From assembly GCF_004745635.1 (NCBI RefSeq), contig NZ_SRLB01000021.1:1-64000 (forward strand): 64,000 nt of DNA. The letters are read 5' to 3'. Every line of letters starts with the position of its first letter. The stretch's first letter is position 1. This DNA comes from Methylobacterium nonmethylotrophicum (GTDB taxonomy: Bacteria > Pseudomonadota > Alphaproteobacteria > Rhizobiales > Beijerinckiaceae). The notes beneath the pieces are model-generated. The model was given only the letters and a program-made list of their open reading frames with translations. It did not search any database and was not told the DNA's origin. Position numbers and translations under genes: made by a program. Shown here piece by piece: positions 1-64,000 of this stretch.

Positions 1-11
1 TCCGTCAGCAT
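1..11 (-). CDS. Start of a gene running off the left edge (partial)
   Basis: Only the first three codons (Met-Leu-Thr) are inside the window. An ATG at 11 is preceded on the minus strand by an AGGAG motif about five bases upstream, so a translation start here is credible. It lies 48 bases downstream of the stop of the next minus-strand gene and may be its operon partner. Nothing can be said about function. Confidence 0.35.
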
Positions 12-58
12 CGCGTCTCCTCGCTCAAAGCGCGGAAACGCTCACGACCGCAATAGGT

Positions 59-448
59 TCAAGTGACAACAGGCCCTCGGCAACTGTCCGGCGCGGCGCT
101 CAGGAAAAACACGAACGTCGCAGACTTGCCCGCATCCAGGCACCATCGCTCCCTCGAGAGCAGCGCGATCATCGCTGCCGGGCGTTCATCTGTTCCCACC
201 GTGACTTGGAATAGCCGCCCTCCGCGGTGACCCATACCGAGGAGGATTAGAGGCATAATATTCCTCTGCCAGTTCCAGTTGGTATCCGGCCGCGTACTGT
301 AATGCCTTTTGATCTCAGCCTGAACGTTATTGTGCCATCTTCTCAAGAGGCCACGATTCAAATTCGAAGCCAGAGTGATTTCATGCACGCCAAGCGTGAA
401 GGTTTCTCCTCGTGTCGAACTGGGAACACGAGTCAGATAGGTGTACAA
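59..448 (-). CDS. Hypothetical protein, 129 aa, TTG start
   Basis: I do not recognise the family. The start is TTG, but it has a strong AGGAG ribosome binding site about eight bases upstream and a sigma70-like promoter some 50 bases further up (501-529), which supports a real gene. The protein has a basic, Trp-rich N-terminal half (NWNW near residue 57) and a hydrophobic, beta-rich second half (MPLILLG, FQVTVG, FVFFLS); there is no signal peptide. Its GC content is clearly below that of neighbouring genes and its codons are less biased, which suggests recent acquisition. A GNAT-like or small accessory domain is possible but not shown. An 83-residue ORF on the other strand overlaps it and is judged a shadow. 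Confidence 0.55.
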   Translation of the reverse strand: MYTYLTRVPSSTRGETFTLGVHEITLASNLNRGLLRRWHNNVQAEIKRHYSTRPDTNWNWQRNIMPLILLGMGHRGGRLFQVTVGTDERPAAMIALLSRERWCLDAGKSATFVFFLSAAPDSCRGPVVT

Positions 449-500
449 CGTGCCTCTCCTGATTGCGACACCGGACGTCCTGCTCGTTATAATTTACATT

Positions 501-529
501 CCTATAATATGATTGCGCAAAAACTTCAA
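501..529 (-). promoter_or_regulatory. Sigma70-like promoter for the 129-aa gene
   Basis: Read on the minus strand, a TTGAAG -35 hexamer (524-529) and a TATAGG -10 hexamer (501-506) are separated by 17 bases. The surrounding 449-640 stretch is strongly AT-rich for this genome. Transcription would start about 45 bases before the TTG start codon at 448. Confidence 0.55.
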
Positions 530-688
530 GTAGCAATAAGCGATGACACATGATGTAACAAGTGAATTTCCTATTTTGACTTTAATATTTTCGCTTTCAG
601 CAATCCCGGAGAACGAGCGATCGTATCCGGGATGCGCCGATGATGTCTTTCCTTCGATCTCCAGCGATTGGCCGGGATCAAGTCGCCC

Positions 689-985
689 TCAGTAGCGCGG
701 GCCGCCCGAGGTGTTGCCGAGCTGCTGCTGGTAGCCCGGGCGCGACGGGTTGCGGGCGTTCGGGTCGCCGCGCATCATGTGGTTGCGGCGCATGTGCCGG
801 CGCATCATGCGGTCGTGCCGCTTCATGTGGCGGTAATGGTGGTGGCGGCGCATGGCGACGGGCTCGACCGTCGCCCCGGGGCCTGCGACGGTCGGGGCGG
901 GCCCGGTCACGGCGGCCGAGGCCGAGGTCAGGGCGAGACCGCCCAGCAGCACGCTCGCCGCCAGGGCCAGGGTCAGAGACTTCAT
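689..985 (-). CDS. Small exported His/Met/Arg-rich protein, 98 aa
   Basis: The protein opens with a clear Sec signal peptide (Lys3, then a hydrophobic stretch to about residue 20, with SASA-A near the cleavage site). It is followed by a Pro/Ala/Gly linker and a very basic segment, residues 46-76, built of His, Met and Arg (HHH, MRRH, NHMM). The C-terminus is polar (PGYQQQLG). The ATG at 985 has a GGAG motif nine bases upstream. The function is unknown. The His/Met cluster could bind copper or another metal in the periplasm, which is an inference from composition only. A longer frame to 1519 lacks plausible coding sequence upstream of this start. It is transcribed divergently from hrpB. Confidence 0.75.
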   Translation of the reverse strand: MKSLTLALAASVLLGGLALTSASAAVTGPAPTVAGPGATVEPVAMRRHHHYRHMKRHDRMMRRHMRRNHMMRGDPNARNPSRPGYQQQLGNTSGGPRY

Positions 986-1172
986 CGCGGGATCTCCAGA
1001 TGGTGGCCCCCAAGGCCAGCCAGCCCGACAATCTTCGGCCGGGCCCGATGTTCCGCTGCGGCACCGGAAATCGACAGGAAACCTTTCACTGCGGCAGCGC
1101 GCGGGTGCGGCGTCGACGACCGGCCCGGGTCCCGTCTTGCGCCTTGCCGCCGCCTCCGCCATCCCGGCGCCC

Positions 1173-3674
1173 ATGCGCTCCCTCCCCTCCCTGCCGATCG
1201 ACTCCGTCCTGGGCGACCTCGCGGCGTCCCTCGCGGATCCCGCCGCGCGCGGGCGCCCCAACGCCGTGCTGGTGGCGCCGCCGGGCGCCGGCAAGACCAC
1301 CCGGGTGCCGCTCGCCCTCCTGGAGGCGCCCTGGCGCGGCGACCGCCGGATCATCCTGCTCGAGCCGCGCCGCCTCGCCGCCCGGGCGGCGGCCGAGCGC
1401 ATGGCCGCGACCCTGGGCGAGGCGGTCGGCGAGACGGTGGGCCTGCGGGTGCGCCTCGGCTCGAAGGTCTCGGCCCGCACCCGCATCGAGGTCGTCACCG
1501 AGGGCGTCTTCGCCCGCATGATCCTGGACGATCCGGAGCTCGACGGGATCGCCGCGGTGCTGTTCGACGAGTTCCACGAGCGCTCCCTCGACGCCGATCT
1601 CGGACTGGCGCTCGCCGTCGACGCGCAGGGCGCGCTGCGGGAGGACCTGCGCCTCCTGGCGATGTCGGCGACGATCGACGGCGCCCGGGTCGCCGCCCTG
1701 ATGGGGGACGCCCCGGTGATCGTCTCCGAGGGCCGCGCCTTCCCGGTCGAGACCCGCTACCTCGACCGCGACCCGCAAACCCGCCTGGAGGACGCGGTGA
1801 CCGACGCCGTGATGCGGGCGCTGCGGGCCGAGCCGGGCTCGGTGCTCGCCTTCCTGCCGGGCCAGGCCGAGATCCGCCGCACCGAGGAGCGCCTGCGCGA
1901 GCGCCTGGCCGACTGGCCGGACGTCGACCTCGCCCCGCTCTACGGCGCCCTCGACCGGGCCGAGCAGGACCGGGCGGTGCGGCCGAGCCCGGCCGGCCGC
2001 CGCAAGGTCGTGCTCGCCACCTCCATCGCCGAGACCTCGCTGACCATCGACGGCGTGCGGGTGGTGGTCGATTCCGGCCTCGCCCGGGTGCCGGTCTACG
2101 AGCCGGATCTGGGGCTGACCCGCCTCGTCACCCAGCGCGCCTCCCGCGCCTCCGTCGACCAGCGCCGGGGCCGCGCCGGCCGCACGCAGGCGGGGGTGTG
2201 CTACCGCCTGTGGTCCGAGGCCGCGACCGGCGCGCTCGAGCCGTTCACCCGGCCCGAGATCCTGGCCGCCGACCTCGCCGGGCTGGTGCTCGACTGCGCC
2301 GCCTGGGGCGTCGCCGACCCGACCACCCTGCCCTTCCTCGACGCGCCCCCGGCCCCGGCGCTCGCGGAAGCCCGCGCCCTGCTGACCGGCCTCGACGCCC
2401 TCGACGGCGACGGCCGCCTGACCCCGGTCGGCCGGGCGTTGCGCGCCCTGCCGCTGCCGCCGCGCCTCGCCCGCATGGTGGTGACCGCCGCCGGGCGCGG
2501 CCGGGAGGCGGCCCGGGCCGCCGCCGACCTCGCCGCCGTGCTGGTGGAGCGCGGCCTCGGGGGCGACGCCGTCGAGCTTGCCGAGCGGGTCGAGCGCTTC
2601 CGCCGCGACCGCTCCGGCCGGGCCGAGGACATGCGCCGCCTCGCCGCCGGCTGGGCCCGGCTGGCGACCGGCATGGCGGCCGCGCCGGCCGCCGCCGCCG
2701 AGCCGCCGGAGACCGGCGCCCTCCTGGCCCTCGCCTATCCGGACCGCATCGCCCGGGCCCGGGGCAAGACCGGCGAGTACGTGCTGGCGAACGGCCGCGG
2801 CGGCGCCCTCGATCCCGCATCCGCCCTCGCCCGCGAGCCGTTCCTCGCCGTGGCCGAGATCGTCGGCAAGGCCGCGTCCGCCCGCATCCTCGCGGCGGCG
2901 CCGATCACGCTGCCGGCCATCGAGGCGCTGTTTCCCGAGCGCATCGAGGCCCGCACCCGGGTCGAGTTCGATCCCGACGCGCGGGCCCTGCGGGCCCGGG
3001 CCCAGCGCCGCCTCGGCGCCGTCTCGCTGGCCGAGCGCATCCTGCCGGTCCCGGCCGATGCCGACAGCGCCGCGATCCTGGCCCGCGGCCTCGCCTCCCT
3101 CGGGGTCGCCGCGCTGCCCTGGTCGAAGGCGGCGCAGCAATGGCGCGAGCGGGTGATGTTCTTGCGCGCCGCCGAGGGCGAGCCCTGGCCCGACCTCTCG
3201 GACGACCACCTCGCCGCGACCCTGCCCGACTGGCTCGGACCCCGGCTCGCCGGCCTCACCCGCCTCGACGAGATCGGCGCCGATCGGCTCTCGGACGCCC
3301 TGCACGACCTCGTGCCCTGGACTCTCCGCGCCCGCCTCGACGCCGAGGCGCCGACCCATATCGAGGTCCCGACCGGCTCGCGCATCCCGGTCGACTACGC
3401 CGCCGAGGGCGGTCCGGCGCTCGCCGTGCGGGTGCAGGAGCTGTTCGGGCTCACCCGCCATCCGACCATCGGCGGAGGCCGGGTGCCGCTGGTGCTCCAC
3501 CTGCTCTCGCCGGCCCAGCGCCCGATCCAGATCACCCGCGACCTGCCGGGCTTCTGGCGCGGCTCCTGGGCGGCGGTGCGGGCCGACATGCGCGGGCAAT
3601 ACCCGAAGCACCCCTGGCCGGAGGATCCGCTCGCCGCCCCGCCGACCCGGCGGGCCAAGCCGCGGGGGACGTGA
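1173..3674 (+). CDS. hrpB: ATP-dependent RNA helicase HrpB
   Basis: This is a DEAH-type superfamily 2 helicase of the HrpB family, a cytoplasmic helicase whose physiological RNA substrate is poorly defined. The Walker A motif (PPGAGKT) is at residues 36-42, a DEFH box at 132-135 and a SAT motif further on, followed by the C-terminal helicase domain with its Arg-rich QRRGRAGR motif. The HrpB-specific C-terminal half ends in the usual basic tail. The 833-residue length fits the family. The frame is open further upstream, but homology begins at about this ATG. It appears to be monocistronic. Confidence 0.93.
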   Translation: MRSLPSLPIDSVLGDLAASLADPAARGRPNAVLVAPPGAGKTTRVPLALLEAPWRGDRRIILLEPRRLAARAAAERMAATLGEAVGETVGLRVRLGSKVSARTRIEVVTEGVFARMILDDPELDGIAAVLFDEFHERSLDADLGLALAVDAQGALREDLRLLAMSATIDGARVAALMGDAPVIVSEGRAFPVETRYLDRDPQTRLEDAVTDAVMRALRAEPGSVLAFLPGQAEIRRTEERLRERLADWPDVDLAPLYGALDRAEQDRAVRPSPAGRRKVVLATSIAETSLTIDGVRVVVDSGLARVPVYEPDLGLTRLVTQRASRASVDQRRGRAGRTQAGVCYRLWSEAATGALEPFTRPEILAADLAGLVLDCAAWGVADPTTLPFLDAPPAPALAEARALLTGLDALDGDGRLTPVGRALRALPLPPRLARMVVTAAGRGREAARAAADLAAVLVERGLGGDAVELAERVERFRRDRSGRAEDMRRLAAGWARLATGMAAAPAAAAEPPETGALLALAYPDRIARARGKTGEYVLANGRGGALDPASALAREPFLAVAEIVGKAASARILAAAPITLPAIEALFPERIEARTRVEFDPDARALRARAQRRLGAVSLAERILPVPADADSAAILARGLASLGVAALPWSKAAQQWRERVMFLRAAEGEPWPDLSDDHLAATLPDWLGPRLAGLTRLDEIGADRLSDALHDLVPWTLRARLDAEAPTHIEVPTGSRIPVDYAAEGGPALAVRVQELFGLTRHPTIGGGRVPLVLHLLSPAQRPIQITRDLPGFWRGSWAAVRADMRGQYPKHPWPEDPLAAPPTRRAKPRGT

Positions 3675-3787
3675 GGGGACAGTCCGCACGCGGCCACCGC
3701 AGCGGCCTGCGGATCAGCGCATCGCAGCCCGCAAGGAAATCGCAGCACTTTCTGTGAGAGGCTTGTTCGACCAAAGAAGACCGGTTC

Positions 3788-6172
3788 ATGCTGCCCGACG
3801 ACCTCGACACGATCGCCGCCGACTGGTGCTGGCAGACCGATGCGGATCTGCGGCTGACCGAGGTACGCGGTCGCTACGAGGCACTCACGGGTCAGCCCGT
3901 ACCGCTCGGGCACCGGTGGCCCGGGCTCGTGCCCGACGAGGGCGGGGTGCCGGATGCGGCGGCGCTCCTGCGGCGGGAGCCGTTCCGGGACCTCGTCCTG
4001 GCGCACCGGCACCGCGACGGGCGGACGCGCTGGTTCCGCTTCGGCGGGGCGCCGGCGACGCAACCGGACGGCTCCTTCTCGGGCTATCGCGGGATCTGCG
4101 CCGAGGTGCCGGGGCCGCCGTCCGGCCACCTCGAGCAGGTGCGGCGCTGCGAGGCGGTGATCGAGGCCCTGCCGATCGGGGTGAGCCTGTTCGACCGGGA
4201 CCTTCGCCTCATCGCCTTCAACGACCGCCTGCGCGCGCTCTTCGACCTGCCCCCCGAGCTCATGCGCCTCGGCACGCCGCTCGAGAGCCTGATCCGCGCC
4301 AGCGCCCGCACCGGCAACTATCCGCACCTGACCCCCGACGAGGCCTGGGATTTCGTCTCGGCACGCATCGCCCGGCGGGTCAAGCTGGAGCGCGAGCGGC
4401 CGCTGCCGAGCGGCCTCCTCCTCAAGACCACCATCACGCCGCTGCCCGACGGCAGCACCATGGTGACCCACGAGGACGCCACGGACCGCGCGCTCGCCGA
4501 CGCGAAGCTGGCGGAGCAGAACCGGCGCCTCGACCACGCCCTCGCCCACATGTCGCACGGCCTCGTCCTGTTCGACGCCGAGCACCGGGTCACGGTCGTC
4601 AACCGGCAGTTCCTCGACCTCTACGGCCTGTCCCCCGAGACCGTGCATCCCGGCATCACCGCCGAGGAGCTGATCCACCGGCGCACGGAGGCCGGCAACT
4701 TCCCGGGCCTCACGCCCGGGGAGGCCTGGCTCCAGGTCCGGGAGCGCATCGCCTCACGCCGCCGCTACCGGCTCGACCAGACGCTGGTCGACGGCCGGGT
4801 CATCGCCGTGACCTACGCGCCGACGCCCGACGGCGGCTTCGTCACGGTGCACGAGGACGTCACCGCGGCCAAGCGCGCCGAGGCCCAGATCGTCCACATG
4901 GCGCGCCACGACGCCCTGACGGGGCTGCCCAACCGCGCCCTGCTGCACGACGGCCTGAGCGAGGCCCTGGCCCGGGGTGCGGGCGTCACGGCGATCCTGT
5001 GCCTCGACCTCGACCGCTTCAAGACGGTCAACGACACCCTCGGCCACGCCGTCGGCGACAAGCTCCTGCGCGAGGTGACGGCCCGGCTCACCGCCGAGGT
5101 CCGGGCCGAGGCCGGGGCCAGCCTCGCGACCCTGGCGCGGCTCGGCGGCGACGAGTTTGCCCTCATCCTGCAGCCGACCTCGCGCTTCCGCGCCGGCCGC
5201 CTCGCCCGCCGGCTGATCGAGGCGGTCGGGCGCGGCTACGACATCGACGGCAAGCGCATCAATGTCGGCCTGAGCGTCGGCATCGCGCTGACGCCCGCGG
5301 ACGGGCGCGAGCCCGAGGGCCTGTTGCGGGCCGCCGACATGGCGCTCTACCGCGCCAAGGCCGACGGCCGGGGGATCTCCCGCTTCTTCGAGCCGGCCAT
5401 GGATGCGGCCATCCAGACCCGGCGCGGCGTCGAGCTCGACCTCGGGACCGCGCTGGCGCAGGAGCAGTTCGCGCTCGCGTTCCAGCCGTTCCTCGACCTC
5501 TCCGCCAACCGGATCGCGGGGTTCGAGGCGCTGCTGCGCTGGCATCATCCGGTCCGCGGCGTGGTGAGCCCGGCCGCCTTCGTGCCGATCGCCGAGGAGA
5601 CCGGCCTGATCGTGCCTCTCGGCGAGTGGGTGCTGCGGCAGGCCTGCCGCGAGGCCGCGCGCTGGCCGCACGCCGTCCGCGTCTCGGTCAACCTCTCGCC
5701 GGTGCAGTTCCGCGGCGGCGCCATCGACGCCACCGTGATCGCGGCCCTGCGCGAGGCCGACCTCGATCCGCGCCGGCTCGAACTCGAGATCACCGAGGGC
5801 GTGCTGCTCCAGGACAGCGAGGCGACGCTCGCCATGCTGCACCGCCTCAAGCGCCTCGGGGTGCGGATCGCGATGGACGATTTCGGCACCGGCTACTCGT
5901 CCCTCGGCTACCTGCGGGCCTTCCCGTTCGACAAGATCAAGATCGACCGCGCCTTCGTGGCCGACCTCGCGGTGCGGCCCGATGCGCTGGCCATCGTGCG
6001 GGCGGTGACGACGCTGGCCGACAGCCTCGGCATGAGCACCACCGCCGAAGGGGTCGAGACCGAGGAGCAGCTCGCCCATCTGCGCGCGGCGGGCTGCACC
6101 GAGGTCCAGGGCTACCTGATCAGCCGACCGGTGGCGGCCGGTGCGGTGGCGCCGATGCTGAGATGCGGGTGA
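3788..6172 (+). CDS. PAS-GGDEF-EAL cyclic di-GMP signalling protein, 794 aa
   Basis: This is a probable bifunctional diguanylate cyclase/phosphodiesterase that makes and/or breaks down cyclic di-GMP. The N-terminal 100 residues look PAS-like, and two similar PAS modules follow (about 118-235 and 250-365; the LFD-N-L pattern occurs in both). The GGDEF domain has an intact GGDEF motif at 453-457 and the EAL domain has EAL at 580-582, with the DDFGTGYSS loop later. Both active-site motifs are intact, so either activity is possible. There is no transmembrane segment or signal peptide, so sensing should be cytoplasmic. The ATG follows hrpB by 113 bases; a 16-base hairpin at 3697-3712 lies between them. 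Confidence 0.93.
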   Translation: MLPDDLDTIAADWCWQTDADLRLTEVRGRYEALTGQPVPLGHRWPGLVPDEGGVPDAAALLRREPFRDLVLAHRHRDGRTRWFRFGGAPATQPDGSFSGYRGICAEVPGPPSGHLEQVRRCEAVIEALPIGVSLFDRDLRLIAFNDRLRALFDLPPELMRLGTPLESLIRASARTGNYPHLTPDEAWDFVSARIARRVKLERERPLPSGLLLKTTITPLPDGSTMVTHEDATDRALADAKLAEQNRRLDHALAHMSHGLVLFDAEHRVTVVNRQFLDLYGLSPETVHPGITAEELIHRRTEAGNFPGLTPGEAWLQVRERIASRRRYRLDQTLVDGRVIAVTYAPTPDGGFVTVHEDVTAAKRAEAQIVHMARHDALTGLPNRALLHDGLSEALARGAGVTAILCLDLDRFKTVNDTLGHAVGDKLLREVTARLTAEVRAEAGASLATLARLGGDEFALILQPTSRFRAGRLARRLIEAVGRGYDIDGKRINVGLSVGIALTPADGREPEGLLRAADMALYRAKADGRGISRFFEPAMDAAIQTRRGVELDLGTALAQEQFALAFQPFLDLSANRIAGFEALLRWHHPVRGVVSPAAFVPIAEETGLIVPLGEWVLRQACREAARWPHAVRVSVNLSPVQFRGGAIDATVIAALREADLDPRRLELEITEGVLLQDSEATLAMLHRLKRLGVRIAMDDFGTGYSSLGYLRAFPFDKIKIDRAFVADLAVRPDALAIVRAVTTLADSLGMSTTAEGVETEEQLAHLRAAGCTEVQGYLISRPVAAGAVAPMLRCG

Positions 6173-6243
6173 CCGTCCGGGCGAGAGGCGAAGGTCCCGG
6201 CGCGGCCGGTCTTGCCCACCGCGCCGGTCCCGGGTGACGCCCG

Positions 6244-6264
6244 GCCGTCGGCTAGGACGGCTTT
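6244..6264 (+). terminator. Candidate terminator hairpin after the GGDEF/EAL gene
   Basis: A 6-bp stem (GCCGTC/GACGGC) with a 6-base loop is followed by TTT. It sits between the convergent GGDEF/EAL and phosphatase genes. The stem is short and the T-tract is minimal. Confidence 0.35.
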
Positions 6265-6272
6265 GCCGCCCG

Positions 6273-6791
6273 TCACTCGTCCTCGCCGTGGCCCAGGCTC
6301 TTCGGGGTCACGAACCGCTCGACGACGCCGTCCCCGGCCTCGACGGTCGCCCACGACTCCGCCGGCAGATCGATCACGGCGATCGCCGCGGTCGGATACT
6401 TCCTGGTCAGCGCCCGCCGCGCCTCCCCCGGCTTCGACAGGAGCCGGGCGAGGTCCTGGACGCCCGGGTTGTGCCCGATCATCAGGGCGGTCGCGGCGTC
6501 GTCCGGGATCGCCCGCACCACGTCGAGGAGGCGCGAGACCGGCGCCTCGTAGATCTGCGGCACGGTCTCGTCCGGCACCGCCCCGAGGGCCGGCTTGACG
6601 AGGTCCCAGGTCTCCTGCGTGCGCCGGGCCGGCGAGACCAGCACCCGGTCGGGGATCAGCGCTTGCGCCGCCAGGTAGGCGGCCATCTTCGGCGCCGCCT
6701 CCCGCCCGCGGGGGGCGAGCGGCCGGTCGGCATCGGCCATGCCCTCCGGCCAGTCGGACTTGGCGTGGCGGAGCAGGATGAGGCGGCGCAT
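6273..6791 (-). CDS. SixA-like histidine phosphatase, 172 aa
   Basis: This is a short member of the histidine phosphatase (phosphoglycerate mutase-like) superfamily. The catalytic motif near residue 8 reads LLRHAKS, the RHA variant of the RHG signature that is typical of SixA phosphohistidine phosphatases. A second conserved His lies in the IGHNPG motif. SixA of E. coli removes phosphate from His-containing phosphotransfer proteins; the target here is unknown. Its ATG lies four bases after the stop of the MoxR ATPase, so the two are almost certainly cotranscribed. Confidence 0.88.
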   Translation of the reverse strand: MRRLILLRHAKSDWPEGMADADRPLAPRGREAAPKMAAYLAAQALIPDRVLVSPARRTQETWDLVKPALGAVPDETVPQIYEAPVSRLLDVVRAIPDDAATALMIGHNPGVQDLARLLSKPGEARRALTRKYPTAAIAVIDLPAESWATVEAGDGVVERFVTPKSLGHGEDE

Positions 6792-6795
6792 CGGC

Positions 6796-7641
<846 letters not shown>

Positions 7642-7723
7642 CGGGCTCGTATCAGTCCTGTCGTCCGGGAATTTTCTTCGAACCTATGCGGCGAAAGCCG
7701 CGCTGGCGAGCCCCGCGGCGAAG

Positions 7724-8383
7724 TCAGAGCTTCGAGGGATCGAACCACACGCAGCTGCGGGCGATCACGGCGAAGTTCACCTCCGAGCGGGCCGGCTGGG
7801 GCAGCAATTCGCCGTCGATCGCCACCGTGGTCTGGTTCGAGGTGGCGCCGTCGCCGAAGGTCTGGGGCCGGGTCACGTAGCAATACTGCTTCTCGGGCTT
7901 CTGCTCGTCGCCCTTGAAGTTCCAGCCGGTGACGATCGAGCCGTCGAGGTAGGGCACGGTCTTGAACACCGTGAAGCTCGTGCGCACGGCCGCCGCCGCG
8001 GAAGCCGGCGCCTCGGTCTTGCCCTGGTTGCCGGTGAGCGAGGACACGTCGGGCCGGCCCTTCGCCGCCGGCACCCCGCCCTCGATCTTGAGGGTGTTGT
8101 CGGTGAGCCGGACCTCGCCGCTCGTCTTGATCGTCGTCGTCTCGAGGGCCTGGGTCAGGGCCTTCGCGAGCTTGTCGGAGGCGTTCCCGACCTCGTTCAT
8201 CGTGGCGTAGCCGTAGAAGGCGGCGCCGAGGCCGGCACCGGCCAGCCCCACGAAGACCCCGAGGCCGATCGCCCGGAACAGGAACGCGCGGGCGTTGGAG
8301 ATCCGGGCCTCGGCCCGCAGGCGCCCGTTGACGTGCTGGGCGAGCGCCACGTTCTCCGGCGTGCCCGGTGCGAGGTAGCTCAC
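7724..8383 (-). CDS. Hypothetical membrane-anchored protein, 219 aa (GTG start)
   Basis: I do not recognise a family. The chosen GTG start at 8383 overlaps the TGA of the upstream gene (GTGA), which implies translational coupling; the same frame is open far upstream, antisense-like over the previous gene, and that part is rejected. The protein has a cytoplasmic N-terminus of about 33 residues, one transmembrane helix (about 34-58, Gly/Ala-rich) and a soluble domain of about 160 residues. That domain contains two Cys residues, in QYCYVTRP and in ARSCVWFDP near the C-terminus, which could form a disulphide if it is periplasmic. Confidence 0.75.
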   Translation of the reverse strand: MSYLAPGTPENVALAQHVNGRLRAEARISNARAFLFRAIGLGVFVGLAGAGLGAAFYGYATMNEVGNASDKLAKALTQALETTTIKTSGEVRLTDNTLKIEGGVPAAKGRPDVSSLTGNQGKTEAPASAAAAVRTSFTVFKTVPYLDGSIVTGWNFKGDEQKPEKQYCYVTRPQTFGDGATSNQTTVAIDGELLPQPARSEVNFAVIARSCVWFDPSKL

Positions 8384-9609
8384 GGTCTCGGCCTCTCGAT
8401 GCGGTCGTCGTCGCGCGCCGGCGGCGACGGGGGCGTGCCGGCCTGCGGCACGGTCGGCGAGCGGCGCTGGTCGAGGGGGATCGCGGCGCCCGACGCCACA
8501 GCCGCCTCCCGCATCGCCCGCTGCGCGTCCTGGATCTGGGTCGCGCTCTCCGCCACCTGGTTGAGGAGCAGCGGCACGCCCTCGGCCTGCATCACCGCGT
8601 CGAGGTCGTCCTCGTCGCCGTAGGTCCTGCGCACCTGCACGGCGCAGAGCGCCAGGAGCGTCGACGCGAAGGCCGCGCAGAGCGCCGGCGCGAACACGAA
8701 GACCCGCAGGAAGGCGTGGACCTGCTGGTCGGTGACGTCGACCGGATCGGCGCCGTAGACCATCGCGGTGAAGGAGTGCAATTGCGAGCGCCGCACCGCG
8801 TCGCGGTAGACGCCTTCGGCTTCCGTCACCCGGCGGTCGGCGGCGGCGCGGTCGAGCTGGGCCCGGGCGGCGCGGGCCTCCGCCAGGTTCCTGGCCACCA
8901 CCGCCCGCTCGTCGCCGGCGGATTTCAGGCTGCCGGCGATGGTGGCGGTGCGCGGATCGGTGACGCAGCGCAGGTAGCTGTAGCGCTTGCCGCGGCTGTT
9001 GGTGCCCGACAGCCGCTCGCAGCGCTGGCCCGGCAGCCCGGCGAGCTGGGACGACGCCTCCGTGGTGCGCTTCTCGAGCGCCGCGGCCTCGGCCGCGTAC
9101 TGCGCCACCCGGGCATCGGCCTGGGCGATGCGGTTGTCGATCGTGCCGCGGTCGGCCTCCGCTTCCCGCAGGGCAGTGCGGGCCTTCGACGCTTCGGCGA
9201 GGCGGGGATGGAACATCATCTCGCCGAGCTGCGACACCGACTTGGTGGTCACGCCGGCGGCCATCACGATGCCGATCACCGCGAGGCCCTTGATCAGCCA
9301 GTCGCGCTGCACCCGGATCAGGATGCCGAGCGGCACCCGGCACAGCTCGATCGCCGCGTAGACGATCGGCGCCAGTAGCATGAACCAGAAGCTCTGGTCG
9401 TTGCGGTCGGCATAGGTCTCGGCGAAGAACCAGGCCCCGGCGAGCGAGGTGCAGATCACCAGCGCCTCGACCACGTACGCGATGGCGACGTAGCCCCAGC
9501 GGATGCGGTAGCCCTTGCGGATCGCCCGGTCCTGCTTCCAGGCATCGGTCTCGTCGGTCCAGGCGCGCTGCTCGCGCGAGACCACCCGGTCGGGAGGCTG
9601 TCTGCCCAT
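8380..9609 (-). CDS. Hypothetical four-TM protein with long coiled coil, 409 aa
   Basis: The family is not recognised. The ATG at 9609 has AAGGAG six bases upstream. Three predicted transmembrane helices (about 38-60, 73-97 and 104-122) are followed by an Ala/Glu/Arg-rich coiled-coil region (about 136-285) carrying two Cys, then a fourth helix (about 305-328). The polar C-terminus ends in a Pro-rich, charged tail. The layout resembles a scaffold or mechanosensing-type protein with a large helical domain between membrane segments. It heads a probable operon with the coupled 219-residue protein, a MoxR ATPase and a SixA-like phosphatase, so it may be a client or anchor of the ATPase (inference). 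Confidence 0.78.
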   Translation of the reverse strand: MGRQPPDRVVSREQRAWTDETDAWKQDRAIRKGYRIRWGYVAIAYVVEALVICTSLAGAWFFAETYADRNDQSFWFMLLAPIVYAAIELCRVPLGILIRVQRDWLIKGLAVIGIVMAAGVTTKSVSQLGEMMFHPRLAEASKARTALREAEADRGTIDNRIAQADARVAQYAAEAAALEKRTTEASSQLAGLPGQRCERLSGTNSRGKRYSYLRCVTDPRTATIAGSLKSAGDERAVVARNLAEARAARAQLDRAAADRRVTEAEGVYRDAVRRSQLHSFTAMVYGADPVDVTDQQVHAFLRVFVFAPALCAAFASTLLALCAVQVRRTYGDEDDLDAVMQAEGVPLLLNQVAESATQIQDAQRAMREAAVASGAAIPLDQRRSPTVPQAGTPPSPPARDDDRIERPRP

Positions 9610-9854
9610 CGCGGCTCCTTGCGCCGGCCGCCCGGGAGCGGCCGCGTACACGGATTCTCAATCCTTCGTCCTATGCGGGTTTTGCGCCGAAAATGCGCCC
9701 TCTGCGAGCGGGGCTCGCCGCGGCGCAGCGTCCGGGCCGCGGTTTACGCACCGCAAAACGCTCCTGGCCGCGTTAGAACGTGCACCCTGGCGCGGTTCCT
9801 GCGCCGATTCCGACGCCGCCAGGCCGGCGTCGCCAGACTGGAGCGAGGCCCCGC

Positions 9855-11159
9855 ATGTCGGACGACCGCTACCACAAGGACCGGCTGGGCAACCGCCGGC
9901 TGAACCCCGAGACCCTGATGCTCGGCTACGGCTACGACCCCGCCCTCTCGGAGGGGGCGGTGAAGCCGCCGGTCTTCCTGACCTCGACCTTCGTGTTCAC
10001 CTCCGCCGAGCACGGCAAGGCGTTCTTCGACTACGTCTCGGGCAGGCGCGAGCCGCCGGCCGGCGAGGCGGCGGGTCTGGTCTATTCCCGCTTCAACCAT
10101 CCCAACAGCGAGATCGTCGAGGACCGCCTGGCGGTGTTCGAGGAGGCCGAGGCGGCGCTCCTGTTCTCGTCGGGCATGTCGGCGATCGCCACCGTGATCC
10201 TGGCGCACGCCCGGCCCGGCGACGTCGTGCTGCATTCCCAGCCGCTCTACGGCGGCACCGAGACGCTGATCGCCAAGACGCTCGCGGGCTTGCGGATCGG
10301 CGCCGTCGGCTTCCAGGACGGCACCGACGCGGCGAGCGTCACGGCGGCGGCGGAGGCCGCCGAGGCCCTGGCGGCGAAGACCGGCGGGCGCGTCAGCGTC
10401 GTGATGGTCGAGACGCCGTCGAATCCCCTGAACACGCTGGTCGACCTCGCGCTCGTGCGCCAGGCCGCCGACCGGATCGGCGCCCGCCAAAGCGGGGCGG
10501 CGCCGGCGGTGGTCTGCGACAACACCCTGCTCGGGCCGCTCTTCCAGCACCCCCTGCGACACGGCGCCGACATCTCGGTCTACTCGCTGACGAAGTATGT
10601 CGGCGGCCATTCCGACCTCATCGCCGGGGCGGCGCTCGGCTCGGCCGCCCGGATGAAGCCGGTGCGGCTCCTGCGCTCGGCGATCGGCACCCAGCTCGAT
10701 CCGCATTCCTGCTGGATGCTGGGACGCTCGCTGGAAACCCTGACCCTGCGGATGGAGAAGGCCAACCGCAACGGCGAGATCATCGCCGAGCGGCTGCGGG
10801 CCCACCCGAAGGTCACGCGCCTGCACCATCTCGGCCATCTCGCGCCCGGCTCCGGCGCCGCCCGGGTCTATGCCGCGCAATGCGCCGCCCCGGGCTCGAC
10901 CTTCTCGTTCGACGTCGCGGGGGCTGAGCCGGAGGCGTTCCGGGTGCTCAACGCGCTCCAGCTGTTCAAGCTCGCGGTGAGCCTGGGCGGCACCGAATCG
11001 CTCGCCAGCCACCCGGCCTCGACGACGCATTCCGGCGTGCCGAAGGAGGTACGCGACCGCCTCGGCATCACCGACGCGACGATCCGGGTCTCGATCGGCA
11101 TCGAGCATCCGGAGGACCTGGCGGCGGACCTGGAGGCGGCGCTCGCGACGCTGGAGTGA
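9855..11159 (+). CDS. Cystathionine gamma-synthase family PLP enzyme, 434 aa
   Basis: This is a PLP-dependent Cys/Met metabolism enzyme of the cystathionine gamma-synthase / methionine gamma-lyase / O-acetylhomoserine sulfhydrylase superfamily. The cofactor lysine is in the [12 protein letters not shown] motif, and the LYGGTETL and VETPSNPLN motifs are present. Sequence alone does not decide between synthase, lyase and sulfhydrylase. The start is the ATG at 9855 with a GAGCGAGG ribosome site; the frame is open upstream to 9780, but that part is Arg/Pro-rich and unlike the family. It is a single gene between a divergent membrane-protein operon and an antiporter. Confidence 0.9.
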
Positions 11160-11304
11160 TGCCGCCACGCGAGCCCGAAAGCGCCGGCCACCCGCCCTTT
11201 TGGCTTGCCCCGCCGGGTCCCCTCCGCAAGATGGCCGCCCGCACCCCGACCGCTTCGCGGCCGGGCGGTCCCATCCGCACAGCGAAGAGGCCCCGCCGCT
11301 CCCG

Positions 11305-13095
11305 ATGACCGAGCCCGCCGCGTCCGGTTCCTACAAGGAGGTCATCCTGTTCCTGGTCACGGCCGGGATCGTGGTGCCGCTGTTCCACCGCCTGCGCATC
11401 AGCCCGGTTCTCGGCTTCATCGGGGCCGGGGCCCTCCTCGGGCCGTCGGGCCTCGGGCGGCTCACCGACGTGGCGCCCTGGCTCGGCGCGATGACGATCT
11501 CGAACCGCACCGAGATCGCGCATCTCGCCGAGCTCGGCGTGGTCTTCCTGATGTTCATGATCGGGGTCGAGCTGTCCTGGGAGCGCCTGCGGGTGCTGCG
11601 CCGCCTCGTCTTCGGCCTCGGCTCGCTGCAGGTGGTGGTGTCGAGCCTCCTCGTCGGGGTGGTGCTGATGGCGCTCGAGGTGCCGCCCACCGCCGCGATC
11701 CTGGTCGGGCTGGCGCTGGCGCTCTCCTCCACCGCCATCGTGGTGCCGGTGCTGGCCGAGCAGAAGCGGCTCAACACGCCGGCCGGCCGGTCGAGCTTCG
11801 CGGTGCTGCTGTTCCAGGACCTCGCCGTGGCGCCGGTGCTGTTCGCCATCGCGGTCCTCGGCCGCAAGGACAGCGACGCGCTCTCCGGCCTCGCGGTGGC
11901 GCTCGGCCAGGCCGCGGTGGCGCTGGCGCTGCTCGTGGTCGCGGGGCGCCTGGGCCTGCGGCCGCTGTTCCAGCTCGTCGCCCGCACCCGCAGCCCCGAA
12001 CTGTTCATGGCCGCCTGCCTCCTGGTCATCGCGGCCACCGCCCTCGTGGCGGCGGGAAGCGGCCTGTCGATGACGCTCGGGGCGTTCGTCGCCGGCCTGC
12101 TCCTCGCCGAGACCGAGTACCGCCGGGCGATCGAGGCCACCATCGACCCGTTCAAGGGCCTGCTGCTGGGCGTGTTCTTCGTCTCGGTCGGCATGGGCAT
12201 CGACCCGGCGGTGCTGATGAAGACCCCGCTCACCATCCTGGGGCTCGCCCTCGGGCTGATCGTGATCAAGGGCGCGGTGATCCTGGGCGTCGGGACGGCC
12301 CTTCGTCTGCCCCGTGCGGTGGCGCTCGAGAGCGCCCTCTTGCTCGGGCCGGGGGGCGAGTTCGCCTTCGTGCTCGTCGGCAGCGCCATCGCGGCGGGGC
12401 TGGTGCCCGACGATCTCGGCCAGGCGGCGCTCGTCGTCACCACCGCCACGATGGTGATGATTCCCGGCCTCGCGGCGCTCGCCCGCCGGCTCGGCCGGCG
12501 GATCGACCGCACCGCCCTCGGCCGGGCCCGGGCCGAGCCGCCCCCGCCCGAGCGCCAGCCCGGCCGGGTGATCGTGGCGGGCTACGGCCGGGTCGGCCGG
12601 CTCGTCGCCGAGATGCTGGCGCGCCACAAGGTGCCCTACATCGCCCTCGACATGGACGCCGCCCGCGTCTCCGACCAGCGCCGCCTCGGCAACCCGGTCT
12701 ATTTCGGCGATTCGGCCAATCCCGAGCTCCTGCGCCGCTGCGGCATCGACACCGCCCGCGCCCTCGTGGTGACGCTCGACCAGCCCCGGGCCGTCGAGGC
12801 GGTGGTGGCCGCCGCCCGCGCCGAGCGGCCGGACCTGACCATCGTCGCCCGGGCGCGAGACGCCCGCCACGCCACCGCCCTCTACGAGATGGGCGTCGAC
12901 GACGCGGTGCCGGAGACGATCGAGGCCTCGCTCCAGCTCTCGGAGGCGGTGCTGGTCGATGTCGGGGTGCCGATGGGGCTGGTCATCGCCTCGATCCACG
13001 AGCGCCGCGACGAGTTCCGGGCGCTGCTGCGGCGCAAGGAGGCGGCCGAACCCCCGCCGTTCCAGGCCCGGCGCACCGTCGGCAAGGCCCCGTGA
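11305..13095 (+). CDS. CPA2-family K+/cation:H+ antiporter (KefB/YbaL-like), 596 aa
   Basis: The N-terminal 390 residues form about twelve hydrophobic helices of the Na+/H+ exchanger fold, including the LGLALALSSTAIVVPVL signature. They are followed by a TrkA-N (RCK) nucleotide-binding domain starting near residue 420 with the Rossmann motif VIVAGYGRVGR. Such proteins sit in the inner membrane and exchange potassium or sodium for protons, gated by nucleotide or glutathione ligands. The start is the ATG at 11305, matching the family N-terminus. The next gene begins seven bases after its stop, so the two are probably cotranscribed although functionally unrelated. Confidence 0.92.
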   Translation: MTEPAASGSYKEVILFLVTAGIVVPLFHRLRISPVLGFIGAGALLGPSGLGRLTDVAPWLGAMTISNRTEIAHLAELGVVFLMFMIGVELSWERLRVLRRLVFGLGSLQVVVSSLLVGVVLMALEVPPTAAILVGLALALSSTAIVVPVLAEQKRLNTPAGRSSFAVLLFQDLAVAPVLFAIAVLGRKDSDALSGLAVALGQAAVALALLVVAGRLGLRPLFQLVARTRSPELFMAACLLVIAATALVAAGSGLSMTLGAFVAGLLLAETEYRRAIEATIDPFKGLLLGVFFVSVGMGIDPAVLMKTPLTILGLALGLIVIKGAVILGVGTALRLPRAVALESALLLGPGGEFAFVLVGSAIAAGLVPDDLGQAALVVTTATMVMIPGLAALARRLGRRIDRTALGRARAEPPPPERQPGRVIVAGYGRVGRLVAEMLARHKVPYIALDMDAARVSDQRRLGNPVYFGDSANPELLRRCGIDTARALVVTLDQPRAVEAVVAAARAERPDLTIVARARDARHATALYEMGVDDAVPETIEASLQLSEAVLVDVGVPMGLVIASIHERRDEFRALLRRKEAAEPPPFQARRTVGKAP

Positions 13096-13102
13096 GACGG
13101 CC

Positions 13103-14209
13103 ATGATGAGCGGGCTCGGGCCGCAGCAGGAGGCGGCGCTCAAGGCGGTGTCGGACTGGCTGAAGCGCGGCACCCCGCAGGTCTTCCGCCTGTTCGGCTT
13201 CGCCGGCACCGGCAAGACCACGCTCGCCCGGCGGCTGGCCGAGGATGTCGAGGGCGGCGTGCTGTTCTGCGCCTATACGGGCAAGGCGGCCTCCGTGATG
13301 CGCGCCCGCGGCTGCCCGGACGCCTCCACGATCCACAGCCTGATCTACCGCACCCGCGAGGATTCCGAGGGCGGGCCGGCCTTCACCCTCAACCGCACCG
13401 GGCCGGTGAGCAAGGCTGCGCTCGTCGTCATCGACGAGTGCTCGATGGTCGACGGCGACCTCGGCAACGACCTCCTGTCCTTCGGCACGCCGGTGCTGGT
13501 GCTCGGCGATCCGGCGCAGCTGCCGCCGGTCAAGGGCGGCGGCTTCTTCACCGAGGCCCAGCCCGACGTGATGCTGACGGACGTCCACCGCCAGGCCGCC
13601 GACAACCCGATCGTGCGCCTCGCCATGACGGTGCGGGAGGGCAACCGGCTCGATTACGGCGCCTACGGCGAGAGCCGGGTGATCCCGCGCCGGGAGATCG
13701 ACCCCGCCACGGTGCTGGCCGCCGACCAGGTGCTGGTCGGCCTCAACCGCACCCGGCGGCTCTATAACCGCCGCATCCGCGAGCTGATCGGCCATTCCGA
13801 CCCGATGCCGGCGGTGGGCGAGAAGCTGGTCTGCCTGCGCAACGACCGCACCAAGGGCCTGCTCAACGGCTCGACCTGGACCGTCCAGGCCCTGCGCGCC
13901 GCTCCCCGCCCCGACCTCGTGCGCCTCGACGTGGTGCCGGAGGACGATCCGGCGCTCCGCCGCAAGCCCCAGGACATCCGGGTGCTGCGCTCGGTGATCG
14001 CCGGCAGCGACGAGGAGGTGCCGGCGATCCTGCGGCGCGAGACGGAGGAGTTCACCTACGGCTACGCGCTCACCGTGCACAAGGCGCAGGGGTCGCAGTG
14101 GGACAAGGTCGTTCTGTTCGACGAATCCTATGCCTTCCGCGAGCATCGGGCGCGCTGGCTCTACACGGCGCTGACGCGGGCGGCGGAGGTGATCACGGTG
14201 GTGGTGTAG
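13103..14209 (+). CDS. RecD-like/Dda-type ATP-dependent DNA helicase, 368 aa
   Basis: This is a compact superfamily 1 helicase of the RecD2/Dda class. Motif I (GFAGTGKTT) is near residues 28-36, motif II is VVIDECSMVD, motif III is LGDPAQLPPV, and a C-terminal UvrD-like motif (TVHKAQGSQWD...YTALTRA) completes the ATPase core. At 368 residues it lacks the long N-terminal region of RecD2, as in many alphaproteobacterial and phage Dda-like proteins. Adjacent ATGs at 13103 and 13106 are both possible starts. It probably acts in DNA repair or recombination; no partner gene is adjacent. Confidence 0.9.
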   Translation: MMSGLGPQQEAALKAVSDWLKRGTPQVFRLFGFAGTGKTTLARRLAEDVEGGVLFCAYTGKAASVMRARGCPDASTIHSLIYRTREDSEGGPAFTLNRTGPVSKAALVVIDECSMVDGDLGNDLLSFGTPVLVLGDPAQLPPVKGGGFFTEAQPDVMLTDVHRQAADNPIVRLAMTVREGNRLDYGAYGESRVIPRREIDPATVLAADQVLVGLNRTRRLYNRRIRELIGHSDPMPAVGEKLVCLRNDRTKGLLNGSTWTVQALRAAPRPDLVRLDVVPEDDPALRRKPQDIRVLRSVIAGSDEEVPAILRRETEEFTYGYALTVHKAQGSQWDKVVLFDESYAFREHRARWLYTALTRAAEVITVVV

Positions 14210-14259
14210 GGGCCGACGGGCCGGCTTGAACATCCGCGCCCACGCGGTAACTCATCGGC

Positions 14260-14511
14260 ATGTCCATCGAAGTGTCCTACACGCTACGGAAGACCGAGCC
14301 CGGCGCCCTGCTCCGGGAGCTCGACGATGTGCGCGTGCTGACCGACGTGACGTCCGACGACGGGGACACGATTACCGCCGGCACGGAAGGCACGGTCGTC
14401 GCCGTGTGGAACGGGGGCGAGGCCTACGACATCGAGTTTCCGGAGCCGCTGGGAGCGCTCGCGACCGTGAGGGCCGCGGATCTCGCGCGTGTCGGGCGCT
14501 CGGTGCCTTGA
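14260..14511 (+). CDS. DUF4926 domain protein, 83 aa
   Basis: The small protein matches the DUF4926 pattern: an N-terminal strand with a Leu-rich turn (LLRELDDVRVLTDV), an Asp-rich turn, a GTEGTVVAVW core and a YDIEFPEPLG segment. Members often sit beside DUF6883 genes in small two-gene modules, and one is present here with its TTG start overlapping this stop (TTGA). The biochemical role is unknown; a toxin-antitoxin or defence-associated role has been suspected only by arrangement. Confidence 0.75.
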   Translation: MSIEVSYTLRKTEPGALLRELDDVRVLTDVTSDDGDTITAGTEGTVVAVWNGGEAYDIEFPEPLGALATVRAADLARVGRSVP

Positions 14512-14855
14512 GCGAGGACGAGTGGCGGCCGGCCCTCGAGGTGCCGGGCAGCAAGCTCGTTCATTACCTGCTGAACGTCGATCATCCCAAGGGCGGCCCG
14601 AAGGCGCGTTTCTTCCTGGCCTTCGGCTTCGATCCCACTCAGCCTGAGACCATGGCGGAGGCCCTCATCCTTACGCGACCGACGCCCGGTGCGTCCCGCA
14701 CCTCGCGGAGAACGGCCCCTATCGCAGGATGATCGTCGAGGGGGGCCGATGGAGACGCCGGACGGCCGCCGACCGCAGGTCCGCAGGTCCGCAGCGTGTG
14801 GCAATTGCAGGATGGATCGATGTGGCGTCTCATCACGGCCGTGCCGCTCACCTGA
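14508..14855 (+). pseudogene. DUF6883 gene broken by three frameshifts
   Basis: Reading starts at a TTG overlapping the DUF4926 stop. The first 50 codons look like DUF6883 (YLLNVDHPKGGPKARFFLAFGF). The family reading then moves to other frames: after EAL near 14666 it continues one base back (ATDARCVPHLAENGPY...MIVEG, frame 2). After a run of five G at 14741-14745 it continues in a third frame (PMETPDGRRPQV). After an exact 8-bp tandem duplication (CAGGTCCG twice, 14776-14791) it returns to the original frame (VRSVWQLQDGSMWRLITAVPLT) and ends at TGA 14853-14855. The net change is frame-neutral, but the middle is untranslatable as one protein. Sequencing error is an alternative. Confidence 0.6.
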
Positions 14856-14911
14856 CGCGACATGAACCTGTCGAGCCGCATGTTGAGTTGAAGCGGGTGG
14901 GAGGTGGTACT

Positions 14912-15193
14912 TTGATCGACACCCCTCATGACCACGCGATCGAAGAGTTGCGCAGGCTGGTCCGCGAAGGCCTCGAAAGCGGGCCGAGCCCGTGGGAGAC
15001 CATAGCCGAAGTGAAGGCCGAGGCGCGTCGGCGCTCGGAGGCATCGGTCGCGAAGGCCGGCCCGGATGATCCTGCGCGCACGCCTCAGGCCGGCCGGTCT
15101 TGCGCCACGATTCCGAGCACGGCGGCAACGGCTTCCGAGGGTGACAATGCCGCACTGTCGATGACGAGCCGCGGCCGGTCCCACGGCTGGTAG
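14912..15193 (+). CDS. Small antitoxin-like protein, TTG start, 93 aa
   Basis: A GGAGG motif lies a few bases before the TTG at 14912. The first 45 residues (about HAIEELRRLVREGLESG, then ETIAEVKAEARRR) form a charged helical segment resembling the C-terminal part of ParD-like antitoxins, whose REGLESG motif is common. This similarity is by eye and short. The last third, from about residue 58, overlaps the convergent kinase gene and is probably read-through rather than folded protein, so the original stop may have been lost. No toxin gene is adjacent. Confidence 0.4.
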   Translation: MIDTPHDHAIEELRRLVREGLESGPSPWETIAEVKAEARRRSEASVAKAGPDDPARTPQAGRSCATIPSTAATASEGDNAALSMTSRGRSHGW

Positions 15194-15597
15194 TCGCTGC
15201 GCTGAATCGCCTCCCACGAGGGCGGGACGAGGCCGGGAATGTCGGACACCCGACCTTCGACGCGGCGGCGATGCTCTTCGGCATCCGGGCACACGACCTC
15301 GACCTCGATCAGCCGCGCCGCGGAGCGGGCGGCCACGGCCCGCCATCCGTCGCGGCTGGCGGTGACCGGGTTGACGCAATCGGCCACGACGGTCCGCCCA
15401 TCGTCGAGGTTCGCCCCCGCGAGGTCCTGCGCCACCGCGTAGCCGGCTGCAGCCACGGCGCCCGCCGGCACGCCCGCATCCCGGATCGCCTGCTCGATGA
15501 TGTCTATTCGCAGGTAGGTCGCCGCGAGGGCGCGGGCGAGCGCGCGGGAGATGGTTGTCTTTCCGGTCCCGGGCAGGCCACCGAACACGATCAGCAT
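15085..15597 (-). CDS. P-loop AAA/zeta-like kinase, 170 aa
   Basis: The Walker A motif ([10 protein letters not shown]) is at the N-terminus, residues 6-15, as in small AAA_33 kinases of the APS-kinase/zeta-toxin-like group. A conserved Arg-Ile-Asp (YLRIDII) and a mid-protein DCVNP follow, then a Glu/Arg-rich lid ([10 protein letters not shown]). It probably phosphorylates a small molecule; the substrate is not known. It is convergent with and overlaps the small antitoxin-like ORF. A zeta-type toxin role is possible but no epsilon antitoxin is seen. Confidence 0.75.
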
Positions 15598-15799
15598 TGG
15601 CGCGGCCTCCCGGCGATCGCGACGGAGAAGGGCGGAGACGGCCGGCTCTTCGACCTCGCCATATCACGTCACCCGGCGTCAGACAGGCGGCCCGGCCGCC
15701 GGATCGTCGCGCCCGCCCGCGTCCACGCTGGACGAACGCCGCCGCAACCCCCACCTACGCCGCAGCACGGACACGGACAGCCTGCCCGGAGAGACATCC

Positions 15800-16363
15800 T
15801 TGGCCAACGACGACGCGGGGGGCGCCCCCCGCATGCATGCGACGACGATCCTGATGGTGCGCAAGGGCGGCCGGGTGGTGATCGGGGGCGACGGGCAGGT
15901 CAGCCTCGGCCAGACCATCGTCAAGGGCAATGCCCGCAAGGTCCGGCGCCTCGCCAAGGGGGCGGTGATCGGGGGCTTTGCCGGCGCCACCGCCGACGCC
16001 TTCACGCTGTTCGAGCGGCTGGAAGCCAAGCTCGAACAGTACCCGGGCCAGCTCACCCGGGCCTGCGTCGAGCTGACCAAGGACTGGCGCACCGACCGCT
16101 ACCTGCGCCGCCTCGAGGCGATGATGCTGGTGGCCGACAAGGACGTGAGCCTGCTCCTCTCCGGCGCCGGCGACGTGCTGGAGCCCGAGGGCGGCGTGAT
16201 GGCGATCGGCTCGGGCGGCAACTACGCGCTGGCCGCCGCCCGGGCGCTGGAGGAGCAGGACCTCGACGCCGAGGCGATCGTGCGCCGCGCCATGCGGATC
16301 GCCGCCGAGATCTGCGTCTACACCAACGCCAACCTGGTGATCGAGAGCCTGGACGCGGCTTGA
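15800..16363 (+). CDS. hslV: ATP-dependent protease subunit HslV (ClpQ)
   Basis: This is the peptidase of the HslVU (ClpYQ) protease, a dodecamer that degrades unfolded and regulatory proteins in the cytoplasm. The N-terminal nucleophile threonine is in the [12 protein letters not shown] segment; with the TTG start at 15800 it is residue 15 and would be exposed by removal of a short propeptide, as in other alphaproteobacteria. The Lys in GNARKVRRL and the GSGGNYA motif are conserved. An ATG at 15833 is an alternative start. It precedes hslU by 52 bases. Confidence 0.93.
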
Positions 16364-16415
16364 GCGCCCTCCCCGATCCCGTCCCCACGGCCCGAGACAT
16401 CCCCGCTAGCATCCC

Positions 16416-17729
<1,314 letters not shown>

Positions 17730-17743
17730 GGGTCACCTGACGC

Positions 17744-17788
17744 GTCATGTCAGCCCGGGTTCTCGCCCTCGGCGAGCCCCGGCATGAC
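17744..17788. terminator. Hairpin between convergent hslU and MBL-fold genes
   Basis: Nested complementary arms (GTCATG/CATGAC, CCGGG/CCCGG and CTCGCC/GGCGAG around a CTC loop) form a long interrupted stem. There is no T-tract, but the position between two convergent genes fits a bidirectional terminator. Confidence 0.45.
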
Positions 17789-17832
17789 CCGGACGCTGAA
17801 ACCGCGCCGGGAGCGGCAGGCACGATCCGCCC

Positions 17833-18894
17833 TCACCCCTCCCACACCTGCCCCGGCCGCAGCGCCAGGAACCGCTCCGCCGGCACCCCGGCCTCGCCGA
17901 GCGCCGTCCCCAACGCCTCGGCCGGCGCCTCCGCGCCCTCGTTGGTCAGCCGGAACGTGCCCCAGTGGTGGCCCAGCGCCTGCGCGGCCCCGACGTCGCG
18001 GAAGATCCGCACCGCCTCCTCCGGGTTGACGTGCTGGGCCTGCATGAACCATCGCGGCTCGTAGGCGCCGATCGGCAGGGTGGCGAGGCGGGGCCCGCCG
18101 AAGCGCTCCCGCACCGCCCGGAAGATCGCCCCGTCGCCGTAGCCGGTATCGCCGACGTGATAGAGCACGCCCGCGGGCGTGGTGAGCACGAAGGCGCACC
18201 ACAGGGCCATGCGCCTGTCGTTCACGCCGCGGGCCGACCAGTGATAGGCCGGCACCAGGTGCACGGTGATCTCAGCCCCGAGATCGACCGACCCGCCCCA
18301 GTCCCGGGTCTCGACCGGGATCGTGGCATCGTAGCTGCGCAGGATCGCGTCGTTGCCGAGCGGCGCCACGAAGGTCGGCGCGTGCTCGGCCCAGAGCCGG
18401 GCCAGGATCGGCCCGTCGAGATGGTCGTAGTGGTTGTGGGTGACGAGCACCGCATCGATCGGCGGCAGGGCCGCGAAGGCGATCCCCGGCGGGTTGGCGC
18501 GCTTCGGGCCGGCGAAGCCCACCGGGCTCGCGCGCTTGGCGTAGACCGGGTCGATCAGGATGTTGCGGCCCGCGACCTGGATCAGCAGGCTGGCATGCCC
18601 GATATGGACGACGCGCAGACCCTCGACCCGCTCGGGCGGCGTGTCCTGCGGAAACGGGCTCGGGACCCGGGCCGGCCAGGCCTCGCGGCCGCCAGCGAGC
18701 TGCCAGCGCGCCAGCTCGGCCACGTCCTTGTCCTGCGGCTGGCCCGGCGAGAAGAACCGCACGCCGTCGAAATGGTCGCTGACCGGGCCCTGGTAGTAGG
18801 GGTTGCGGCTGCGCCGGTGGGCGGCGTAGCCGACGCCGCCCAGCGTCATCACGGTGACGGCGCTGGCGAGCTTGAGGAAGCCACGGTTCTTCAT
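17833..18894 (-). CDS. MBL-fold metallo-hydrolase (RomA/NAPE-PLD-like), 353 aa
   Basis: A metallo-beta-lactamase-fold hydrolase of the UlaG/RomA/NAPE-PLD-like group. The metal-binding motif is THNHYDHLD, preceded by GHASLLIQ and ILIDPVY; later ligands are the Asp in HVGDTGYGD and the His in LGHHWGTF. An N-terminal hydrophobic stretch (about residues 7-24) suggests a membrane anchor or uncleaved signal. The ATG at 18894 is chosen because the protein before it is not family-like. The substrate is unknown; relatives hydrolyse phosphodiesters such as N-acyl phosphatidylethanolamine. It is convergent with hslU. Confidence 0.88.
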   Translation of the reverse strand: MKNRGFLKLASAVTVMTLGGVGYAAHRRSRNPYYQGPVSDHFDGVRFFSPGQPQDKDVAELARWQLAGGREAWPARVPSPFPQDTPPERVEGLRVVHIGHASLLIQVAGRNILIDPVYAKRASPVGFAGPKRANPPGIAFAALPPIDAVLVTHNHYDHLDGPILARLWAEHAPTFVAPLGNDAILRSYDATIPVETRDWGGSVDLGAEITVHLVPAYHWSARGVNDRRMALWCAFVLTTPAGVLYHVGDTGYGDGAIFRAVRERFGGPRLATLPIGAYEPRWFMQAQHVNPEEAVRIFRDVGAAQALGHHWGTFRLTNEGAEAPAEALGTALGEAGVPAERFLALRPGQVWEG

Positions 18895-18968
18895 GCACCC
18901 GGAGATGACCGGCCGAAGGCCGAGGTCAAGGTGCGTCTCCGCGGACCCTTCGCCGCGCCCGGACCGCA

Positions 18969-18996
18969 TTGCACAACGCCGCCGGATCCTTACATT
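18969..18996 (+). promoter_or_regulatory. Possible promoter upstream of the 23-aa ORF
   Basis: TTGCAC (18969-18974) and TACATT (18991-18996) are separated by 16 bases and lie about 20 bases before the extended Shine-Dalgarno sequence. The matches to sigma70 consensus are moderate. Confidence 0.3.
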
Positions 18997-19017
18997 CATC
19001 CCATCGGCAACAACAGG

Positions 19018-19032
19018 AAGGAGGTGATCCAG
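19018..19032 (+). promoter_or_regulatory. Exceptionally long Shine-Dalgarno sequence
   Basis: Fifteen consecutive bases, AAGGAGGTGATCCAG, are the exact complement of the 3' end of bacterial 16S rRNA as generally conserved (CTGGATCACCTCCTT). The last base is the first G of a GTG codon. Typical ribosome sites match 4-7 bases. The spacing is very short if GTG is the start, so this could also be a ribosome-trapping or regulatory element. Confidence 0.6.
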
Positions 19033-19103
19033 TGTCTCATTGTCATCAGCCGCGGTCGTCTGCGCGCCGGACCTGGATCGTCGCCTCCGGCTTTACGGCC
19101 TGA
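19032..19103 (+). CDS. Putative 23-aa leader peptide or small protein
   Basis: A GTG codon directly abuts a 15-base perfect anti-16S complement. The reading frame encodes 23 residues: a His/Cys-rich start (SHCHQP), an Arg/Ser middle and a hydrophobic end (TWIVASGFTA), then TGA. I do not recognise a function. A downstream hairpin at 19173-19204 makes a leader-peptide/attenuation arrangement conceivable. The nearest downstream gene starts 630 bases later, which argues for a stand-alone small gene instead. Confidence 0.45.
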   Translation: MSHCHQPRSSARRTWIVASGFTA

Positions 19104-19172
19104 GCGCACGACGAACGATCCGGGATCGGTGACGATCCTGACGGAAGTCTGTCGGACCGCGGTTCGGCAATG

Positions 19173-19204
19173 GAAGGGCTGCCCCGGCGACGGGGCGGCC
19201 CTTC
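19173..19204 (+). terminator. Strong hairpin after the 23-aa ORF
   Basis: Thirteen-base arms (GAAGGGCTGCCCC and GGGGCGGCCCTTC) pair with a single U-G wobble around a 6-base loop. Only a weak T-containing tail follows, so termination may need Rho or may be an attenuator. Confidence 0.4.
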
Positions 19205-19733
19205 GTCCGTTATGCGCCCAGCATGGGCGCGGCCTTGAGCGGTCGGGTCCCTTCGTGCTCCGGTCACGGCGGGCGACGCGCACCTGGGACAGGGCGACCG
19301 GCCGTGGGAGGGGCGCGTGGAGGGATCCGCCCCGTCTTCACGGACGGGAGGTGAGCCTGCGGTCCGCTCGGCCTGCCCGGGCGTGATGTCGCCGGGGGCC
19401 CGGGTGAATGCACCGTCGATGGCGGCGGACCGGTCGCGCCGAGCCTCTCACCCCGGGTCGGCCATGGTCGCCGGTGGACGAGTTCGACCTTGCCGGGGTG
19501 GAGGCTGCTGATGGCGACGCGGTGCCACGGGGTGTGCCCGCACGATCGGCTCCCGCGCTCCCCTCTGCGCTGACGCGGCCCAGATACGACGCCCGCAGGT
19601 GGGCCGCTCGATCGAGATGGTGTCGCCCTCGTCGCGGCGGACCTACCTGCGCCGGACGCGCCGGCCCTCGACGCAAGCTCCGCGCAACCCGGCGCTGACA
19701 CGATCCCGGCCGTTCGGCAGGGGTCTTCCAGTC

Positions 19734-20030
19734 ATGAGCGATGAACCGGTGACGGTGGAGCGGGCGGGCGAGCGGCTGGCCTATCACCTGCTCACGGAAG
19801 CCTATCGCGACCTCGCCTCGGTGCTGCTCAGCGCCGACGCCAAGGCGGCCCGGAGCCTGTTTCACGCGGTCGAGGCGCGTACGGCGGATGCGCTCCGGGC
19901 CGTGGTGGCGGAGCGGCGGGACGGTCCCGCCTCGCTCCGTATCGCCCGCGCGGTCGGCGGCCAGCTCAACGAGCTGTTCGAGGGCGCGCATGGCCACACC
20001 GGCATCCCGGCGTCGCGGCGGGTGGCCTAA
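19734..20030 (+). CDS. Hypothetical protein, 98 aa
   Basis: Not recognised. The ATG at 19734 begins a protein rich in Ala, Arg, Glu and Leu with amphipathic helices throughout (LAYHLLTEAYRDLASVLLS, then SLFHAVEARTADALRAVV). It has no signal peptide or membrane segment. A small helical cytoplasmic protein is likely. The upstream open frame is Arg/Ser-rich and is not taken as coding. It precedes the Tricorn-like protease by 73 bases on the same strand and may be cotranscribed. Confidence 0.65.
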   Translation: MSDEPVTVERAGERLAYHLLTEAYRDLASVLLSADAKAARSLFHAVEARTADALRAVVAERRDGPASLRIARAVGGQLNELFEGAHGHTGIPASRRVA

Positions 20031-20103
20031 GCTCGACAGCGGCCGGACGATGTCTTACGCAGGGGCATGACCGCGGCGAGGCGGCCCCGACGGCAGGTGC
20101 GGC

Positions 20104-23100
20104 ATGCGCAAGCTCCTGGTGACCGTGTTGATTCTGCTGTGCGCCGCCGCGGAGGTCCGCGCGGCCGAGCGGCCGCTCTGGCTGCGCGAGCCGGCCCTGT
20201 CGCCGGACGGGACCCGCCTCGCCTTCCGGTACCGCGGCCGGATCTGGACCGTGCCGGCGGCGGGCGGCGAGGCCCGGCCGCTGACCGCTCCGGGGGCCCA
20301 CGCCGAGACGCCGCTCTGGTCGCCCGACGGGACGAGCCTCGCCTTCGCGTCCGACCGCTCCGGCGCCCTCAACCTGTACAGCGCGCCCGCCGAGGGCGGC
20401 GAGGCCCGGCGCCTGACCTGGTACTCCCTCGACGAGCGGCCGATGAGCATCACGCCGGACGGGCGGGCGGTGCTGTTCGCCTCGCGGCGGCTCGGCGACG
20501 CGACCCGCACCTTCGCGCCGCCCGGCCGCGCCGAGCCGGCCTCCCAGGTCTGGGCCGTGCCGCTCTCCGGCGGGCGCGAGACCCTGGTGCTCCCGAACGC
20601 CGCGATGGAGGCGCGCTGGGACCCGGAGGGGCGGCGCCTCCTCTATACCAGCCCCAACGTCGAGCAGCGCTTCCGCCAGCACCAGGTCTCCCGCGCCGTG
20701 CGGCAGGTCTGGCTCTACGACGCCGCGACGGGGCGCCACGAGCGCCTGACCGACGGCATCCGCGAGAGCCGCGGCGCGGTCTGGCTGCCCGGCGGCGAGA
20801 TCGCGTACCTGAGCGAGGCCTCGGGCTCGCTCAACGTCTGGCGGCTCTCCCTCACGGACCGCGTGCCGCGCCAGGTCACGCGCTTTCCCGACGGCCCGGT
20901 GCGCTTCCTGTCGGCCTCCCGCGACGGCGACCTCGCCTTCGCCCGCGACGGGCAGATCTCCCGCCTGCTGCGCGGCGCCGAGGCGCCCGAGCCGGTGCCG
21001 GTCACGGTCGCGGACGTGACCTTCGCCGACGAGGTCCCGGCCCGCACCTCGGATTTCTCCGACCTCGCGGTCTCGCCGACCGGCCAGGAGGTCGCCCTGG
21101 TGGCGCAGGGCGAGATCTACGTCGCGTCGCGGGACGGCAAGTCGGTGAAACGGGTCACCCGCACCGCGGGCGAGGAGCGCAACCCCGCCTTCTCGCCGGA
21201 CGGCCGCCGCCTCGCCTACGCGGCCGAGCGCGACGGGCGCTGGGGCCTCTACGAGGCGGCGCCGGGGCAAGGGGACGAGCGCGGCTTCGCGCAGGCGACC
21301 CGCCTCGTCGAGCGGGCGCTGCCGACGCCGCCCGGCGACGCCTTCCTGCCGACCTGGTCGCCGGACGGGCGCCGCCTCGCCTACATCCACGATCGCGGCG
21401 CGGTCCACGTCCTCGACCCGGCGAGCGGCGCCGACCGGGAGGTGGTGCCGCCGGGCCTGTTCTATCCGTACCACGACGGGTCGTGGTGGCTGTCCTGGTC
21501 GCCGGACGGGCGCTGGCTGGCGCTGCCGGTCCAGATCGACCGCGGCTTCGTCCACAACGTCGCGGTGGTGCCGGCCGACGGCTCGCGGCCGCCCCGGCGG
21601 GTGGCGCCGGCGGGCGAGGGCCAGAGCGCGGCGCAGTGGAGCCCGGATGGCGGGATGCTGCTGTGGCGCAGCGAGCCGGAGGACCTGCACTCCGCCTCCG
21701 GCGCCACCGAGCGGGCCGACATCGACGCGGTCTTCGCCTCGCGCCGGGCCCGGGACGCCTACGAGGCCCGCCTGCGCGCGCCCGTCGAGCCCGAGCCGCC
21801 CCGGCCCGCCGCGCCGGCGAGGAGCGCCGAACCCGGCATGGCGGCGGAGCCGGGCGCGGTGGCCGAGCCCAGGCTCGCGCCGGAGCGGGAGGCGCCCCGC
21901 CCGGCCCCCGCGCCGCAGCCTTTCGACCCGGACGGGCTCGAGGACCGGCAGCACCGGCTCTCCGAGGGGCATGTCGACGTGGTCCATGCCAGCCTGTTGC
22001 GCGACGGGGTGAGCCTGCTCACCGTCGAGCGCAGCGAGCGGCCGAAGGGCGAGGGCTTCGCCCTCACCGGCACGATCCGCGACCTGCGCCAGGGCACGCG
22101 CCGCACGGTCTTCTCCGACCTGCCCTACCGGCGCTTCAGCCCGGTGCGCCTGAGCGGCGACCACCGCGTCCTGACCTTCCTGACCGGGAACGGCTTCACC
22201 GAGGTCGATCTCGCCCGGGGGGCCCCGCGCCACGTCCGGGTCGAGGCGGAGGCCGGCCACGACCCGGCCGCGCGCCTCGCGGCGGGCTTCGACCAGTTCT
22301 GGCGCCTGACGCGGGCCAAGTTCCTCGATCCGGGCCTGCACGGGGTCGACTGGGACGCGGTGCGGGCCCGCTACGCCCGCTTCCTGCCGGCGCTGGCGGA
22401 TGCCCGCGACCTCGCCGAGCTCCTGTCCGAGATGGCGGGCGAGCTCGACGCCTCGCATACCGGCGCCGGCCTCAGCCCCGGCGTGCCGCCGGGCGAGGAG
22501 ACCGCGTCGCTCGGCCTCTACTACGACGAGACCTTCTCGGGACCGGGCATGCGCGTCGCCGCGATCCTGCCCGCCGGCCCGTTCGATGCCGGCGACACGC
22601 GGCTCTCCCCCGGCGACGTGATCACGGCGGTCGACGGCGAGGCCGTGCCGGAGGCGGGCGGCATCCGGCGGCTCTTGCGCGGCGCGCGGGACCGGCGGGT
22701 CGAGATCGCCTTTCGCAAGCCCGACGGGACGGAGCTGCGCGAGCGCCGGGTGCCGGTGGGCCTCGAGCGCGAGCGCGACCTCGCCTTCGAGCGCTGGCGG
22801 CGGGTGCGCCGGGACGCAGTGGCGGCCCGCTCGTGCGGCCGCCTCGGCTACGTCCACGTCCGTGCGATGGACGCCGCCTCCTACCGCCGGACCTTCGCGG
22901 AGGTGTTCGGGCGGTTCGGCCAGGCCGAGGGGCTGGTGGTCGACGTGCGCTTCAATGGCGGCGGCAACCTGCACAACCAGCTCATCACCCTGCTCTCCGG
23001 CCGCCCCTACCTGACCTACGCGCCCCGCTCCGGCCCGGTCCAGAGCGATCCGCGCGACCGCTGGAGCCGCCCCTCCGTGGTGCTGATGAACGGGGCGAGC

Positions 23101-23433
23101 TACTCCGACGCCTCGATCTTCCCGCAGGGCTACCACGACCTCGGCATCGGCCCCCTGGTCGGCGAGCCGGTGGCCGGTACCGGCACCTTCACCTGGTGGG
23201 CGCCCTCGATGATCGTGCCGCGCCTCACCTACGGCCTGCCGCAGATCGCCCTCCACCGCGCCGACGGCACCCGGCTCGAGAACACCGACGTGCTGCCCGA
23301 CCTCGCCGTCCCGCCCGACCCCGCCGCCTGGGCGGAGGGCCGCGACCCGCAGCTCGCCGCGGCGGTGGACCGCCTGCTCGGAGACCCGGGCGGCGCCTGC
23401 CGGCCGGCGAGCGCGGCGGCGGTGCCGCGGTAG
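20104..23433 (+). CDS. Tricorn-protease-like S41 peptidase, exported, 1109 aa
   Basis: A large serine peptidase of family S41 with Tricorn architecture. A signal peptide (about residues 1-21) points to the periplasm. The N-terminal half is two beta-propellers of PD40/WD40-like repeats, visible as recurring SPDG motifs (LSPDGTRLAF, WSPDGTSLAF, FSPDGRRLAY, WSPDGRRLAY, WSPDGRWLAL). A Pro/Ala/Glu-rich linker near 560-610 follows, then a helical C1-like region, a PDZ domain (AAILPAGPFDAGDTRLSPGDVI) and the protease core with RFNGGGN and the SYSDASIFP motif; Ser at about 1001 is the probable nucleophile. Tricorn trims peptides to small products; this homologue may do so in the envelope. Confidence 0.9.
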   Translation: MRKLLVTVLILLCAAAEVRAAERPLWLREPALSPDGTRLAFRYRGRIWTVPAAGGEARPLTAPGAHAETPLWSPDGTSLAFASDRSGALNLYSAPAEGGEARRLTWYSLDERPMSITPDGRAVLFASRRLGDATRTFAPPGRAEPASQVWAVPLSGGRETLVLPNAAMEARWDPEGRRLLYTSPNVEQRFRQHQVSRAVRQVWLYDAATGRHERLTDGIRESRGAVWLPGGEIAYLSEASGSLNVWRLSLTDRVPRQVTRFPDGPVRFLSASRDGDLAFARDGQISRLLRGAEAPEPVPVTVADVTFADEVPARTSDFSDLAVSPTGQEVALVAQGEIYVASRDGKSVKRVTRTAGEERNPAFSPDGRRLAYAAERDGRWGLYEAAPGQGDERGFAQATRLVERALPTPPGDAFLPTWSPDGRRLAYIHDRGAVHVLDPASGADREVVPPGLFYPYHDGSWWLSWSPDGRWLALPVQIDRGFVHNVAVVPADGSRPPRRVAPAGEGQSAAQWSPDGGMLLWRSEPEDLHSASGATERADIDAVFASRRARDAYEARLRAPVEPEPPRPAAPARSAEPGMAAEPGAVAEPRLAPEREAPRPAPAPQPFDPDGLEDRQHRLSEGHVDVVHASLLRDGVSLLTVERSERPKGEGFALTGTIRDLRQGTRRTVFSDLPYRRFSPVRLSGDHRVLTFLTGNGFTEVDLARGAPRHVRVEAEAGHDPAARLAAGFDQFWRLTRAKFLDPGLHGVDWDAVRARYARFLPALADARDLAELLSEMAGELDASHTGAGLSPGVPPGEETASLGLYYDETFSGPGMRVAAILPAGPFDAGDTRLSPGDVITAVDGEAVPEAGGIRRLLRGARDRRVEIAFRKPDGTELRERRVPVGLERERDLAFERWRRVRRDAVAARSCGRLGYVHVRAMDAASYRRTFAEVFGRFGQAEGLVVDVRFNGGGNLHNQLITLLSGRPYLTYAPRSGPVQSDPRDRWSRPSVVLMNGASYSDASIFPQGYHDLGIGPLVGEPVAGTGTFTWWAPSMIVPRLTYGLPQIALHRADGTRLENTDVLPDLAVPPDPAAWAEGRDPQLAAAVDRLLGDPGGACRPASAAAVPR

Positions 23434-23903
23434 GGAACAGGGTCTCACCGTGACCGGCCTGGCCATGCGGGACGCTGCTCGCGGCTCCGCTCGGACGCCC
23501 GGCCGGTCCCGCGCGACCGACGCTGCCGACCCCCTGCGAACCTTCGAACAGGGCCTGCCGAACGACCGCATCGGGTGGTTCCCAGACGTTCGGCGGAGGC
23601 ATGACGCGCGTCCGGAGTGCAAGCCGAAGCCGGCGCACCTGCCGTTCGGGCACTCCGCGACAGTCGCATTGCGGGCCCGGCCGACACGCGCTATCCTGTC
23701 GGGGTCGAAAAAGGTGGGCCGGCGTGGTGAGCCCCGGCCAGCTGCCTCCTCCGGAGCAGCCAATTTCCAGCCCCCGACGGGCCACGGACCACGACGATGC
23801 GGACGTGCGTCCGCTCGTTGTGGGGCAAACCTGAGCGGCATGACAGCCGCGCTGCGTCCTCCCGAGCTTCGGCGCGCGTCCTTGAACCGACAAGGACGAT
23901 CCT
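23434..23903. other. 470-bp intergenic region, nothing recognised
   Basis: Open frames on both strands are low-complexity Arg/Pro/Gly/Ala shadows without recognisable domains. No strong hairpin or clear promoter was found. It presumably contains the promoter of the FAD monooxygenase gene. Confidence 0.5.
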
Positions 23904-25451
23904 ATGCAACCAACACCGGTCCTCATCGTCGGCGGCAGCCTCGTCGGGCTGTCCGCCGCGCTGTTCCTCGCGTGGCGCGGCGTGCCCGTCACCGTGGTCG
24001 AGAAGCACTTCGGGAGCTCGCCTCATCCGCGCGCCATCGGGTTCACGGAGCGCACGTTGGAACACTACCGTGCCGCCGGCATCGGCGACGCGATCCCGCA
24101 ATCGGATCCCGACTTCACGCTGCGCCGGGCCCGCTTCGACAGCCTGAGCGGCGAACCGCTGTCGGAAACCCCCTGGACCCCGGGGCAGGTGCCGGAGCGA
24201 AAGGACCATCTCTCGCCGATCCGGGGGGCGGCGATCGCGCAGGACAGGCTGGAACCGATCCTGCGGGCGGCGGCGGAGGAGCGCGGCGCCGTCCTGCGCC
24301 CTGGCGTCGAGCTTGTGGGCTTCCGCCAGGAGGCAGGCGGTGTCACCGCCGCGGTGCGCGACCGGACGACCGGGCATGCCGAAACGCTCCGCGCAGGCTA
24401 CCTGATCGCCGCCGACGGCGCCGACAGCCCGATCCGCGAGCAGCTGGGCATCCCGCGGCAGGGCGTCGGGCACCTGCGCACCCTGCGCAGCGTCCTGTTC
24501 CGCTGCCCCGGGGCCGAGGACGCCTTGCGTCACGGCATCCAGCAGTTCGAGATCGCGCAGCCCGGGTTCGAGGCGTTCGTGACCACCTACGGCGATGGTC
24601 GGTGGGTGCTGATGTTCGGCGACGATCGGGAGCGCACGGAGGATGAGCTGCGCGCGGCCGTGCTTCGCGCGCTCGGCCGTCCTCTGTCCTTCGAGATCAT
24701 CACCACCGGCCGCTGGGAGATGGCCGGACGCATCGCGGAACGGTACCAGGAGGGCCGGGTGTTCCTGATGGGCGACGCGGCGCATCAATTGCCGCCGACG
24801 CGCGGCGGGTTCGGCGCCAACACCGGCATCGACGACGCTTACAATCTCGCCTGGAAGCTGCAGCGCGTGATCGCCGGCACGTCGGCACCGGCCCTGCTGG
24901 ACAGCTATACGCCCGAGCGCCAACCGGTTGGCTGGTTGCGCCATCAGCAGACCTTCGCCCGGCCGGATTACAGGCGTTGGATCGGCGACCTCCTCCAGGA
25001 TGAGCACCTGTACGGTGACGCCGCCATGGAACTGGGCCAACTGCATCGGTCGACCGTGATCGTGGGTGCGGGGCCGGACCTGCCTCCGGCCGCCCATCCG
25101 GAGGTCTGGGCGGGTCAGCCCGGGACCCGCGCGCCGCACGCATGGGTCGCGTGTGGTGGCCGGCGTGTCTCCACGCTCGACCTGTTCACGCGAGAGTTCG
25201 TGCTGGTGTCGGCTGACCCGCGCTGGTGCGCGGCGGCGGACCGCGTCGGCGGCGTGCGGGCCTACCGCGCCGGGCAGGACGTGATGTTCCCCGGGACCGA
25301 ACCGTTCACCGAGACGTTCGGTGTTTCGCCGGCCGGGGCCACGCTGATCCGTCCGGACGGCCTGGTGTGCTGGCGGGCGCAGGCCATGACGGACGATCCC
25401 GTGCCGGCTCTCGCGAGGGTGATGCGTCAGGTTGCGGCTCTTCCCGCCTGA
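23904..25451 (+). CDS. FAD-dependent aromatic-ring monooxygenase, 515 aa
   Basis: This is a flavoprotein hydroxylase of the PheA/TfdB / polyketide-hydroxylase (RdmE-like) family. The N-terminal Rossmann motif (IVGGSLVGLSAALFLAWRG) ends in VVEKH, a central DG motif follows (LIAADGADSPIREQLG), and the GD motif (FLMGDAAHQLPPTRGGFGANTGIDDAYNLAWKL) completes FAD binding. A thioredoxin-like C-terminal domain is present (TLDLFTREFVLVSAD, then ATLIRPDGLVCWRA). It uses NAD(P)H and O2 to hydroxylate an aromatic substrate that cannot be named from sequence. It has no operon partners. Confidence 0.9.
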   Translation: MQPTPVLIVGGSLVGLSAALFLAWRGVPVTVVEKHFGSSPHPRAIGFTERTLEHYRAAGIGDAIPQSDPDFTLRRARFDSLSGEPLSETPWTPGQVPERKDHLSPIRGAAIAQDRLEPILRAAAEERGAVLRPGVELVGFRQEAGGVTAAVRDRTTGHAETLRAGYLIAADGADSPIREQLGIPRQGVGHLRTLRSVLFRCPGAEDALRHGIQQFEIAQPGFEAFVTTYGDGRWVLMFGDDRERTEDELRAAVLRALGRPLSFEIITTGRWEMAGRIAERYQEGRVFLMGDAAHQLPPTRGGFGANTGIDDAYNLAWKLQRVIAGTSAPALLDSYTPERQPVGWLRHQQTFARPDYRRWIGDLLQDEHLYGDAAMELGQLHRSTVIVGAGPDLPPAAHPEVWAGQPGTRAPHAWVACGGRRVSTLDLFTREFVLVSADPRWCAAADRVGGVRAYRAGQDVMFPGTEPFTETFGVSPAGATLIRPDGLVCWRAQAMTDDPVPALARVMRQVAALPA

Positions 25452-25575
25452 GGTCAGCCCACGGCGGGTGGTCGTCGGCGTCGGCCACCGTCGGCCCATC
25501 GGGCCGGCGGTCCCCGTCATGGCAGCTCCGGACATCGGGCAACGCCGGACGTCGCGCCGACGGCGCGAGCGTGTC

Positions 25576-25635
25576 CGGAACGCGGCTGCTCGGGGGCGGC
25601 TCGGCGCCGACCCGCCCCCGAGCAGCCGCGTTCCG
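25576..25635. repeat. 60-bp nearly perfect palindrome
   Basis: Two 24-base arms (25576-25599 and 25612-25635) are exact reverse complements. The 12-base centre itself contains the 10-base palindrome TCGGCGCCGA, so only one base pair in 60 fails to match. It could extrude as a cruciform or act as a strong transcript hairpin after the monooxygenase gene. It may be an end or core of a small non-autonomous mobile element. Confidence 0.85.
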
Positions 25636-25721
25636 TCTCGGGCCCCCGATCGCAGGGTCAGGCCGACCGGGCTCTGAACCCAAGCGGCGTTGCACGGAGC
25701 AATTCCGCTCCGCCCTCGGTC

Positions 25722-25840
25722 TTGCATCGGTTTCGCCGCCGAACCGGTGCCGCTTCGGTACCGGGCGACCCGACCGGCGGAATGATGCCCAAGCATCACT
25801 CGCCGAAGCGGTCACCGGTTTGGCGGCGAAACCGATGCAA
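25722..25840. repeat. 119-bp element with 37/38-bp terminal inverted repeats
   Basis: Arms at 25722-25758 and 25803-25840 are reverse complements apart from one mismatch and one extra base. The interior contains another hairpin (TGATGC/GCATCA). It lies just downstream of the 60-bp palindrome and next to the priA terminator. Size and form suggest a MITE-like or REP-like element; no transposase is present. Confidence 0.75.
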
Positions 25841-25882
25841 AAACAAGAAGATAAGCAGAGTTGCGCCATGCGGCTCTGCTTA
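25840..25882 (-). terminator. Rho-independent terminator of priA
   Basis: On the minus strand a perfect 9-bp stem (TAAGCAGAG/CTCTGCTTA) with a 13-base loop begins with the priA TAA stop codon itself and is followed by a T-rich tail (TCTTCTTGTTTT). Confidence 0.75.
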
Positions 25883-28066
25883 GAGGAAGCTCTGCGGATC
25901 CACGTCGATCCCGACCCTGAGGTTGCCCCGGACCTTGGGCCCGCGGGCGAGCCAGTCGCGCAGGTAGCTCTGGATGTCGATCTCGCGCTCGGTCTTGACC
26001 AGCAGGCGGAAGCGGTAGCGGCCGCGCACCAGCGCCAGCGGCGCCTCGGCGGGGCCGAGCACCATCACGCCGGGCGGCGGCTCGGCGACGCGGGCGAGCG
26101 CGCGGCCATGGGCTTCCGCCGCCTCGCGGTCGGTGCAGGAGATGACGAGGGCCGCCAGGCGCCCGAAGGGCGGCAGGCCGGCGACCTCGCGGGCCGCCGT
26201 CTCCTCGGCGTAGAAGCGCTCGGCGTCGCCGGAGATCAGCGCCGCGATCACCGGGTGCTCGGGCTGGTAGGTCTGGACGAGCGCCCGGCCCGGCTTCTCG
26301 CCGCGCCCGGCGCGGCCCGTCACCTGCTGCAGCAGCTGGAACGTGCGCTCGGCGGCGCGGGGATCGCCGGAGGTCAGCCCGATATCGGCGTCGAGCACGC
26401 CGACGAGGGTCAGATGCGGGAAGTTGTGGCCCTTGGCGACGAGCTGGGTGCCGACGACGATGTCGCAGCCGCCCTCGGCCACGGTCTGCAGCTCGGCCCT
26501 TAAGCGTTCGGCCCCGCCGGGAAAGTCGCTCGAGAGCACGATCACCCGCTTGTCCGGGAAGGTGGCGGCGACCTCCTCGGCGATGCGCTCGACGCCCGGC
26601 CCGCAGGCGGTGAGGTTGTCGAAGGTGCCGCACTCGGTGCAGGCCTCGGGCCGGCGCTCGGCATGGCCGCAATGGTGGCAGACGAGGGCGCGGCGGAAGC
26701 GGTGCTCGACGAGCCAGGTCGAGCAGTTCGGGCATTGGTAGCGGTGGCCGCAGGCCCGGCACAGGGTGAGCGGCGCGTAGCCGCGGCGGTTGAGGAACAG
26801 GAGCGCCTGCTCGCCCCGCGCATTGGTCTCGGCGATGGCGGAGACGAGGCTCGGCGACAGGTAGCGCCCGCGCGGCACCTTCTCAGCTCTCATGTCGATG
26901 GCGCGGATCTCCGGCAGGCGCCGGCCGCCGAAGCGCTCGGGCATCGCCACCCGGCGGTAGCGGCCGCGCTCGGCATTGACCCGGGTCTCGATCGACGGCG
27001 TGGCGGAGGCGAGCACCACGGCGGCGTTCTCGAGCTTGCCGCGCACCACCGCCATGTCGCGGGCGTGGTAGCAGACGCCGTCATCCTGCTTGTAGGCGCC
27101 CTCGTGCTCCTCATCGACCACGATCAGGCCGAGGGAGCGGAAGGGCAGGAAGAGGGCCGAGCGGGCGCCCACCACCACCTGCACCTCGCCCGAGGCGACG
27201 CCGGCCCGGATGCGCTCGCGCCGGCGCCCGCCGACCCCCGAGTGCCAGGCGGCGGGCCGGACGCCGAAGCGGCGGGCGAAGCGGTCGAGGAACTGGGCCG
27301 TCAGCGCGATCTCCGGCATCAGCACCAGGGATTGCACGCCCCGGCGCAGCGCCTCGGCCACCACCTCGAAATAGACCTCCGTCTTGCCCGATCCGGTGAC
27401 GCCTTCGAGGAGCGTCACGCCACCCTCGCCGGCCGTCCCGCCCGAGGGAGGCGGCGCCGTCAGCGTCGCGACCAGGGCGCGGGCCGCCTCGGCCTGGGGC
27501 CCGGAGAGGGCATCGTGCGGATGGTCGGGGTCCGGCGGCTCGGCGACGCGCTCCGGGGCGAGCGCCACCGTCTCGAGCACGCCGTCGTCGATGAGCCCGT
27601 CGACGACGCTGGCGCTGACCCCGGCCTCGAGGCTGAGCGCCCGCTTGCCCCGCACCACCCCGTCGGCCGCCACCGCCACCACCTTGCCGCGGGCCGGGGT
27701 CATCCGGCTCGGCGGCATCCCGGTCGCCCGCACGCCGATCCGCGCGGTCTCGGTGCGGCTCTCCTCCGGCAGGCGGAGCGCCATGGCGAGCGCCGAGCCC
27801 TTCGGCGCCAGGGTGTAGCGGGCGATCCACTCGACGAGGCGGCGCAGGGCCGGGCTCAAGGCCTCGACGCCGATCCGGCCGCTGACGCGGCGCAGGTTCG
27901 AGCCGGCGCCGTCGCGCAACCCCCACACCACCCCGACCGTCTCGCGGGGCCCGAGCGGCACCTGCACCACGTCGCCCTCCCGCAAGGGTAACCCGGGCGG
28001 CACGGCGTAGCTGTAGGCCTGGTCGAGGGCGAGGGGGATGAGGATGTCGGCGATCGGGGCGGTCAT
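25880..28066 (-). CDS. priA: Primosomal protein N' (replication restart helicase PriA)
   Basis: PriA recognises stalled replication forks and reloads the replisome. The sequence shows the N-terminal 3' DNA-binding domain, Walker A (GVTGSGKTE), the DEEH motif in VVDEEHEGAYKQ, and the zinc-binding insertion with eight cysteines in four pairs (CRAC, CPNC, CHHC, CTEC). The helicase C-terminal motif QQVTGRAGRG follows. The 728-residue length is normal. The start is the ATG at 28066; the same frame is open to 29035, but that part is antisense to other genes. A DUF2293 gene lies 65 bases upstream on the same strand. Confidence 0.96.
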   Translation of the reverse strand: MTAPIADILIPLALDQAYSYAVPPGLPLREGDVVQVPLGPRETVGVVWGLRDGAGSNLRRVSGRIGVEALSPALRRLVEWIARYTLAPKGSALAMALRLPEESRTETARIGVRATGMPPSRMTPARGKVVAVAADGVVRGKRALSLEAGVSASVVDGLIDDGVLETVALAPERVAEPPDPDHPHDALSGPQAEAARALVATLTAPPPSGGTAGEGGVTLLEGVTGSGKTEVYFEVVAEALRRGVQSLVLMPEIALTAQFLDRFARRFGVRPAAWHSGVGGRRRERIRAGVASGEVQVVVGARSALFLPFRSLGLIVVDEEHEGAYKQDDGVCYHARDMAVVRGKLENAAVVLASATPSIETRVNAERGRYRRVAMPERFGGRRLPEIRAIDMRAEKVPRGRYLSPSLVSAIAETNARGEQALLFLNRRGYAPLTLCRACGHRYQCPNCSTWLVEHRFRRALVCHHCGHAERRPEACTECGTFDNLTACGPGVERIAEEVAATFPDKRVIVLSSDFPGGAERLRAELQTVAEGGCDIVVGTQLVAKGHNFPHLTLVGVLDADIGLTSGDPRAAERTFQLLQQVTGRAGRGEKPGRALVQTYQPEHPVIAALISGDAERFYAEETAAREVAGLPPFGRLAALVISCTDREAAEAHGRALARVAEPPPGVMVLGPAEAPLALVRGRYRFRLLVKTEREIDIQSYLRDWLARGPKVRGNLRVGIDVDPQSFL

Positions 28067-28131
28067 CAGGGCGTGCGGTCGGGCGGCGGTCACGGTCTCA
28101 TATAGGGATTGCCGCGCCGCGCCGCCCGCGC

Positions 28132-28485
28132 TCACGCCTCCTCGTCCTCGCCGATCCGCCGGCGCACGCCCCACTCGCCCAGCACGGCATTGAGGTCGTC
28201 GAGGATGAAGTGGCGGGCGCTGTCCTGGTCGTAGCCCTCCTCCAGGAGCGCGTCGTACTCGGTGAAGACGTGGCGGGCGTAAGCGACCAGGCCGAGCCAG
28301 GCGGCGGTCTCGGGCGCCGCGCCGCGCAGGCCGGCGCTCGCGAGCGCCCGGTCGACGATCGCCTCGGCCTCGAACTCGGGCACGCGGGGTGCCAGGCGCC
28401 CGAGCGCCGCCGCGACGGCCTCGCGGCGGGTCGGGAGCGCGGCCCGGGGGGATGCGGAGGGGAGCGGGTTGGAGCGGTGGCTCAT
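28132..28485 (-). CDS. DUF2293-like protein, 117 aa
   Basis: The C-terminal 60 residues (ARHVFTEYDALLEEGYDQDSA, then a DLNAVLGEWG segment) fit the DUF2293 pattern of a His, a Tyr-Asp-x-Leu-Leu motif and a helical end, by memory of the family. The ATG at 28485 is preceded by GAGG at a good distance; an ATG two codons upstream is less well placed. The function is unknown. It is probably transcribed with priA. Confidence 0.7.
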   Translation of the reverse strand: MSHRSNPLPSASPRAALPTRREAVAAALGRLAPRVPEFEAEAIVDRALASAGLRGAAPETAAWLGLVAYARHVFTEYDALLEEGYDQDSARHFILDDLNAVLGEWGVRRRIGEDEEA

Positions 28486-28676
28486 CGGCATCCTCGAAGG
28501 GCGATCCGGGAGCGGAACCCTGCCGGAGCGGGCCGCCCGTGTCACCCCCCGCGCCGCACCGGGCCAGACGCTCACAAGAAAATTTTCCTATTAACGCGCC
28601 CGGAAAAAGATCAGTAAGAAACATTCGGAATAACTGACGCAAGGACGGCGCAGCGCGCGCCTTGATCAACGGTTCG
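28486..28676. promoter_or_regulatory. AT-rich divergent promoter region
   Basis: The 28570-28630 stretch is much more AT-rich than its surroundings and includes the palindrome GAAAATTTTC (28578-28587). It separates the divergent DUF2293/priA and chemoreceptor genes. No hexamer pair is convincing enough to name. Confidence 0.35.
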
Positions 28677-30365
28677 ATGCCTATGATGGTTCTCACCCGC
28701 CTCACCGGTCGTTTCCTGACGCTGTCGCTGCTGCTCGGTGCGATCATGGTGGGGCTCTGCGCCCACACCCTGATGCGATTCGAGGAGAGCGCCGAGACCA
28801 CGGCGCGGATCGGCAGCCGGATCCTCCCGGTGGTCGACCGCCTCGGCGACCTGCGGGCGACGATGACCCGGGTGCGGCTCGGCGCGACCCGGGTGATCGA
28901 CGCGGCCGACCCGGCCGAGATGGCCCGGGCCCGGGAGCGCAACGAGGCCCGCATCGCGGAGATGCAGGGTCTGGTCGAGGGATTCCGGAGCCTGCCGCTG
29001 ACACCGGCGGAGCGCGAGGCCTTCGACGGTTTCACCCGGACCTGGACCGCTTACCTCGCCCAGCAGACGGGCGCCTTCGGGCAGGCGGCGCGGGATCCGG
29101 CCGCCGCCAAGGCCGTCTTCAACGGCCCGGCCAACAAGGCGTACGACCAGGCCTGGAAGGAGCTGGAGCGGCTGAAGGCCGGGTTCGCCGAGGAGGCCGC
29201 CGCCGCCGTCGCCGCCTCGGAGGCGGCCCGGGCCGGAACCGAGCGGACCGTGATCGTGGCTACGGCGGGTGGCGTGATCCTGGCCATGCTGCTGATGGGC
29301 TGGCTCGCTCGCGACATCGCCGGCCGGGCGGTGCGCCTCGCCGCCACCATGCGGCAGCTGGCGGAGGGGAACAGCGAGACCGCGATTCCCTGCACCGGGC
29401 GCAGGGACGAGATCGGCGAGATCGCCGAGGCGGCGATCGGCTTTCGCGAGAGCCTGCGCCGCAACCGCGCCCTCGAGGCGGAGGCGGAGGCGGCCCGGGA
29501 GGGCCTCGAGGCGCAGCGGCGGCAGGCGATGGGCGAGGTCGCCGACGCGTTCGAGCGGGCGGTGGGCGGGGTCGTCAGCGCGGTCTCGGCCTCCGCCGAC
29601 CGCCTGCAGCGCGCGGCCCGCACCATGAGCGCGGTCGCGGCCGAGACCTCGGCGCGATCGGGCGCCGCCGCCGCGGCCGCCCGCGACGCCTCGGCCAATG
29701 TCGGCATGGTGGCGGCCGCCGCCGAGGAGCTCGGCGCCTCGGTCGACGAGATCGGCCGCCAGGTCGGCGGCTCGGCCGACCTCGCCCGGGAGGCGGTCGG
29801 CGAGGCCGACGCGACGGCAACCCACGTCCAGGCGCTAAGCGAGGCGGCCGCGCGGATCGGCGACGTGGTGGCGCTGATCTCCGCCATTGCCGGCCAGACC
29901 AACCTGCTGGCGCTCAACGCCACCATCGAGGCGGCCCGGGCCGGCGAGGCGGGGCGCGGCTTCTCGGTCGTCGCCGCCGAAGTGAAGGGACTCTCCGCCC
30001 AGACGAGCCGCGCCACGGCCGAGATCACTGGCCAGATCGGCCAGATCCAGGCCGCGACAGACCGGGCCGTCGCGGCGATCAGCGGCATCTCGGGCCGCAT
30101 CCGCGAGCTCAACGGGGTCGCCGCCTCGATCGCCGCGGCCGTGGAGCAGCAGGGTGCGGCGACGCAGGAGATCGTCCGCAACGTCACGGAAGCCGCCGCC
30201 GGCACCGGCGCGGTCACCGGCACGATCGGCGAGGTGGCCGGCGCGGCGCATGAGACCGGCCAGGCGGCAGGCCAAGTCCTCGACGCGGCCTCGGCCCTGT
30301 CGCGGGAGGCCGAGCATCTCTCGGCGGAGGTCGGGCGGTTCCTGGCGACGGTGCGGGCGGCCTGA
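28677..30365 (+). CDS. Methyl-accepting chemotaxis protein, 562 aa
   Basis: An inner-membrane chemoreceptor. TM1 is at about residues 12-30, then a helical periplasmic sensor of roughly 160 residues (four-helix-bundle type), TM2 at about 191-211, a HAMP domain, and the cytoplasmic signalling domain with the conserved hairpin tip ([35 protein letters not shown]). It should control CheA/CheW; the ligand is not predictable. A TTG at 28662 would add five residues; the ATG at 28677 is preferred, and further ATGs follow at 28683 and 28686. No C-terminal CheR-tether pentapeptide is seen. Confidence 0.92.
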
Positions 30366-30484
30366 CCGCTCCGCACGACCGCCCGTCACGGGAGGTGGCG
30401 GCCCCTCCCCGTCGGGCTCGTGCCGTCGCCGCCTCAACCCGGATTCCCGGTTCCGGCGCACCTACCGGGCTCGCCGGAGAACCA

Positions 30485-31588
30485 TCACGCCGCCCGTGCC
30501 TCGAAGTCGATCCGCGGGTCGATCCAGCTATAGGTCAGGTCGGAGATCAGGTTCACCACCAGACCCAGCAGCGAGAAGATGTAGAGGTTGGCGAACACCA
30601 CCGGATAGTCGCGGTTCACGATCGATTCGAACGACAGGAGCCCGAGCCCGTCGAGGCTGAAGATGGTCTCGATCAGGAGCGAACCGGCGAAGAACGCCGA
30701 GATGAACGCGCCCGGGAAGCCCGCCACCACGATCAGCATCGCGTTGCGGAAGACGTGGCCGTAAAGCACCTGGCGCTCGGACAGGCCCTTCATGCGGGCA
30801 GTGAGCACGTATTGCTTGCGGATCTCGTCGAGGAACGAGTTCTTGGTGAGCAAGGTCGAGGTCGCGAAGGCGCCGATCGCCATGGCGACGATCGGCAGGG
30901 TGATGTGCCAGAGGTAGTCGGTCACCTTCTGCCAGAGCGGGAAGGTCGACCAGCCCTCGCTGGTGAGGCCGCGCAGGGGAAAGAGCTGCAGGAACGAGCC
31001 GCCGGCAAACAGCACGATCAGCAGGATCGCGAACAGGAAGCCGGGGATCGCGTAGCCGACGATGACGACGCCCGACGTCCAGACGTCGAAGGGCGAGCCG
31101 TCCCGCACCGCCTTGCGGATGCCGAGCGGAATCGAGATCGCGTAGGAGATCAGCGTCATCCAGAGGCCGAGGCTGATCGAGACCGGCAGCTTCTCGCGGA
31201 TGAGCTGGAGCACCGAGACGTCGCGAAAGTAGCTCTTGCCGAAGTCGAAGCGGGCGTAGTCCCACAGCATCTTCAGGAAGCGCTCGTGGGCGGGCTTGTC
31301 GAAGCCGAATTGCTGCTCCAGGCGCTTGATGAAGGCCGGGTCGAGCCCTTGCGCGCCGCGGTAGCGGGAATTCGTCTCGCCCCCGCCGCCGGGCGAGGCG
31401 CCGCGGCCGGCGAGGTCGCCGCCGCCGCCGGTGACCCGGGACATCGCGGTGTTCTGGCCCTGGAGCTGGGCGAGCACCCGCTCGACCGGCCCGCCGGGGG
31501 CGAACTGCACGATCACGAAGGAGATCAGCATGATCCCGAGGATCGTCGGGATCATCAGGAGCAGGCGTCGCAGGATGTAGGCCGCCAT
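30485..31588 (-). CDS. yejB: Microcin C-type ABC transporter permease YejB
   Basis: An oligopeptide-type ABC permease of about six transmembrane helices with the BPD_transp_1 domain. The insertion between TM1 and the core, rich in Gly and including a [20 protein letters not shown]-like segment, is typical of YejB rather than DppB. The YejABEF system of enteric bacteria imports microcin C and peptides. It starts five bases after the stop of the second yejA gene and is the last gene of this operon; no yejE or yejF follows before the convergent chemoreceptor gene. Confidence 0.92.
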
Positions 31589-31592
31589 CGTG

Positions 31593-33437
31593 TCAGGTCC
31601 TGCCGATCTTTCGCGCCTTGTCGGCGTCGTGCCACCAGATCGCCGGCACGCCCAGCCCGTATTTCGGCAGCTCGCGCGGGCGTCCGTAGAGGTCCCAGAG
31701 CGCCAGGCGGTGGGTCGCGCCGTACCACATCGGCACCCAGTAGCGCCCGGCCCGCAGCACCCGGTCGAGGGCTCGGCAGGCGGTGGTGAGCGCGGCCCGC
31801 GAGTCGGCGTCGGCGACGCGGTCGAGCATCGCGTCGACGGCCGGATCGCCGATCCCGGAGAGGTTCTGCGAGCCCGGCACGGTGGCGCTGCGGCTGCCAT
31901 AGACCTCGCGCAGGGAGGCTCCTGGGGTGACCGAGCCGCCGAACCGCGACGAGACCACGTCGAAGTCGAAATCCTTGAGCCGCGCCTGGTACTGCGCCGG
32001 ATCGACGAGGCGCGAGCTCGCCCGGATGCCGAGCAGGGACAGGTTCTTGATGTAGGATTGCAGCAGCGGCTGGAAGACCGGCGAGGAATCCAGGAACTCG
32101 AAGGCGAGCGGCTGGCCGTCCGGCAGCTTCATCACGCCGCCGTCGCGGGTGCAGCCGGCCTGGCGCAGGAGCGTGTCGGCCCGCCGCAGAAGGGCCCGGT
32201 CCTGGCCGGACCCGTCCGAGCGCGGCGGCGACCACGGCTCGCCGAACACCTCGTCGGGCACGCGCCCCCGGAACGGCTCGAGGAGCGCGAGTTCGTCAGG
32301 CGCCGGCGGCCCTTCCGCCTTCAGGTCGGAATTCTCGAAGAACGAGGCGGTGCGCTTGTAGGCGCCGTACATCAGGTTCTGGTTCGACCACTCGAAGTCG
32401 AAGGCGAGCCCGATCGCCTCGCGGATGCGGGGGTCGCGGAAGACGGCGCGGCGGGTGTTGAGGAACCAGCCCTGCGTGCCCGAGGGGGTGGCGTCCGGCA
32501 CGGTCTCGCGCTTGACGCGGCCCTCCTGGGCCGCCGGGAAGTCGTAGCCGGTGGCCCAGACCCGGGAGGTGAATTCCTCCCGCCATGTGAAGGTGCCGGC
32601 CTTGAACGCCTCGAAGGCGACGTCGCGATCGCGAAAATACTCGTAGCGGATCTCCGAAAAATTGTTCTGGCCGACGGTGACCGGCAGGTCGGCGCCCCAG
32701 TAATCGGCGACGCGCTCGAAGGCGATGAAGCGGCCGACCTCGAAGCGGGAGACCCGGTAGGGGCCGGAGGCGAGCGGCGGCTCCAGCGTCGAGGCCTCGA
32801 AGTCGCGGGTCCTGTAATAGGCCTGGGAGAAGATCGGCAATTCGGCGACGATCAGCGGCAGGTCGCGGCTGCGGCCCGGTGCGAAGCGCACCACCACCAC
32901 GTCGTCGCCCTCGGCGCTGGCGCCGGCGACGTCGCGCAGGACCGCGGCGACGCGCGGGTGGCCCTTCTCCTTCAGCGTCATGACCGAGAAGGCGACGTCG
33001 CGGGCGGTGAGCCGCGAGCCGTCGTGGAAGCGGGCCTGAGGGCGAAGCGAGAAGCGGTAGGACAGGCCGTCCTCGCTCACCGAGACGCTGCGGGCGACGA
33101 GGCCGTAGACCGCGTCCGGCTCGTCGAGGGCCCGGACCATCAGGCTGTCGAACGTCAGGTCCATGCCGGCGGCGCCGTCGCCCTTCAGCACGTAGATGTT
33201 GAGGGTGTTGAAGGTCTCGAAGGCCTGGTTGCCGGTGGTCGTCGAGAGTTGCGCCGAGAAGCTGCCGCCCTTCGGCGCCAGCGGGTCGACGTAGTCGAAG
33301 CGCGGGAAACCGGCGGGGTATTTCAGGTCGCCGAAGCTCGACAGGCCGTGGCGCTCAGGCCCTTGCGCGAAGGCCGGGACGCGGGCGGCGAGGAGCGCGG
33401 CCCCGCTCCCGGCCAGGAAGCTGCGCCGGCGGATCAT
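31593..33437 (-). CDS. yejA: YejA-type extracellular solute-binding protein, copy 1, 614 aa
   Basis: A family 5 periplasmic binding protein (SBP_bac_5) for peptides. An N-terminal twin-arginine-like signal ([12 protein letters not shown]) leads into the mature protein with the YejA-like [20 protein letters not shown] start. The binding core has [16 protein letters not shown] and [20 protein letters not shown]. Its ATG overlaps the stop of the upstream yejA copy (ATGA). It is about 40% like its neighbour by eye, so the pair looks like an old tandem duplication with divergent specificity. Confidence 0.9.
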
Positions 33438-35344
33438 CGCGCCGCCCCGGTCTTGGCGGCGAGCCCCTGGTCGTACCACCAGGTCGTCGGGAAGCCCGAG
33501 GCGCCGTATTTCGGCAGCACCGCCGGATGGCCGAAGCGGTTCCAGCGCAGGGTCCGCGACACGTTCGAGGACCATTGCGGCACGACGTAGTTGCGGGCGA
33601 GCAGCACCCGGTCGAGGGCGCGCGTTGCCGCCACCAGCTCCTCGCGGTCGCCGGCATAGATCACCTTGTCGATCAGCGCGTCGACGCCCGGATCCTTGAT
33701 GCCCGGAAGGTTGCGCGAGCCCGGCCGGTCGGCCGCGGCCGAGCCCCAGAAGTCGCGCTGCTCGTTGCCGGGCGAGAGCGATTCGGGCCAGGAGCTGAGC
33801 GCCAGCGCGTCGAAGTCGAAGCTGCGGGCGAGGTTCTGGTACTGGGCCGGGTCGACCACCCGCAGCGAGACCTTCAGGCCGATGCGCTCGAGCGCCGCCC
33901 GGTAGGGCAGCACGATCCGCTCGGCCGAGTTGTCGTAGCCGAGGAACTCGACGGTGAAGGGCTGGCCGGTGGCCTTCTCGACCATCTGGTTGCCGCGGAT
34001 CTCGTAGCCGGCCTCCTGGAACAGGCGGACGGCCTCGCGCAGGTTGGCGCGCACCGCCTCGGCGTTGCCGTTGACCGGGTTCCTGTAGGGCGTGGTAAAG
34101 ACCGACGCCGGCACCTTGTCCTTGACGCTCTCCAGGATCGCCCGCTCGCGGCCCTCCGGCAGGCCGGACGAGGCGAGCTCGGTTCCGAAGAAGTACGAAT
34201 CGACCCGCTTGTAGAGCCCGTAGAACAGGGTGCGGTTCATCTCCTCGAAGTCGAAGGCGAGGTTGAAGGCCCGCCGCACCCGCTCGTCGGCGAACTTTTT
34301 CCGCCGCAGGTTGAGGGTGAAGGCCTGCATGATGCCGAGGCCTGCCTGCGGGAATTCCTCCTTGACGATCCGGCCCTCGCGCACGGCCGGGAAGCCGTCA
34401 TAGGCGGTGGCCCAGTTGCGGGCGATGTTCTCGGTGCGCCAGTCGAACTGGTCGGCCTTGAACGCCTCGATCAGCACCGTGGCATCGCGAAAATACTCGT
34501 CGCGGAGGGTGTCGAAGTTGTTGGCGCCGCGGTTCACGGGCAGGTCGCGGCCCCAGTAATCCGGCACCCGCTCGTAGGCGACCGAGCGGCCGGCATCGAA
34601 GCGGGCGAGGCGGTAGGGGCCGGAGCCGAGCGGGATCTCAAGGGTCGTCTCGGTCGGGTTGCGGGGCCGGCCCGATGCGTCCTTGCCCTGCCACCAGTGC
34701 TTGGGCAGGATCGGGAACTGGCCGACGATCTGCGGCAGCTCGCGGTTGCCCGTCTCCGAGAAGGTGAACCGCACCTCGTGCGGGCCGGTCGCCTCGGCCT
34801 TCGTCACGTTGTGATAGTAGGCGGAATATTGCGGGCTGTTCTCCTTCAGCACCTCGAAGGAGAAGACCACGTCGTCCGCCGTCACCGGCTTGCCGTCGTG
34901 CCAGCGCGCCTCCGGCCGCAGGCGGTAGACGACGCTGCCGAGGTCGTCGGCCGGCCGCACCGCCTCGGCGAGGAGCCCGTAATAGGTCGAGGGCTCGTCC
35001 TGCGCCTGGGCCAGCAGCGTGTCGTAGATCAGCGGGATCTGCCCCTCGAGGTCGCCCTTCACCCCGGCGACGACGAGGTTGAAGTTGTCGAACGACCCCT
35101 GCGAGCCGAGCCGCAGCAGGCCGCCCTTCGGGGCGTCCGGGTCGGCATAGTCGAAATGCGTGAAGCCCGCCGGGTATTTCGGCTCGCCGAGGAGCGACAG
35201 GCCGTGGCGCCAGCCGCCGCCTGTCGGCGCGCCGGCCGCGGGAGCGGCCGGGCTCTGGGCCTGGGCCGGCGCGAGGGCGGCGAGGCCCGGGAGGGCGAGA
35301 GCGAGAGCCAGGGCGGCGCGGCGAGTGAGGGGGCGTGCGGTCAC
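33434..35344 (-). CDS. yejA: YejA-type extracellular solute-binding protein, copy 2, 636 aa (GTG start)
   Basis: First gene of the operon. The GTG at 35344 has a GGAGG ribosome site about ten bases upstream. The signal peptide is twin-arginine-like (LTRRAALALALALPGLAAL) ending in AQAQ. The mature protein repeats the YejA plan (KYPAGFTHFDYADPDAPKGG, DEYFRDATVLIEAFKAD, LNLRRKKFADERVRRAFNLAFD). It binds peptides or microcin-like compounds in the periplasm. A promoter is expected between 35345 and the cytochrome gene terminator at 35454. Confidence 0.9.
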   Translation of the reverse strand: MTARPLTRRAALALALALPGLAALAPAQAQSPAAPAAGAPTGGGWRHGLSLLGEPKYPAGFTHFDYADPDAPKGGLLRLGSQGSFDNFNLVVAGVKGDLEGQIPLIYDTLLAQAQDEPSTYYGLLAEAVRPADDLGSVVYRLRPEARWHDGKPVTADDVVFSFEVLKENSPQYSAYYHNVTKAEATGPHEVRFTFSETGNRELPQIVGQFPILPKHWWQGKDASGRPRNPTETTLEIPLGSGPYRLARFDAGRSVAYERVPDYWGRDLPVNRGANNFDTLRDEYFRDATVLIEAFKADQFDWRTENIARNWATAYDGFPAVREGRIVKEEFPQAGLGIMQAFTLNLRRKKFADERVRRAFNLAFDFEEMNRTLFYGLYKRVDSYFFGTELASSGLPEGRERAILESVKDKVPASVFTTPYRNPVNGNAEAVRANLREAVRLFQEAGYEIRGNQMVEKATGQPFTVEFLGYDNSAERIVLPYRAALERIGLKVSLRVVDPAQYQNLARSFDFDALALSSWPESLSPGNEQRDFWGSAAADRPGSRNLPGIKDPGVDALIDKVIYAGDREELVAATRALDRVLLARNYVVPQWSSNVSRTLRWNRFGHPAVLPKYGASGFPTTWWYDQGLAAKTGAAR

Positions 35345-35453
35345 GCGGGGCGATCCTCCGGTCGGGACGGGTCTCGCCACCGTTCTAGGTCGCGGGGGGC
35401 GCCTGCGCCAACCCGGGCGCGTCGGCGCAGGGGGGCGAAGGAGGCCTTGGACG

Positions 35454-35479
35454 AAAAAGGCCGGGCTCTCGCCCGGCCT
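35454..35479 (-). terminator. Rho-independent terminator of cycM
   Basis: On the minus strand a 9-bp perfect stem (AGGCCGGGC/GCCCGGCCT) with a 4-base loop is followed directly by T5. It lies 28 bases beyond the cytochrome c stop and is the clearest intrinsic terminator in the window. Confidence 0.85.
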
Positions 35480-35507
35480 CGCGCTCACGCAGTCTCCCTC
35501 GGGACCG

Positions 35508-36047
35508 TCAGGGCTTCGGGAAGTCGACCGGCTTCTCGGACAGGGTCTTGAGGTAGGCCAGGATGTCGGCCCGCTCGGCGCCCGAGGGCACGCCCGCGAA
35601 GGCCATGATGGTGCCCTGGACGTACTGCTTCGGGGCGTGGATGAACTGGTCGAGGTCCTCGTAGGTCCAGTTGCCGCCCTTGGCCTTCATGGCGGCCGAG
35701 TAGTTGAAGCCCTCGTGGCTGCCCTTCGGGCGCTCGACGACGCCGTAGAGGCCCGGGCCCACCTTGTTCGCGCCGCCCTTGTCGAAGCTGTGGCAGGCCG
35801 CGCACTTCTTGGCGGCGGCCTGGCCCTTGGTGGCGTCGGCGCTGGCGAGGCGGACCGGCAGCGGCTCCTCCTTGGCGGCGGCCGGAGCGGCGGCGCCGGC
35901 ATTCTCCTCGGCGGCCGGCAGGGCGTAGCCGCGATCACCCGCCGGCTTCGGCTTGTAGATCAGCTCGGCCAGGAACCCCGTTCCCATCGCGAGAAGCAGG
36001 GCGCCGAGCACTGCGCCGGCGATCTTGTTAAGCTCGAAGGAATCCAT
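35508..36047 (-). CDS. cycM: Membrane-anchored cytochrome c (CycM-like), 179 aa
   Basis: An N-terminal uncleaved transmembrane helix (about residues 9-30) anchors a class I cytochrome c domain. The haem motif CAACH is near residue 83, and the axial Met is expected in the TIMAFAGVP segment. An Ala/Pro/Glu-rich linker separates anchor and haem domain, as in CycM of Bradyrhizobium, which shuttles electrons between the bc1 complex and an aa3 oxidase. It is divergent from kdsB, the same neighbourhood as in other Rhizobiales. Confidence 0.92.
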   Translation of the reverse strand: MDSFELNKIAGAVLGALLLAMGTGFLAELIYKPKPAGDRGYALPAAEENAGAAAPAAAKEEPLPVRLASADATKGQAAAKKCAACHSFDKGGANKVGPGLYGVVERPKGSHEGFNYSAAMKAKGGNWTYEDLDQFIHAPKQYVQGTIMAFAGVPSGAERADILAYLKTLSEKPVDFPKP

Positions 36048-36321
36048 GTTTCGGCGGCTCCGATGCTCCGGTGAGCAGGGGCGATGCGAGGCGCGGCCCG
36101 GCGCCGCGCCGCAGTGAAGGTCCGCCGGTGCTTAGCCGTTCTGCGACGTCGTTGACAATGGCTCCAAACATTGTCGGTTGGTCGCAGCGCCTCGGCGTGT
36201 GGACAGCGCCACGGTCGCGGCCGCGGACCGCCCGCTCGGCCCGCCATGACAAGCCCGGCCGGCGCTGCTAAGAGCCGCGGCTTGCCGGGCGACCGGTCGT
36301 TCACCCGTTCCGAAGCGCCGC

Positions 36322-37065
36322 ATGTCCGATCCGCTCGTCCTGATTCCCGCCCGCCTCGCCGCCACCCGCCTGCCCGAGAAGCCGCTGGCCGACATCGCCG
36401 GCGCGCCGATGATCGTGCATGTCTGGCGCCGGGCGATCGAGGCCGGCATCGGGCCGGTCGTGGTCTGCACCGACACCCCGGCGATCGTGCAGGCGGTCGA
36501 GGCCGCGGGCGGGCTCGCGGTGATGACCCGGCCCGACCACCCGTCGGGCTCCGACCGCCTCGCCGAGGCCCTGGAGGTCATCGATCCGGAGGGGCGCCAC
36601 GACGTGGTGGTCAACGTTCAGGGCGACCTGCCGACCATCGATCCCGCGGCGATCGCCGCCTCGGTCGCGCCTCTGGCCGACCGGGCCGTCGACATCGCGA
36701 CCCTCTGCGCCGTCATCACCCGGCCCGAGGAGCGCACCGAGCCGAGCGTCGTCAAGCTCGTCGGCTCCGAGATCGCGCCCGGACGCCTGCGGGCGCTCTA
36801 CTTCACCCGCGCCACCGCGCCGTACGGCGACGGCCCGCTCCTCCACCATATCGGCCTCTACGCCTATCGCCGCCGCGCGCTCGAGCGCTTCGTCGCCCTG
36901 CCGCCGAGCCCGCTCGAGCGGCGCGAGAAGCTCGAGCAGCTGCGCGCGCTCGAAGCCGGGATGCGGATCGACGCGGTGGTGGTCGACGACGTGCCCCTCG
37001 GCGTCGACACCCCCCACGACCTCGCGCGCGCCCGCGCCATCCTGGCCGCCCGGCGCCTGAACTGA
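36322..37065 (+). CDS. kdsB: 3-deoxy-manno-octulosonate cytidylyltransferase
   Basis: Activates Kdo with CTP to give CMP-Kdo for the inner core of lipopolysaccharide. It carries the family start ([22 protein letters not shown]), [17 protein letters not shown], and the [14 protein letters not shown] motif binding metal and nucleotide. The 247-residue length is normal. The ATG at 36322 begins at the expected N-terminus. It is followed by pheA 21 bases later, an arrangement conserved in related bacteria. Confidence 0.95.
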
Positions 37066-37086
37066 CTTCCCCGAAAGCCTTACGTG

Positions 37087-37941
37087 ATGAACCAGACGAT
37101 CTCCTACCAGGGCGAGCCCGGCGCCAACTCGCACATCATCATCCAGGAGGCCTATCCGGACTGGACGCCGCTCCCCTGCGCCACCTTCGAGGACGCGCTC
37201 ACGGCGGTGCAGGACGGCTCGGCGGCGCTCGGCATGATCCCGATCGAGAACTCGATCGCCGGGCGCGTCGCCGACATCCACCACATGCTGCCGGCCTCCG
37301 GGCTCCACATCGTCGGCGAGCAGTTCCTGCCGATCCACTTCCAGCTCATGGCCCTGCCGGGCGTCGCGCTGGAGGAGATCCGCACCGTGCACAGCCACGT
37401 CCACGCGCTCGGCCAGTGCCGCAAGATCATCCGGCGCCTCGGCCTCAAGGCGGTCGTCGCGCCCGACACCGCCGGCGCCGCCCGCCAGGTCGCCGAGGCC
37501 GGCGACCGCACCCGCGCCTCGCTCTCGCCGCGGCTGGCCGGCGCCATCTACGGCCTCTCGATCCTGGCCGAGGACGTCGAGGACGAGGCGCACAACACGA
37601 CCCGCTTCGTGGTGCTCTCCCGCGAGCCGGCCGTGCCGCCGGCGGGCAACGGCCCGACGGTGACGAGCTTCATGTTCCGGGTGCGCAACATCCCGGCCGC
37701 CCTCTACAAGGCGCTCGGGGGGTTCGCCACGAACGGCGTCAACATGACCAAGCTCGAGAGCTACATGGTCGAGGGCCAGTTCACCGCGACCCAGTTCTAC
37801 GCCGAGGTCGACGGCCACCCGGAGGAGCCGTCCCTGCGCCGGGCCCTCGACGAGCTGGCGTATTTCTCGAGCGCCTTCCGCATCATCGGCACGTATCCGG
37901 CGCATCCGTTCCGGGAGAGCGCGCGGCCGCCGGCCGAGTGA
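37087..37941 (+). CDS. pheA: Prephenate dehydratase
   Basis: Converts prephenate to phenylpyruvate in phenylalanine synthesis. The catalytic domain begins ISYQGEPGANSH, includes PIENSIAG and ends with the TTRFVVL motif, whose Thr is catalytic. The C-terminal ACT domain with the KLESYM segment binds phenylalanine for feedback inhibition. No chorismate mutase domain is fused. A GTG one codon upstream (37084) is the alternative start. It is cotranscribed with kdsB and ends at a strong hairpin. Confidence 0.95.
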   Translation: MNQTISYQGEPGANSHIIIQEAYPDWTPLPCATFEDALTAVQDGSAALGMIPIENSIAGRVADIHHMLPASGLHIVGEQFLPIHFQLMALPGVALEEIRTVHSHVHALGQCRKIIRRLGLKAVVAPDTAGAARQVAEAGDRTRASLSPRLAGAIYGLSILAEDVEDEAHNTTRFVVLSREPAVPPAGNGPTVTSFMFRVRNIPAALYKALGGFATNGVNMTKLESYMVEGQFTATQFYAEVDGHPEEPSLRRALDELAYFSSAFRIIGTYPAHPFRESARPPAE

Positions 37942-37948
37942 TGCCGCC

Positions 37949-37978
37949 GCGCCTTCGAACGGACTCGTTCGCAGGCGC
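37949..37978 (+). terminator. Terminator hairpin after pheA
   Basis: Thirteen-base arms (GCGCCTTCGAACG and CGTTCGCAGGCGC) pair at 12 of 13 positions around a GACT loop, seven bases beyond the pheA stop. There is no T-tract. Confidence 0.55.
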
Positions 37979-38272
37979 TGGCTCAGCCCGAACGGGTTCG
38001 CGCCGACAGGCGCAGATGTGCCGAACGCCTTCGCACCGATGTGTCGACGCGAAGGCGCCAGGGTATGAGACGGGGCCCCGGCCCCTCATGCCGGCGGCCC
38101 GGGACGCTGACGCGCCGGATCGGTGATCCAACGCGACTTGTCGACCTGGGGCCGAAGGCTCGGCGAACGGCACCGAAGGTCGGTGTCGACGGCCGTCGAT
38201 ACGAGACCGGCTCAAGCGGATGCCGGTTGAAAGCACCCTGCCGCCGGCGGTCCGTGGCCGGCGGGACGAGGC
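37979..38272. other. Convergent intergenic region after pheA
   Basis: Together with the hairpin before it this makes a 331-bp gene-free stretch between convergent genes. It contains several short GC-rich palindromic pieces built from GAACG, GCGAAGGCGCC and GGGGCC words, but no ORF with recognisable content. Confidence 0.45.
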
Positions 38273-39721
38273 TCAGCCCCGCACCGGAAAGACCCGCGGC
38301 GACAGTTCCTCCAGGCTGCGGCCGGCCCAGTCGCGGCCTGGGGCCCCGGCGACGACCTCGGCCTGGCCGCGCCGCAGCATCGCGATGTCCTCGGCGATGT
38401 CGAAGGTCGTGACCTCCCCGTCGCGCACGACCTGGATCCCATCGACGAAGACGTCGCGGACGGCGCGGTCGTTGGCCGAGTAGACCAGGCTGCGCAACGG
38501 CTCGTAATCGGGCTGCATGTACGGGTTGCTCATGTCGATGACGGCGAAATCCGCCTTGCAGCCGACCGCCAGCCGGCCGAGATCGGGCCGCCGGATCATG
38601 TCGGCGCCGCCGCTCGTCGCGGCCGTGAAGGCCTGGGCGGTGGTCGCGGCGGTGTAGCTGCCGGCCCGGATGCGGCCGGCGTAGCAGGCCAGGCGCAGCT
38701 CATCGAGCATGTTGTGCGGGAAGGTGTCGGTGCCGATCCCGCAGGGGATGCCGGCCTCCACGTACCGGCCGAGGGAGTTCAGCGCGATGCCGCGCCGCGC
38801 GAACACGACCGGGCAATGGGCGACGCCGGCGCCGCTGTCGCGCAGGCGCTCGAAGTCGTTCGCGTGCGGGAAGTGCAGCCAAGGGTGATCGTTGAGGAAG
38901 ATGCCGTGGCCGATCACGAGGTCGGGCCCCAGGGCCCCGATCTTGTCGAGCCAGCCGATCGGCGTCTCGCCGTACCGGCGCAGGATCTCCTGGAACTCCA
39001 CGATGCTCTGCGCGGCGTGGATCTGGATCGGCTGGCCGCGGTCGCGGGCGGCAGCCAGCGCCTCGAGGATCTGGCCTTCCGTCACCGTGTCGATCTGGGC
39101 CGGGCAGAGCAGGCCCGAGATGCGGCCGCTCGGATGGCGCCCGGCCTCGTCCATCAGGTCGATCGCCTCGCGCAGGAGCCGGTCGCCGCGGGCCGGATCG
39201 AGGTCGTACTCGACCGAGTGGCCGTTGGTGGTCTTCCACGGCCCGGAGCGGAACATCGCCCAGAGCACCGCCCGGATGCCGGTCTCGGCGTAGTGCTCCG
39301 GCCAGTCGGGACTCGGCTGGCCGAGGTCGCAGATCGTCGTGACGCCGCTCTTGAGAAGCTCCGAGACGGCGACGCGCCGGGCGTGCCGGGCGTAACCCGG
39401 CCCGATGTTGAAGACCGGCATGAACTCGTAGAGCGAGCTCTGGCCGAGCTTGGCGCTGCCGAGCTCCTCGAGCATGCCTTTCCAGCCGGGCTCGTGGCCG
39501 GGATGGGAGTGGATGTTGACGAAGCCCGGGATCAGCATCAGCCCGGTGCCGTCGATCTCCTGCGCGACCAAGCCCTCGTAATCCTTGCCGACGAAGACGA
39601 TGTCCTTGCCCGAGAAGGCGAGGTCGGCGTTCTGCAGGTAGACGTGGGAGCCGGCCTCGGCGTCCCAGGCGACGATCCAGTCGCAGTTCCGGTAGAGCGT
39701 CGCGCCAGTGGCTTCGGTCAC
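38273..39721 (-). CDS. Amidohydrolase (ATZ/TRZ, guanine-deaminase-like), 482 aa (GTG start)
   Basis: A metal-dependent hydrolase of the TrzN/AtzB/cytosine- and SAH-deaminase subgroup. The metal motif HSH is in FVNIHSHPGHE, further ligands are the His in QIHAAQS and GHGIFLND, and the Asp is in GTDTFPHN. It should deaminate or dechlorinate a heterocycle or cleave an amide-like bond; the substrate is unknown. The GTG at 39721 has a GGGGAGGGG ribosome site. The frame continues to 41287, but that region belongs to the next gene in another frame. It is the last gene of the transporter unit. Confidence 0.88.
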   Translation of the reverse strand: MTEATGATLYRNCDWIVAWDAEAGSHVYLQNADLAFSGKDIVFVGKDYEGLVAQEIDGTGLMLIPGFVNIHSHPGHEPGWKGMLEELGSAKLGQSSLYEFMPVFNIGPGYARHARRVAVSELLKSGVTTICDLGQPSPDWPEHYAETGIRAVLWAMFRSGPWKTTNGHSVEYDLDPARGDRLLREAIDLMDEAGRHPSGRISGLLCPAQIDTVTEGQILEALAAARDRGQPIQIHAAQSIVEFQEILRRYGETPIGWLDKIGALGPDLVIGHGIFLNDHPWLHFPHANDFERLRDSGAGVAHCPVVFARRGIALNSLGRYVEAGIPCGIGTDTFPHNMLDELRLACYAGRIRAGSYTAATTAQAFTAATSGGADMIRRPDLGRLAVGCKADFAVIDMSNPYMQPDYEPLRSLVYSANDRAVRDVFVDGIQVVRDGEVTTFDIAEDIAMLRRGQAEVVAGAPGRDWAGRSLEELSPRVFPVRG

Positions 39722-39741
39722 GGGTCCCCTCCCCTGATGTG

Positions 39742-41376
39742 TCAGGCGGCCTCGCCGCCGCGGTCGTAGACGATCGTGCCGCCGCGGATGGCGAGGTCGC
39801 AGCGCGTGCCGGACAGGATCTCCTCCGGCGCGGCGCTCGTCATGTCGCGCGAGAACACCGCGATGTCGGCCGCCAGTCCCGGCACGAGGCGGCCGCGATG
39901 CCCCTCGGCCTTGTTCACGTAGGCTCCGAGCGCCGTGTAGGCGTGCAAAGCCTCGGGCAGCGACAGCCGCTCCTCGCCACCGATGATGGTGCCGCGCGAG
40001 GTCTTGCGGGTCAGCATCGTGAACAGGTTCGGAAAGGGATCGATGTCGCAGACCGGCGCGTCGCTCGAGGCTGCTGCCGCGAGCCCGCGGTCGAGCCAGG
40101 TCTTCATCGGGTAGGAGGCGGCCGCCCGCGCCTCGCCCAGCACCGAGACGTAGAGGTCGCCGAAATCGTGGATGAAGACCGGCTGCGGCACCGGCTCGAC
40201 GCCGAGCCGGACCATGCGGTCGATCTGCGCCGGGCTGTTGAAGCCGCAATGCTCGATGCGGTGGCGTCGCGCCGGATCGGGCATGGCCGTCAGCGCCTTC
40301 TCGAAGGCGTTCAGCGTCTGCTCGATCGCCGCATCGCCGATGGCGTGCACGGCGAGCTGGTAGCCCTTGGCGTGATAATCCGCCACGTAGGCGTCCATCT
40401 CCGGGTCGGTCAGGAGCGACAGCCCGAGGGTCTCGGGCTCGCCGAGATAGGGGCGCGACATGGCGGCGGTCCGCCCGCCGGCGCTGCCGTCGGTGAAGAT
40501 CTTCACCGGCCCGACCCGTAAGCTGTCGTCGCCCGCGCCGGTGATCGCGCCGTCCGCGAAGGCCCGCTCGACGATGCCGCCGGGCCCGCCGAGCAGGCAG
40601 AGATTCGCCCGCACCGGCAGGCGCCCGCTGCGCTGGGCGTTGCGGTAGGCCGCGACCTCGCGGTAGCCCGCCCGCATGCCGACCCCGGCATCCATGACGC
40701 TGGTGATGCCGTAGGACAGGCAGGCCTCGCCCGCCCGCTCGATCGCGGCGACCAGGTCCTCGTCGGTCGGGGCCGGCAGCACGGCCTTCAGCCGGTCGCG
40801 GCCCGTCTCGGCCAGAAGCCCGGTCAGGCGGCCGTTCTGCTGCTCGATCGCGCCGCCCTGCGGCACCGGCGTCGCTTCGTCGATGCCGGCGAGCTTGAGC
40901 GCCAGCGAGTTGGCGACCGCCACGTGGCCGCAGGCGCGCACGAGGTAGACCGGGTGGTCGGGCGCGACGGCGTCGAGCTCCTCGCGGAACGGGTGGCGCT
41001 TCACGTCGAGCTCGAACTGGTCGTAGCCGCGCGCCAGGATCCAGCGGCCCGGCGGCAGCGCCTGCGCCCGCTCGCGGATCCTGGCCAGGAGCGCGTCGAG
41101 CGTGCGGGCCGCCGCCGGCGTCGCGTCGATGTCCAGCATGCCGAGCCCGTAGGGCAGGAGATGCATGTGGGCGTCGTAGAGGCCGGGGGTCGCGAGGCGG
41201 CCCCCAAGGTCGATGACGCGCGTCCCCGGCCCGATCAGCGATGCGAGATCCGCCGCCGAGCCGGTCGCCAGCACCTTGCCGGCCCACAGCGCGACGGCCT
41301 CTTCCATGCCCTCCCGCAGGCCGCAGAAGACGCGGCCGTTCGTCAGGATCGTATCGGCTTTCGGGAACGCCGCCAT
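39742..41376 (-). CDS. YtcJ-like amidohydrolase (Amidohydro_3), 544 aa
   Basis: A second, unrelated-subgroup amidohydrolase. The N-terminal beta domain leads to the metal motif LYDAHMHLL, followed by GHVAVANSLAL, VKIFTDGSAGGRTA, AVHAIGDAA, RHRIEHC and SSDAPVCDIDP, all typical of the YtcJ family, which includes N-substituted formamide deformylase. No signal peptide is seen. It lies between the ABC transporter genes and the GTG-started amidohydrolase, and is probably cotranscribed with both. Confidence 0.9.
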   Translation of the reverse strand: MAAFPKADTILTNGRVFCGLREGMEEAVALWAGKVLATGSAADLASLIGPGTRVIDLGGRLATPGLYDAHMHLLPYGLGMLDIDATPAAARTLDALLARIRERAQALPPGRWILARGYDQFELDVKRHPFREELDAVAPDHPVYLVRACGHVAVANSLALKLAGIDEATPVPQGGAIEQQNGRLTGLLAETGRDRLKAVLPAPTDEDLVAAIERAGEACLSYGITSVMDAGVGMRAGYREVAAYRNAQRSGRLPVRANLCLLGGPGGIVERAFADGAITGAGDDSLRVGPVKIFTDGSAGGRTAAMSRPYLGEPETLGLSLLTDPEMDAYVADYHAKGYQLAVHAIGDAAIEQTLNAFEKALTAMPDPARRHRIEHCGFNSPAQIDRMVRLGVEPVPQPVFIHDFGDLYVSVLGEARAAASYPMKTWLDRGLAAAASSDAPVCDIDPFPNLFTMLTRKTSRGTIIGGEERLSLPEALHAYTALGAYVNKAEGHRGRLVPGLAADIAVFSRDMTSAAPEEILSGTRCDLAIRGGTIVYDRGGEAA

Positions 41377-41438
41377 CTGTGCTCTCTGCTGTCTGCTGTG
41401 TCGGAGGCTGTTTGCCTTAACCAGGGATCCATCCTACC

Positions 41439-41461
41439 CGCGACCTCATCCTGAGGTCGCG
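41439..41461. repeat. 23-bp palindrome with CCTCATCCTGAGG core
   Basis: A perfect inverted repeat (CGCGACCTCA/TGAGGTCGCG around TCC) lies between the transporter ATPase and amidohydrolase genes. The same core is found in the larger element at 56834-56977, so this looks like one copy of a dispersed repeat family. Confidence 0.7.
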
Positions 41462-41513
41462 GATGGGACGTGACAGACACGGGCGAAGCTGATCTCCGCG
41501 ATCAAGCATGCTC

Positions 41514-42595
41514 TCACGCCGCCGTCGTGCCGGCCGCATTCATGGCGGCGCGCTTCTGCTCGTAGAGCGCCAGCCGAGCCTGCAGCCGCGGGTGGCGCAC
41601 GCTATCGCCGAAGCGGGTGAAGGCGGGAATCGTCTCGGCGAAGTGGCAGGCCGCCTCGTGTCCGGCCCCGATGGGCCGCAAGCCCGGCGCCTCCTCGCGG
41701 CAGCGCGCCTGCGCGACCGTGCAGCGGGTGTGGAAGCGGCACCCGGGGGGCGGGTTCATCGGGCTCGGCACGTCGCCGTCGAGGGCCGGCCGCGCGTTGC
41801 GGCGGGTGGGATCCGGCACCGGCGCGGCGGAAAGCAGCGCCTGCGTGTAGGGGTGGCGCGGGTTGGCATAGAGCACCTTCGCCGGGGCGGTCTCGACGAC
41901 CTGGCCGAGATACATCACGGCCACCCGGTCGGCCATGTGCTTCACCACCGCCAGCCCGTGCGAGATGAACAGGTAGGCGAGGCCGAACTCCGCCTGGAGA
42001 TCCTTGAGCAGGTTCACCACCTGCGCCTGGATCGAGACGTCGAGGGCCGAGACCGGCTCGTCGCAGACGATCAGCTTCGGCGAGAGGGCGAGCGCCCGGG
42101 CGATGCCGATGCGCTGGCGCTGCCCGCCGGAGAATTCGTGCGGGAAGCGGTCGGCATGGTAGCTCGCGAGGCCGACGAGGCCGAGAAGCTCGCGCACCCG
42201 GGCCGCCCGGGAGGCGGCGTCGCCGATCCCATGGACCAGCATCGGCTCGGCCAGGATCTCCTCGACGCTCATGCGCGGGTTGAGGCTCGCGAACGGGTCC
42301 TGGAAGATCACCTGCATCTGCCGGCGCAGGGGCCGCAACGCCGCCCGTCCGTCCCGCGTGACGTCGCGGCCCTCGACGCGGATCGTGCCGCCGCTCGGCT
42401 CGATCAGCCGCAGGGCGAGCCGGGCGAGGGTGGACTTGCCGCAGCCGCTCTCGCCCACCACCGCCAGCGTCTCGCCGACTGCTATGCGCAGCGACACGCC
42501 GTCGACCGCCCTGACGATGCCGACCTGCCGGCGCAGGATCAGGCCCTGATGCACCGGGTAGTGCTTGCGGACGTCGTCGAGCTCGAGGAGCGGCG

Positions 42596-42599
<4 letters not shown>
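41514..42599 (-). CDS. Dpp/Opp-type ABC transporter ATP-binding protein (DppF/OppF), 361 aa
   Basis: Energises peptide-type uptake. Walker [10 protein letters not shown], signature [15 protein letters not shown] and Walker [13 protein letters not shown] are intact. The C-terminal oligopeptide_ABC extension has the Cys-rich CRFHTRC...C pattern that can hold an iron-sulfur cluster. The ATG at 42599 overlaps the stop of the DppD-type gene (ATGA), so the two ATPases are translationally coupled and likely form the heterodimer. Confidence 0.94.
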
Positions 42600-43651
<1,052 letters not shown>

Positions 43652-43661
43652 GGCCGCGCCC

Positions 43662-45248
43662 CTACCGCTTCAGGCTCAGGTCGAGGCCCTTGTAGAGGCC
43701 CGCGCCGTAGAGCCCGTGCGGCCGCACGCCCTCGACGCGGTCGCCCGACACGACCCAGAGCTGGCGCGTGACGAGGGGGATCCAGACATGGGCGGCGGTC
43801 AGGAGGCGCTGCACCTCGGCCGTGGCCTGCGTGCGCTTGGCCGGATCGGTGGCGGTGGCGGCGGCGTCGATCAGCCGGTCGGTCGTCTCGTCCTTCCAGT
43901 TCATGCGGTTGGGCGTCGGCGCCTGCGTGCTCCTGAAGTAGAGGCTGAGCGCCTCGGTCGCGGTCCCGTACGGATAGGACAGCATGAAGGCGTCGAATTC
44001 CTGGGTGGCGAGCTTGCCCCAGGCGACGGTGGCGTCCCAGAGCTGGATCTGCATGTCGATGCCGACCTTGCGCAGGTCCCCCTGGATCGCTTCGGCGATG
44101 CGCGGGTTCTGGTCGTCCCGGATGCCGTAGACCACGAAGGTGGCCTTCTGGCCGTCCTTGACGCGGATGCCGTCCGGCCCGGGCTTCCAGCCGGCCTCGT
44201 CCAGCACCTTCACGGCGCCGGCCGGGTCCAGGGGCGGCATCATCGCGGCCGCCTTGGCGTCGTAGTCGAGCGCGGTCGGGCTCAGGAGCGAGTGCAGCGG
44301 CGTGCCGTGGCCGAAATAGATCGCCTTGACGATCGCGTCCTTGTTGACCGCCATGTTGGCGGCGCGCCGGATCGCCGGATCGCTCGAGACCGGCTTGTTG
44401 ACCCGGAAGGCGAAGAAGACGTCGTAGATGTAGTTCTTCTGCTGCTGCACCTTGAGGCCCGGCACGCGCTGCATCGTGTCGATCGAGAACAGCGGCGGAT
44501 AATAGGTGATGTCGGCCTGGCGCGCCTGCATGGCGGCCATCAGGGTGTTGGCCTCGGGCACCACCTTCCAGACGATCTGGTCGACCTCAGGCTTCGGATT
44601 CCTGTAGATCGGCGGGCCCCAGGTGTAATAGGGGTTCTTCTTCATCACCAGATCCTGGCGCGGCGTCCAGCTGACCCAGCAATACGGACCGGTGGCGTTG
44701 AAGCCCTGGACACCGAAATTCTGGCCGAGCTTCTCGACGGTATTCTTGTCGACGACCGAGCCGAAGGATTGCGTGAGCTGGTAGAGGAGGTCGCTGAACG
44801 GCTCCTGCAATTCGTAGACGAGCGTGTGGTCGTCGGTGGCGCGGATGTCCTTCACCTTGCCGGCGCGGTTGGCGACCGGCGAGCGGGTGGCCGGATCGAT
44901 CCAGCGCTTGAGCGAGAAGACCACGTCCTCGGCCGTCATCGGCCGGCCGTCGCAGAACTTCACGTCCTGGCGCAGGTCGAAGGTGTAGGTCCGGCCGTCC
45001 TCGGATCGCGTCCAGGACTTCGCCAGCAGCGGCTTGACCGTCTTCATGTCGAAGTCGAGGCTGACCAGCGTGTCGGCGAGCATGAACAGGACCTCGGAGG
45101 CCGAGGTCGCGGTCGAGCGCACCGGGTCGTAGCGGTCGGCGTCGATGACGCGCAGGATGGTGAGCGGCGCCTTCGTCTGGGCGAGGGCCGGGGCGAGGCC
45201 GAGCAGCGACAGGCCGGCCGCCCAGGCGGCCCTCACGAGCGTCTTCAT
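43662..45248 (-). CDS. Dpp/Opp-type substrate-binding protein, 528 aa
   Basis: A family 5 extracellular binding protein. It has a Sec signal peptide (about residues 1-24, ending in ALAQ), then [13 protein letters not shown] and the conserved SLKRWIDP and NATGPYCW segments. It captures the substrate in the periplasm and delivers it to the DppBC-like permease. The ATG at 45248 follows an adjacent TTG codon. Two downstream amidohydrolases suggest an amide, carbamoyl or peptide-like ligand (inference). Confidence 0.92.
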
Positions 45249-45270
45249 CAAGAAACAATCCTCTCGAGCA

Positions 45271-46161
45271 TCAGCGGCGCAGGCGGGGGTCGAGGGCGTC
45301 GCGCAGGCCGTCGCCGAGGACGTTGAAGGCGAGCACGACGACGAAGATCAGCAGGCTCGGCAGGACCGAGACGTGGGGGGCGAAGAACAGGAAGCTGCGC
45401 CCGTCCGCCGCCATGGCGCCGAGTTCGGCCGTCGGCGGCTGCGCGCCGAGCCCGATGAAGGACAGGAGCGCGCCGAGCAGGATCACCTGGCCGAAGCGCA
45501 GGGTGACGAAGACGAAGATCGGCGAGAGGCAGTTGAGCAGGACGTACTTGGTCAGGATGCGGCCGTCGCCCATGCCGATCGCACGGGCGGCCTCGATGTA
45601 GTCCTGCTGCAGCACCACGATCGCGGCGCCGCGCACGACCCGGGCCATGAGCGGGATGGTGGCGATCGCGAGCGCGGCGAGCACGGCCGTGAGGCCCGGC
45701 CCGACGATCGCCGTCAGCGCCAGGCCGAACAGGATCGCCGGGAAGGACAGGAGCACGTCCATGAGCCGCATCATGAGCCCGGAGACGCGCGGGTAATAGG
45801 CCGCCGCGAAGCCGACGAGGCCGCCGAGGCTGCAGCCGACGACGACGGCGCAGAGGCTCATCGCGAGCGTCATCCTTAGCCCGAAGAGCAGGCGGGTGAC
45901 CATGTCGCGCCCCTGCCCGTCGGTGCCGAGAAGCGCGCCGTCGCCCGGGGCCTTGAGCGTGTTGGCGAGGTCGCCCGCGTAAGGGTCGGTGGGCGCGAGC
46001 CACGGCGCGAGGAGCGCCGCCAGCACGAGCAGCACGACGACGACGAGCGCCACGGCGCTCGCCGGCTCGCGCAGGAGGAAACGCAGGACCGAGGGGCGCG
46101 CCGTCACCGCGAAGGCGGCGTGCGGGCTCGCCTCGGGCGTGAGCGCGATCGTATCGCTCAT
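45271..46161 (-). CDS. Dpp/Opp-type permease (DppC), 296 aa
   Basis: An inner-membrane permease of six helices. The N-terminal OppC_N region (LLREPASAVAL...) is followed by the transport domain with the EAA-like motif (YIEAARAIGMGD). It starts four bases inside the DppB-type stop (ATGA overlap), which couples the two permeases. Confidence 0.94.
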   Translation of the reverse strand: MSDTIALTPEASPHAAFAVTARPSVLRFLLREPASAVALVVVVLLVLAALLAPWLAPTDPYAGDLANTLKAPGDGALLGTDGQGRDMVTRLLFGLRMTLAMSLCAVVVGCSLGGLVGFAAAYYPRVSGLMMRLMDVLLSFPAILFGLALTAIVGPGLTAVLAALAIATIPLMARVVRGAAIVVLQQDYIEAARAIGMGDGRILTKYVLLNCLSPIFVFVTLRFGQVILLGALLSFIGLGAQPPTAELGAMAADGRSFLFFAPHVSVLPSLLIFVVVLAFNVLGDGLRDALDPRLRR

Positions 46162-47102
46162 CGGGCCTCCCGGATGCGGGGATCGAGGAACGCGTAGAGC
46201 ACGTCGACGACCAGGTTGATCAGGATGAAGCCGACCGACAGGACGATGATGGTGCCCTGCGCCATCGGCGCGTCGCTCGACAGGATCGCGCCGACCGCGA
46301 GCCGCCCGATGCCCGGCCAGCTGAAGATCGTCTCGACCACCACCGCGCCGCCGAGCAGGAAGCCGATCTGCAGCCCGATCAGGGTGACGACGGGGATCAG
46401 CGCGTTGCGCAGGGCGTGCCGCAGCACGACGGCTGTCTCCGTCAGGCCCTTCGCCCGGGCGGTGCGGACGTGGTCGGCCCCGAGGACGTCGAGGACGGCG
46501 CTGCGCGTCATGCGGGCGACCGGACCGACGAAGACGCCGCCCAGCGTCATCGCCGGCAGGATCACGCCCCGGATCCCCTCCGGCGTCCAGAGCGGCCCGG
46601 TGCGGCCGGTGAAGGGCAGGAGCTGCCAGTGGAAGCCGAGGAGCCAGACGAGGCCGAGCCCGAGCAGGAAGACCGGCACCGAGACGCCGGCGACCGAGGC
46701 CGCCACGACCATTCGGTCGGGCCAGCGGCCGCGCCAGTAGGCGCCGACCGTGCCGAGCAGGATGCCGAGCGGCACCGACCAGATCAGCGAGGCGACCATC
46801 AGTTCGAGCGTCGGCCCGATCGTGTTCCCGAGCTCCTGGGCGACCGGCATGTTGTTGATGATCGAGACGCCGAGATCACCCCGCAGCAGGCGCCCGAGAT
46901 AGATCAGGAACTGGATCCAGAGCGGCCGGTCGAGGCCGAGATCGCGCCGGATGGCCTCGATCACGTCCTGCGTCGCGGTCGGCCCGGCCCGGACCACCGC
47001 CGGATCGTTGGGCACGACCTGCATCAGAAGGAAGCCGACCAGCAGGACGCCGAGCAGGACCGGAACGGCGAGGAGCAGACGCTGCAGGATGGTGCGGAAC
47101 AT
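46158..47102 (-). CDS. Dpp/Opp-type permease (DppB), 314 aa
   Basis: The first gene of the seven-gene minus-strand unit. TM1 (LLLAVPVLLGVLLVGFLLM) is followed by the GPTATQD linker and a permease domain with the EAA-like motif (HVRTARAKGLTE). It pairs with the DppC-type protein to form the channel. A promoter should lie in the 399-bp divergent region upstream. Confidence 0.94.
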   Translation of the reverse strand: MFRTILQRLLLAVPVLLGVLLVGFLLMQVVPNDPAVVRAGPTATQDVIEAIRRDLGLDRPLWIQFLIYLGRLLRGDLGVSIINNMPVAQELGNTIGPTLELMVASLIWSVPLGILLGTVGAYWRGRWPDRMVVAASVAGVSVPVFLLGLGLVWLLGFHWQLLPFTGRTGPLWTPEGIRGVILPAMTLGGVFVGPVARMTRSAVLDVLGADHVRTARAKGLTETAVVLRHALRNALIPVVTLIGLQIGFLLGGAVVVETIFSWPGIGRLAVGAILSSDAPMAQGTIIVLSVGFILINLVVDVLYAFLDPRIREAR

Positions 47103-47501
47103 CGGCGCCTAGCGTCGCCCCACCCGGACCGGCAGGTGCCGGCTCTCCCGCAGCACCGTCGGGCCGACCGCGCTCCGGGACCTGCTCGATGCCCTGTCGT
47201 CCTTGCGCCCTGACACGTGAGCCCTCCCGCGCGCTGCCGCATCCGTCGCCGGAGCTGCAAGGTCTGGGCCAGGATAGGACCTGGCAGCCGCAGCACAAGC
47301 CGCTCGTCGAACAGGACGGCTCATCCGCAGGGCGGCCAACACGTGTCACGGGATCGGTCGCATCGGGCCGTGCATCGGCGGCTGATCGGCGGCATGATCA
47401 TGCGCTGTTTCTCCCGCATGACGCAACGCGAGCACATCTGCGATGTCAGCCGGCTTGCCAACTTCCGGAGCGGCTCCCGCGACGAATCCCAGGAGGGTGC
47501 C
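47103..47501. promoter_or_regulatory. 399-bp divergent region between transporter and catalase genes
   Basis: No gene is convincing. Two 9-base words, TGACACGTG (47211-47219) and CACGTGTCA (47340-47348), are exact reverse complements and could be operator half-sites for a shared regulator. An AGGAGGG ribosome site precedes the catalase-family start. Confidence 0.35.
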
Positions 47502-48614
47502 ATGAGCTTGCTGAACGACCTGACCGGGGCGCCGCCCGGGATGAGCGGGCGCGCCCTCGTCCTGCGTCTCTGCGCGATCGGGGCGGTGCTCGCCGGGGCC
47601 GCCGGCAGCTTCGCCTATGCGGGCGGCTGGCTCTCGCCGGGCGTACTCACCCCGGCCCGGGTGATCGACCGCTTCGAGGAGGTCAACGGGCCCCATCCCG
47701 GCTTCCGCCGCAACCACGCCAAGGGGCTGTGCGTGGAGGGCAGCTTCGCGGCGAGCGGCGCAGGCGCGCGGATCTCGAGAGCGGGCGTGTTCGCGGCCGG
47801 GCGGGTGACGCCGGTCGAGGGCCGCGTGGCGCTCGCGGGCGGGCAGCCCTACGCGGCCGATGCCACGACCACCGTGCGCAGCCTCGCCCTGCGCTTCCGG
47901 CTGCCGGACGGCGAGGAGTGGCGCACGGGCATGAACGACATCCCGGTCTTCCCCGTCCGCACGCCCGAGGCCTTCGCCGAGCAGCTCCTCGCCGCCAAGC
48001 CCGATCCGGCGACCGGCAGGCCCGAGCCTGAGCGGCTGCGCGCCTTCTACGCGGCCCATCCGGAGAGCGCCGCGGCGGCGGCCCTGATCAGGGCGCGCAC
48101 GGTCACGGCGGGCTTTGCCGACGGCACGTACCGGAGCCTGAACGCCTTCCGGTTCGTGGCGGCCGACGGCCGCGCCACGCCGGTGCGCTTCGCCTACTTG
48201 CCCGAGGCGCCGTCAGCCCCGGCGCGCGGCGCGCAGGAAACCGGCACCGACAGGAACGTGCTGTTCGACGACCTGGCGGCCGCCCTGCGGCGCGAGCCGG
48301 TGCGCTGGCGCCTCGTGGTGACGATCGGCCGGGCGGGCGATCCGACCGACGACGCGACGAGGCCCTGGCCGGCGGATCGCGAGACGGTCGATGCCGGAAC
48401 GCTGACGCTCACCGGCGCGGCGCCCGAGGCGCCGGGCAATTGCCGGGACATCAACTTCGACCCGCTCGTCCTGCCGGACGGCATCGCGCCGTCCGACGAT
48501 CCGCTGCTGAGCGCCCGCTCGGCTGCCTATTCGCGATCCTTCACCCGCCGCGCCGGCGAGGCGAAATCGCCCTCCGCCGTCACCGGCACGCCGACCCATG
48601 GAGCCGCCCTGTGA
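47502..48614 (+). CDS. Catalase-family peroxidase (SrpA-like), 370 aa
   Basis: A small catalase-fold haem protein of the SrpA / catalase-related peroxidase group. A membrane-spanning or signal segment lies at about residues 20-45. The catalytic His is in PHPGFRRNHAKG and the Asn in GMNDIPVFPV; the proximal Tyr is probably in SAAYSRSFTRR near the C-terminus. It should remove peroxide at the cell surface or in the periplasm. The ATG at 47502 has an AGGAGGG site. The cytochrome b gene starts inside its stop (GTGA). Confidence 0.88.
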   Translation: MSLLNDLTGAPPGMSGRALVLRLCAIGAVLAGAAGSFAYAGGWLSPGVLTPARVIDRFEEVNGPHPGFRRNHAKGLCVEGSFAASGAGARISRAGVFAAGRVTPVEGRVALAGGQPYAADATTTVRSLALRFRLPDGEEWRTGMNDIPVFPVRTPEAFAEQLLAAKPDPATGRPEPERLRAFYAAHPESAAAAALIRARTVTAGFADGTYRSLNAFRFVAADGRATPVRFAYLPEAPSAPARGAQETGTDRNVLFDDLAAALRREPVRWRLVVTIGRAGDPTDDATRPWPADRETVDAGTLTLTGAAPEAPGNCRDINFDPLVLPDGIAPSDDPLLSARSAAYSRSFTRRAGEAKSPSAVTGTPTHGAAL

Positions 48615-49150
48615 CGAGCCCCCCTCGCTTCGCCCTGCCGGCACGCCTGCTCCACTGGAGCATGGCGGTCCTGATCCTCGCCATGCTGCTGATCGGCGCC
48701 GCGATGGTGACGTCGCTCGGCGACTATCACGCGCTGGTCTCGCTGCACCGGCCCCTCGGGGTCCTGATCCTGGTGCTCGCGCTCCTGCGGCTCGCCTATC
48801 GCCGGCGCCACGCGCCGCCGCCCCTGCCCGACGACCTGCCCCTCTGGCAGCGGCGGGCGGCGCATGCATCGCACGTCGCGCTCTACGGGTTGATGCTCGC
48901 CCTGCCCCTCGTCGGCTGGGCGATGCTCTCGGCGGCGCGCTACCCCGTCGCGCTCGCCGGCCCGCTGGTGCTGCCGCCGATCCTGCCGGGCAGCCTGATG
49001 CTCCATGCGGGCCTGCGCGCCCTCCACACGATGCTCGCCTACGCGCTGTTCGGGGTCATCCTGGTCCATCTCGGGGCCGCCCTTATGCATGCGCTGATCC
49101 GCCGGGACGGGGTGTTCGCCAGCATGGCGCCGTGGCGGTCGCGGGCCTGA
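48611..49150 (+). CDS. Cytochrome b561, 179 aa (GTG start)
   Basis: A four-helix membrane cytochrome. Candidate haem-ligand histidines are in RLLHWSM (helix 1), SLHRPLG (helix 2), AHASHVALYG (helix 3) and LHTMLAYALFGVILVHLG (helix 4). It can pass electrons from quinol across the membrane. Its translational coupling to the peroxidase gene suggests it feeds electrons to that exported enzyme, an arrangement common for SrpA-type peroxidases. Confidence 0.9.
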   Translation: MTSPPRFALPARLLHWSMAVLILAMLLIGAAMVTSLGDYHALVSLHRPLGVLILVLALLRLAYRRRHAPPPLPDDLPLWQRRAAHASHVALYGLMLALPLVGWAMLSAARYPVALAGPLVLPPILPGSLMLHAGLRALHTMLAYALFGVILVHLGAALMHALIRRDGVFASMAPWRSRA

Positions 49151-49258
49151 GGGATCCGGCGCCCGCGATCCGCCGTCCCCTGCGCGCTTGAGCTCCGGGC
49201 CGCGATCCGGCTAAGGCCGCCTGTGGGCGGGCCCGACGGCTCCGCCGGAGGGTCGACG

Positions 49259-50764
49259 ATGCGGACCTGCGCCCTGCTCGCCGGAGCGATGCTCACCGGC
49301 ATCGTCGCCGCCGCGGCCGAGACGGCCCCGCGGCGCGACGAGTTCTACTGGCTCGGCGAGATCAACAAGGCGAGCGCCGTCATCAACACGGAGCAGGGGC
49401 TGCTCGATCCCGGCCTCGCGCCCGGGATCGCCCGGGGGCTGGACGCCGTGCTGCGGGCGGGCGACGCGCCTGGCGGCAAGCGCCCGACGCTGGTCATCAC
49501 CTTCGAGCCGCTGCTGATCCAGGCGGCGGGCGTCGAGGCGACGCTGCTCCATGCCGGGCGCTCGAGCCAGGACATGCTGGCCACTGTCCGCGCGGCGATC
49601 ATCCGCGACGAGATGCTGCGGCTCGCCGAGGCGTTGCGCACGACGACCGCCACGATGGTGCGGCTCGCCCGGGCGCATGAGGGCACGGTGGTGCCGAACT
49701 ACACCAACGGCGTGGCGGCCCAGGCCAACAGCTACGGCCATTACCTCCTCGGCCACGTCGCCGGGCTCAGGCGTGACGCGGAGCGGCTGCAGCAGGCCTT
49801 CGCGCGCCTCGACCGCTCGCCGATGGGCACCACGGTGCTGAACGGCACGAGCTGGCCGCTCGACCGCGACCGGATGGCGGCCTATCTCGGCTTCGCGGCC
49901 CTCGTCGACAACGCCTACGACGCCGCCCAGATCGCGGCGACCGAGATCCCGGTCGAGGTCGGCGCGGTGGCGACCGCGATCGCGCTGCATGGCGGCGCCT
50001 TCGTGGAGGACGTGATGACCCAGTACGCGCAGAGCCGGCCCTGGATCCTGCTGCGGGAGGGCGGAGGCAACACCTACGTTTCTTCGGCGATGCCGCAGAA
50101 GCGCAACCCGGGCCTGCTCAACGACACCCGCGCCGAGGCCTCGCGCGTGCTCTCCCTCGGCATCGGCCGCGCGATCCAGGCCCACAACATCCCGCCCGGC
50201 ATGAGCGACGCCAAGACCGTGCGGGACAACGCCGCCGTGCTGGCGGGCGCGACCCGGATGCTCGAGATGTGGGACCGGGTGCTCGACGCCCTCGTGATCA
50301 GCCCCGAGCGCGCGCTGGAGGAGCTCAACAGCGACTGGACCGCCTCGCAGGAGCTGGCCGATGGGCTGATGCGCCGCCACGGCCTGCCGTTCCGCGCCGG
50401 GCACCACTTCGCCTCGGAGATCGTCGACTACGCCCGGGCACACGACCTCCGGCCGAGCGACTTCCCCTATGCGGAAGCGCAGCGGATCTACGAGGCGACG
50501 CTCCGCGAGATGAGCCTGCCGGCCGCCCCGCTGCCGATGGACAAGGCGGAGTTCCGCCGGGCGCTCGACCCGGTGGCGATCGTGCGGAACCGGGCGACTT
50601 CCGGCGGGCCGCAGCCGGTCGAGATGGCCCGGATGCTGGACGAGGCCGACCGGGCCGTGGCCGGCCAGGCGACGTGGATCGCGGCGCAGCGAGGGCGGAT
50701 CGACGCGGCCCTCACCCGGCTGGACGCGGATTTCGGCAGGCTGCTGGCGCGGGCGCCGCGCTGA
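49259..50764 (+). CDS. Exported argininosuccinate-lyase/fumarase-superfamily protein, 501 aa
   Basis: A member of the aspartase/fumarase superfamily, closest by motif to argininosuccinate lyase: the signature loop reads SSAMPQKRNPG and a second conserved region is TTVLNGTSWPLDRD. It starts with a clear Sec signal peptide (about 1-20, ending AAAA), after a GGAGG site. Argininosuccinate lyases are cytoplasmic, so a periplasmic lyase acting on another substrate is likely. It could release fumarate or an amine from a secreted or imported compound. It lies after cytochrome b561 and before a PQQ dehydrogenase on the same strand. Confidence 0.82.
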   Translation: MRTCALLAGAMLTGIVAAAAETAPRRDEFYWLGEINKASAVINTEQGLLDPGLAPGIARGLDAVLRAGDAPGGKRPTLVITFEPLLIQAAGVEATLLHAGRSSQDMLATVRAAIIRDEMLRLAEALRTTTATMVRLARAHEGTVVPNYTNGVAAQANSYGHYLLGHVAGLRRDAERLQQAFARLDRSPMGTTVLNGTSWPLDRDRMAAYLGFAALVDNAYDAAQIAATEIPVEVGAVATAIALHGGAFVEDVMTQYAQSRPWILLREGGGNTYVSSAMPQKRNPGLLNDTRAEASRVLSLGIGRAIQAHNIPPGMSDAKTVRDNAAVLAGATRMLEMWDRVLDALVISPERALEELNSDWTASQELADGLMRRHGLPFRAGHHFASEIVDYARAHDLRPSDFPYAEAQRIYEATLREMSLPAAPLPMDKAEFRRALDPVAIVRNRATSGGPQPVEMARMLDEADRAVAGQATWIAAQRGRIDAALTRLDADFGRLLARAPR

Positions 50765-50971
50765 CGGTCGTGCGACCGGGGGACCGGACCCGGGCGGGCC
50801 TTCACGCGATCGTGGGCTTGCTCTCGACGAACCGCCGTGCCCAACTCGACGTTGTGCGAACCGAGACCGTGCCGCCCGAGGGGCGGGCCGCCTGCGAACC
50901 GGCAGGCGTGTGGCTCGGCCGCGAGACAAAACGCCCGTCGGGGCGAACAAGACGTCTGGGGAGGAAACAGG

Positions 50972-52240
50972 ATGACAGCGAGCATCGGACTCCGTCCGCG
51001 GATCGCGCGCGGCGTGGCCGCCGCCCTGGTGGCGGCCGGCCTGTCGACCGGGACCGCCGCCGCGCAAGGCCTCAAGCAGTACGATTCGAGCGGCAAGGCG
51101 TTCTGGAAGAACCCGCCGCCGGACTGGTTCCTCGGCGACGAGACCGCGGCGCAGAAGGGGCTGGCGCCGCCCGCGAACCCGGCCCTGCCGGCCTCCGACG
51201 ACGAGCTGGCGGAGAACCTGAAGGCGGTCAAGCTGCCGCCGGGCTTCACGATCAGCGTCTATGCCAGCGGCGTGCCCGAGGCGCGCCAGATGGCCTTCGG
51301 CGACAAGGGCACGCTGTTCGTCGGCTCGTTCGGCGCGACCAACGTCTACGCCATCGTCGACCAGGGTGGGAAGAAGATCGTCAAGACGATCCTCAAGGGT
51401 CTCAACATGCCCACCGGCCTCGCCTTCCGCGACGGGGCGCTCTACGTCGTGGCGATCGACAAGATCTTCCGCTATGACAACATCGAGGCCAACCTCGACA
51501 AGCCGCCGGAGCCGGTCGTCGTCTACGACGACATGCCGTCCTACGTGGCGCATGGCTGGAAGTACCTGACCTTCGACAAGGACGGCTGGGTCTACGTGCC
51601 GTTCGGGCCGCCCTTCAACGTCGGCAACCCGCCGAGCAGCGTGTCGCAGATCCGCCGCGTCGACCTCAAGACCGGCGCCGCGGAGATCGTCGCGCTGGGC
51701 GTGCGCAACAGCGTCGGCGGCGACATCGACCCGCGCACCGGCCGCTACTGGTTCACCGAGAACGCCCGCGACTGGATGAGCGACGACATCCCGAGCGACA
51801 AGCTCAACATGATCACGAAGGTCGTCGAGCATTTCGGCTATCCGTACTGCCACCAGGGCGACCTGCCGGATCCGAAATTCGCGCAGGGCCGCACCTGCGC
51901 CGAGTTCACGCCGCCGGTGGTGAAGCTCGGGGCGCACGTGGCGCCGCTCGGCATGAAGTTCTACACCGGCTCGTCCTTCCCGGCCGAGTACAAGAACAAC
52001 ATCTTCATCGCCGAGCACGGCTCGTGGAACCGGCATCGCTACCAGGGCGGGCGCATCGAGCGGGTCGTGGTCGACCCGGACGGCAAGAACGCGAAGCTCG
52101 AGACCTTCGCCTCCGGCTGGATCAAGGGCGACCGCGAGTATAGCGGGCGGCCGGCCGATATCCTGGTGGCGCCGGACGGGTCGCTCCTCGTCGCCGACGA
52201 CTGGGCCGGTGCGATCTATCGCATCGCCTATACCAAGTGA
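50972..52240 (+). CDS. PQQ-dependent sugar dehydrogenase (sorbosone dehydrogenase-like), 422 aa
   Basis: A soluble periplasmic beta-propeller quinoprotein of the GSDH family. It has a signal peptide (about 1-25, ending AAAQ) and then LKAVKLPPGFTISVYASGVPEARQM. The propeller includes MPTGLAFRDGALYV, VAHGWKYLTFDKDGWVYV, VRNSVGGDIDPRTG and IAEHGSWNRHRYQGGRI, where the His is part of the active site. It should oxidise sugars or related polyols using PQQ and pass electrons to the dihaem cytochrome c whose GTG overlaps its stop. The ATG has a GGGGAGG site. Confidence 0.88.
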   Translation: MTASIGLRPRIARGVAAALVAAGLSTGTAAAQGLKQYDSSGKAFWKNPPPDWFLGDETAAQKGLAPPANPALPASDDELAENLKAVKLPPGFTISVYASGVPEARQMAFGDKGTLFVGSFGATNVYAIVDQGGKKIVKTILKGLNMPTGLAFRDGALYVVAIDKIFRYDNIEANLDKPPEPVVVYDDMPSYVAHGWKYLTFDKDGWVYVPFGPPFNVGNPPSSVSQIRRVDLKTGAAEIVALGVRNSVGGDIDPRTGRYWFTENARDWMSDDIPSDKLNMITKVVEHFGYPYCHQGDLPDPKFAQGRTCAEFTPPVVKLGAHVAPLGMKFYTGSSFPAEYKNNIFIAEHGSWNRHRYQGGRIERVVVDPDGKNAKLETFASGWIKGDREYSGRPADILVAPDGSLLVADDWAGAIYRIAYTK

Positions 52241-52878
52241 CCCTGCACCCGGTGAGGCGTCGCACCCATCGATGGCGTTCCGCGGCAGCCTGGAGATTCT
52301 CCGGGCCGACCCGCGGGGGGCTCGCCGCTCTCCTCGCCGCCGCCCTCGTCCCGCTCCAGCCGGCCCGGGCGGCCGAGGCGCCCGAGGTGGCGCAGGCCTG
52401 CCTGTCCTGCCACGGCGACGCGCTCGCCGAGGGCGCGCCGCCGATCGCCGGGCATTCGAACAACTACATCCAGCTGCAGCTGGTGTTCTTCCGCGCCGGC
52501 CGGCGCAAGAACGAGATCATGCAGGGCGTGGCGGAGGGCCTGTCGGACAACGACATCCGGGCCCTCGGCAAGTACTTCGCCTCCCTGCCGGTGCCCGACA
52601 CCAAGCCGCCCGCGGACACCCAGCCGGACCTGACCAAGGCCGGCGAGGCGGCGGCAGGCCGGCACCGCTGCGCCGCCTGCCACGGCGACGCCTATCTCGG
52701 TGTCCAGGCCGCGCCGCGGGTCGCCAGGCTGCCCGAGGCCTACCTCGCCAAGGCCCTCGGCGACTACCGCTCCAACGCGCGGCCGAGTTCCGGCGGCGCG
52801 GCGATGACCGAGGTCGCGGGCGCGCTGTCGAATGACGACATCAAGGCCCTGGCGCATTACCTGGCGGTGATGCCCTGA
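52237..52878 (+). CDS. Dihaem cytochrome c, periplasmic, 213 aa (GTG start)
   Basis: Two c-type haem motifs (CLSCH near 55-59 and CAACH near 146-150) lie in two similar cytochrome c domains, each with the NDIxALxxYxASLP / NDDIKALAHYLAVMP ending. A long N-terminal region with a signal segment (about 28-45) precedes them. The GTG overlaps the stop of the PQQ dehydrogenase (GTGA), so it is the probable electron acceptor of that enzyme. Confidence 0.92.
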   Translation: MTLHPVRRRTHRWRSAAAWRFSGPTRGGLAALLAAALVPLQPARAAEAPEVAQACLSCHGDALAEGAPPIAGHSNNYIQLQLVFFRAGRRKNEIMQGVAEGLSDNDIRALGKYFASLPVPDTKPPADTQPDLTKAGEAAAGRHRCAACHGDAYLGVQAAPRVARLPEAYLAKALGDYRSNARPSSGGAAMTEVAGALSNDDIKALAHYLAVMP

Positions 52879-52883
52879 TCGTG

Positions 52884-52909
52884 GGCGCGGCGCACGGATG
52901 CGTCGCGCC
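52884..52909 (+). terminator. Hairpin just after the cytochrome c gene
   Basis: Eleven-base arms (GGCGCGGCGCA and TGCGTCGCGCC) pair at 10 of 11 positions around a CGGA loop, five bases past the stop. There is no T-tract. Confidence 0.4.
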
Positions 52910-53030
52910 GATACGAGGCGGGTTGATGATCGTCGGTCGAGCCCGCGCCGCGCTATCCGGCCCCGATCGTGCTCGCGGGGGCACAGCGTGCTGGTCGTGA
53001 AGCCGAAAACCCGGACCAACGCGGCCTGCG

Positions 53031-53237
53031 TCAAGCCTGCCGTCTTTTGCGGGTTGCCCGCGCTCCGATCTTGTTGGGTGGTTTCTCGGCGGGCACAGGC
53101 ACCCGGTTCGTGGCCGGATCGGCCTCGCCCGCGGCGATGGCGATAGCCTCCTTCGACTGGATCAGGCGGCGTCCAAGCGTGGTCACGACACCGCTCCGCG
53201 CGTCGAACGCGGATTCCACATTTTTGTAGACCTCCAC
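53031..53237 (-). CDS. Small basic hypothetical protein, 68 aa, divergent from hicAB
   Basis: Not recognised. Codon third positions are strongly G/C, as in real genes here. The protein has an N-terminal part (NVESAFDARSG, then TTLGRRLIQSKEAIAIAAGE) and a Pro/Lys/Arg-rich tail. The GTG start at 53237 overlaps one operator palindrome; GTG at 53219 is an alternative. It could be a fragment of a larger gene disturbed by insertion of hicAB. Confidence 0.4.
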   Translation of the reverse strand: MEVYKNVESAFDARSGVVTTLGRRLIQSKEAIAIAAGEADPATNRVPVPAEKPPNKIGARATRKRRQA

Positions 53238-53247
53238 ATTTCTGTGG
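53216..53247. promoter_or_regulatory. Twin-palindrome operator of hicAB
   Basis: Two 14-base palindrome-like sites, CCACATTTTTGTAG (53216-53229) and CCACATTTCTGTGG (53234-53247), share the CCACATTT half and are 18 bases apart start to start. The second is a perfect inverted repeat (CCACA/TGTGG). They end 14 bases before the hicA start, where HicB would be expected to repress its own operon. Confidence 0.6.
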
Positions 53248-53261
53248 GACACGCTACCTCC

Positions 53262-53438
53262 ATGAACGCGCAGGAGTTCAAGAAGTGGCTCGCCGCGCAG
53301 GGCTGCAGCTTCGAGCCGAAGCGGGGCGGCTCTGGCCACCTGATCGTCCGGCGCGGCGATCGTAAGTCGGAGCTGCCAATGCATGGCGGCCGCAAGGAGC
53401 TCGGCACTGCCATCAAGAAGCAGCTCGGTTTGAAGTGA
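53262..53438 (+). CDS. hicA: HicA toxin (mRNA interferase), 58 aa
   Basis: A small double-stranded-RNA-binding-like RNase of the HicA family. The catalytic His is in the RGGSGHLIVRR motif, with the basic KKWLAAQGCSFEPKRG start and the C-terminal LGTAIKKQLGL helix. It cleaves mRNA when free of HicB. The ATG at 53262 is chosen over 53244. The hicB ATG overlaps its TGA by one base. Confidence 0.9.
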   Translation: MNAQEFKKWLAAQGCSFEPKRGGSGHLIVRRGDRKSELPMHGGRKELGTAIKKQLGLK

Positions 53439-53863
53439 TGTTGGCCTATCCGATCGAACTCACGCCCGACGACAACGACACGCTGCTCGTTACCTGCCCG
53501 ATCCTGCCTGTCGTCGCCACCTTCGGCGAGGATGAGGCGTCGGCGCGCCGGCACGCGGTGGATGCAATCAAGACGGTGCTCGCCAGCATGATCGCGGATG
53601 GGGAGGAGATCCCGCTTCCGCCGGAAGCGAGTACGGACGACGCCGTTGTCCTGCCGTTGCTGACCGAGCTGAAGGTGCTGCTCTACGGCGCCTTGCGGAC
53701 GGCCGGCATCACCCGGGCTGAGCTGGCGCGCCGCCTGGGCTGGAACCGGGAGAGCGTCGACCGGCTGTTTCGCCTCGAACACCATTCCCGCCTCGAACAG
53801 ATCGAGGCTGCGTTCGCGGCACTGGGGCGGCGCGTGGCGATCAGCGTCCGCGACGCGGCCTGA
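53438..53863 (+). CDS. hicB: HicB antitoxin with HTH domain, 141 aa
   Basis: The N-terminal half is the RNase H-like HicB fold (AYPIELTPDDNDTLLVTCPILP, with FGEDEASARRHAVDAI), which neutralises HicA. The C-terminal half is an XRE-type helix-turn-helix (TRAELARRLGWNRESVDRLF) that binds the operator. ATG at 53438 is preferred; a GTG at 53435 is one codon upstream. The gene is intact and directly downstream of hicA. Confidence 0.9.
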   Translation: MLAYPIELTPDDNDTLLVTCPILPVVATFGEDEASARRHAVDAIKTVLASMIADGEEIPLPPEASTDDAVVLPLLTELKVLLYGALRTAGITRAELARRLGWNRESVDRLFRLEHHSRLEQIEAAFAALGRRVAISVRDAA

Positions 53864-53883
53864 GGCGGCGTCCGGACGCTGCC

Positions 53884-55269
53884 TCACCCACCCCCGACCT
53901 CCTCCCGCATGAACCGCGCAAAGCGCGGGTCGCTCAGGTAGGCCACGTTGACCCGCATCATCGGCGGGCCGGCCGGTCCGTCGGGCAGGAAGAGCCCGCC
54001 CGGCGCGATCAGGATGCCGTGCGCAGCGGCGCGGCGCGACAGGGCGTCGAGGTCGCAAGCGTCCGGCAGCCCGCACCAGAGGTAGTAGCCGCCCCGCGGC
54101 TCGCCGAAGACCGGCAGGCCGAGGGCGTGCAGGACCTCCCGGCCCTGGAGGGAGGCCGCCTCGATCCGGCCGGCGAGGCGGCGCAGGTGGCGGCGGTAGC
54201 GCCCGCTCTCGATCAGGCCGTGGACGATCCGCTCGACGAAGCCCGAGCTGTTGACGCTCGTCACCATCTTGAGGTCGCGCAGGGCTTCCGCGACGTCGGG
54301 CCGGGCCGCGACGTAGCCGCAGCGCAGGCTGGCCGAGAGGGTCTTGGCGAAGGTGCCGACATAGATCACGCGGTCGAGCTGGTCGAGGGCGGCGAGCCGC
54401 GGCATCGCGGCCGGCAGCACGTCGGCGAAGGGGTCGCTCTCGACGAGGCGCAGGTCGAGGGCGCCCGCACGCTGGAGCAGCCGGTGGGCGACCGGCAGGG
54501 TGAGCGAGCAGCCGGTCGGGTTGTGGGCGAGCGAGTGGGTGAAGAACAGCCGTGCGCCGCTCGCGCGCGCCATCTCCTCGAGATGCGTCACGTCCGGCCC
54601 GTCCGGGTTGCGCCGCACCCCGACGATGCGGGCCTTGGCGAGCCGCAGCTTGCCGAACAGCGGGTAGTAGCCCGGCGCATCGACCAGCACCGGCTCGCCG
54701 GGCGCCACGAACTGGCGGATGATCAGGTCGAGGGCGTGGTTGGCCCCGGCCGTGAGCAGCACGGTGCCGGGCTCGGCCTGGATCGACCGCTCGGCCAGGA
54801 TCAGCGCGAGGCTCCGCCGCAGGGGCAGGTAGCCGTCCGGGCTGCCGTAGCTCTCGCTCGCCGCCGCGGCCGGCGGAAGGTGGCGGCCGACCTCCAGGCT
54901 CTCCATCCAGGCCGGCGGCGGGCGGCCGTCGCCGACGCGCACGTCGTAGTGGCGGTTCAGCTGCTCGCGCAGCAGCCAGACGCTGTCCACAGCCGCGACC
55001 GGCACGGGACCTGGGGGTGCGGGCGGAGCCGGCCGCCGTCCCGAGACGTAGAAGCCCGAGCCCGGCCGGCTCTCGACCCGGCCCGAGGCGACCAGGCGCT
55101 CGTAGGCGTTGACGACCGTGTTCTTCGACACCGCGAAGCCGGCCGCCGCCGCCCGGATCGAGGGCAGCCGCTCGCCCGTGCGCAGGAGCCCGCGCTCGAT
55201 CCGCTCGGTGAGCCCGGCGACCACCTGCTCGACCCGGGTCCGGGGTTCGGGGCGCGTGACCGTATCCAT
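53884..55269 (-). CDS. MocR/GntR-type PLP-dependent transcriptional regulator, 461 aa
   Basis: A MocR-family regulator: an N-terminal GntR winged helix (GLLRTGERLPSIRAAAAGFAVS, NTVVNAYERL) is joined by a linker to an aminotransferase-fold effector domain with the PLP-lysine motif (VIYVGTFAKTLSASLRCGY). Such proteins sense an amino acid or PLP-reactive metabolite. It is divergent from the degradative HMG-CoA reductase gene with a 246-bp shared region containing a GGGTACGGT direct repeat, so it may regulate that gene (inference). The ATG at 55269 is at the expected N-terminus. Confidence 0.88.
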   Translation of the reverse strand: MDTVTRPEPRTRVEQVVAGLTERIERGLLRTGERLPSIRAAAAGFAVSKNTVVNAYERLVASGRVESRPGSGFYVSGRRPAPPAPPGPVPVAAVDSVWLLREQLNRHYDVRVGDGRPPPAWMESLEVGRHLPPAAAASESYGSPDGYLPLRRSLALILAERSIQAEPGTVLLTAGANHALDLIIRQFVAPGEPVLVDAPGYYPLFGKLRLAKARIVGVRRNPDGPDVTHLEEMARASGARLFFTHSLAHNPTGCSLTLPVAHRLLQRAGALDLRLVESDPFADVLPAAMPRLAALDQLDRVIYVGTFAKTLSASLRCGYVAARPDVAEALRDLKMVTSVNSSGFVERIVHGLIESGRYRRHLRRLAGRIEAASLQGREVLHALGLPVFGEPRGGYYLWCGLPDACDLDALSRRAAAHGILIAPGGLFLPDGPAGPPMMRVNVAYLSDPRFARFMREEVGGG

Positions 55270-55277
55270 GGGGCTAA

Positions 55278-55341
55278 GGGTACGGTCACTCCGGATCACG
55301 CGCAAAGCGTTCCTTGTGGGCAGGGCACGGATGGGTACGGT
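55278..55341. promoter_or_regulatory. Direct repeat in the MocR-HMGR divergent region
   Basis: The 9-mer GGGTACGGT occurs at 55278-55286 and 55333-55341, 55 bases apart, just upstream of the regulator start. MocR-type proteins typically bind direct repeats, so these are candidate operator sites. Confidence 0.35.
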
Positions 55342-55454
55342 GCGGGCAACGGGCAGGTTCTGACAAGCCCGGACGAGGGAGAGAGATCTTTCGGCGACCG
55401 CGGGCGCGGCCGCCCTCGTCCGGCGCCGGCAGGCCGCCCGATCGCGCAGATCGC

Positions 55455-55486
55455 AGATCGCGGCGATCACAGATCGCGGCGATCAC
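55455..55486. repeat. Exact 16-bp tandem duplication
   Basis: AGATCGCGGCGATCAC is present twice in direct succession (55455-55470 and 55471-55486), 29 bases before the HMG-CoA reductase start. Each unit contains a GATC-centred palindromic piece. It could be slippage or part of a regulatory site. Confidence 0.7.
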
Positions 55487-55515
55487 AGGCAGCAGGCATC
55501 CGACGAGATCCCCCC

Positions 55516-56799
55516 ATGCAGAGCACGCCCCGGACGAACCGCACCTCGCGCATCGCCGGCTTCCACAAGAGGAGCCCGCGCGAGCGCCTGGACCTCGTCG
55601 CGGCCTTCGCGGATCTCTCGGAATCCGAGGTCGCGCATCTCTCGGAGTTCGGCAATCTCGCGCCCGACCTCGCCGACCGGCTGATCGAGAACGTGATCGG
55701 CACCATGACCATGCCGCTCGGCATCGCCACCAACATGCGGATCGACGGCGAGGACGTGCTGATCCCGATGGCGACCGAGGAATCGTCGGTGGTGGCCGCG
55801 GTCTGCAACGCGGCCCGGCAGGTCTACGAGGACGGCTTCACCACCTCGGTCTCCGGCAACCTGATGATCGCGCAGGTCCAGGCGGTGGGGGTGAGCGATC
55901 CGCACGCGGCGCGCCTGCGCATCCTTGAGCAGCGCGCGGCGCTCGGGGCGCTGTGCGACGCCTGCGATCCCGTGCTGGTGCGCCTCGGCGGGGGGCTTCG
56001 CGACGTCGAGGTGCGGGTGCTCGACAGCTTGAGCGGCCCGATGGTGGTGACCCACCTGATCGTCGACACCCGCGACGCCATGGGGGCGAACGCCGTCAAC
56101 ACCATGGCGGAGGCGGTGGCCCCCCACATCGCCGGCTGGAGCGGGGGCCGGGTCTATCTGCGCATCCTCTCGAACCTCGCCGACCGGCGGCTCGCCCGCG
56201 CCCACGCGATCTGGCGGACCGAGGCGATCGGCGGGCCGGAGGTGCGCGACGGGATCATCAGCGCCTACCACCTCGCCGAGGCCGACCCGTACCGCGCAGC
56301 GACCCACAACAAGGGGATCATGAACGGCATCGACGCCGTCGTGCTCGCCACCGGCAACGACACGCGGGCGATCGAGGCCGGGGCCCACGCCTACGCCGCG
56401 CGCTCGGGCCGCTACACCAGCCTTACCCGCTACGAGGTCACGGCCTCGGGCGACCTCAGCGCCTCGATCGAGCTGCCGCTCGCGGTGGGCCTCGTCGGCG
56501 GGGCGACCAAGCTCCACCCGACCGCGCAGGCCTGCCTCAAGATCCTCGGCGCGACGACGGCCGAGCGCCTGGCCCGGATCATCGCGGCGGTGGGGCTCGC
56601 CCAGAACTTCTCCGCCCTCAAGGCGCTCGCCACCACCGGCATCCAGAAGGGCCACATGGCCCTCCACGCCCAGAACATCGCCATGATGGCGGGCGCCGTC
56701 GGCGAGGAGATCGAGGCGGTGGCCCGCGTGCTGGTCGAGGGCCACCGCGTGCGCATCGACGTGGCGCAGGACGTCCTGGCGCAGATCCGCGGGGGGTGA
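55516..56799 (+). CDS. mvaA: Hydroxymethylglutaryl-CoA reductase, degradative (class II)
   Basis: Class II HMG-CoA reductase, which in Pseudomonas mevalonii oxidises mevalonate to HMG-CoA with NAD+ and CoA. Catalytic elements are visible: the Glu in MATEESSVVAA (about 88-89), DAMGANAVNTMAEAV, the Lys in THNKGIMNGIDA and the C-terminal His in GIQKGHMALHA. Alphaproteobacteria of this group make isoprenoids by the MEP route, so a catabolic role is favoured. The ATG at 55516 is chosen. It is divergent from a MocR regulator and followed, after a hairpin and a repeat, by the binding-protein/HMG-CoA lyase pair. Confidence 0.92.
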   Translation: MQSTPRTNRTSRIAGFHKRSPRERLDLVAAFADLSESEVAHLSEFGNLAPDLADRLIENVIGTMTMPLGIATNMRIDGEDVLIPMATEESSVVAAVCNAARQVYEDGFTTSVSGNLMIAQVQAVGVSDPHAARLRILEQRAALGALCDACDPVLVRLGGGLRDVEVRVLDSLSGPMVVTHLIVDTRDAMGANAVNTMAEAVAPHIAGWSGGRVYLRILSNLADRRLARAHAIWRTEAIGGPEVRDGIISAYHLAEADPYRAATHNKGIMNGIDAVVLATGNDTRAIEAGAHAYAARSGRYTSLTRYEVTASGDLSASIELPLAVGLVGGATKLHPTAQACLKILGATTAERLARIIAAVGLAQNFSALKALATTGIQKGHMALHAQNIAMMAGAVGEEIEAVARVLVEGHRVRIDVAQDVLAQIRGG

Positions 56800-56803
56800 G
56801 GAC

Positions 56804-56829
56804 GGACGGGCTTCGCAGGCAGCCCGTCC
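56804..56829 (+). terminator. Hairpin after HMG-CoA reductase
   Basis: A 9-bp perfect stem (GGACGGGCT/AGCCCGTCC) with an 8-base loop starts five bases beyond the stop. There is no T-tract. It suggests that the reductase and the downstream pair are separate transcripts. Confidence 0.45.
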
Positions 56830-56833
56830 CACC

Positions 56834-56977
56834 CGCGGCCTCATCCTGAGGTGTCGGCGATCGAAGATCGACGCGAGCTTCGATCGACGGCCTCGAAGGA
56901 TGGCTCCAGAAGTCTCCGAGATCCCTGAACCCCTCCTTCGAGGCTCACTGGCGTGGGCACCTCAGGATGAGGCCGCG
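56834..56977. repeat. 144-bp nested inverted-repeat element
   Basis: The 20-base ends (CGCGGCCTCATCCTGAGGTG at 56834-56853 and its exact reverse complement at 56958-56977) bracket inner arms (GCCTCGAAGGA and TCCTTCGAGGC). The CCTCATCCTGAGG core also forms the palindrome at 41439-41461. A REP- or MITE-like intergenic element of the kind seen in Rhizobiales is likely. Confidence 0.75.
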
Positions 56978-57064
56978 CGCGGGGAGAATGTGACCCAGTC
57001 AATACTGACAAATCGAACGATCGCCGACACGGCGACCGGACGACAACAATACGGGAGGAGAACC

Positions 57065-58288
57065 ATGCTCAAGACCAGCACCCGCCTCGCCGCCCGCCTG
57101 CTCGCGGGCGCCGCCCTGCTCCTCGCCGCCGGCATCGCCCGTGCCGAGGTGACGACCGTCAAGCTCGGGGTGCTCACCGATCTCAGCGGCTTCGCGGCCG
57201 ATTCCACCGGCGAGGGCTCGGTGGTGGCGGCGCGGCTGGCGGTGGAGGACTTCCGCAAGGAGCGGCCGGCGATCAGGGTCGAGGTGATCCAGTCCGACCA
57301 CCAGAACAAGCCCGATATCGGCTCGGCCACCGCCCGGCGCTGGATCGCCGAGGGGCAGGTCGACGCGATCCTCGACGTGCCGTTCTCCTCCGTCGCCCTC
57401 GCGGTGCAGGAGGTGGTGCGCGACTCGAAGGCCGCCTTCATCGCCTCCGGCCCCGGCACCTCGGACCTGACCGGGCCGAAATGCTCGGCCAACACCGTGC
57501 ACTGGACCTACGACACCTGGGCGCTCGCCCACGGCACCGCGCTCGCCCTGGTGCGGGCCGGCAAGACCAGGTGGTTCTTTCTCACCGCCGACTACGCCTT
57601 CGGCCACGCGCTGGAGGCGGACGCGGCGAGCGTCGTGAAGCAGGAGGGCGGCACGGTGGTGGGCGGCGTGCGCCACCCGACCGCGGCGGCGGATTTCTCC
57701 TCGTTCCTGCTCCAGGCGCAAGCGAGCCGCGCCCAGGTGATCGCGCTCGCCAACGCGGTCGGGGACACGGTCAACTCGGTCAAGCAGGCGGCGGAGTTCG
57801 GCATCACCGGCGGCGGGCAGGACCTCGCGGCGCTCCTGATGCAGCTCTCCGACGTGCACGCGATCGGCCTCAAGGACGCGCAGGGACTCTACCTGACGGA
57901 GGGCTTCTACTGGGACGCCAATCCGGGCACCCGCGCCTTCGCCGACCGCTTCGCCGCCCAGATGAAGGGCCGCCGGCCGACCGCCAACCAGGCCGGCGTC
58001 TATGCCGGGGCCCTGGCCTATCTGCGCGCCACGGCCGCCGCCGGCAGCACCGACGGGCGCACGGTCGTCCGGCAGATGAAGGCGGGGCCGACGAACGACC
58101 CGCTCTTCGGCGAGGGCAGCGTCCGCCAGGACGGACGGCACGTCCACCCGATGTACCTGTTCCAGGTGAAGACCCCGGCCGAGTCGAAGGGCCCGTTCGA
58201 CTATTACAAGCTGGTCCAGACGATCCCGGCCGCCGAGGCGTTCCGGCCGCTCGCCGACGGGCGCTGCCCGCTGGTGAAGGCGCCGTGA
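57065..58288 (+). CDS. ABC transporter substrate-binding protein (branched-chain amino acid type), 407 aa
   Basis: A periplasmic binding protein of the Leu/Ile/Val type (Peripla_BP_6). It has a Sec signal peptide (about 1-26), then VKLGVLTDLSGFAADSTGEGSVVAARLAVEDF and the characteristic DHQNKPDIGSATARRWIAEGQVDAILDVPFSSVALAVQ segment. The ATG has a GGGAGGAG site. No permease or ATPase gene is adjacent. Its stop overlaps the start of HMG-CoA lyase (GTGA), so its ligand may be a precursor of HMG-CoA such as mevalonate or a branched-chain acid (inference). Confidence 0.9.
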   Translation: MLKTSTRLAARLLAGAALLLAAGIARAEVTTVKLGVLTDLSGFAADSTGEGSVVAARLAVEDFRKERPAIRVEVIQSDHQNKPDIGSATARRWIAEGQVDAILDVPFSSVALAVQEVVRDSKAAFIASGPGTSDLTGPKCSANTVHWTYDTWALAHGTALALVRAGKTRWFFLTADYAFGHALEADAASVVKQEGGTVVGGVRHPTAAADFSSFLLQAQASRAQVIALANAVGDTVNSVKQAAEFGITGGGQDLAALLMQLSDVHAIGLKDAQGLYLTEGFYWDANPGTRAFADRFAAQMKGRRPTANQAGVYAGALAYLRATAAAGSTDGRTVVRQMKAGPTNDPLFGEGSVRQDGRHVHPMYLFQVKTPAESKGPFDYYKLVQTIPAAEAFRPLADGRCPLVKAP

Positions 58289-59157
58289 CCCTCCCCCGCC
58301 GCGTCCGGATCGTCGAGGTCGGGCCCCGGGACGGGCTGCAGAACGTGCCCGTCACCGTCCCGACCGACGTGAAGGTCGGGCTGATCGAGCGCCTGCTGGC
58401 CGCCGGCCTGACCGCGATCGAGGTCGGCAGCTTCGTGTCGCCGGCCTGGGTGCCGCAGATGGCCGACACCGCCGCGGTCCTGGCCCGGCTGCCGCCGAAC
58501 CCGGCCGGGCGCTACGCCGTGCTGGTGCCGAACCTCAAGGGGTTCGAGGCCGCGCGGGCGGCGGGGGCTGGCGAGGTCGCGATCTTCGCCTCGGCCTCCG
58601 AGGCGTTCTCGCGGGCCAACATCAACGGCTCGATCGCCGAGAGCCTGGAGCGGTTCGCGCCCGTCGCCGCCGCGTCGCGCGCGGCGGGGATCCCGCTGCG
58701 GGGCTACGTCTCCTGCGTCCTCGGCTGCCCCTACGAGGGGGAGGTCGCGCCGGAGGCCGTGGCCCGGGTCGCCCGCCGCCTCGTCGATCTCGGCTGCCAC
58801 GAGGTCTCGCTCGGCGACACGATCGGGGCCGGCACGCCGGACCGGGCCCGGGCCTGCCTCGCCGCGGTGGCCGGCGTCGTCCCGCCCGAGCGGCTCGCGC
58901 TCCATTTCCACGACACGCGGGGGCAGGCGCTCGCCAACATCCGGGCCTGCCTCGATCTCGGGGTGAGCGTGATCGACGCCGCCGTCGCGGGCCTCGGCGG
59001 CTGCCCCTACGCGAGAGGCGCCACCGGCAACGTCGCCACCGAGGCGGTGGTGGAGGCCCTCGCGGCGCTGGGCATCGCGACCGGGGTCGATCCCGCCCGC
59101 CTCGCCGAGGCCGGCCGCTTCATCACCGGGGCGCTCGCCCGGGCCGGGGCCGGTTGA
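58285..59157 (+). CDS. mvaB: Hydroxymethylglutaryl-CoA lyase, 290 aa (GTG start)
   Basis: A TIM-barrel lyase that splits HMG-CoA to acetoacetate and acetyl-CoA. It carries the DRE-TIM start (EVGPRDGLQN), ASEAFSRANINGSI, the metal-binding HFHDTRGQALANI and the signature GLGGCPYARGATGNVATE with the active-site Cys. The GTG overlaps the binding-protein stop. With degradative HMG-CoA reductase upstream it would complete mevalonate breakdown; it also serves leucine catabolism. It ends 12 bases from the convergent kinase gene. Confidence 0.92.
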   Translation: MTLPRRVRIVEVGPRDGLQNVPVTVPTDVKVGLIERLLAAGLTAIEVGSFVSPAWVPQMADTAAVLARLPPNPAGRYAVLVPNLKGFEAARAAGAGEVAIFASASEAFSRANINGSIAESLERFAPVAAASRAAGIPLRGYVSCVLGCPYEGEVAPEAVARVARRLVDLGCHEVSLGDTIGAGTPDRARACLAAVAGVVPPERLALHFHDTRGQALANIRACLDLGVSVIDAAVAGLGGCPYARGATGNVATEAVVEALAALGIATGVDPARLAEAGRFITGALARAGAG

Positions 59158-59169
59158 ACGCCTCCTCCC

Positions 59170-61851
59170 TCACGCCGCCGCCTCGCCGCTCGCCTCCCGC
59201 ATCGAGGCCAGCGAGGCCTCGAAGCGGCACACGAGGCCGGTCGGCGCGTAGGTGAGCTTCACCTCGCCGTCGGCCTCGGCCGCGAAGCTGCGCTCGATCA
59301 GGCGCGAGCCGAAGCCGCGATGCGCGGGCGGCGAGAGGATCGGCGGACCGCCCTGCTCGGACCAGGTCAGGCAGAATCGTGGGGCCGCGTCCGCGTGGAC
59401 GACGTGCCAGCGCAGGTCGACGCTGCCGGTCTCGGTCGAGAGCGCGCCGTACTTGGCCGCGTTGGTGGCGAGTTCATGGAGCGCCAGCGCGAGCGCCAGG
59501 GCCGGCTTGGCGGCGAGCCGCACGTCCGGACCGCTCGCGCGGATGCGCGGGGTGCCCCCGCCGCGATGGACCGCCAGGGCGCCCTCCACCACCTCGGCGA
59601 TAGGCGCCTCGGTCCAGCTCGAGCGGGTCAGGATGTCGTGGGCGCGCCCGAGCGAGATCAGGCGCGCGGAGAACGCCTCGCGGGCCGCGTCGGGGTCGGC
59701 GGTGGTGCGGAAGGTCTGCGCGGCGATCGCCTGGACCATCGCCAGGGTGTTCTTGATCCGGTGCTGCAGCTCGGTCGTGAGCAGGCGCTGGTGCTCCTCG
59801 GCGCGCTTGCGCGCGCTGATGTCGAGCATCGCCCCGATCATCCGCACCGCCCTCCCCTGCGGGTCGCGCAGGACGTAGCCGCGGTCGAGGATGGCGGCGT
59901 AGGAGCCGTCCGCCCGCAGGAAGCGGTACTCGTCGCTCCAGGCGGTGCCGGTCCCGTCGATGACCGCGTGGATCGAGGCGTCGATCCGGGCCCGGTCGTC
60001 GGGATGGATGTGGGCGAGCCACCAGGCGCCGGTCGGCTCCACCGTCGTGGGGGCGTGGCCGTAGGCGGCCCGGAGCGCGTCGTTCCACAGGATGTGGTTC
60101 GTGGCGAGGTTCCAGTCCCAGATCGCGTCGTTGGTGGCCCGGGCCGCCAGGCGGTAGCGCTCCTCGGTCTCGCGCAGGGCCCGCTCGGCGCGCCGGCTCT
60201 CGGTGACGTCGCGCACCGTCCCGATGAAGCGGACCATCCGCCCGTCGGCCGCGAAGGCCCGGCCCTTGGCGGCCACCCAGCGCTCGACGCCGTCGGCGAG
60301 GCCCACGGTGCGGAAGGCGATGTCGTAGGACCCGTTTCCGCCCGGATCGAGGGCGGCCTGGACCTCCGCGTCGACCCAGGAGCGGTCGTCGGGATGCAGG
60401 CCGGCCAGGAAGGTGTCGTAGCTCACGGGCGCGTCGGGCGGCAGCCCGAACAGGGCGCGGGTGCGCGCGTCCCAGGTCAGCGTGTCGGTCAGGAGGTCGT
60501 AGTCGAAGATGCCGGTGCCGGTCGCCTCGACGGCGAGCTGCAGCTGCTCGCGGGCCTCGCGCAGGTCCCCCTCGGCCCGGCGCCGATCGTGGATGTCGCT
60601 GTTGCTGCCGAGCCAGCCGACCACCGCCCCGGCGGCGTCCCGCAGCGGCTCGGCCCGGATCTGGAACCAGCGATAGGTCCCGTCGCGGCGGCGCAGGCGG
60701 GCCTCGGTGTCGTAGACGACCTCGCGCCGGCGCGCCGCCTCCCAGGCCCGGAGCAGGCCCGGCAGGTCGTCCGGGTGGACCGGCGCCTCCCACCCCATCG
60801 GCAGCGCCTCCTCGGGCGTCTGGCCGGTATAGGCGTACCAGCGATCATTGAGGTAGCTGAGGCTGCCGTCCGGGTTGCCGAACCAGATGATCGCCGGCGC
60901 GAGCGCGGTGAGCGCCGCGAACCGCTCCTCGGCGACCTTGCGCTCGTGGATGTCGAGGGAGGTGCCGATCCAGCTGCGGATCGTTCCGTCGGATCCGCGG
61001 ACCGGGTGGGCCCGCGACAGGAACCAGCGATACGCCCCGTCGGCCCGGCGCAGCGGGAACTCGGCCTCGTAGGTCCGCCCGGTCTGCGATGCGGCGCGCC
61101 AGGCCGCGCGCGTCGCCTCGCGGTGGTCGGGATGGATGGCGCCGAGCCAGCTCGCCTCGCCGGTCTCGGCCGCTGGCAGGCCGGTATAGTCGTACCAATA
61201 GGCGTTGCAGTCGATGACGCGGCCCTGCGCATCCCCGAACCAGACCACCTGCGGGCTGACCTCCAGGAGCGAGCGGTAGCGCAGCTCGCTCGCCGCGAGG
61301 GCCGCGCCCGCGTCGAGCCCGGCGCCGTCCGTCTCGCGAAGCCGCCGCTCCTCCTCCTCGCGCCGCAGGCGCCGCAGCTCCATCTGCGCCATCGCCTGGC
61401 GGGCCAGGCGCCCCAGGCCCCGGCGCCGGCGCTCGCCGAGATCGCGCGGCCGCGCGTCGAGGACGCAGACGGTCCCGACGGGCTGCCCCTCCGGGGTCCT
61501 GAGCATGGCCCCGGCATAGAAGCGCAGGCCCGACGCCCCGCCGACGAGGGGATGGCCCGCCAGGCGGGGGTCGCGGGCGGTGTCGCGAATCTCGAGGAGG
61601 TCCTCCCGCAGCAGGGCGTCCCGGCAGCTCTCGCTCAGGGCCGTCTCCCGCACCCCGAGGCCGATCTCGGCCTTGAGGAAGAGGCGCCCGTCGCCGATCA
61701 GGCCGACGGCGGCGGCGGGGGCCTCGCACAGCTCGGCCGCGGCCTGCGCGATCTCGTCGAAATCCGGGTCGCGCGGGGTGTCCAGCAGGCGGTAGCGATC
61801 GAGGGCGCGGAGGCGTGCGGCCTCGCTACCGCGGGTACAGGCGCGATCCAT
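59170..61851 (-). CDS. GAF-PAS HWE-family sensor histidine kinase, 893 aa
   Basis: A cytoplasmic sensor kinase. A GAF domain (about 20-165) is followed by four PAS/PAC modules (from about 190, 315, 435 and 565), each ending in a GxxxDI-type PAC motif, for example IGTSLDIHERK, LGSNSDIHDRR, IGTVRDVTESRR and IGAMLDISARK. The kinase core has the phosphoacceptor His697 in TELQHRIKNTLAM, the N-box HELATNAAKYGALS and the WSEQGGPP (W-x-E) motif defining the HWE class. No response-regulator domain is fused. The ATG at 61851 is preferred to a frame opening at 61998. It is divergent from another PAS kinase. Confidence 0.9.
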   Translation of the reverse strand: MDRACTRGSEAARLRALDRYRLLDTPRDPDFDEIAQAAAELCEAPAAAVGLIGDGRLFLKAEIGLGVRETALSESCRDALLREDLLEIRDTARDPRLAGHPLVGGASGLRFYAGAMLRTPEGQPVGTVCVLDARPRDLGERRRRGLGRLARQAMAQMELRRLRREEEERRLRETDGAGLDAGAALAASELRYRSLLEVSPQVVWFGDAQGRVIDCNAYWYDYTGLPAAETGEASWLGAIHPDHREATRAAWRAASQTGRTYEAEFPLRRADGAYRWFLSRAHPVRGSDGTIRSWIGTSLDIHERKVAEERFAALTALAPAIIWFGNPDGSLSYLNDRWYAYTGQTPEEALPMGWEAPVHPDDLPGLLRAWEAARRREVVYDTEARLRRRDGTYRWFQIRAEPLRDAAGAVVGWLGSNSDIHDRRRAEGDLREAREQLQLAVEATGTGIFDYDLLTDTLTWDARTRALFGLPPDAPVSYDTFLAGLHPDDRSWVDAEVQAALDPGGNGSYDIAFRTVGLADGVERWVAAKGRAFAADGRMVRFIGTVRDVTESRRAERALRETEERYRLAARATNDAIWDWNLATNHILWNDALRAAYGHAPTTVEPTGAWWLAHIHPDDRARIDASIHAVIDGTGTAWSDEYRFLRADGSYAAILDRGYVLRDPQGRAVRMIGAMLDISARKRAEEHQRLLTTELQHRIKNTLAMVQAIAAQTFRTTADPDAAREAFSARLISLGRAHDILTRSSWTEAPIAEVVEGALAVHRGGGTPRIRASGPDVRLAAKPALALALALHELATNAAKYGALSTETGSVDLRWHVVHADAAPRFCLTWSEQGGPPILSPPAHRGFGSRLIERSFAAEADGEVKLTYAPTGLVCRFEASLASMREASGEAAA

Positions 61852-62226
61852 GGGGAAGACAGGCTCGAGACGTGCGGATGGTTCCACCAAATGTTTAAAC
61901 TGGCGGCGGAAATATGGCTTTTGGGCCGCCGGGTGGGACGGATGCCGCGCGGCGCCACCCCCTCCTCTCCCCAGCCCCGCACGACCGGATCGCCGCACGA
62001 GCGGGAAACCGGCCGCGCGCAGCCCTAGTTAAGGGGGCGATGCCACGATGCGCCGTGCCCGCACGCCTGCGCCGAACCTGGGACGGACCGAGACCGCCAT
62101 GCCTGCCTTCCGTTGCTCGATGCGTCCGCCCAGGGCAGGCCGTGCGGAGACCCCCGGATCCCCTTCCCACGGACGGACCCGGAGGCGCCGGGGCGCCGCG
62201 TCCCGGGTGCCGCGCTCGTGGACGCC
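61852..62226. promoter_or_regulatory. 375-bp divergent region between two sensor kinase genes
   Basis: The part nearest 61880-61930 is AT-rich for this genome and includes TTTAAAC, probably the promoter of the minus-strand kinase. A 60-codon plus-strand frame (62048-62230) ends inside the next start but is Arg/Pro-rich and not taken as a gene. No sigma factor consensus is convincing. Confidence 0.35.
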
Positions 62227-64000
62227 ATGACGGACGCCTTCGCGTTCCTGCCGCCCGAAAGCCCGATGAGCGGGGAAATCCGGGCGCTCGACTGGTCGGC
62301 CACCCCGCTGGGGCCTCCCGAAAGCTGGCCTTCCACCCTGCGCGGCACGCTCTCCCTGATGCTGGCCTGCCCGACGGCGATGTTCCTCGCCTGGGGGCCG
62401 GACCTGCTCTGCTTCTACAACGACGCCTACCGGCCGCTCCTCGGCTACCGGGCCGAGACCGCACTGGGCCGCCCCTTCCGCCAAGTCTGGGCCAGCATCT
62501 GGGACGAGATCGGCCCGCTCGTCGACGCCACCCTCGCGGGGCAGAGCCAGACGCTCACCGACGTCATGCTCGACCTCTCGCGCCAGGGCGTGCCGGAGGA
62601 GAGCTGGTGGTCCTTCACCTACTCGCCCGTGCGGGACGAGGCCGGGGCGATCAACGGCCTGTTCTGCGTCACCGCCGAGACCACGTCCCGCGTCGTCAAC
62701 GAGGCGCGCCTGCGCGAGAGCGAGGACCATTTCCGGCACACGGTCGAGCTCAACCCGCAGGTGCCCTGGACCTGCGACCCGGAGGGCAACATCACCTCGT
62801 ACTCGAACCGCTGGCTCGCGCTCACCGGGCAGGCGCCGGGTGAGCCGGACGGCAGCGGCTGGGCCAAGGCGCTGCATCCCGACGACGTGCCTTGGACCAT
62901 GACGGTGTTCTCGCAGAACCTCGCCTCGGGCGAGCCGGTCGACATCGACTACCGCATCCGCGTCGCCGCCACCGGCGAGTACCGGTGGATGCGGGCCCGG
63001 GCCTTGCCGCGGCGCAACGAGGCCGGCGCCATCATCCGCTGGTACGGCGTCGTCGAGGACGTGCACGACCGCAAGCTCGCCGAGGAGCGGCTGCGCGAGA
63101 GCAACGAGACGCTGGAGCGCCGCGTCTCCGCGGCGCTCGCCCAGCGCAAGCTCTGGGCCGACGTGTTCGAGACCACCGACGCCCTCGTCGCCGCCCTCGA
63201 CCTCGACTACCGGGTGCTCGCGGTCAACCGCGCCTACGCGGACGAGTTCGAGAGCCTCTACGGCCTGCGCCCGCGGGTGGGCGACCGCCTCCTCGACCTC
63301 CTCGACGCCCATCCGGCGCAGCGGGAGGCGGCGCGGGCGGTCTGGTCCCGGGCGCTGGCCGGCGAGGAATTCACCCTCGTGGAGGAGTTCGGCGACCCGG
63401 AGCACCGGCGGCCCATCTTTGAGCTGAAGTTCACCACCCTGCGGGATTCGGCCGGGCGCCGGATCGGCGCCTTCCAGTACGCCCTCGACGTGACCCCGCG
63501 CCTGCGCAGCCAGGAGCAGCTGGCGCGGGCCGAGGAGGCCTTGCGCCACGCCCAGAAGATGGAGGCGGTCGGGCAGCTGACCGGCGGGGTGGCGCACGAC
63601 TTCAACAACATGCTGACCATCATCCGCTCGTCGGTCGAGTTCCTGCGCCGGCCGAGCCTGCCGGAGGCGCGCCGCACCCGCTACCTCGAGGCCGTGTCCG
63701 ACACGGTCGACCGCGCCGCCCGGCTGACGAGCCAGCTCCTCTCCTTCGCGCGGCGCCAGCCGCTCAAGCCGGAGGTGTTCGACCTCGGCGAGCGCCTGCG
63801 CGCGGTGGCCGACATGCTGAACGCCGTGACCGGCGCCCGAATCCGCATCGTCACCGAGATCCCGCACGCCCCCTGCCACGTGCGGGTCGACCCGAGCCAG
63901 TTCGAGACGGCGCTGGTCAACCTGGCGGTGAACGCCCGCGACGCCATGACGGGTGAAGGGACGCTGGCCCTCGGGCTCGCCTGCGACCGGCCGCTGCCCT
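62227..64000 (+). CDS. PAS-domain sensor histidine kinase (partial, continues past window)
   Basis: The frame is open from 62227 to the right edge (591 codons). The N-terminal part (GPPESWPSTLRGTLSLML, then CFYNDAYRPLLG) is a PAS-like module common in alphaproteobacterial kinases, followed by further PAS/PAC units (WLALTGQAPGEPDG, WYGVVEDVHDRK) and a short coiled coil. The HisKA domain has the phosphoacceptor His457 in GGVAHDFNNMLTII, and the N-box NLAVNARDAM is just reached. The family usually continues with HATPase_c and often a receiver domain. GTG at 62218 is an alternative start. It is divergent from the HWE kinase. Confidence 0.88.
   Translation, partial: MTDAFAFLPPESPMSGEIRALDWSATPLGPPESWPSTLRGTLSLMLACPTAMFLAWGPDLLCFYNDAYRPLLGYRAETALGRPFRQVWASIWDEIGPLVDATLAGQSQTLTDVMLDLSRQGVPEESWWSFTYSPVRDEAGAINGLFCVTAETTSRVVNEARLRESEDHFRHTVELNPQVPWTCDPEGNITSYSNRWLALTGQAPGEPDGSGWAKALHPDDVPWTMTVFSQNLASGEPVDIDYRIRVAATGEYRWMRARALPRRNEAGAIIRWYGVVEDVHDRKLAEERLRESNETLERRVSAALAQRKLWADVFETTDALVAALDLDYRVLAVNRAYADEFESLYGLRPRVGDRLLDLLDAHPAQREAARAVWSRALAGEEFTLVEEFGDPEHRRPIFELKFTTLRDSAGRRIGAFQYALDVTPRLRSQEQLARAEEALRHAQKMEAVGQLTGGVAHDFNNMLTIIRSSVEFLRRPSLPEARRTRYLEAVSDTVDRAARLTSQLLSFARRQPLKPEVFDLGERLRAVADMLNAVTGARIRIVTEIPHAPCHVRVDPSQFETALVNLAVNARDAMTGEGTLALGLACDRPLP

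Follow-up and report, generated by a model that had tools for sequence, protein, structure and literature searches.

What is the exact complement of the 3' end of 16S rRNA doing directly in front of a reading frame of 23 codons? The sequence in question, AAGGAGGTGATCCAG, occupies exactly positions 19018–19032 of the window analyzed here (the first 64,000 nucleotides of contig NZ_SRLB01000021.1 of Methylobacterium nonmethylotrophicum), and its last base opens a GTG codon at 19032–19034. A sequence-only reading of the window had pointed out this Shine-Dalgarno (SD) block, the frame that it leads into and a hairpin further on, proposing a ribosome-holding element, a highly translated tiny protein, or a leader peptide. 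On re-reading the sequence, we found the positions of all three elements to be correct.

To place the locus, we used an Rfam scan of the whole window, which gave a single match at curated thresholds, RF01867 "CC2171" (19008–19202, plus strand), a small RNA of Caulobacter. The window copy matches over the full length of the model (positions 1–159 of 159 aligned), scoring 102.5 bits against a curated cut-off of 75 (E = 2.7e-20). Since this one match spans them, the SD block, the frame and the hairpin are the 5' end, body and 3' end of one RNA gene, a CC2171 small RNA that the source genome has in one copy. The hairpin is real, with a 14-bp stem in the predicted fold, but it forms the 3' terminus of this RNA and is not, as had been supposed, a separate element following the frame. 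Beyond what the earlier reading contained, the locus belongs to a known Rfam family and has a helix joining its 5' and 3' parts and an internal anti-SD. The features are collected in the table.

Table. Features of the CC2171 locus in the window, with the evidence for each
Feature	Position	Strand	Basis
CC2171-family RNA (RF01867)	19008..19203	+	Rfam match to 19202; exact 5' and 3' ends inferred
Extended SD block, 17 nt against the 16S 3' tail, one G·U (19017)	19016..19032	+	Sequence, 16S end of an order relative, 97 loci
Small frame, GTG start, 23 codons + TGA	19032..19103	+	Sequence; length kept in relatives
Helix P1, 5' strand UCAUUGUC, codons 2–5	19037..19044	+	Fold; covariation in divergent copies
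Helix P1, 3' strand GGCAAUGG, adjoins terminal hairpin	19166..19173	+	Fold; covariation in divergent copies
Internal anti-SD CUGGAUC-GUC-GCCUCC; may pair with the SD block (P0)	19073..19088	+	Duplex energy against shuffles
Terminal hairpin, probable intrinsic terminator, few T behind	19173..19204	+	14-bp stem in predicted fold

We compared the block with the 16S 3' end of a relative from the same order (G361, L275), which reads CTGGATCACCTCCTTTCT. The complementarity of 15 bases noted earlier is real and in fact slightly longer, extending to a 17-nt pairing with one G·U. The 16S tail of the source genome was not among that genome's matches to the 12-mer core of the block, and a 16S end was found in one of ten other genomes asked; rRNA is perhaps missing or masked in these genomes. 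The predicted duplex with the 16S tail reaches -27.3 kcal/mol for the block, versus -8.7 kcal/mol for a plain GGAGG. Spacing to the start codon had been described as almost nil, which is misleading: the core GGAGG (19020–19024) lies 7 nt ahead of the GTG, a normal distance, and it is the extra complementarity that occupies the spacer.

Within the window, the 15-mer occurs twice at up to two mismatches, against 0.08 occurrences expected. The 12-mer AAGGAGGTGATC has six occurrences in the 7.83-Mb genome, and only at CC2171 is it followed by a start codon at the position fixed in the family; over start offsets of 13–25, a later start (at 18, 21 or 24) follows three of the other five sites, whereas the remaining two lack one. 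On inspection by eye, these sites look like Lys-Glu-Val-Ile codons within genes. Together with the class-wide pattern counts given below, these window and genome counts rule out a chance origin of the block. We also rejected a 16S rRNA fragment on the other strand, as the window reads TGTCTC past CAG where the 16S complement would read CCGCAGG, and rRNA was absent from the Rfam scan of the window. The other of the two window sites, which differs from the 15-mer at two bases, is at 11335–11349 on the plus strand.

Across relatives, AAGGAGGTG was identical in all 97 loci scored, a conservation that is not fully independent because the loci were chosen by the Rfam model (not by the SD pattern) and the model itself includes the SD block. 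These are 97 of 99 Rfam-model loci, not dereplicated and in many cases from one genus; the two unscored loci, L002 and L004, also carry the exact block. The three bases 3' of AAGGAGGTG (ATC) match in 85, 95 and 97 of the 97 loci and the two bases 5' of it in 92 and 90, whereas outside the block the match drops to 88, 69 and 61, so that the invariant part is close to the complement of the free, single-stranded 16S tail; helix 45 of 16S, we assume, starts just behind the stretch of tail to which the block is complementary. At the two A positions that vary, 18 changes preserve a G·U pair with 16S and one does not, although transition bias may account for part of this. The start codon sits at one fixed distance from the block in 96 of the 97 loci (GTG in 61, ATG in 32 and TTG in 3), the exception being L216, where it is one base closer.

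The GTG frame of the window encodes VSHCHQPRSSARRTWIVASGFTA (23 aa) and ends in TGA at 19101–19103. Among 154 copies picked by an exact 5'-block pattern, in which invariance of the SD is given by construction, the stop falls at 20–28 codons in 152, and stops in the two other frames scatter. Dereplication reduced 235 distinct stretches to 156 by removing near-copies, stretches shorter than 240 nt and the loci L183, L225 and L274. In this set, 154 of 156 frames stop at 17–36 codons, versus about 45 in shuffles. The same holds for each part of the set, with 93 of 94 copies in one and 61 of 62 in the other, divergent one (shuffles averaged 24.2 and 20.4 such copies and never exceeded 34 and 29); restoring L183, L225 and L274, whose frames have 55–56 codons, changes the divergent count to 61 of 65. 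The stop is not merely carried along by the structure, since its distance to a 3' anchor (found in 117 of the 154 copies) takes all values modulo three. The reading frame is thus selected for length, and the RNA has the selected frame (154/156) expected of a dual-function sRNA or small mRNA.

By contrast with the frame, the peptide is mostly unconserved and near-neutral. Substitutions after codon 6 in 44 independent pairs comprised 49 synonymous and 101 non-synonymous changes, an omega of about 0.86 that is no different from the values of shifted frames used as a control (1.01 and 0.78), and 12 divergent pairs gave 1.1 overall. Divided by segment (46 pairs), omega was 1.12 for codons 7–13, 0.48 for codons 14–19 (p = 0.019, uncorrected) and 0.94 from codon 20 to the end, so that the synonymous excess at codons 14–19 leaves room for some peptide selection there. 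Peptides are unlike one another across lineages (VSHC...TW, MSHGSAGRSV..., MSSE...EQPS), with the VSHC N-terminus common to many copies. VSHCHQPRSSARRTWIVASGFTA had no match in Pfam and, by eye, contains no membrane helix.

The letters that are conserved inside the frame look RNA-like. An in-frame TGG is present in 82 of the 94 copies, and the codon before it ends in C in all but one of these (81) while its first two bases vary, compared with a third-position C frequency of 26% in codons 7–13; the GRRCARCC motif of other lineages occurs in all three frames (13/5/1 among 19 carriers of 62). For the highly translated tiny protein proposed earlier, the outcome is divided: selection on the frame is borne out, and selection on the amino acids after codon 6 is not clearly so. 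In L183, L225 and L274, the same 5' block stands ahead of the 55–56-codon frame, which by eye has a signal-peptide-like start.

We found that codons 2–6 pair with the segment immediately 5' of the terminal hairpin, forming a helix (P1) between UCAUUGUC and GGCAAUGG in the window. The two strands co-vary, with AUGAGAUU facing AAUCUCAU in L030 and CAUGGUUCAGC facing GCUGACCAUG in L185. Across 61 divergent copies, strands paired with their own partners averaged -8.24 kcal/mol versus -5.63 kcal/mol with swapped partners, the best of 200 swaps reaching -6.65 kcal/mol; in 92 VSHC copies swapping had no effect because the partners are nearly alike. This comparison covered 153 of the 156 copies, the remaining three having no clear terminator, and the helix is not clear in some divergent copies (-1.6 kcal/mol in L199 and -3.9 kcal/mol in L221). 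P1 is strongly supported and is the best supported structural element of the RNA.

A further, moderately supported pairing (P0) would join the SD block to the internal anti-SD, a segment that resembles the 16S tail and that many copies contain late in the frame. Its predicted duplex reaches -20.9 kcal/mol in the window versus -13.5 kcal/mol in shuffles, and mean energies are -16.3 versus -12.6 kcal/mol in the 94 copies and -14.6 versus -12.1 kcal/mol in the 62, although, taken singly, no more than 50 of the 94 and 21 of the 62 copies pass the 5% level set by their shuffles. Covariation between the SD extension and the frame was seen as strict pairs in 7 of 59 cases, where 300 permutations averaged 1.8 and reached 6 at most, two of these seven sites being early in the frame; with G·U allowed, the count of 17 did not exceed the permuted maximum of 18. 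The stop lies 10–25 nt past the internal anti-SD in 78 of 94 copies but in only 32 of 62. P0 and P1 cross, so they would be alternatives or form a pseudoknot, and in the window, folding with P0 costs 5.6 kcal/mol relative to the optimal structure, in which P1 is present. Scans of the locus for intrinsic terminators and sigma-70 promoters returned none.

To determine how widely the RNA occurs, we searched genome samples of increasing breadth. All 37 sampled Methylobacterium genomes, including that of the window, have a CC2171 match, as do 11 of the 24 other genomes of the order. In a sample of the class, the Rfam model at E ≤ 0.001 matched 85 of 385 genomes, 14 of them above the cut-off, and the strict pattern AAGGAGGTGATC-NN-DTG-TC occurred in 80 of 385 Alphaproteobacteria genomes (about a fifth), with no occurrence of the reversed control. 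A G·U-tolerant pattern that demanded one more upstream base was found in 84 of 372 genomes (reversed control, 2). The refuting outcome that the sequence-only reading had named, a lack of conservation of peptide or element in relatives, thus did not occur, as the element is class-wide and the frame length is kept. Among genomes with named sources, the 25-mer AAGGAGGTGATCCAGTGTCTCATTG was recovered from at least 120 stretches; sources among the matches listed include Methylobacterium, Microvirga, Bosea, Brevundimonas, Acetobacteraceae and others, and one listed record is titled Ramlibacter, perhaps a misbinned metagenome-assembled genome. When 20 divergent loci were compared with other Rfam families at E up to 0.1, only CC2171 and a weak match to BcKCsr2 (in L215) appeared. 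Most genomes have one copy.

In a sample of the phylum, the strict pattern occurred in 45 of 86 genomes within the class and in 6 of 213 outside it. Four of the six matches outside the class (L292–L295) are, we presume, 2-oxoacid:ferredoxin oxidoreductase subunit genes. The other two, L290 and L291, have the CC2171 layout, with 18-codon frames and a terminal hairpin, and the order to which they belong has the strict pattern in 2 of 197 genomes. DNA similarity searches of family f208 at E up to 0.1 matched 30 of 59 genomes, mostly through short, chance-like pieces; of the matches inspected (L302, L306, L308 and L315), only L302 is copy-like, making it a third such locus outside the class besides L290 and L291, with a longer spacer. 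In L292–L295, the oxidoreductase-like gene starts within a AAGGAGGTGATCTGATG overlap with an upstream frame whose apparent end is Lys-Glu-Val-Ile-stop.

The surroundings of the RNA point to a free-standing gene. Upstream lies a beta-lactamase-fold protein (17833–18999, minus strand), and two adjacent frames at 15551–17729 look like hslV and hslU; downstream come a frame without assignment and then, from 20104, a tricorn-like protease. Among 158 loci, the largest neighbor family (counting frames of 90 aa or longer, up to about 3.5 kb away where the sequence reached that far) is common to 42 with antisense frames counted, and this lack of a widely common neighbor speaks for an RNA that stands alone. 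The tricorn-like protease is a frame of 1109 aa (20104–23433) with PD40 repeats and Tricorn_C1 and Peptidase_S41 domains.

The combination of a ribosome-binding site for the whole 16S tail with a tiny conserved frame suggests that CC2171 RNA is probably translated rather than "non-coding". The explanation that we prefer, while judging the case for it to be about evenly balanced, is a small mRNA/sRNA that folds under the control of the ribosomes it binds and in which the act of translation, more than the peptide, seems to be conserved. The SD block would recruit 30S subunits to the start codon 7 nt past GGAGG, in a region otherwise shut by the RNA itself, with P1 closing codons 2–6 and the late internal anti-SD sequestering the block through P0. 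Such a strong SD could allow the ribosome to outcompete both folds, and the internal anti-SD would be melted or covered by a ribosome elongating to the stop, which often lies 10–25 nt further on. The RNA would thus stay open through repeated rounds of translation, each ribosome passage resetting the fold, so the conserved product would probably be the ribosome-remodelled RNA and not the peptide. The benefit might be stability or the exposure of single-stranded segments. Family membership, the conserved SD and start, the selected frame length, the covariation of P1 and the near-neutral peptide are shown by computation; from there on we infer the translation, the P0/P1 switch and the physiological role. 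The earlier idea of a possible ribosome-holding element is close to this mechanism.

Other explanations account for parts of the same evidence. If CC2171 were a conventional microprotein gene, with a peptide of 20–30 residues as its product and RNA structure tuning output, then the selected frame length, the widespread VSHC N-terminus, the omega of 0.48 at codons 14–19 and the 55–56-codon frame behind the same 5' block in three lineages would all be in keeping; we consider it possible but unlikely, given that omega is near 1 in the rest of the frame, that peptides are dissimilar between lineages, and that the conserved N-terminal codons double as P1 while the TGG segment is conserved at the third position. 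The near-neutral peptide, the RNA-like character of several conserved segments and the classification of CC2171 as an sRNA in Rfam would suit a purely non-coding, trans-acting sRNA, whose SD-like block and anti-SD pair with other RNAs and whose frame is incidental. That 154 of 156 frames should stop at 17–36 codons, behind a perfect SD whose spacing to the start does not vary, would be unexpected of such an RNA, making it distinctly unlikely.

A ribosome decoy or sensor that used the full 16S complement to bind free 30S subunits, much as 6S RNA binds RNA polymerase, would explain why the complement of the entire free 16S tail is near-invariant, why the predicted duplex is so much stronger than that of GGAGG (-27.3 versus -8.7 kcal/mol) and why the codons directly after the start are closed by P1. 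However, the RNA is mostly present as one copy per genome and the kept frame suggests productive translation, and we regard a decoy as quite improbable. That the frame serves as a leader peptide, as the sequence-only reading had also proposed, or as an attenuator for a gene downstream is scarcely credible, even though a short frame with a terminator-like hairpin behind it has the right appearance: an attenuator would accompany a conserved downstream gene, but no neighbor family is present in more than 42 of 158 loci, and in the window a wide gap lies behind the RNA, the next sizeable gene-like frame being some 400–900 nt past the hairpin.

Among known systems, hok-type toxin mRNAs pair their start region with their distant 3' end, which may hold translation back. 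CC2171 is similar in that its start region pairs with its 3' end, and differs in that its peptide is unconserved and lacks an obvious membrane helix. 6S RNA binds RNA polymerase by imitating the ideal target of a core machine. The comparison concerns the way of working only, not sequence or structure, and the target of CC2171 would be the 30S subunit. Tentatively, and with the expectation that it will more probably fail than hold, we suggest that CC2171 could be a 6S-like, ribosome-facing RNA: class-wide and mostly single-copy, with a complement of the whole 16S tail and its own copy of that tail within a short frame, it might be opened and closed by 30S subunits and so sense or buffer free ribosomes through idle translation, the peptide being irrelevant.

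In Staphylococcus aureus, two further base pairs are reported for the extended SD of one mRNA, and extension is predicted at about 30% of sites (PMC13009471). As described there, pairing continues past the canonical SD towards the start codon, a GUG start included, as in CC2171; unlike the S. aureus case, CC2171 has 14–17 nt in one conserved RNA gene. The rnTrpL/peTrpL RNA of Sinorhizobium meliloti, in the portions available of PMC7298713 and PMC10117765, is likewise a small alphaproteobacterial RNA with a short frame, translated in rnTrpL, but it is leaderless and derives from the trp attenuator, whereas CC2171 has an extreme SD and no common downstream gene. Ribo-seq of S. meliloti placed 33% of 54 new translated small frames on annotated sRNAs, as given in the accessible text of PMC10117765.

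CC2171 itself is named among families with improved structures in what is available of the Rfam 15 paper (PMC11701678), and a Mesorhizobium huakuii relative is given with sequencing coordinates in the available part of PMC5596092. To Rfam's CC2171 sRNA entry, our analysis adds a reading frame, complementarity to 16S and an occurrence that extends below the cut-off. A literature search, mostly of titles and abstracts, found no description of these three features, although earlier notice in the founding Caulobacter paper or in the S. meliloti Ribo-seq tables is possible; the accessible portions of PMC5082802, PMC7685610, PMC2873474 and PMC8959179 contain no description of the frame or the 16S complementarity. 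What appears to be newly described is a near-invariant 16S-tail block with a fixed start, a near-neutral frame kept in length, and the pairing of P1 together with a putative internal anti-SD.

An RNA filed as non-coding therefore seems to be translated through much of a bacterial class, coupling a near-invariant SD of 14–17 nt with a length-conserved frame whose peptide is mostly unconserved. If this is true, CC2171 would provide a natural case in which the act of translation is itself selected, a naturally extreme SD with which to test the effect of long SD pairing on initiation, and a free-standing candidate sensor of free 30S subunits.

Multiple matches per genome were seen in G400 and G012 (two each) and in G398 (three, one of them weak), and in Methylobacterium tarhaniae the 25-mer lies on two contigs (L069 and L117). 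A plasmid search returned four records, two from Methylobacterium and two from Skermanella. The Skermanella plasmids, NZ_CP086109.1 and NZ_CP086114.1, each have two places that resemble the 5' part of the RNA, the best match falling where no feature is annotated.
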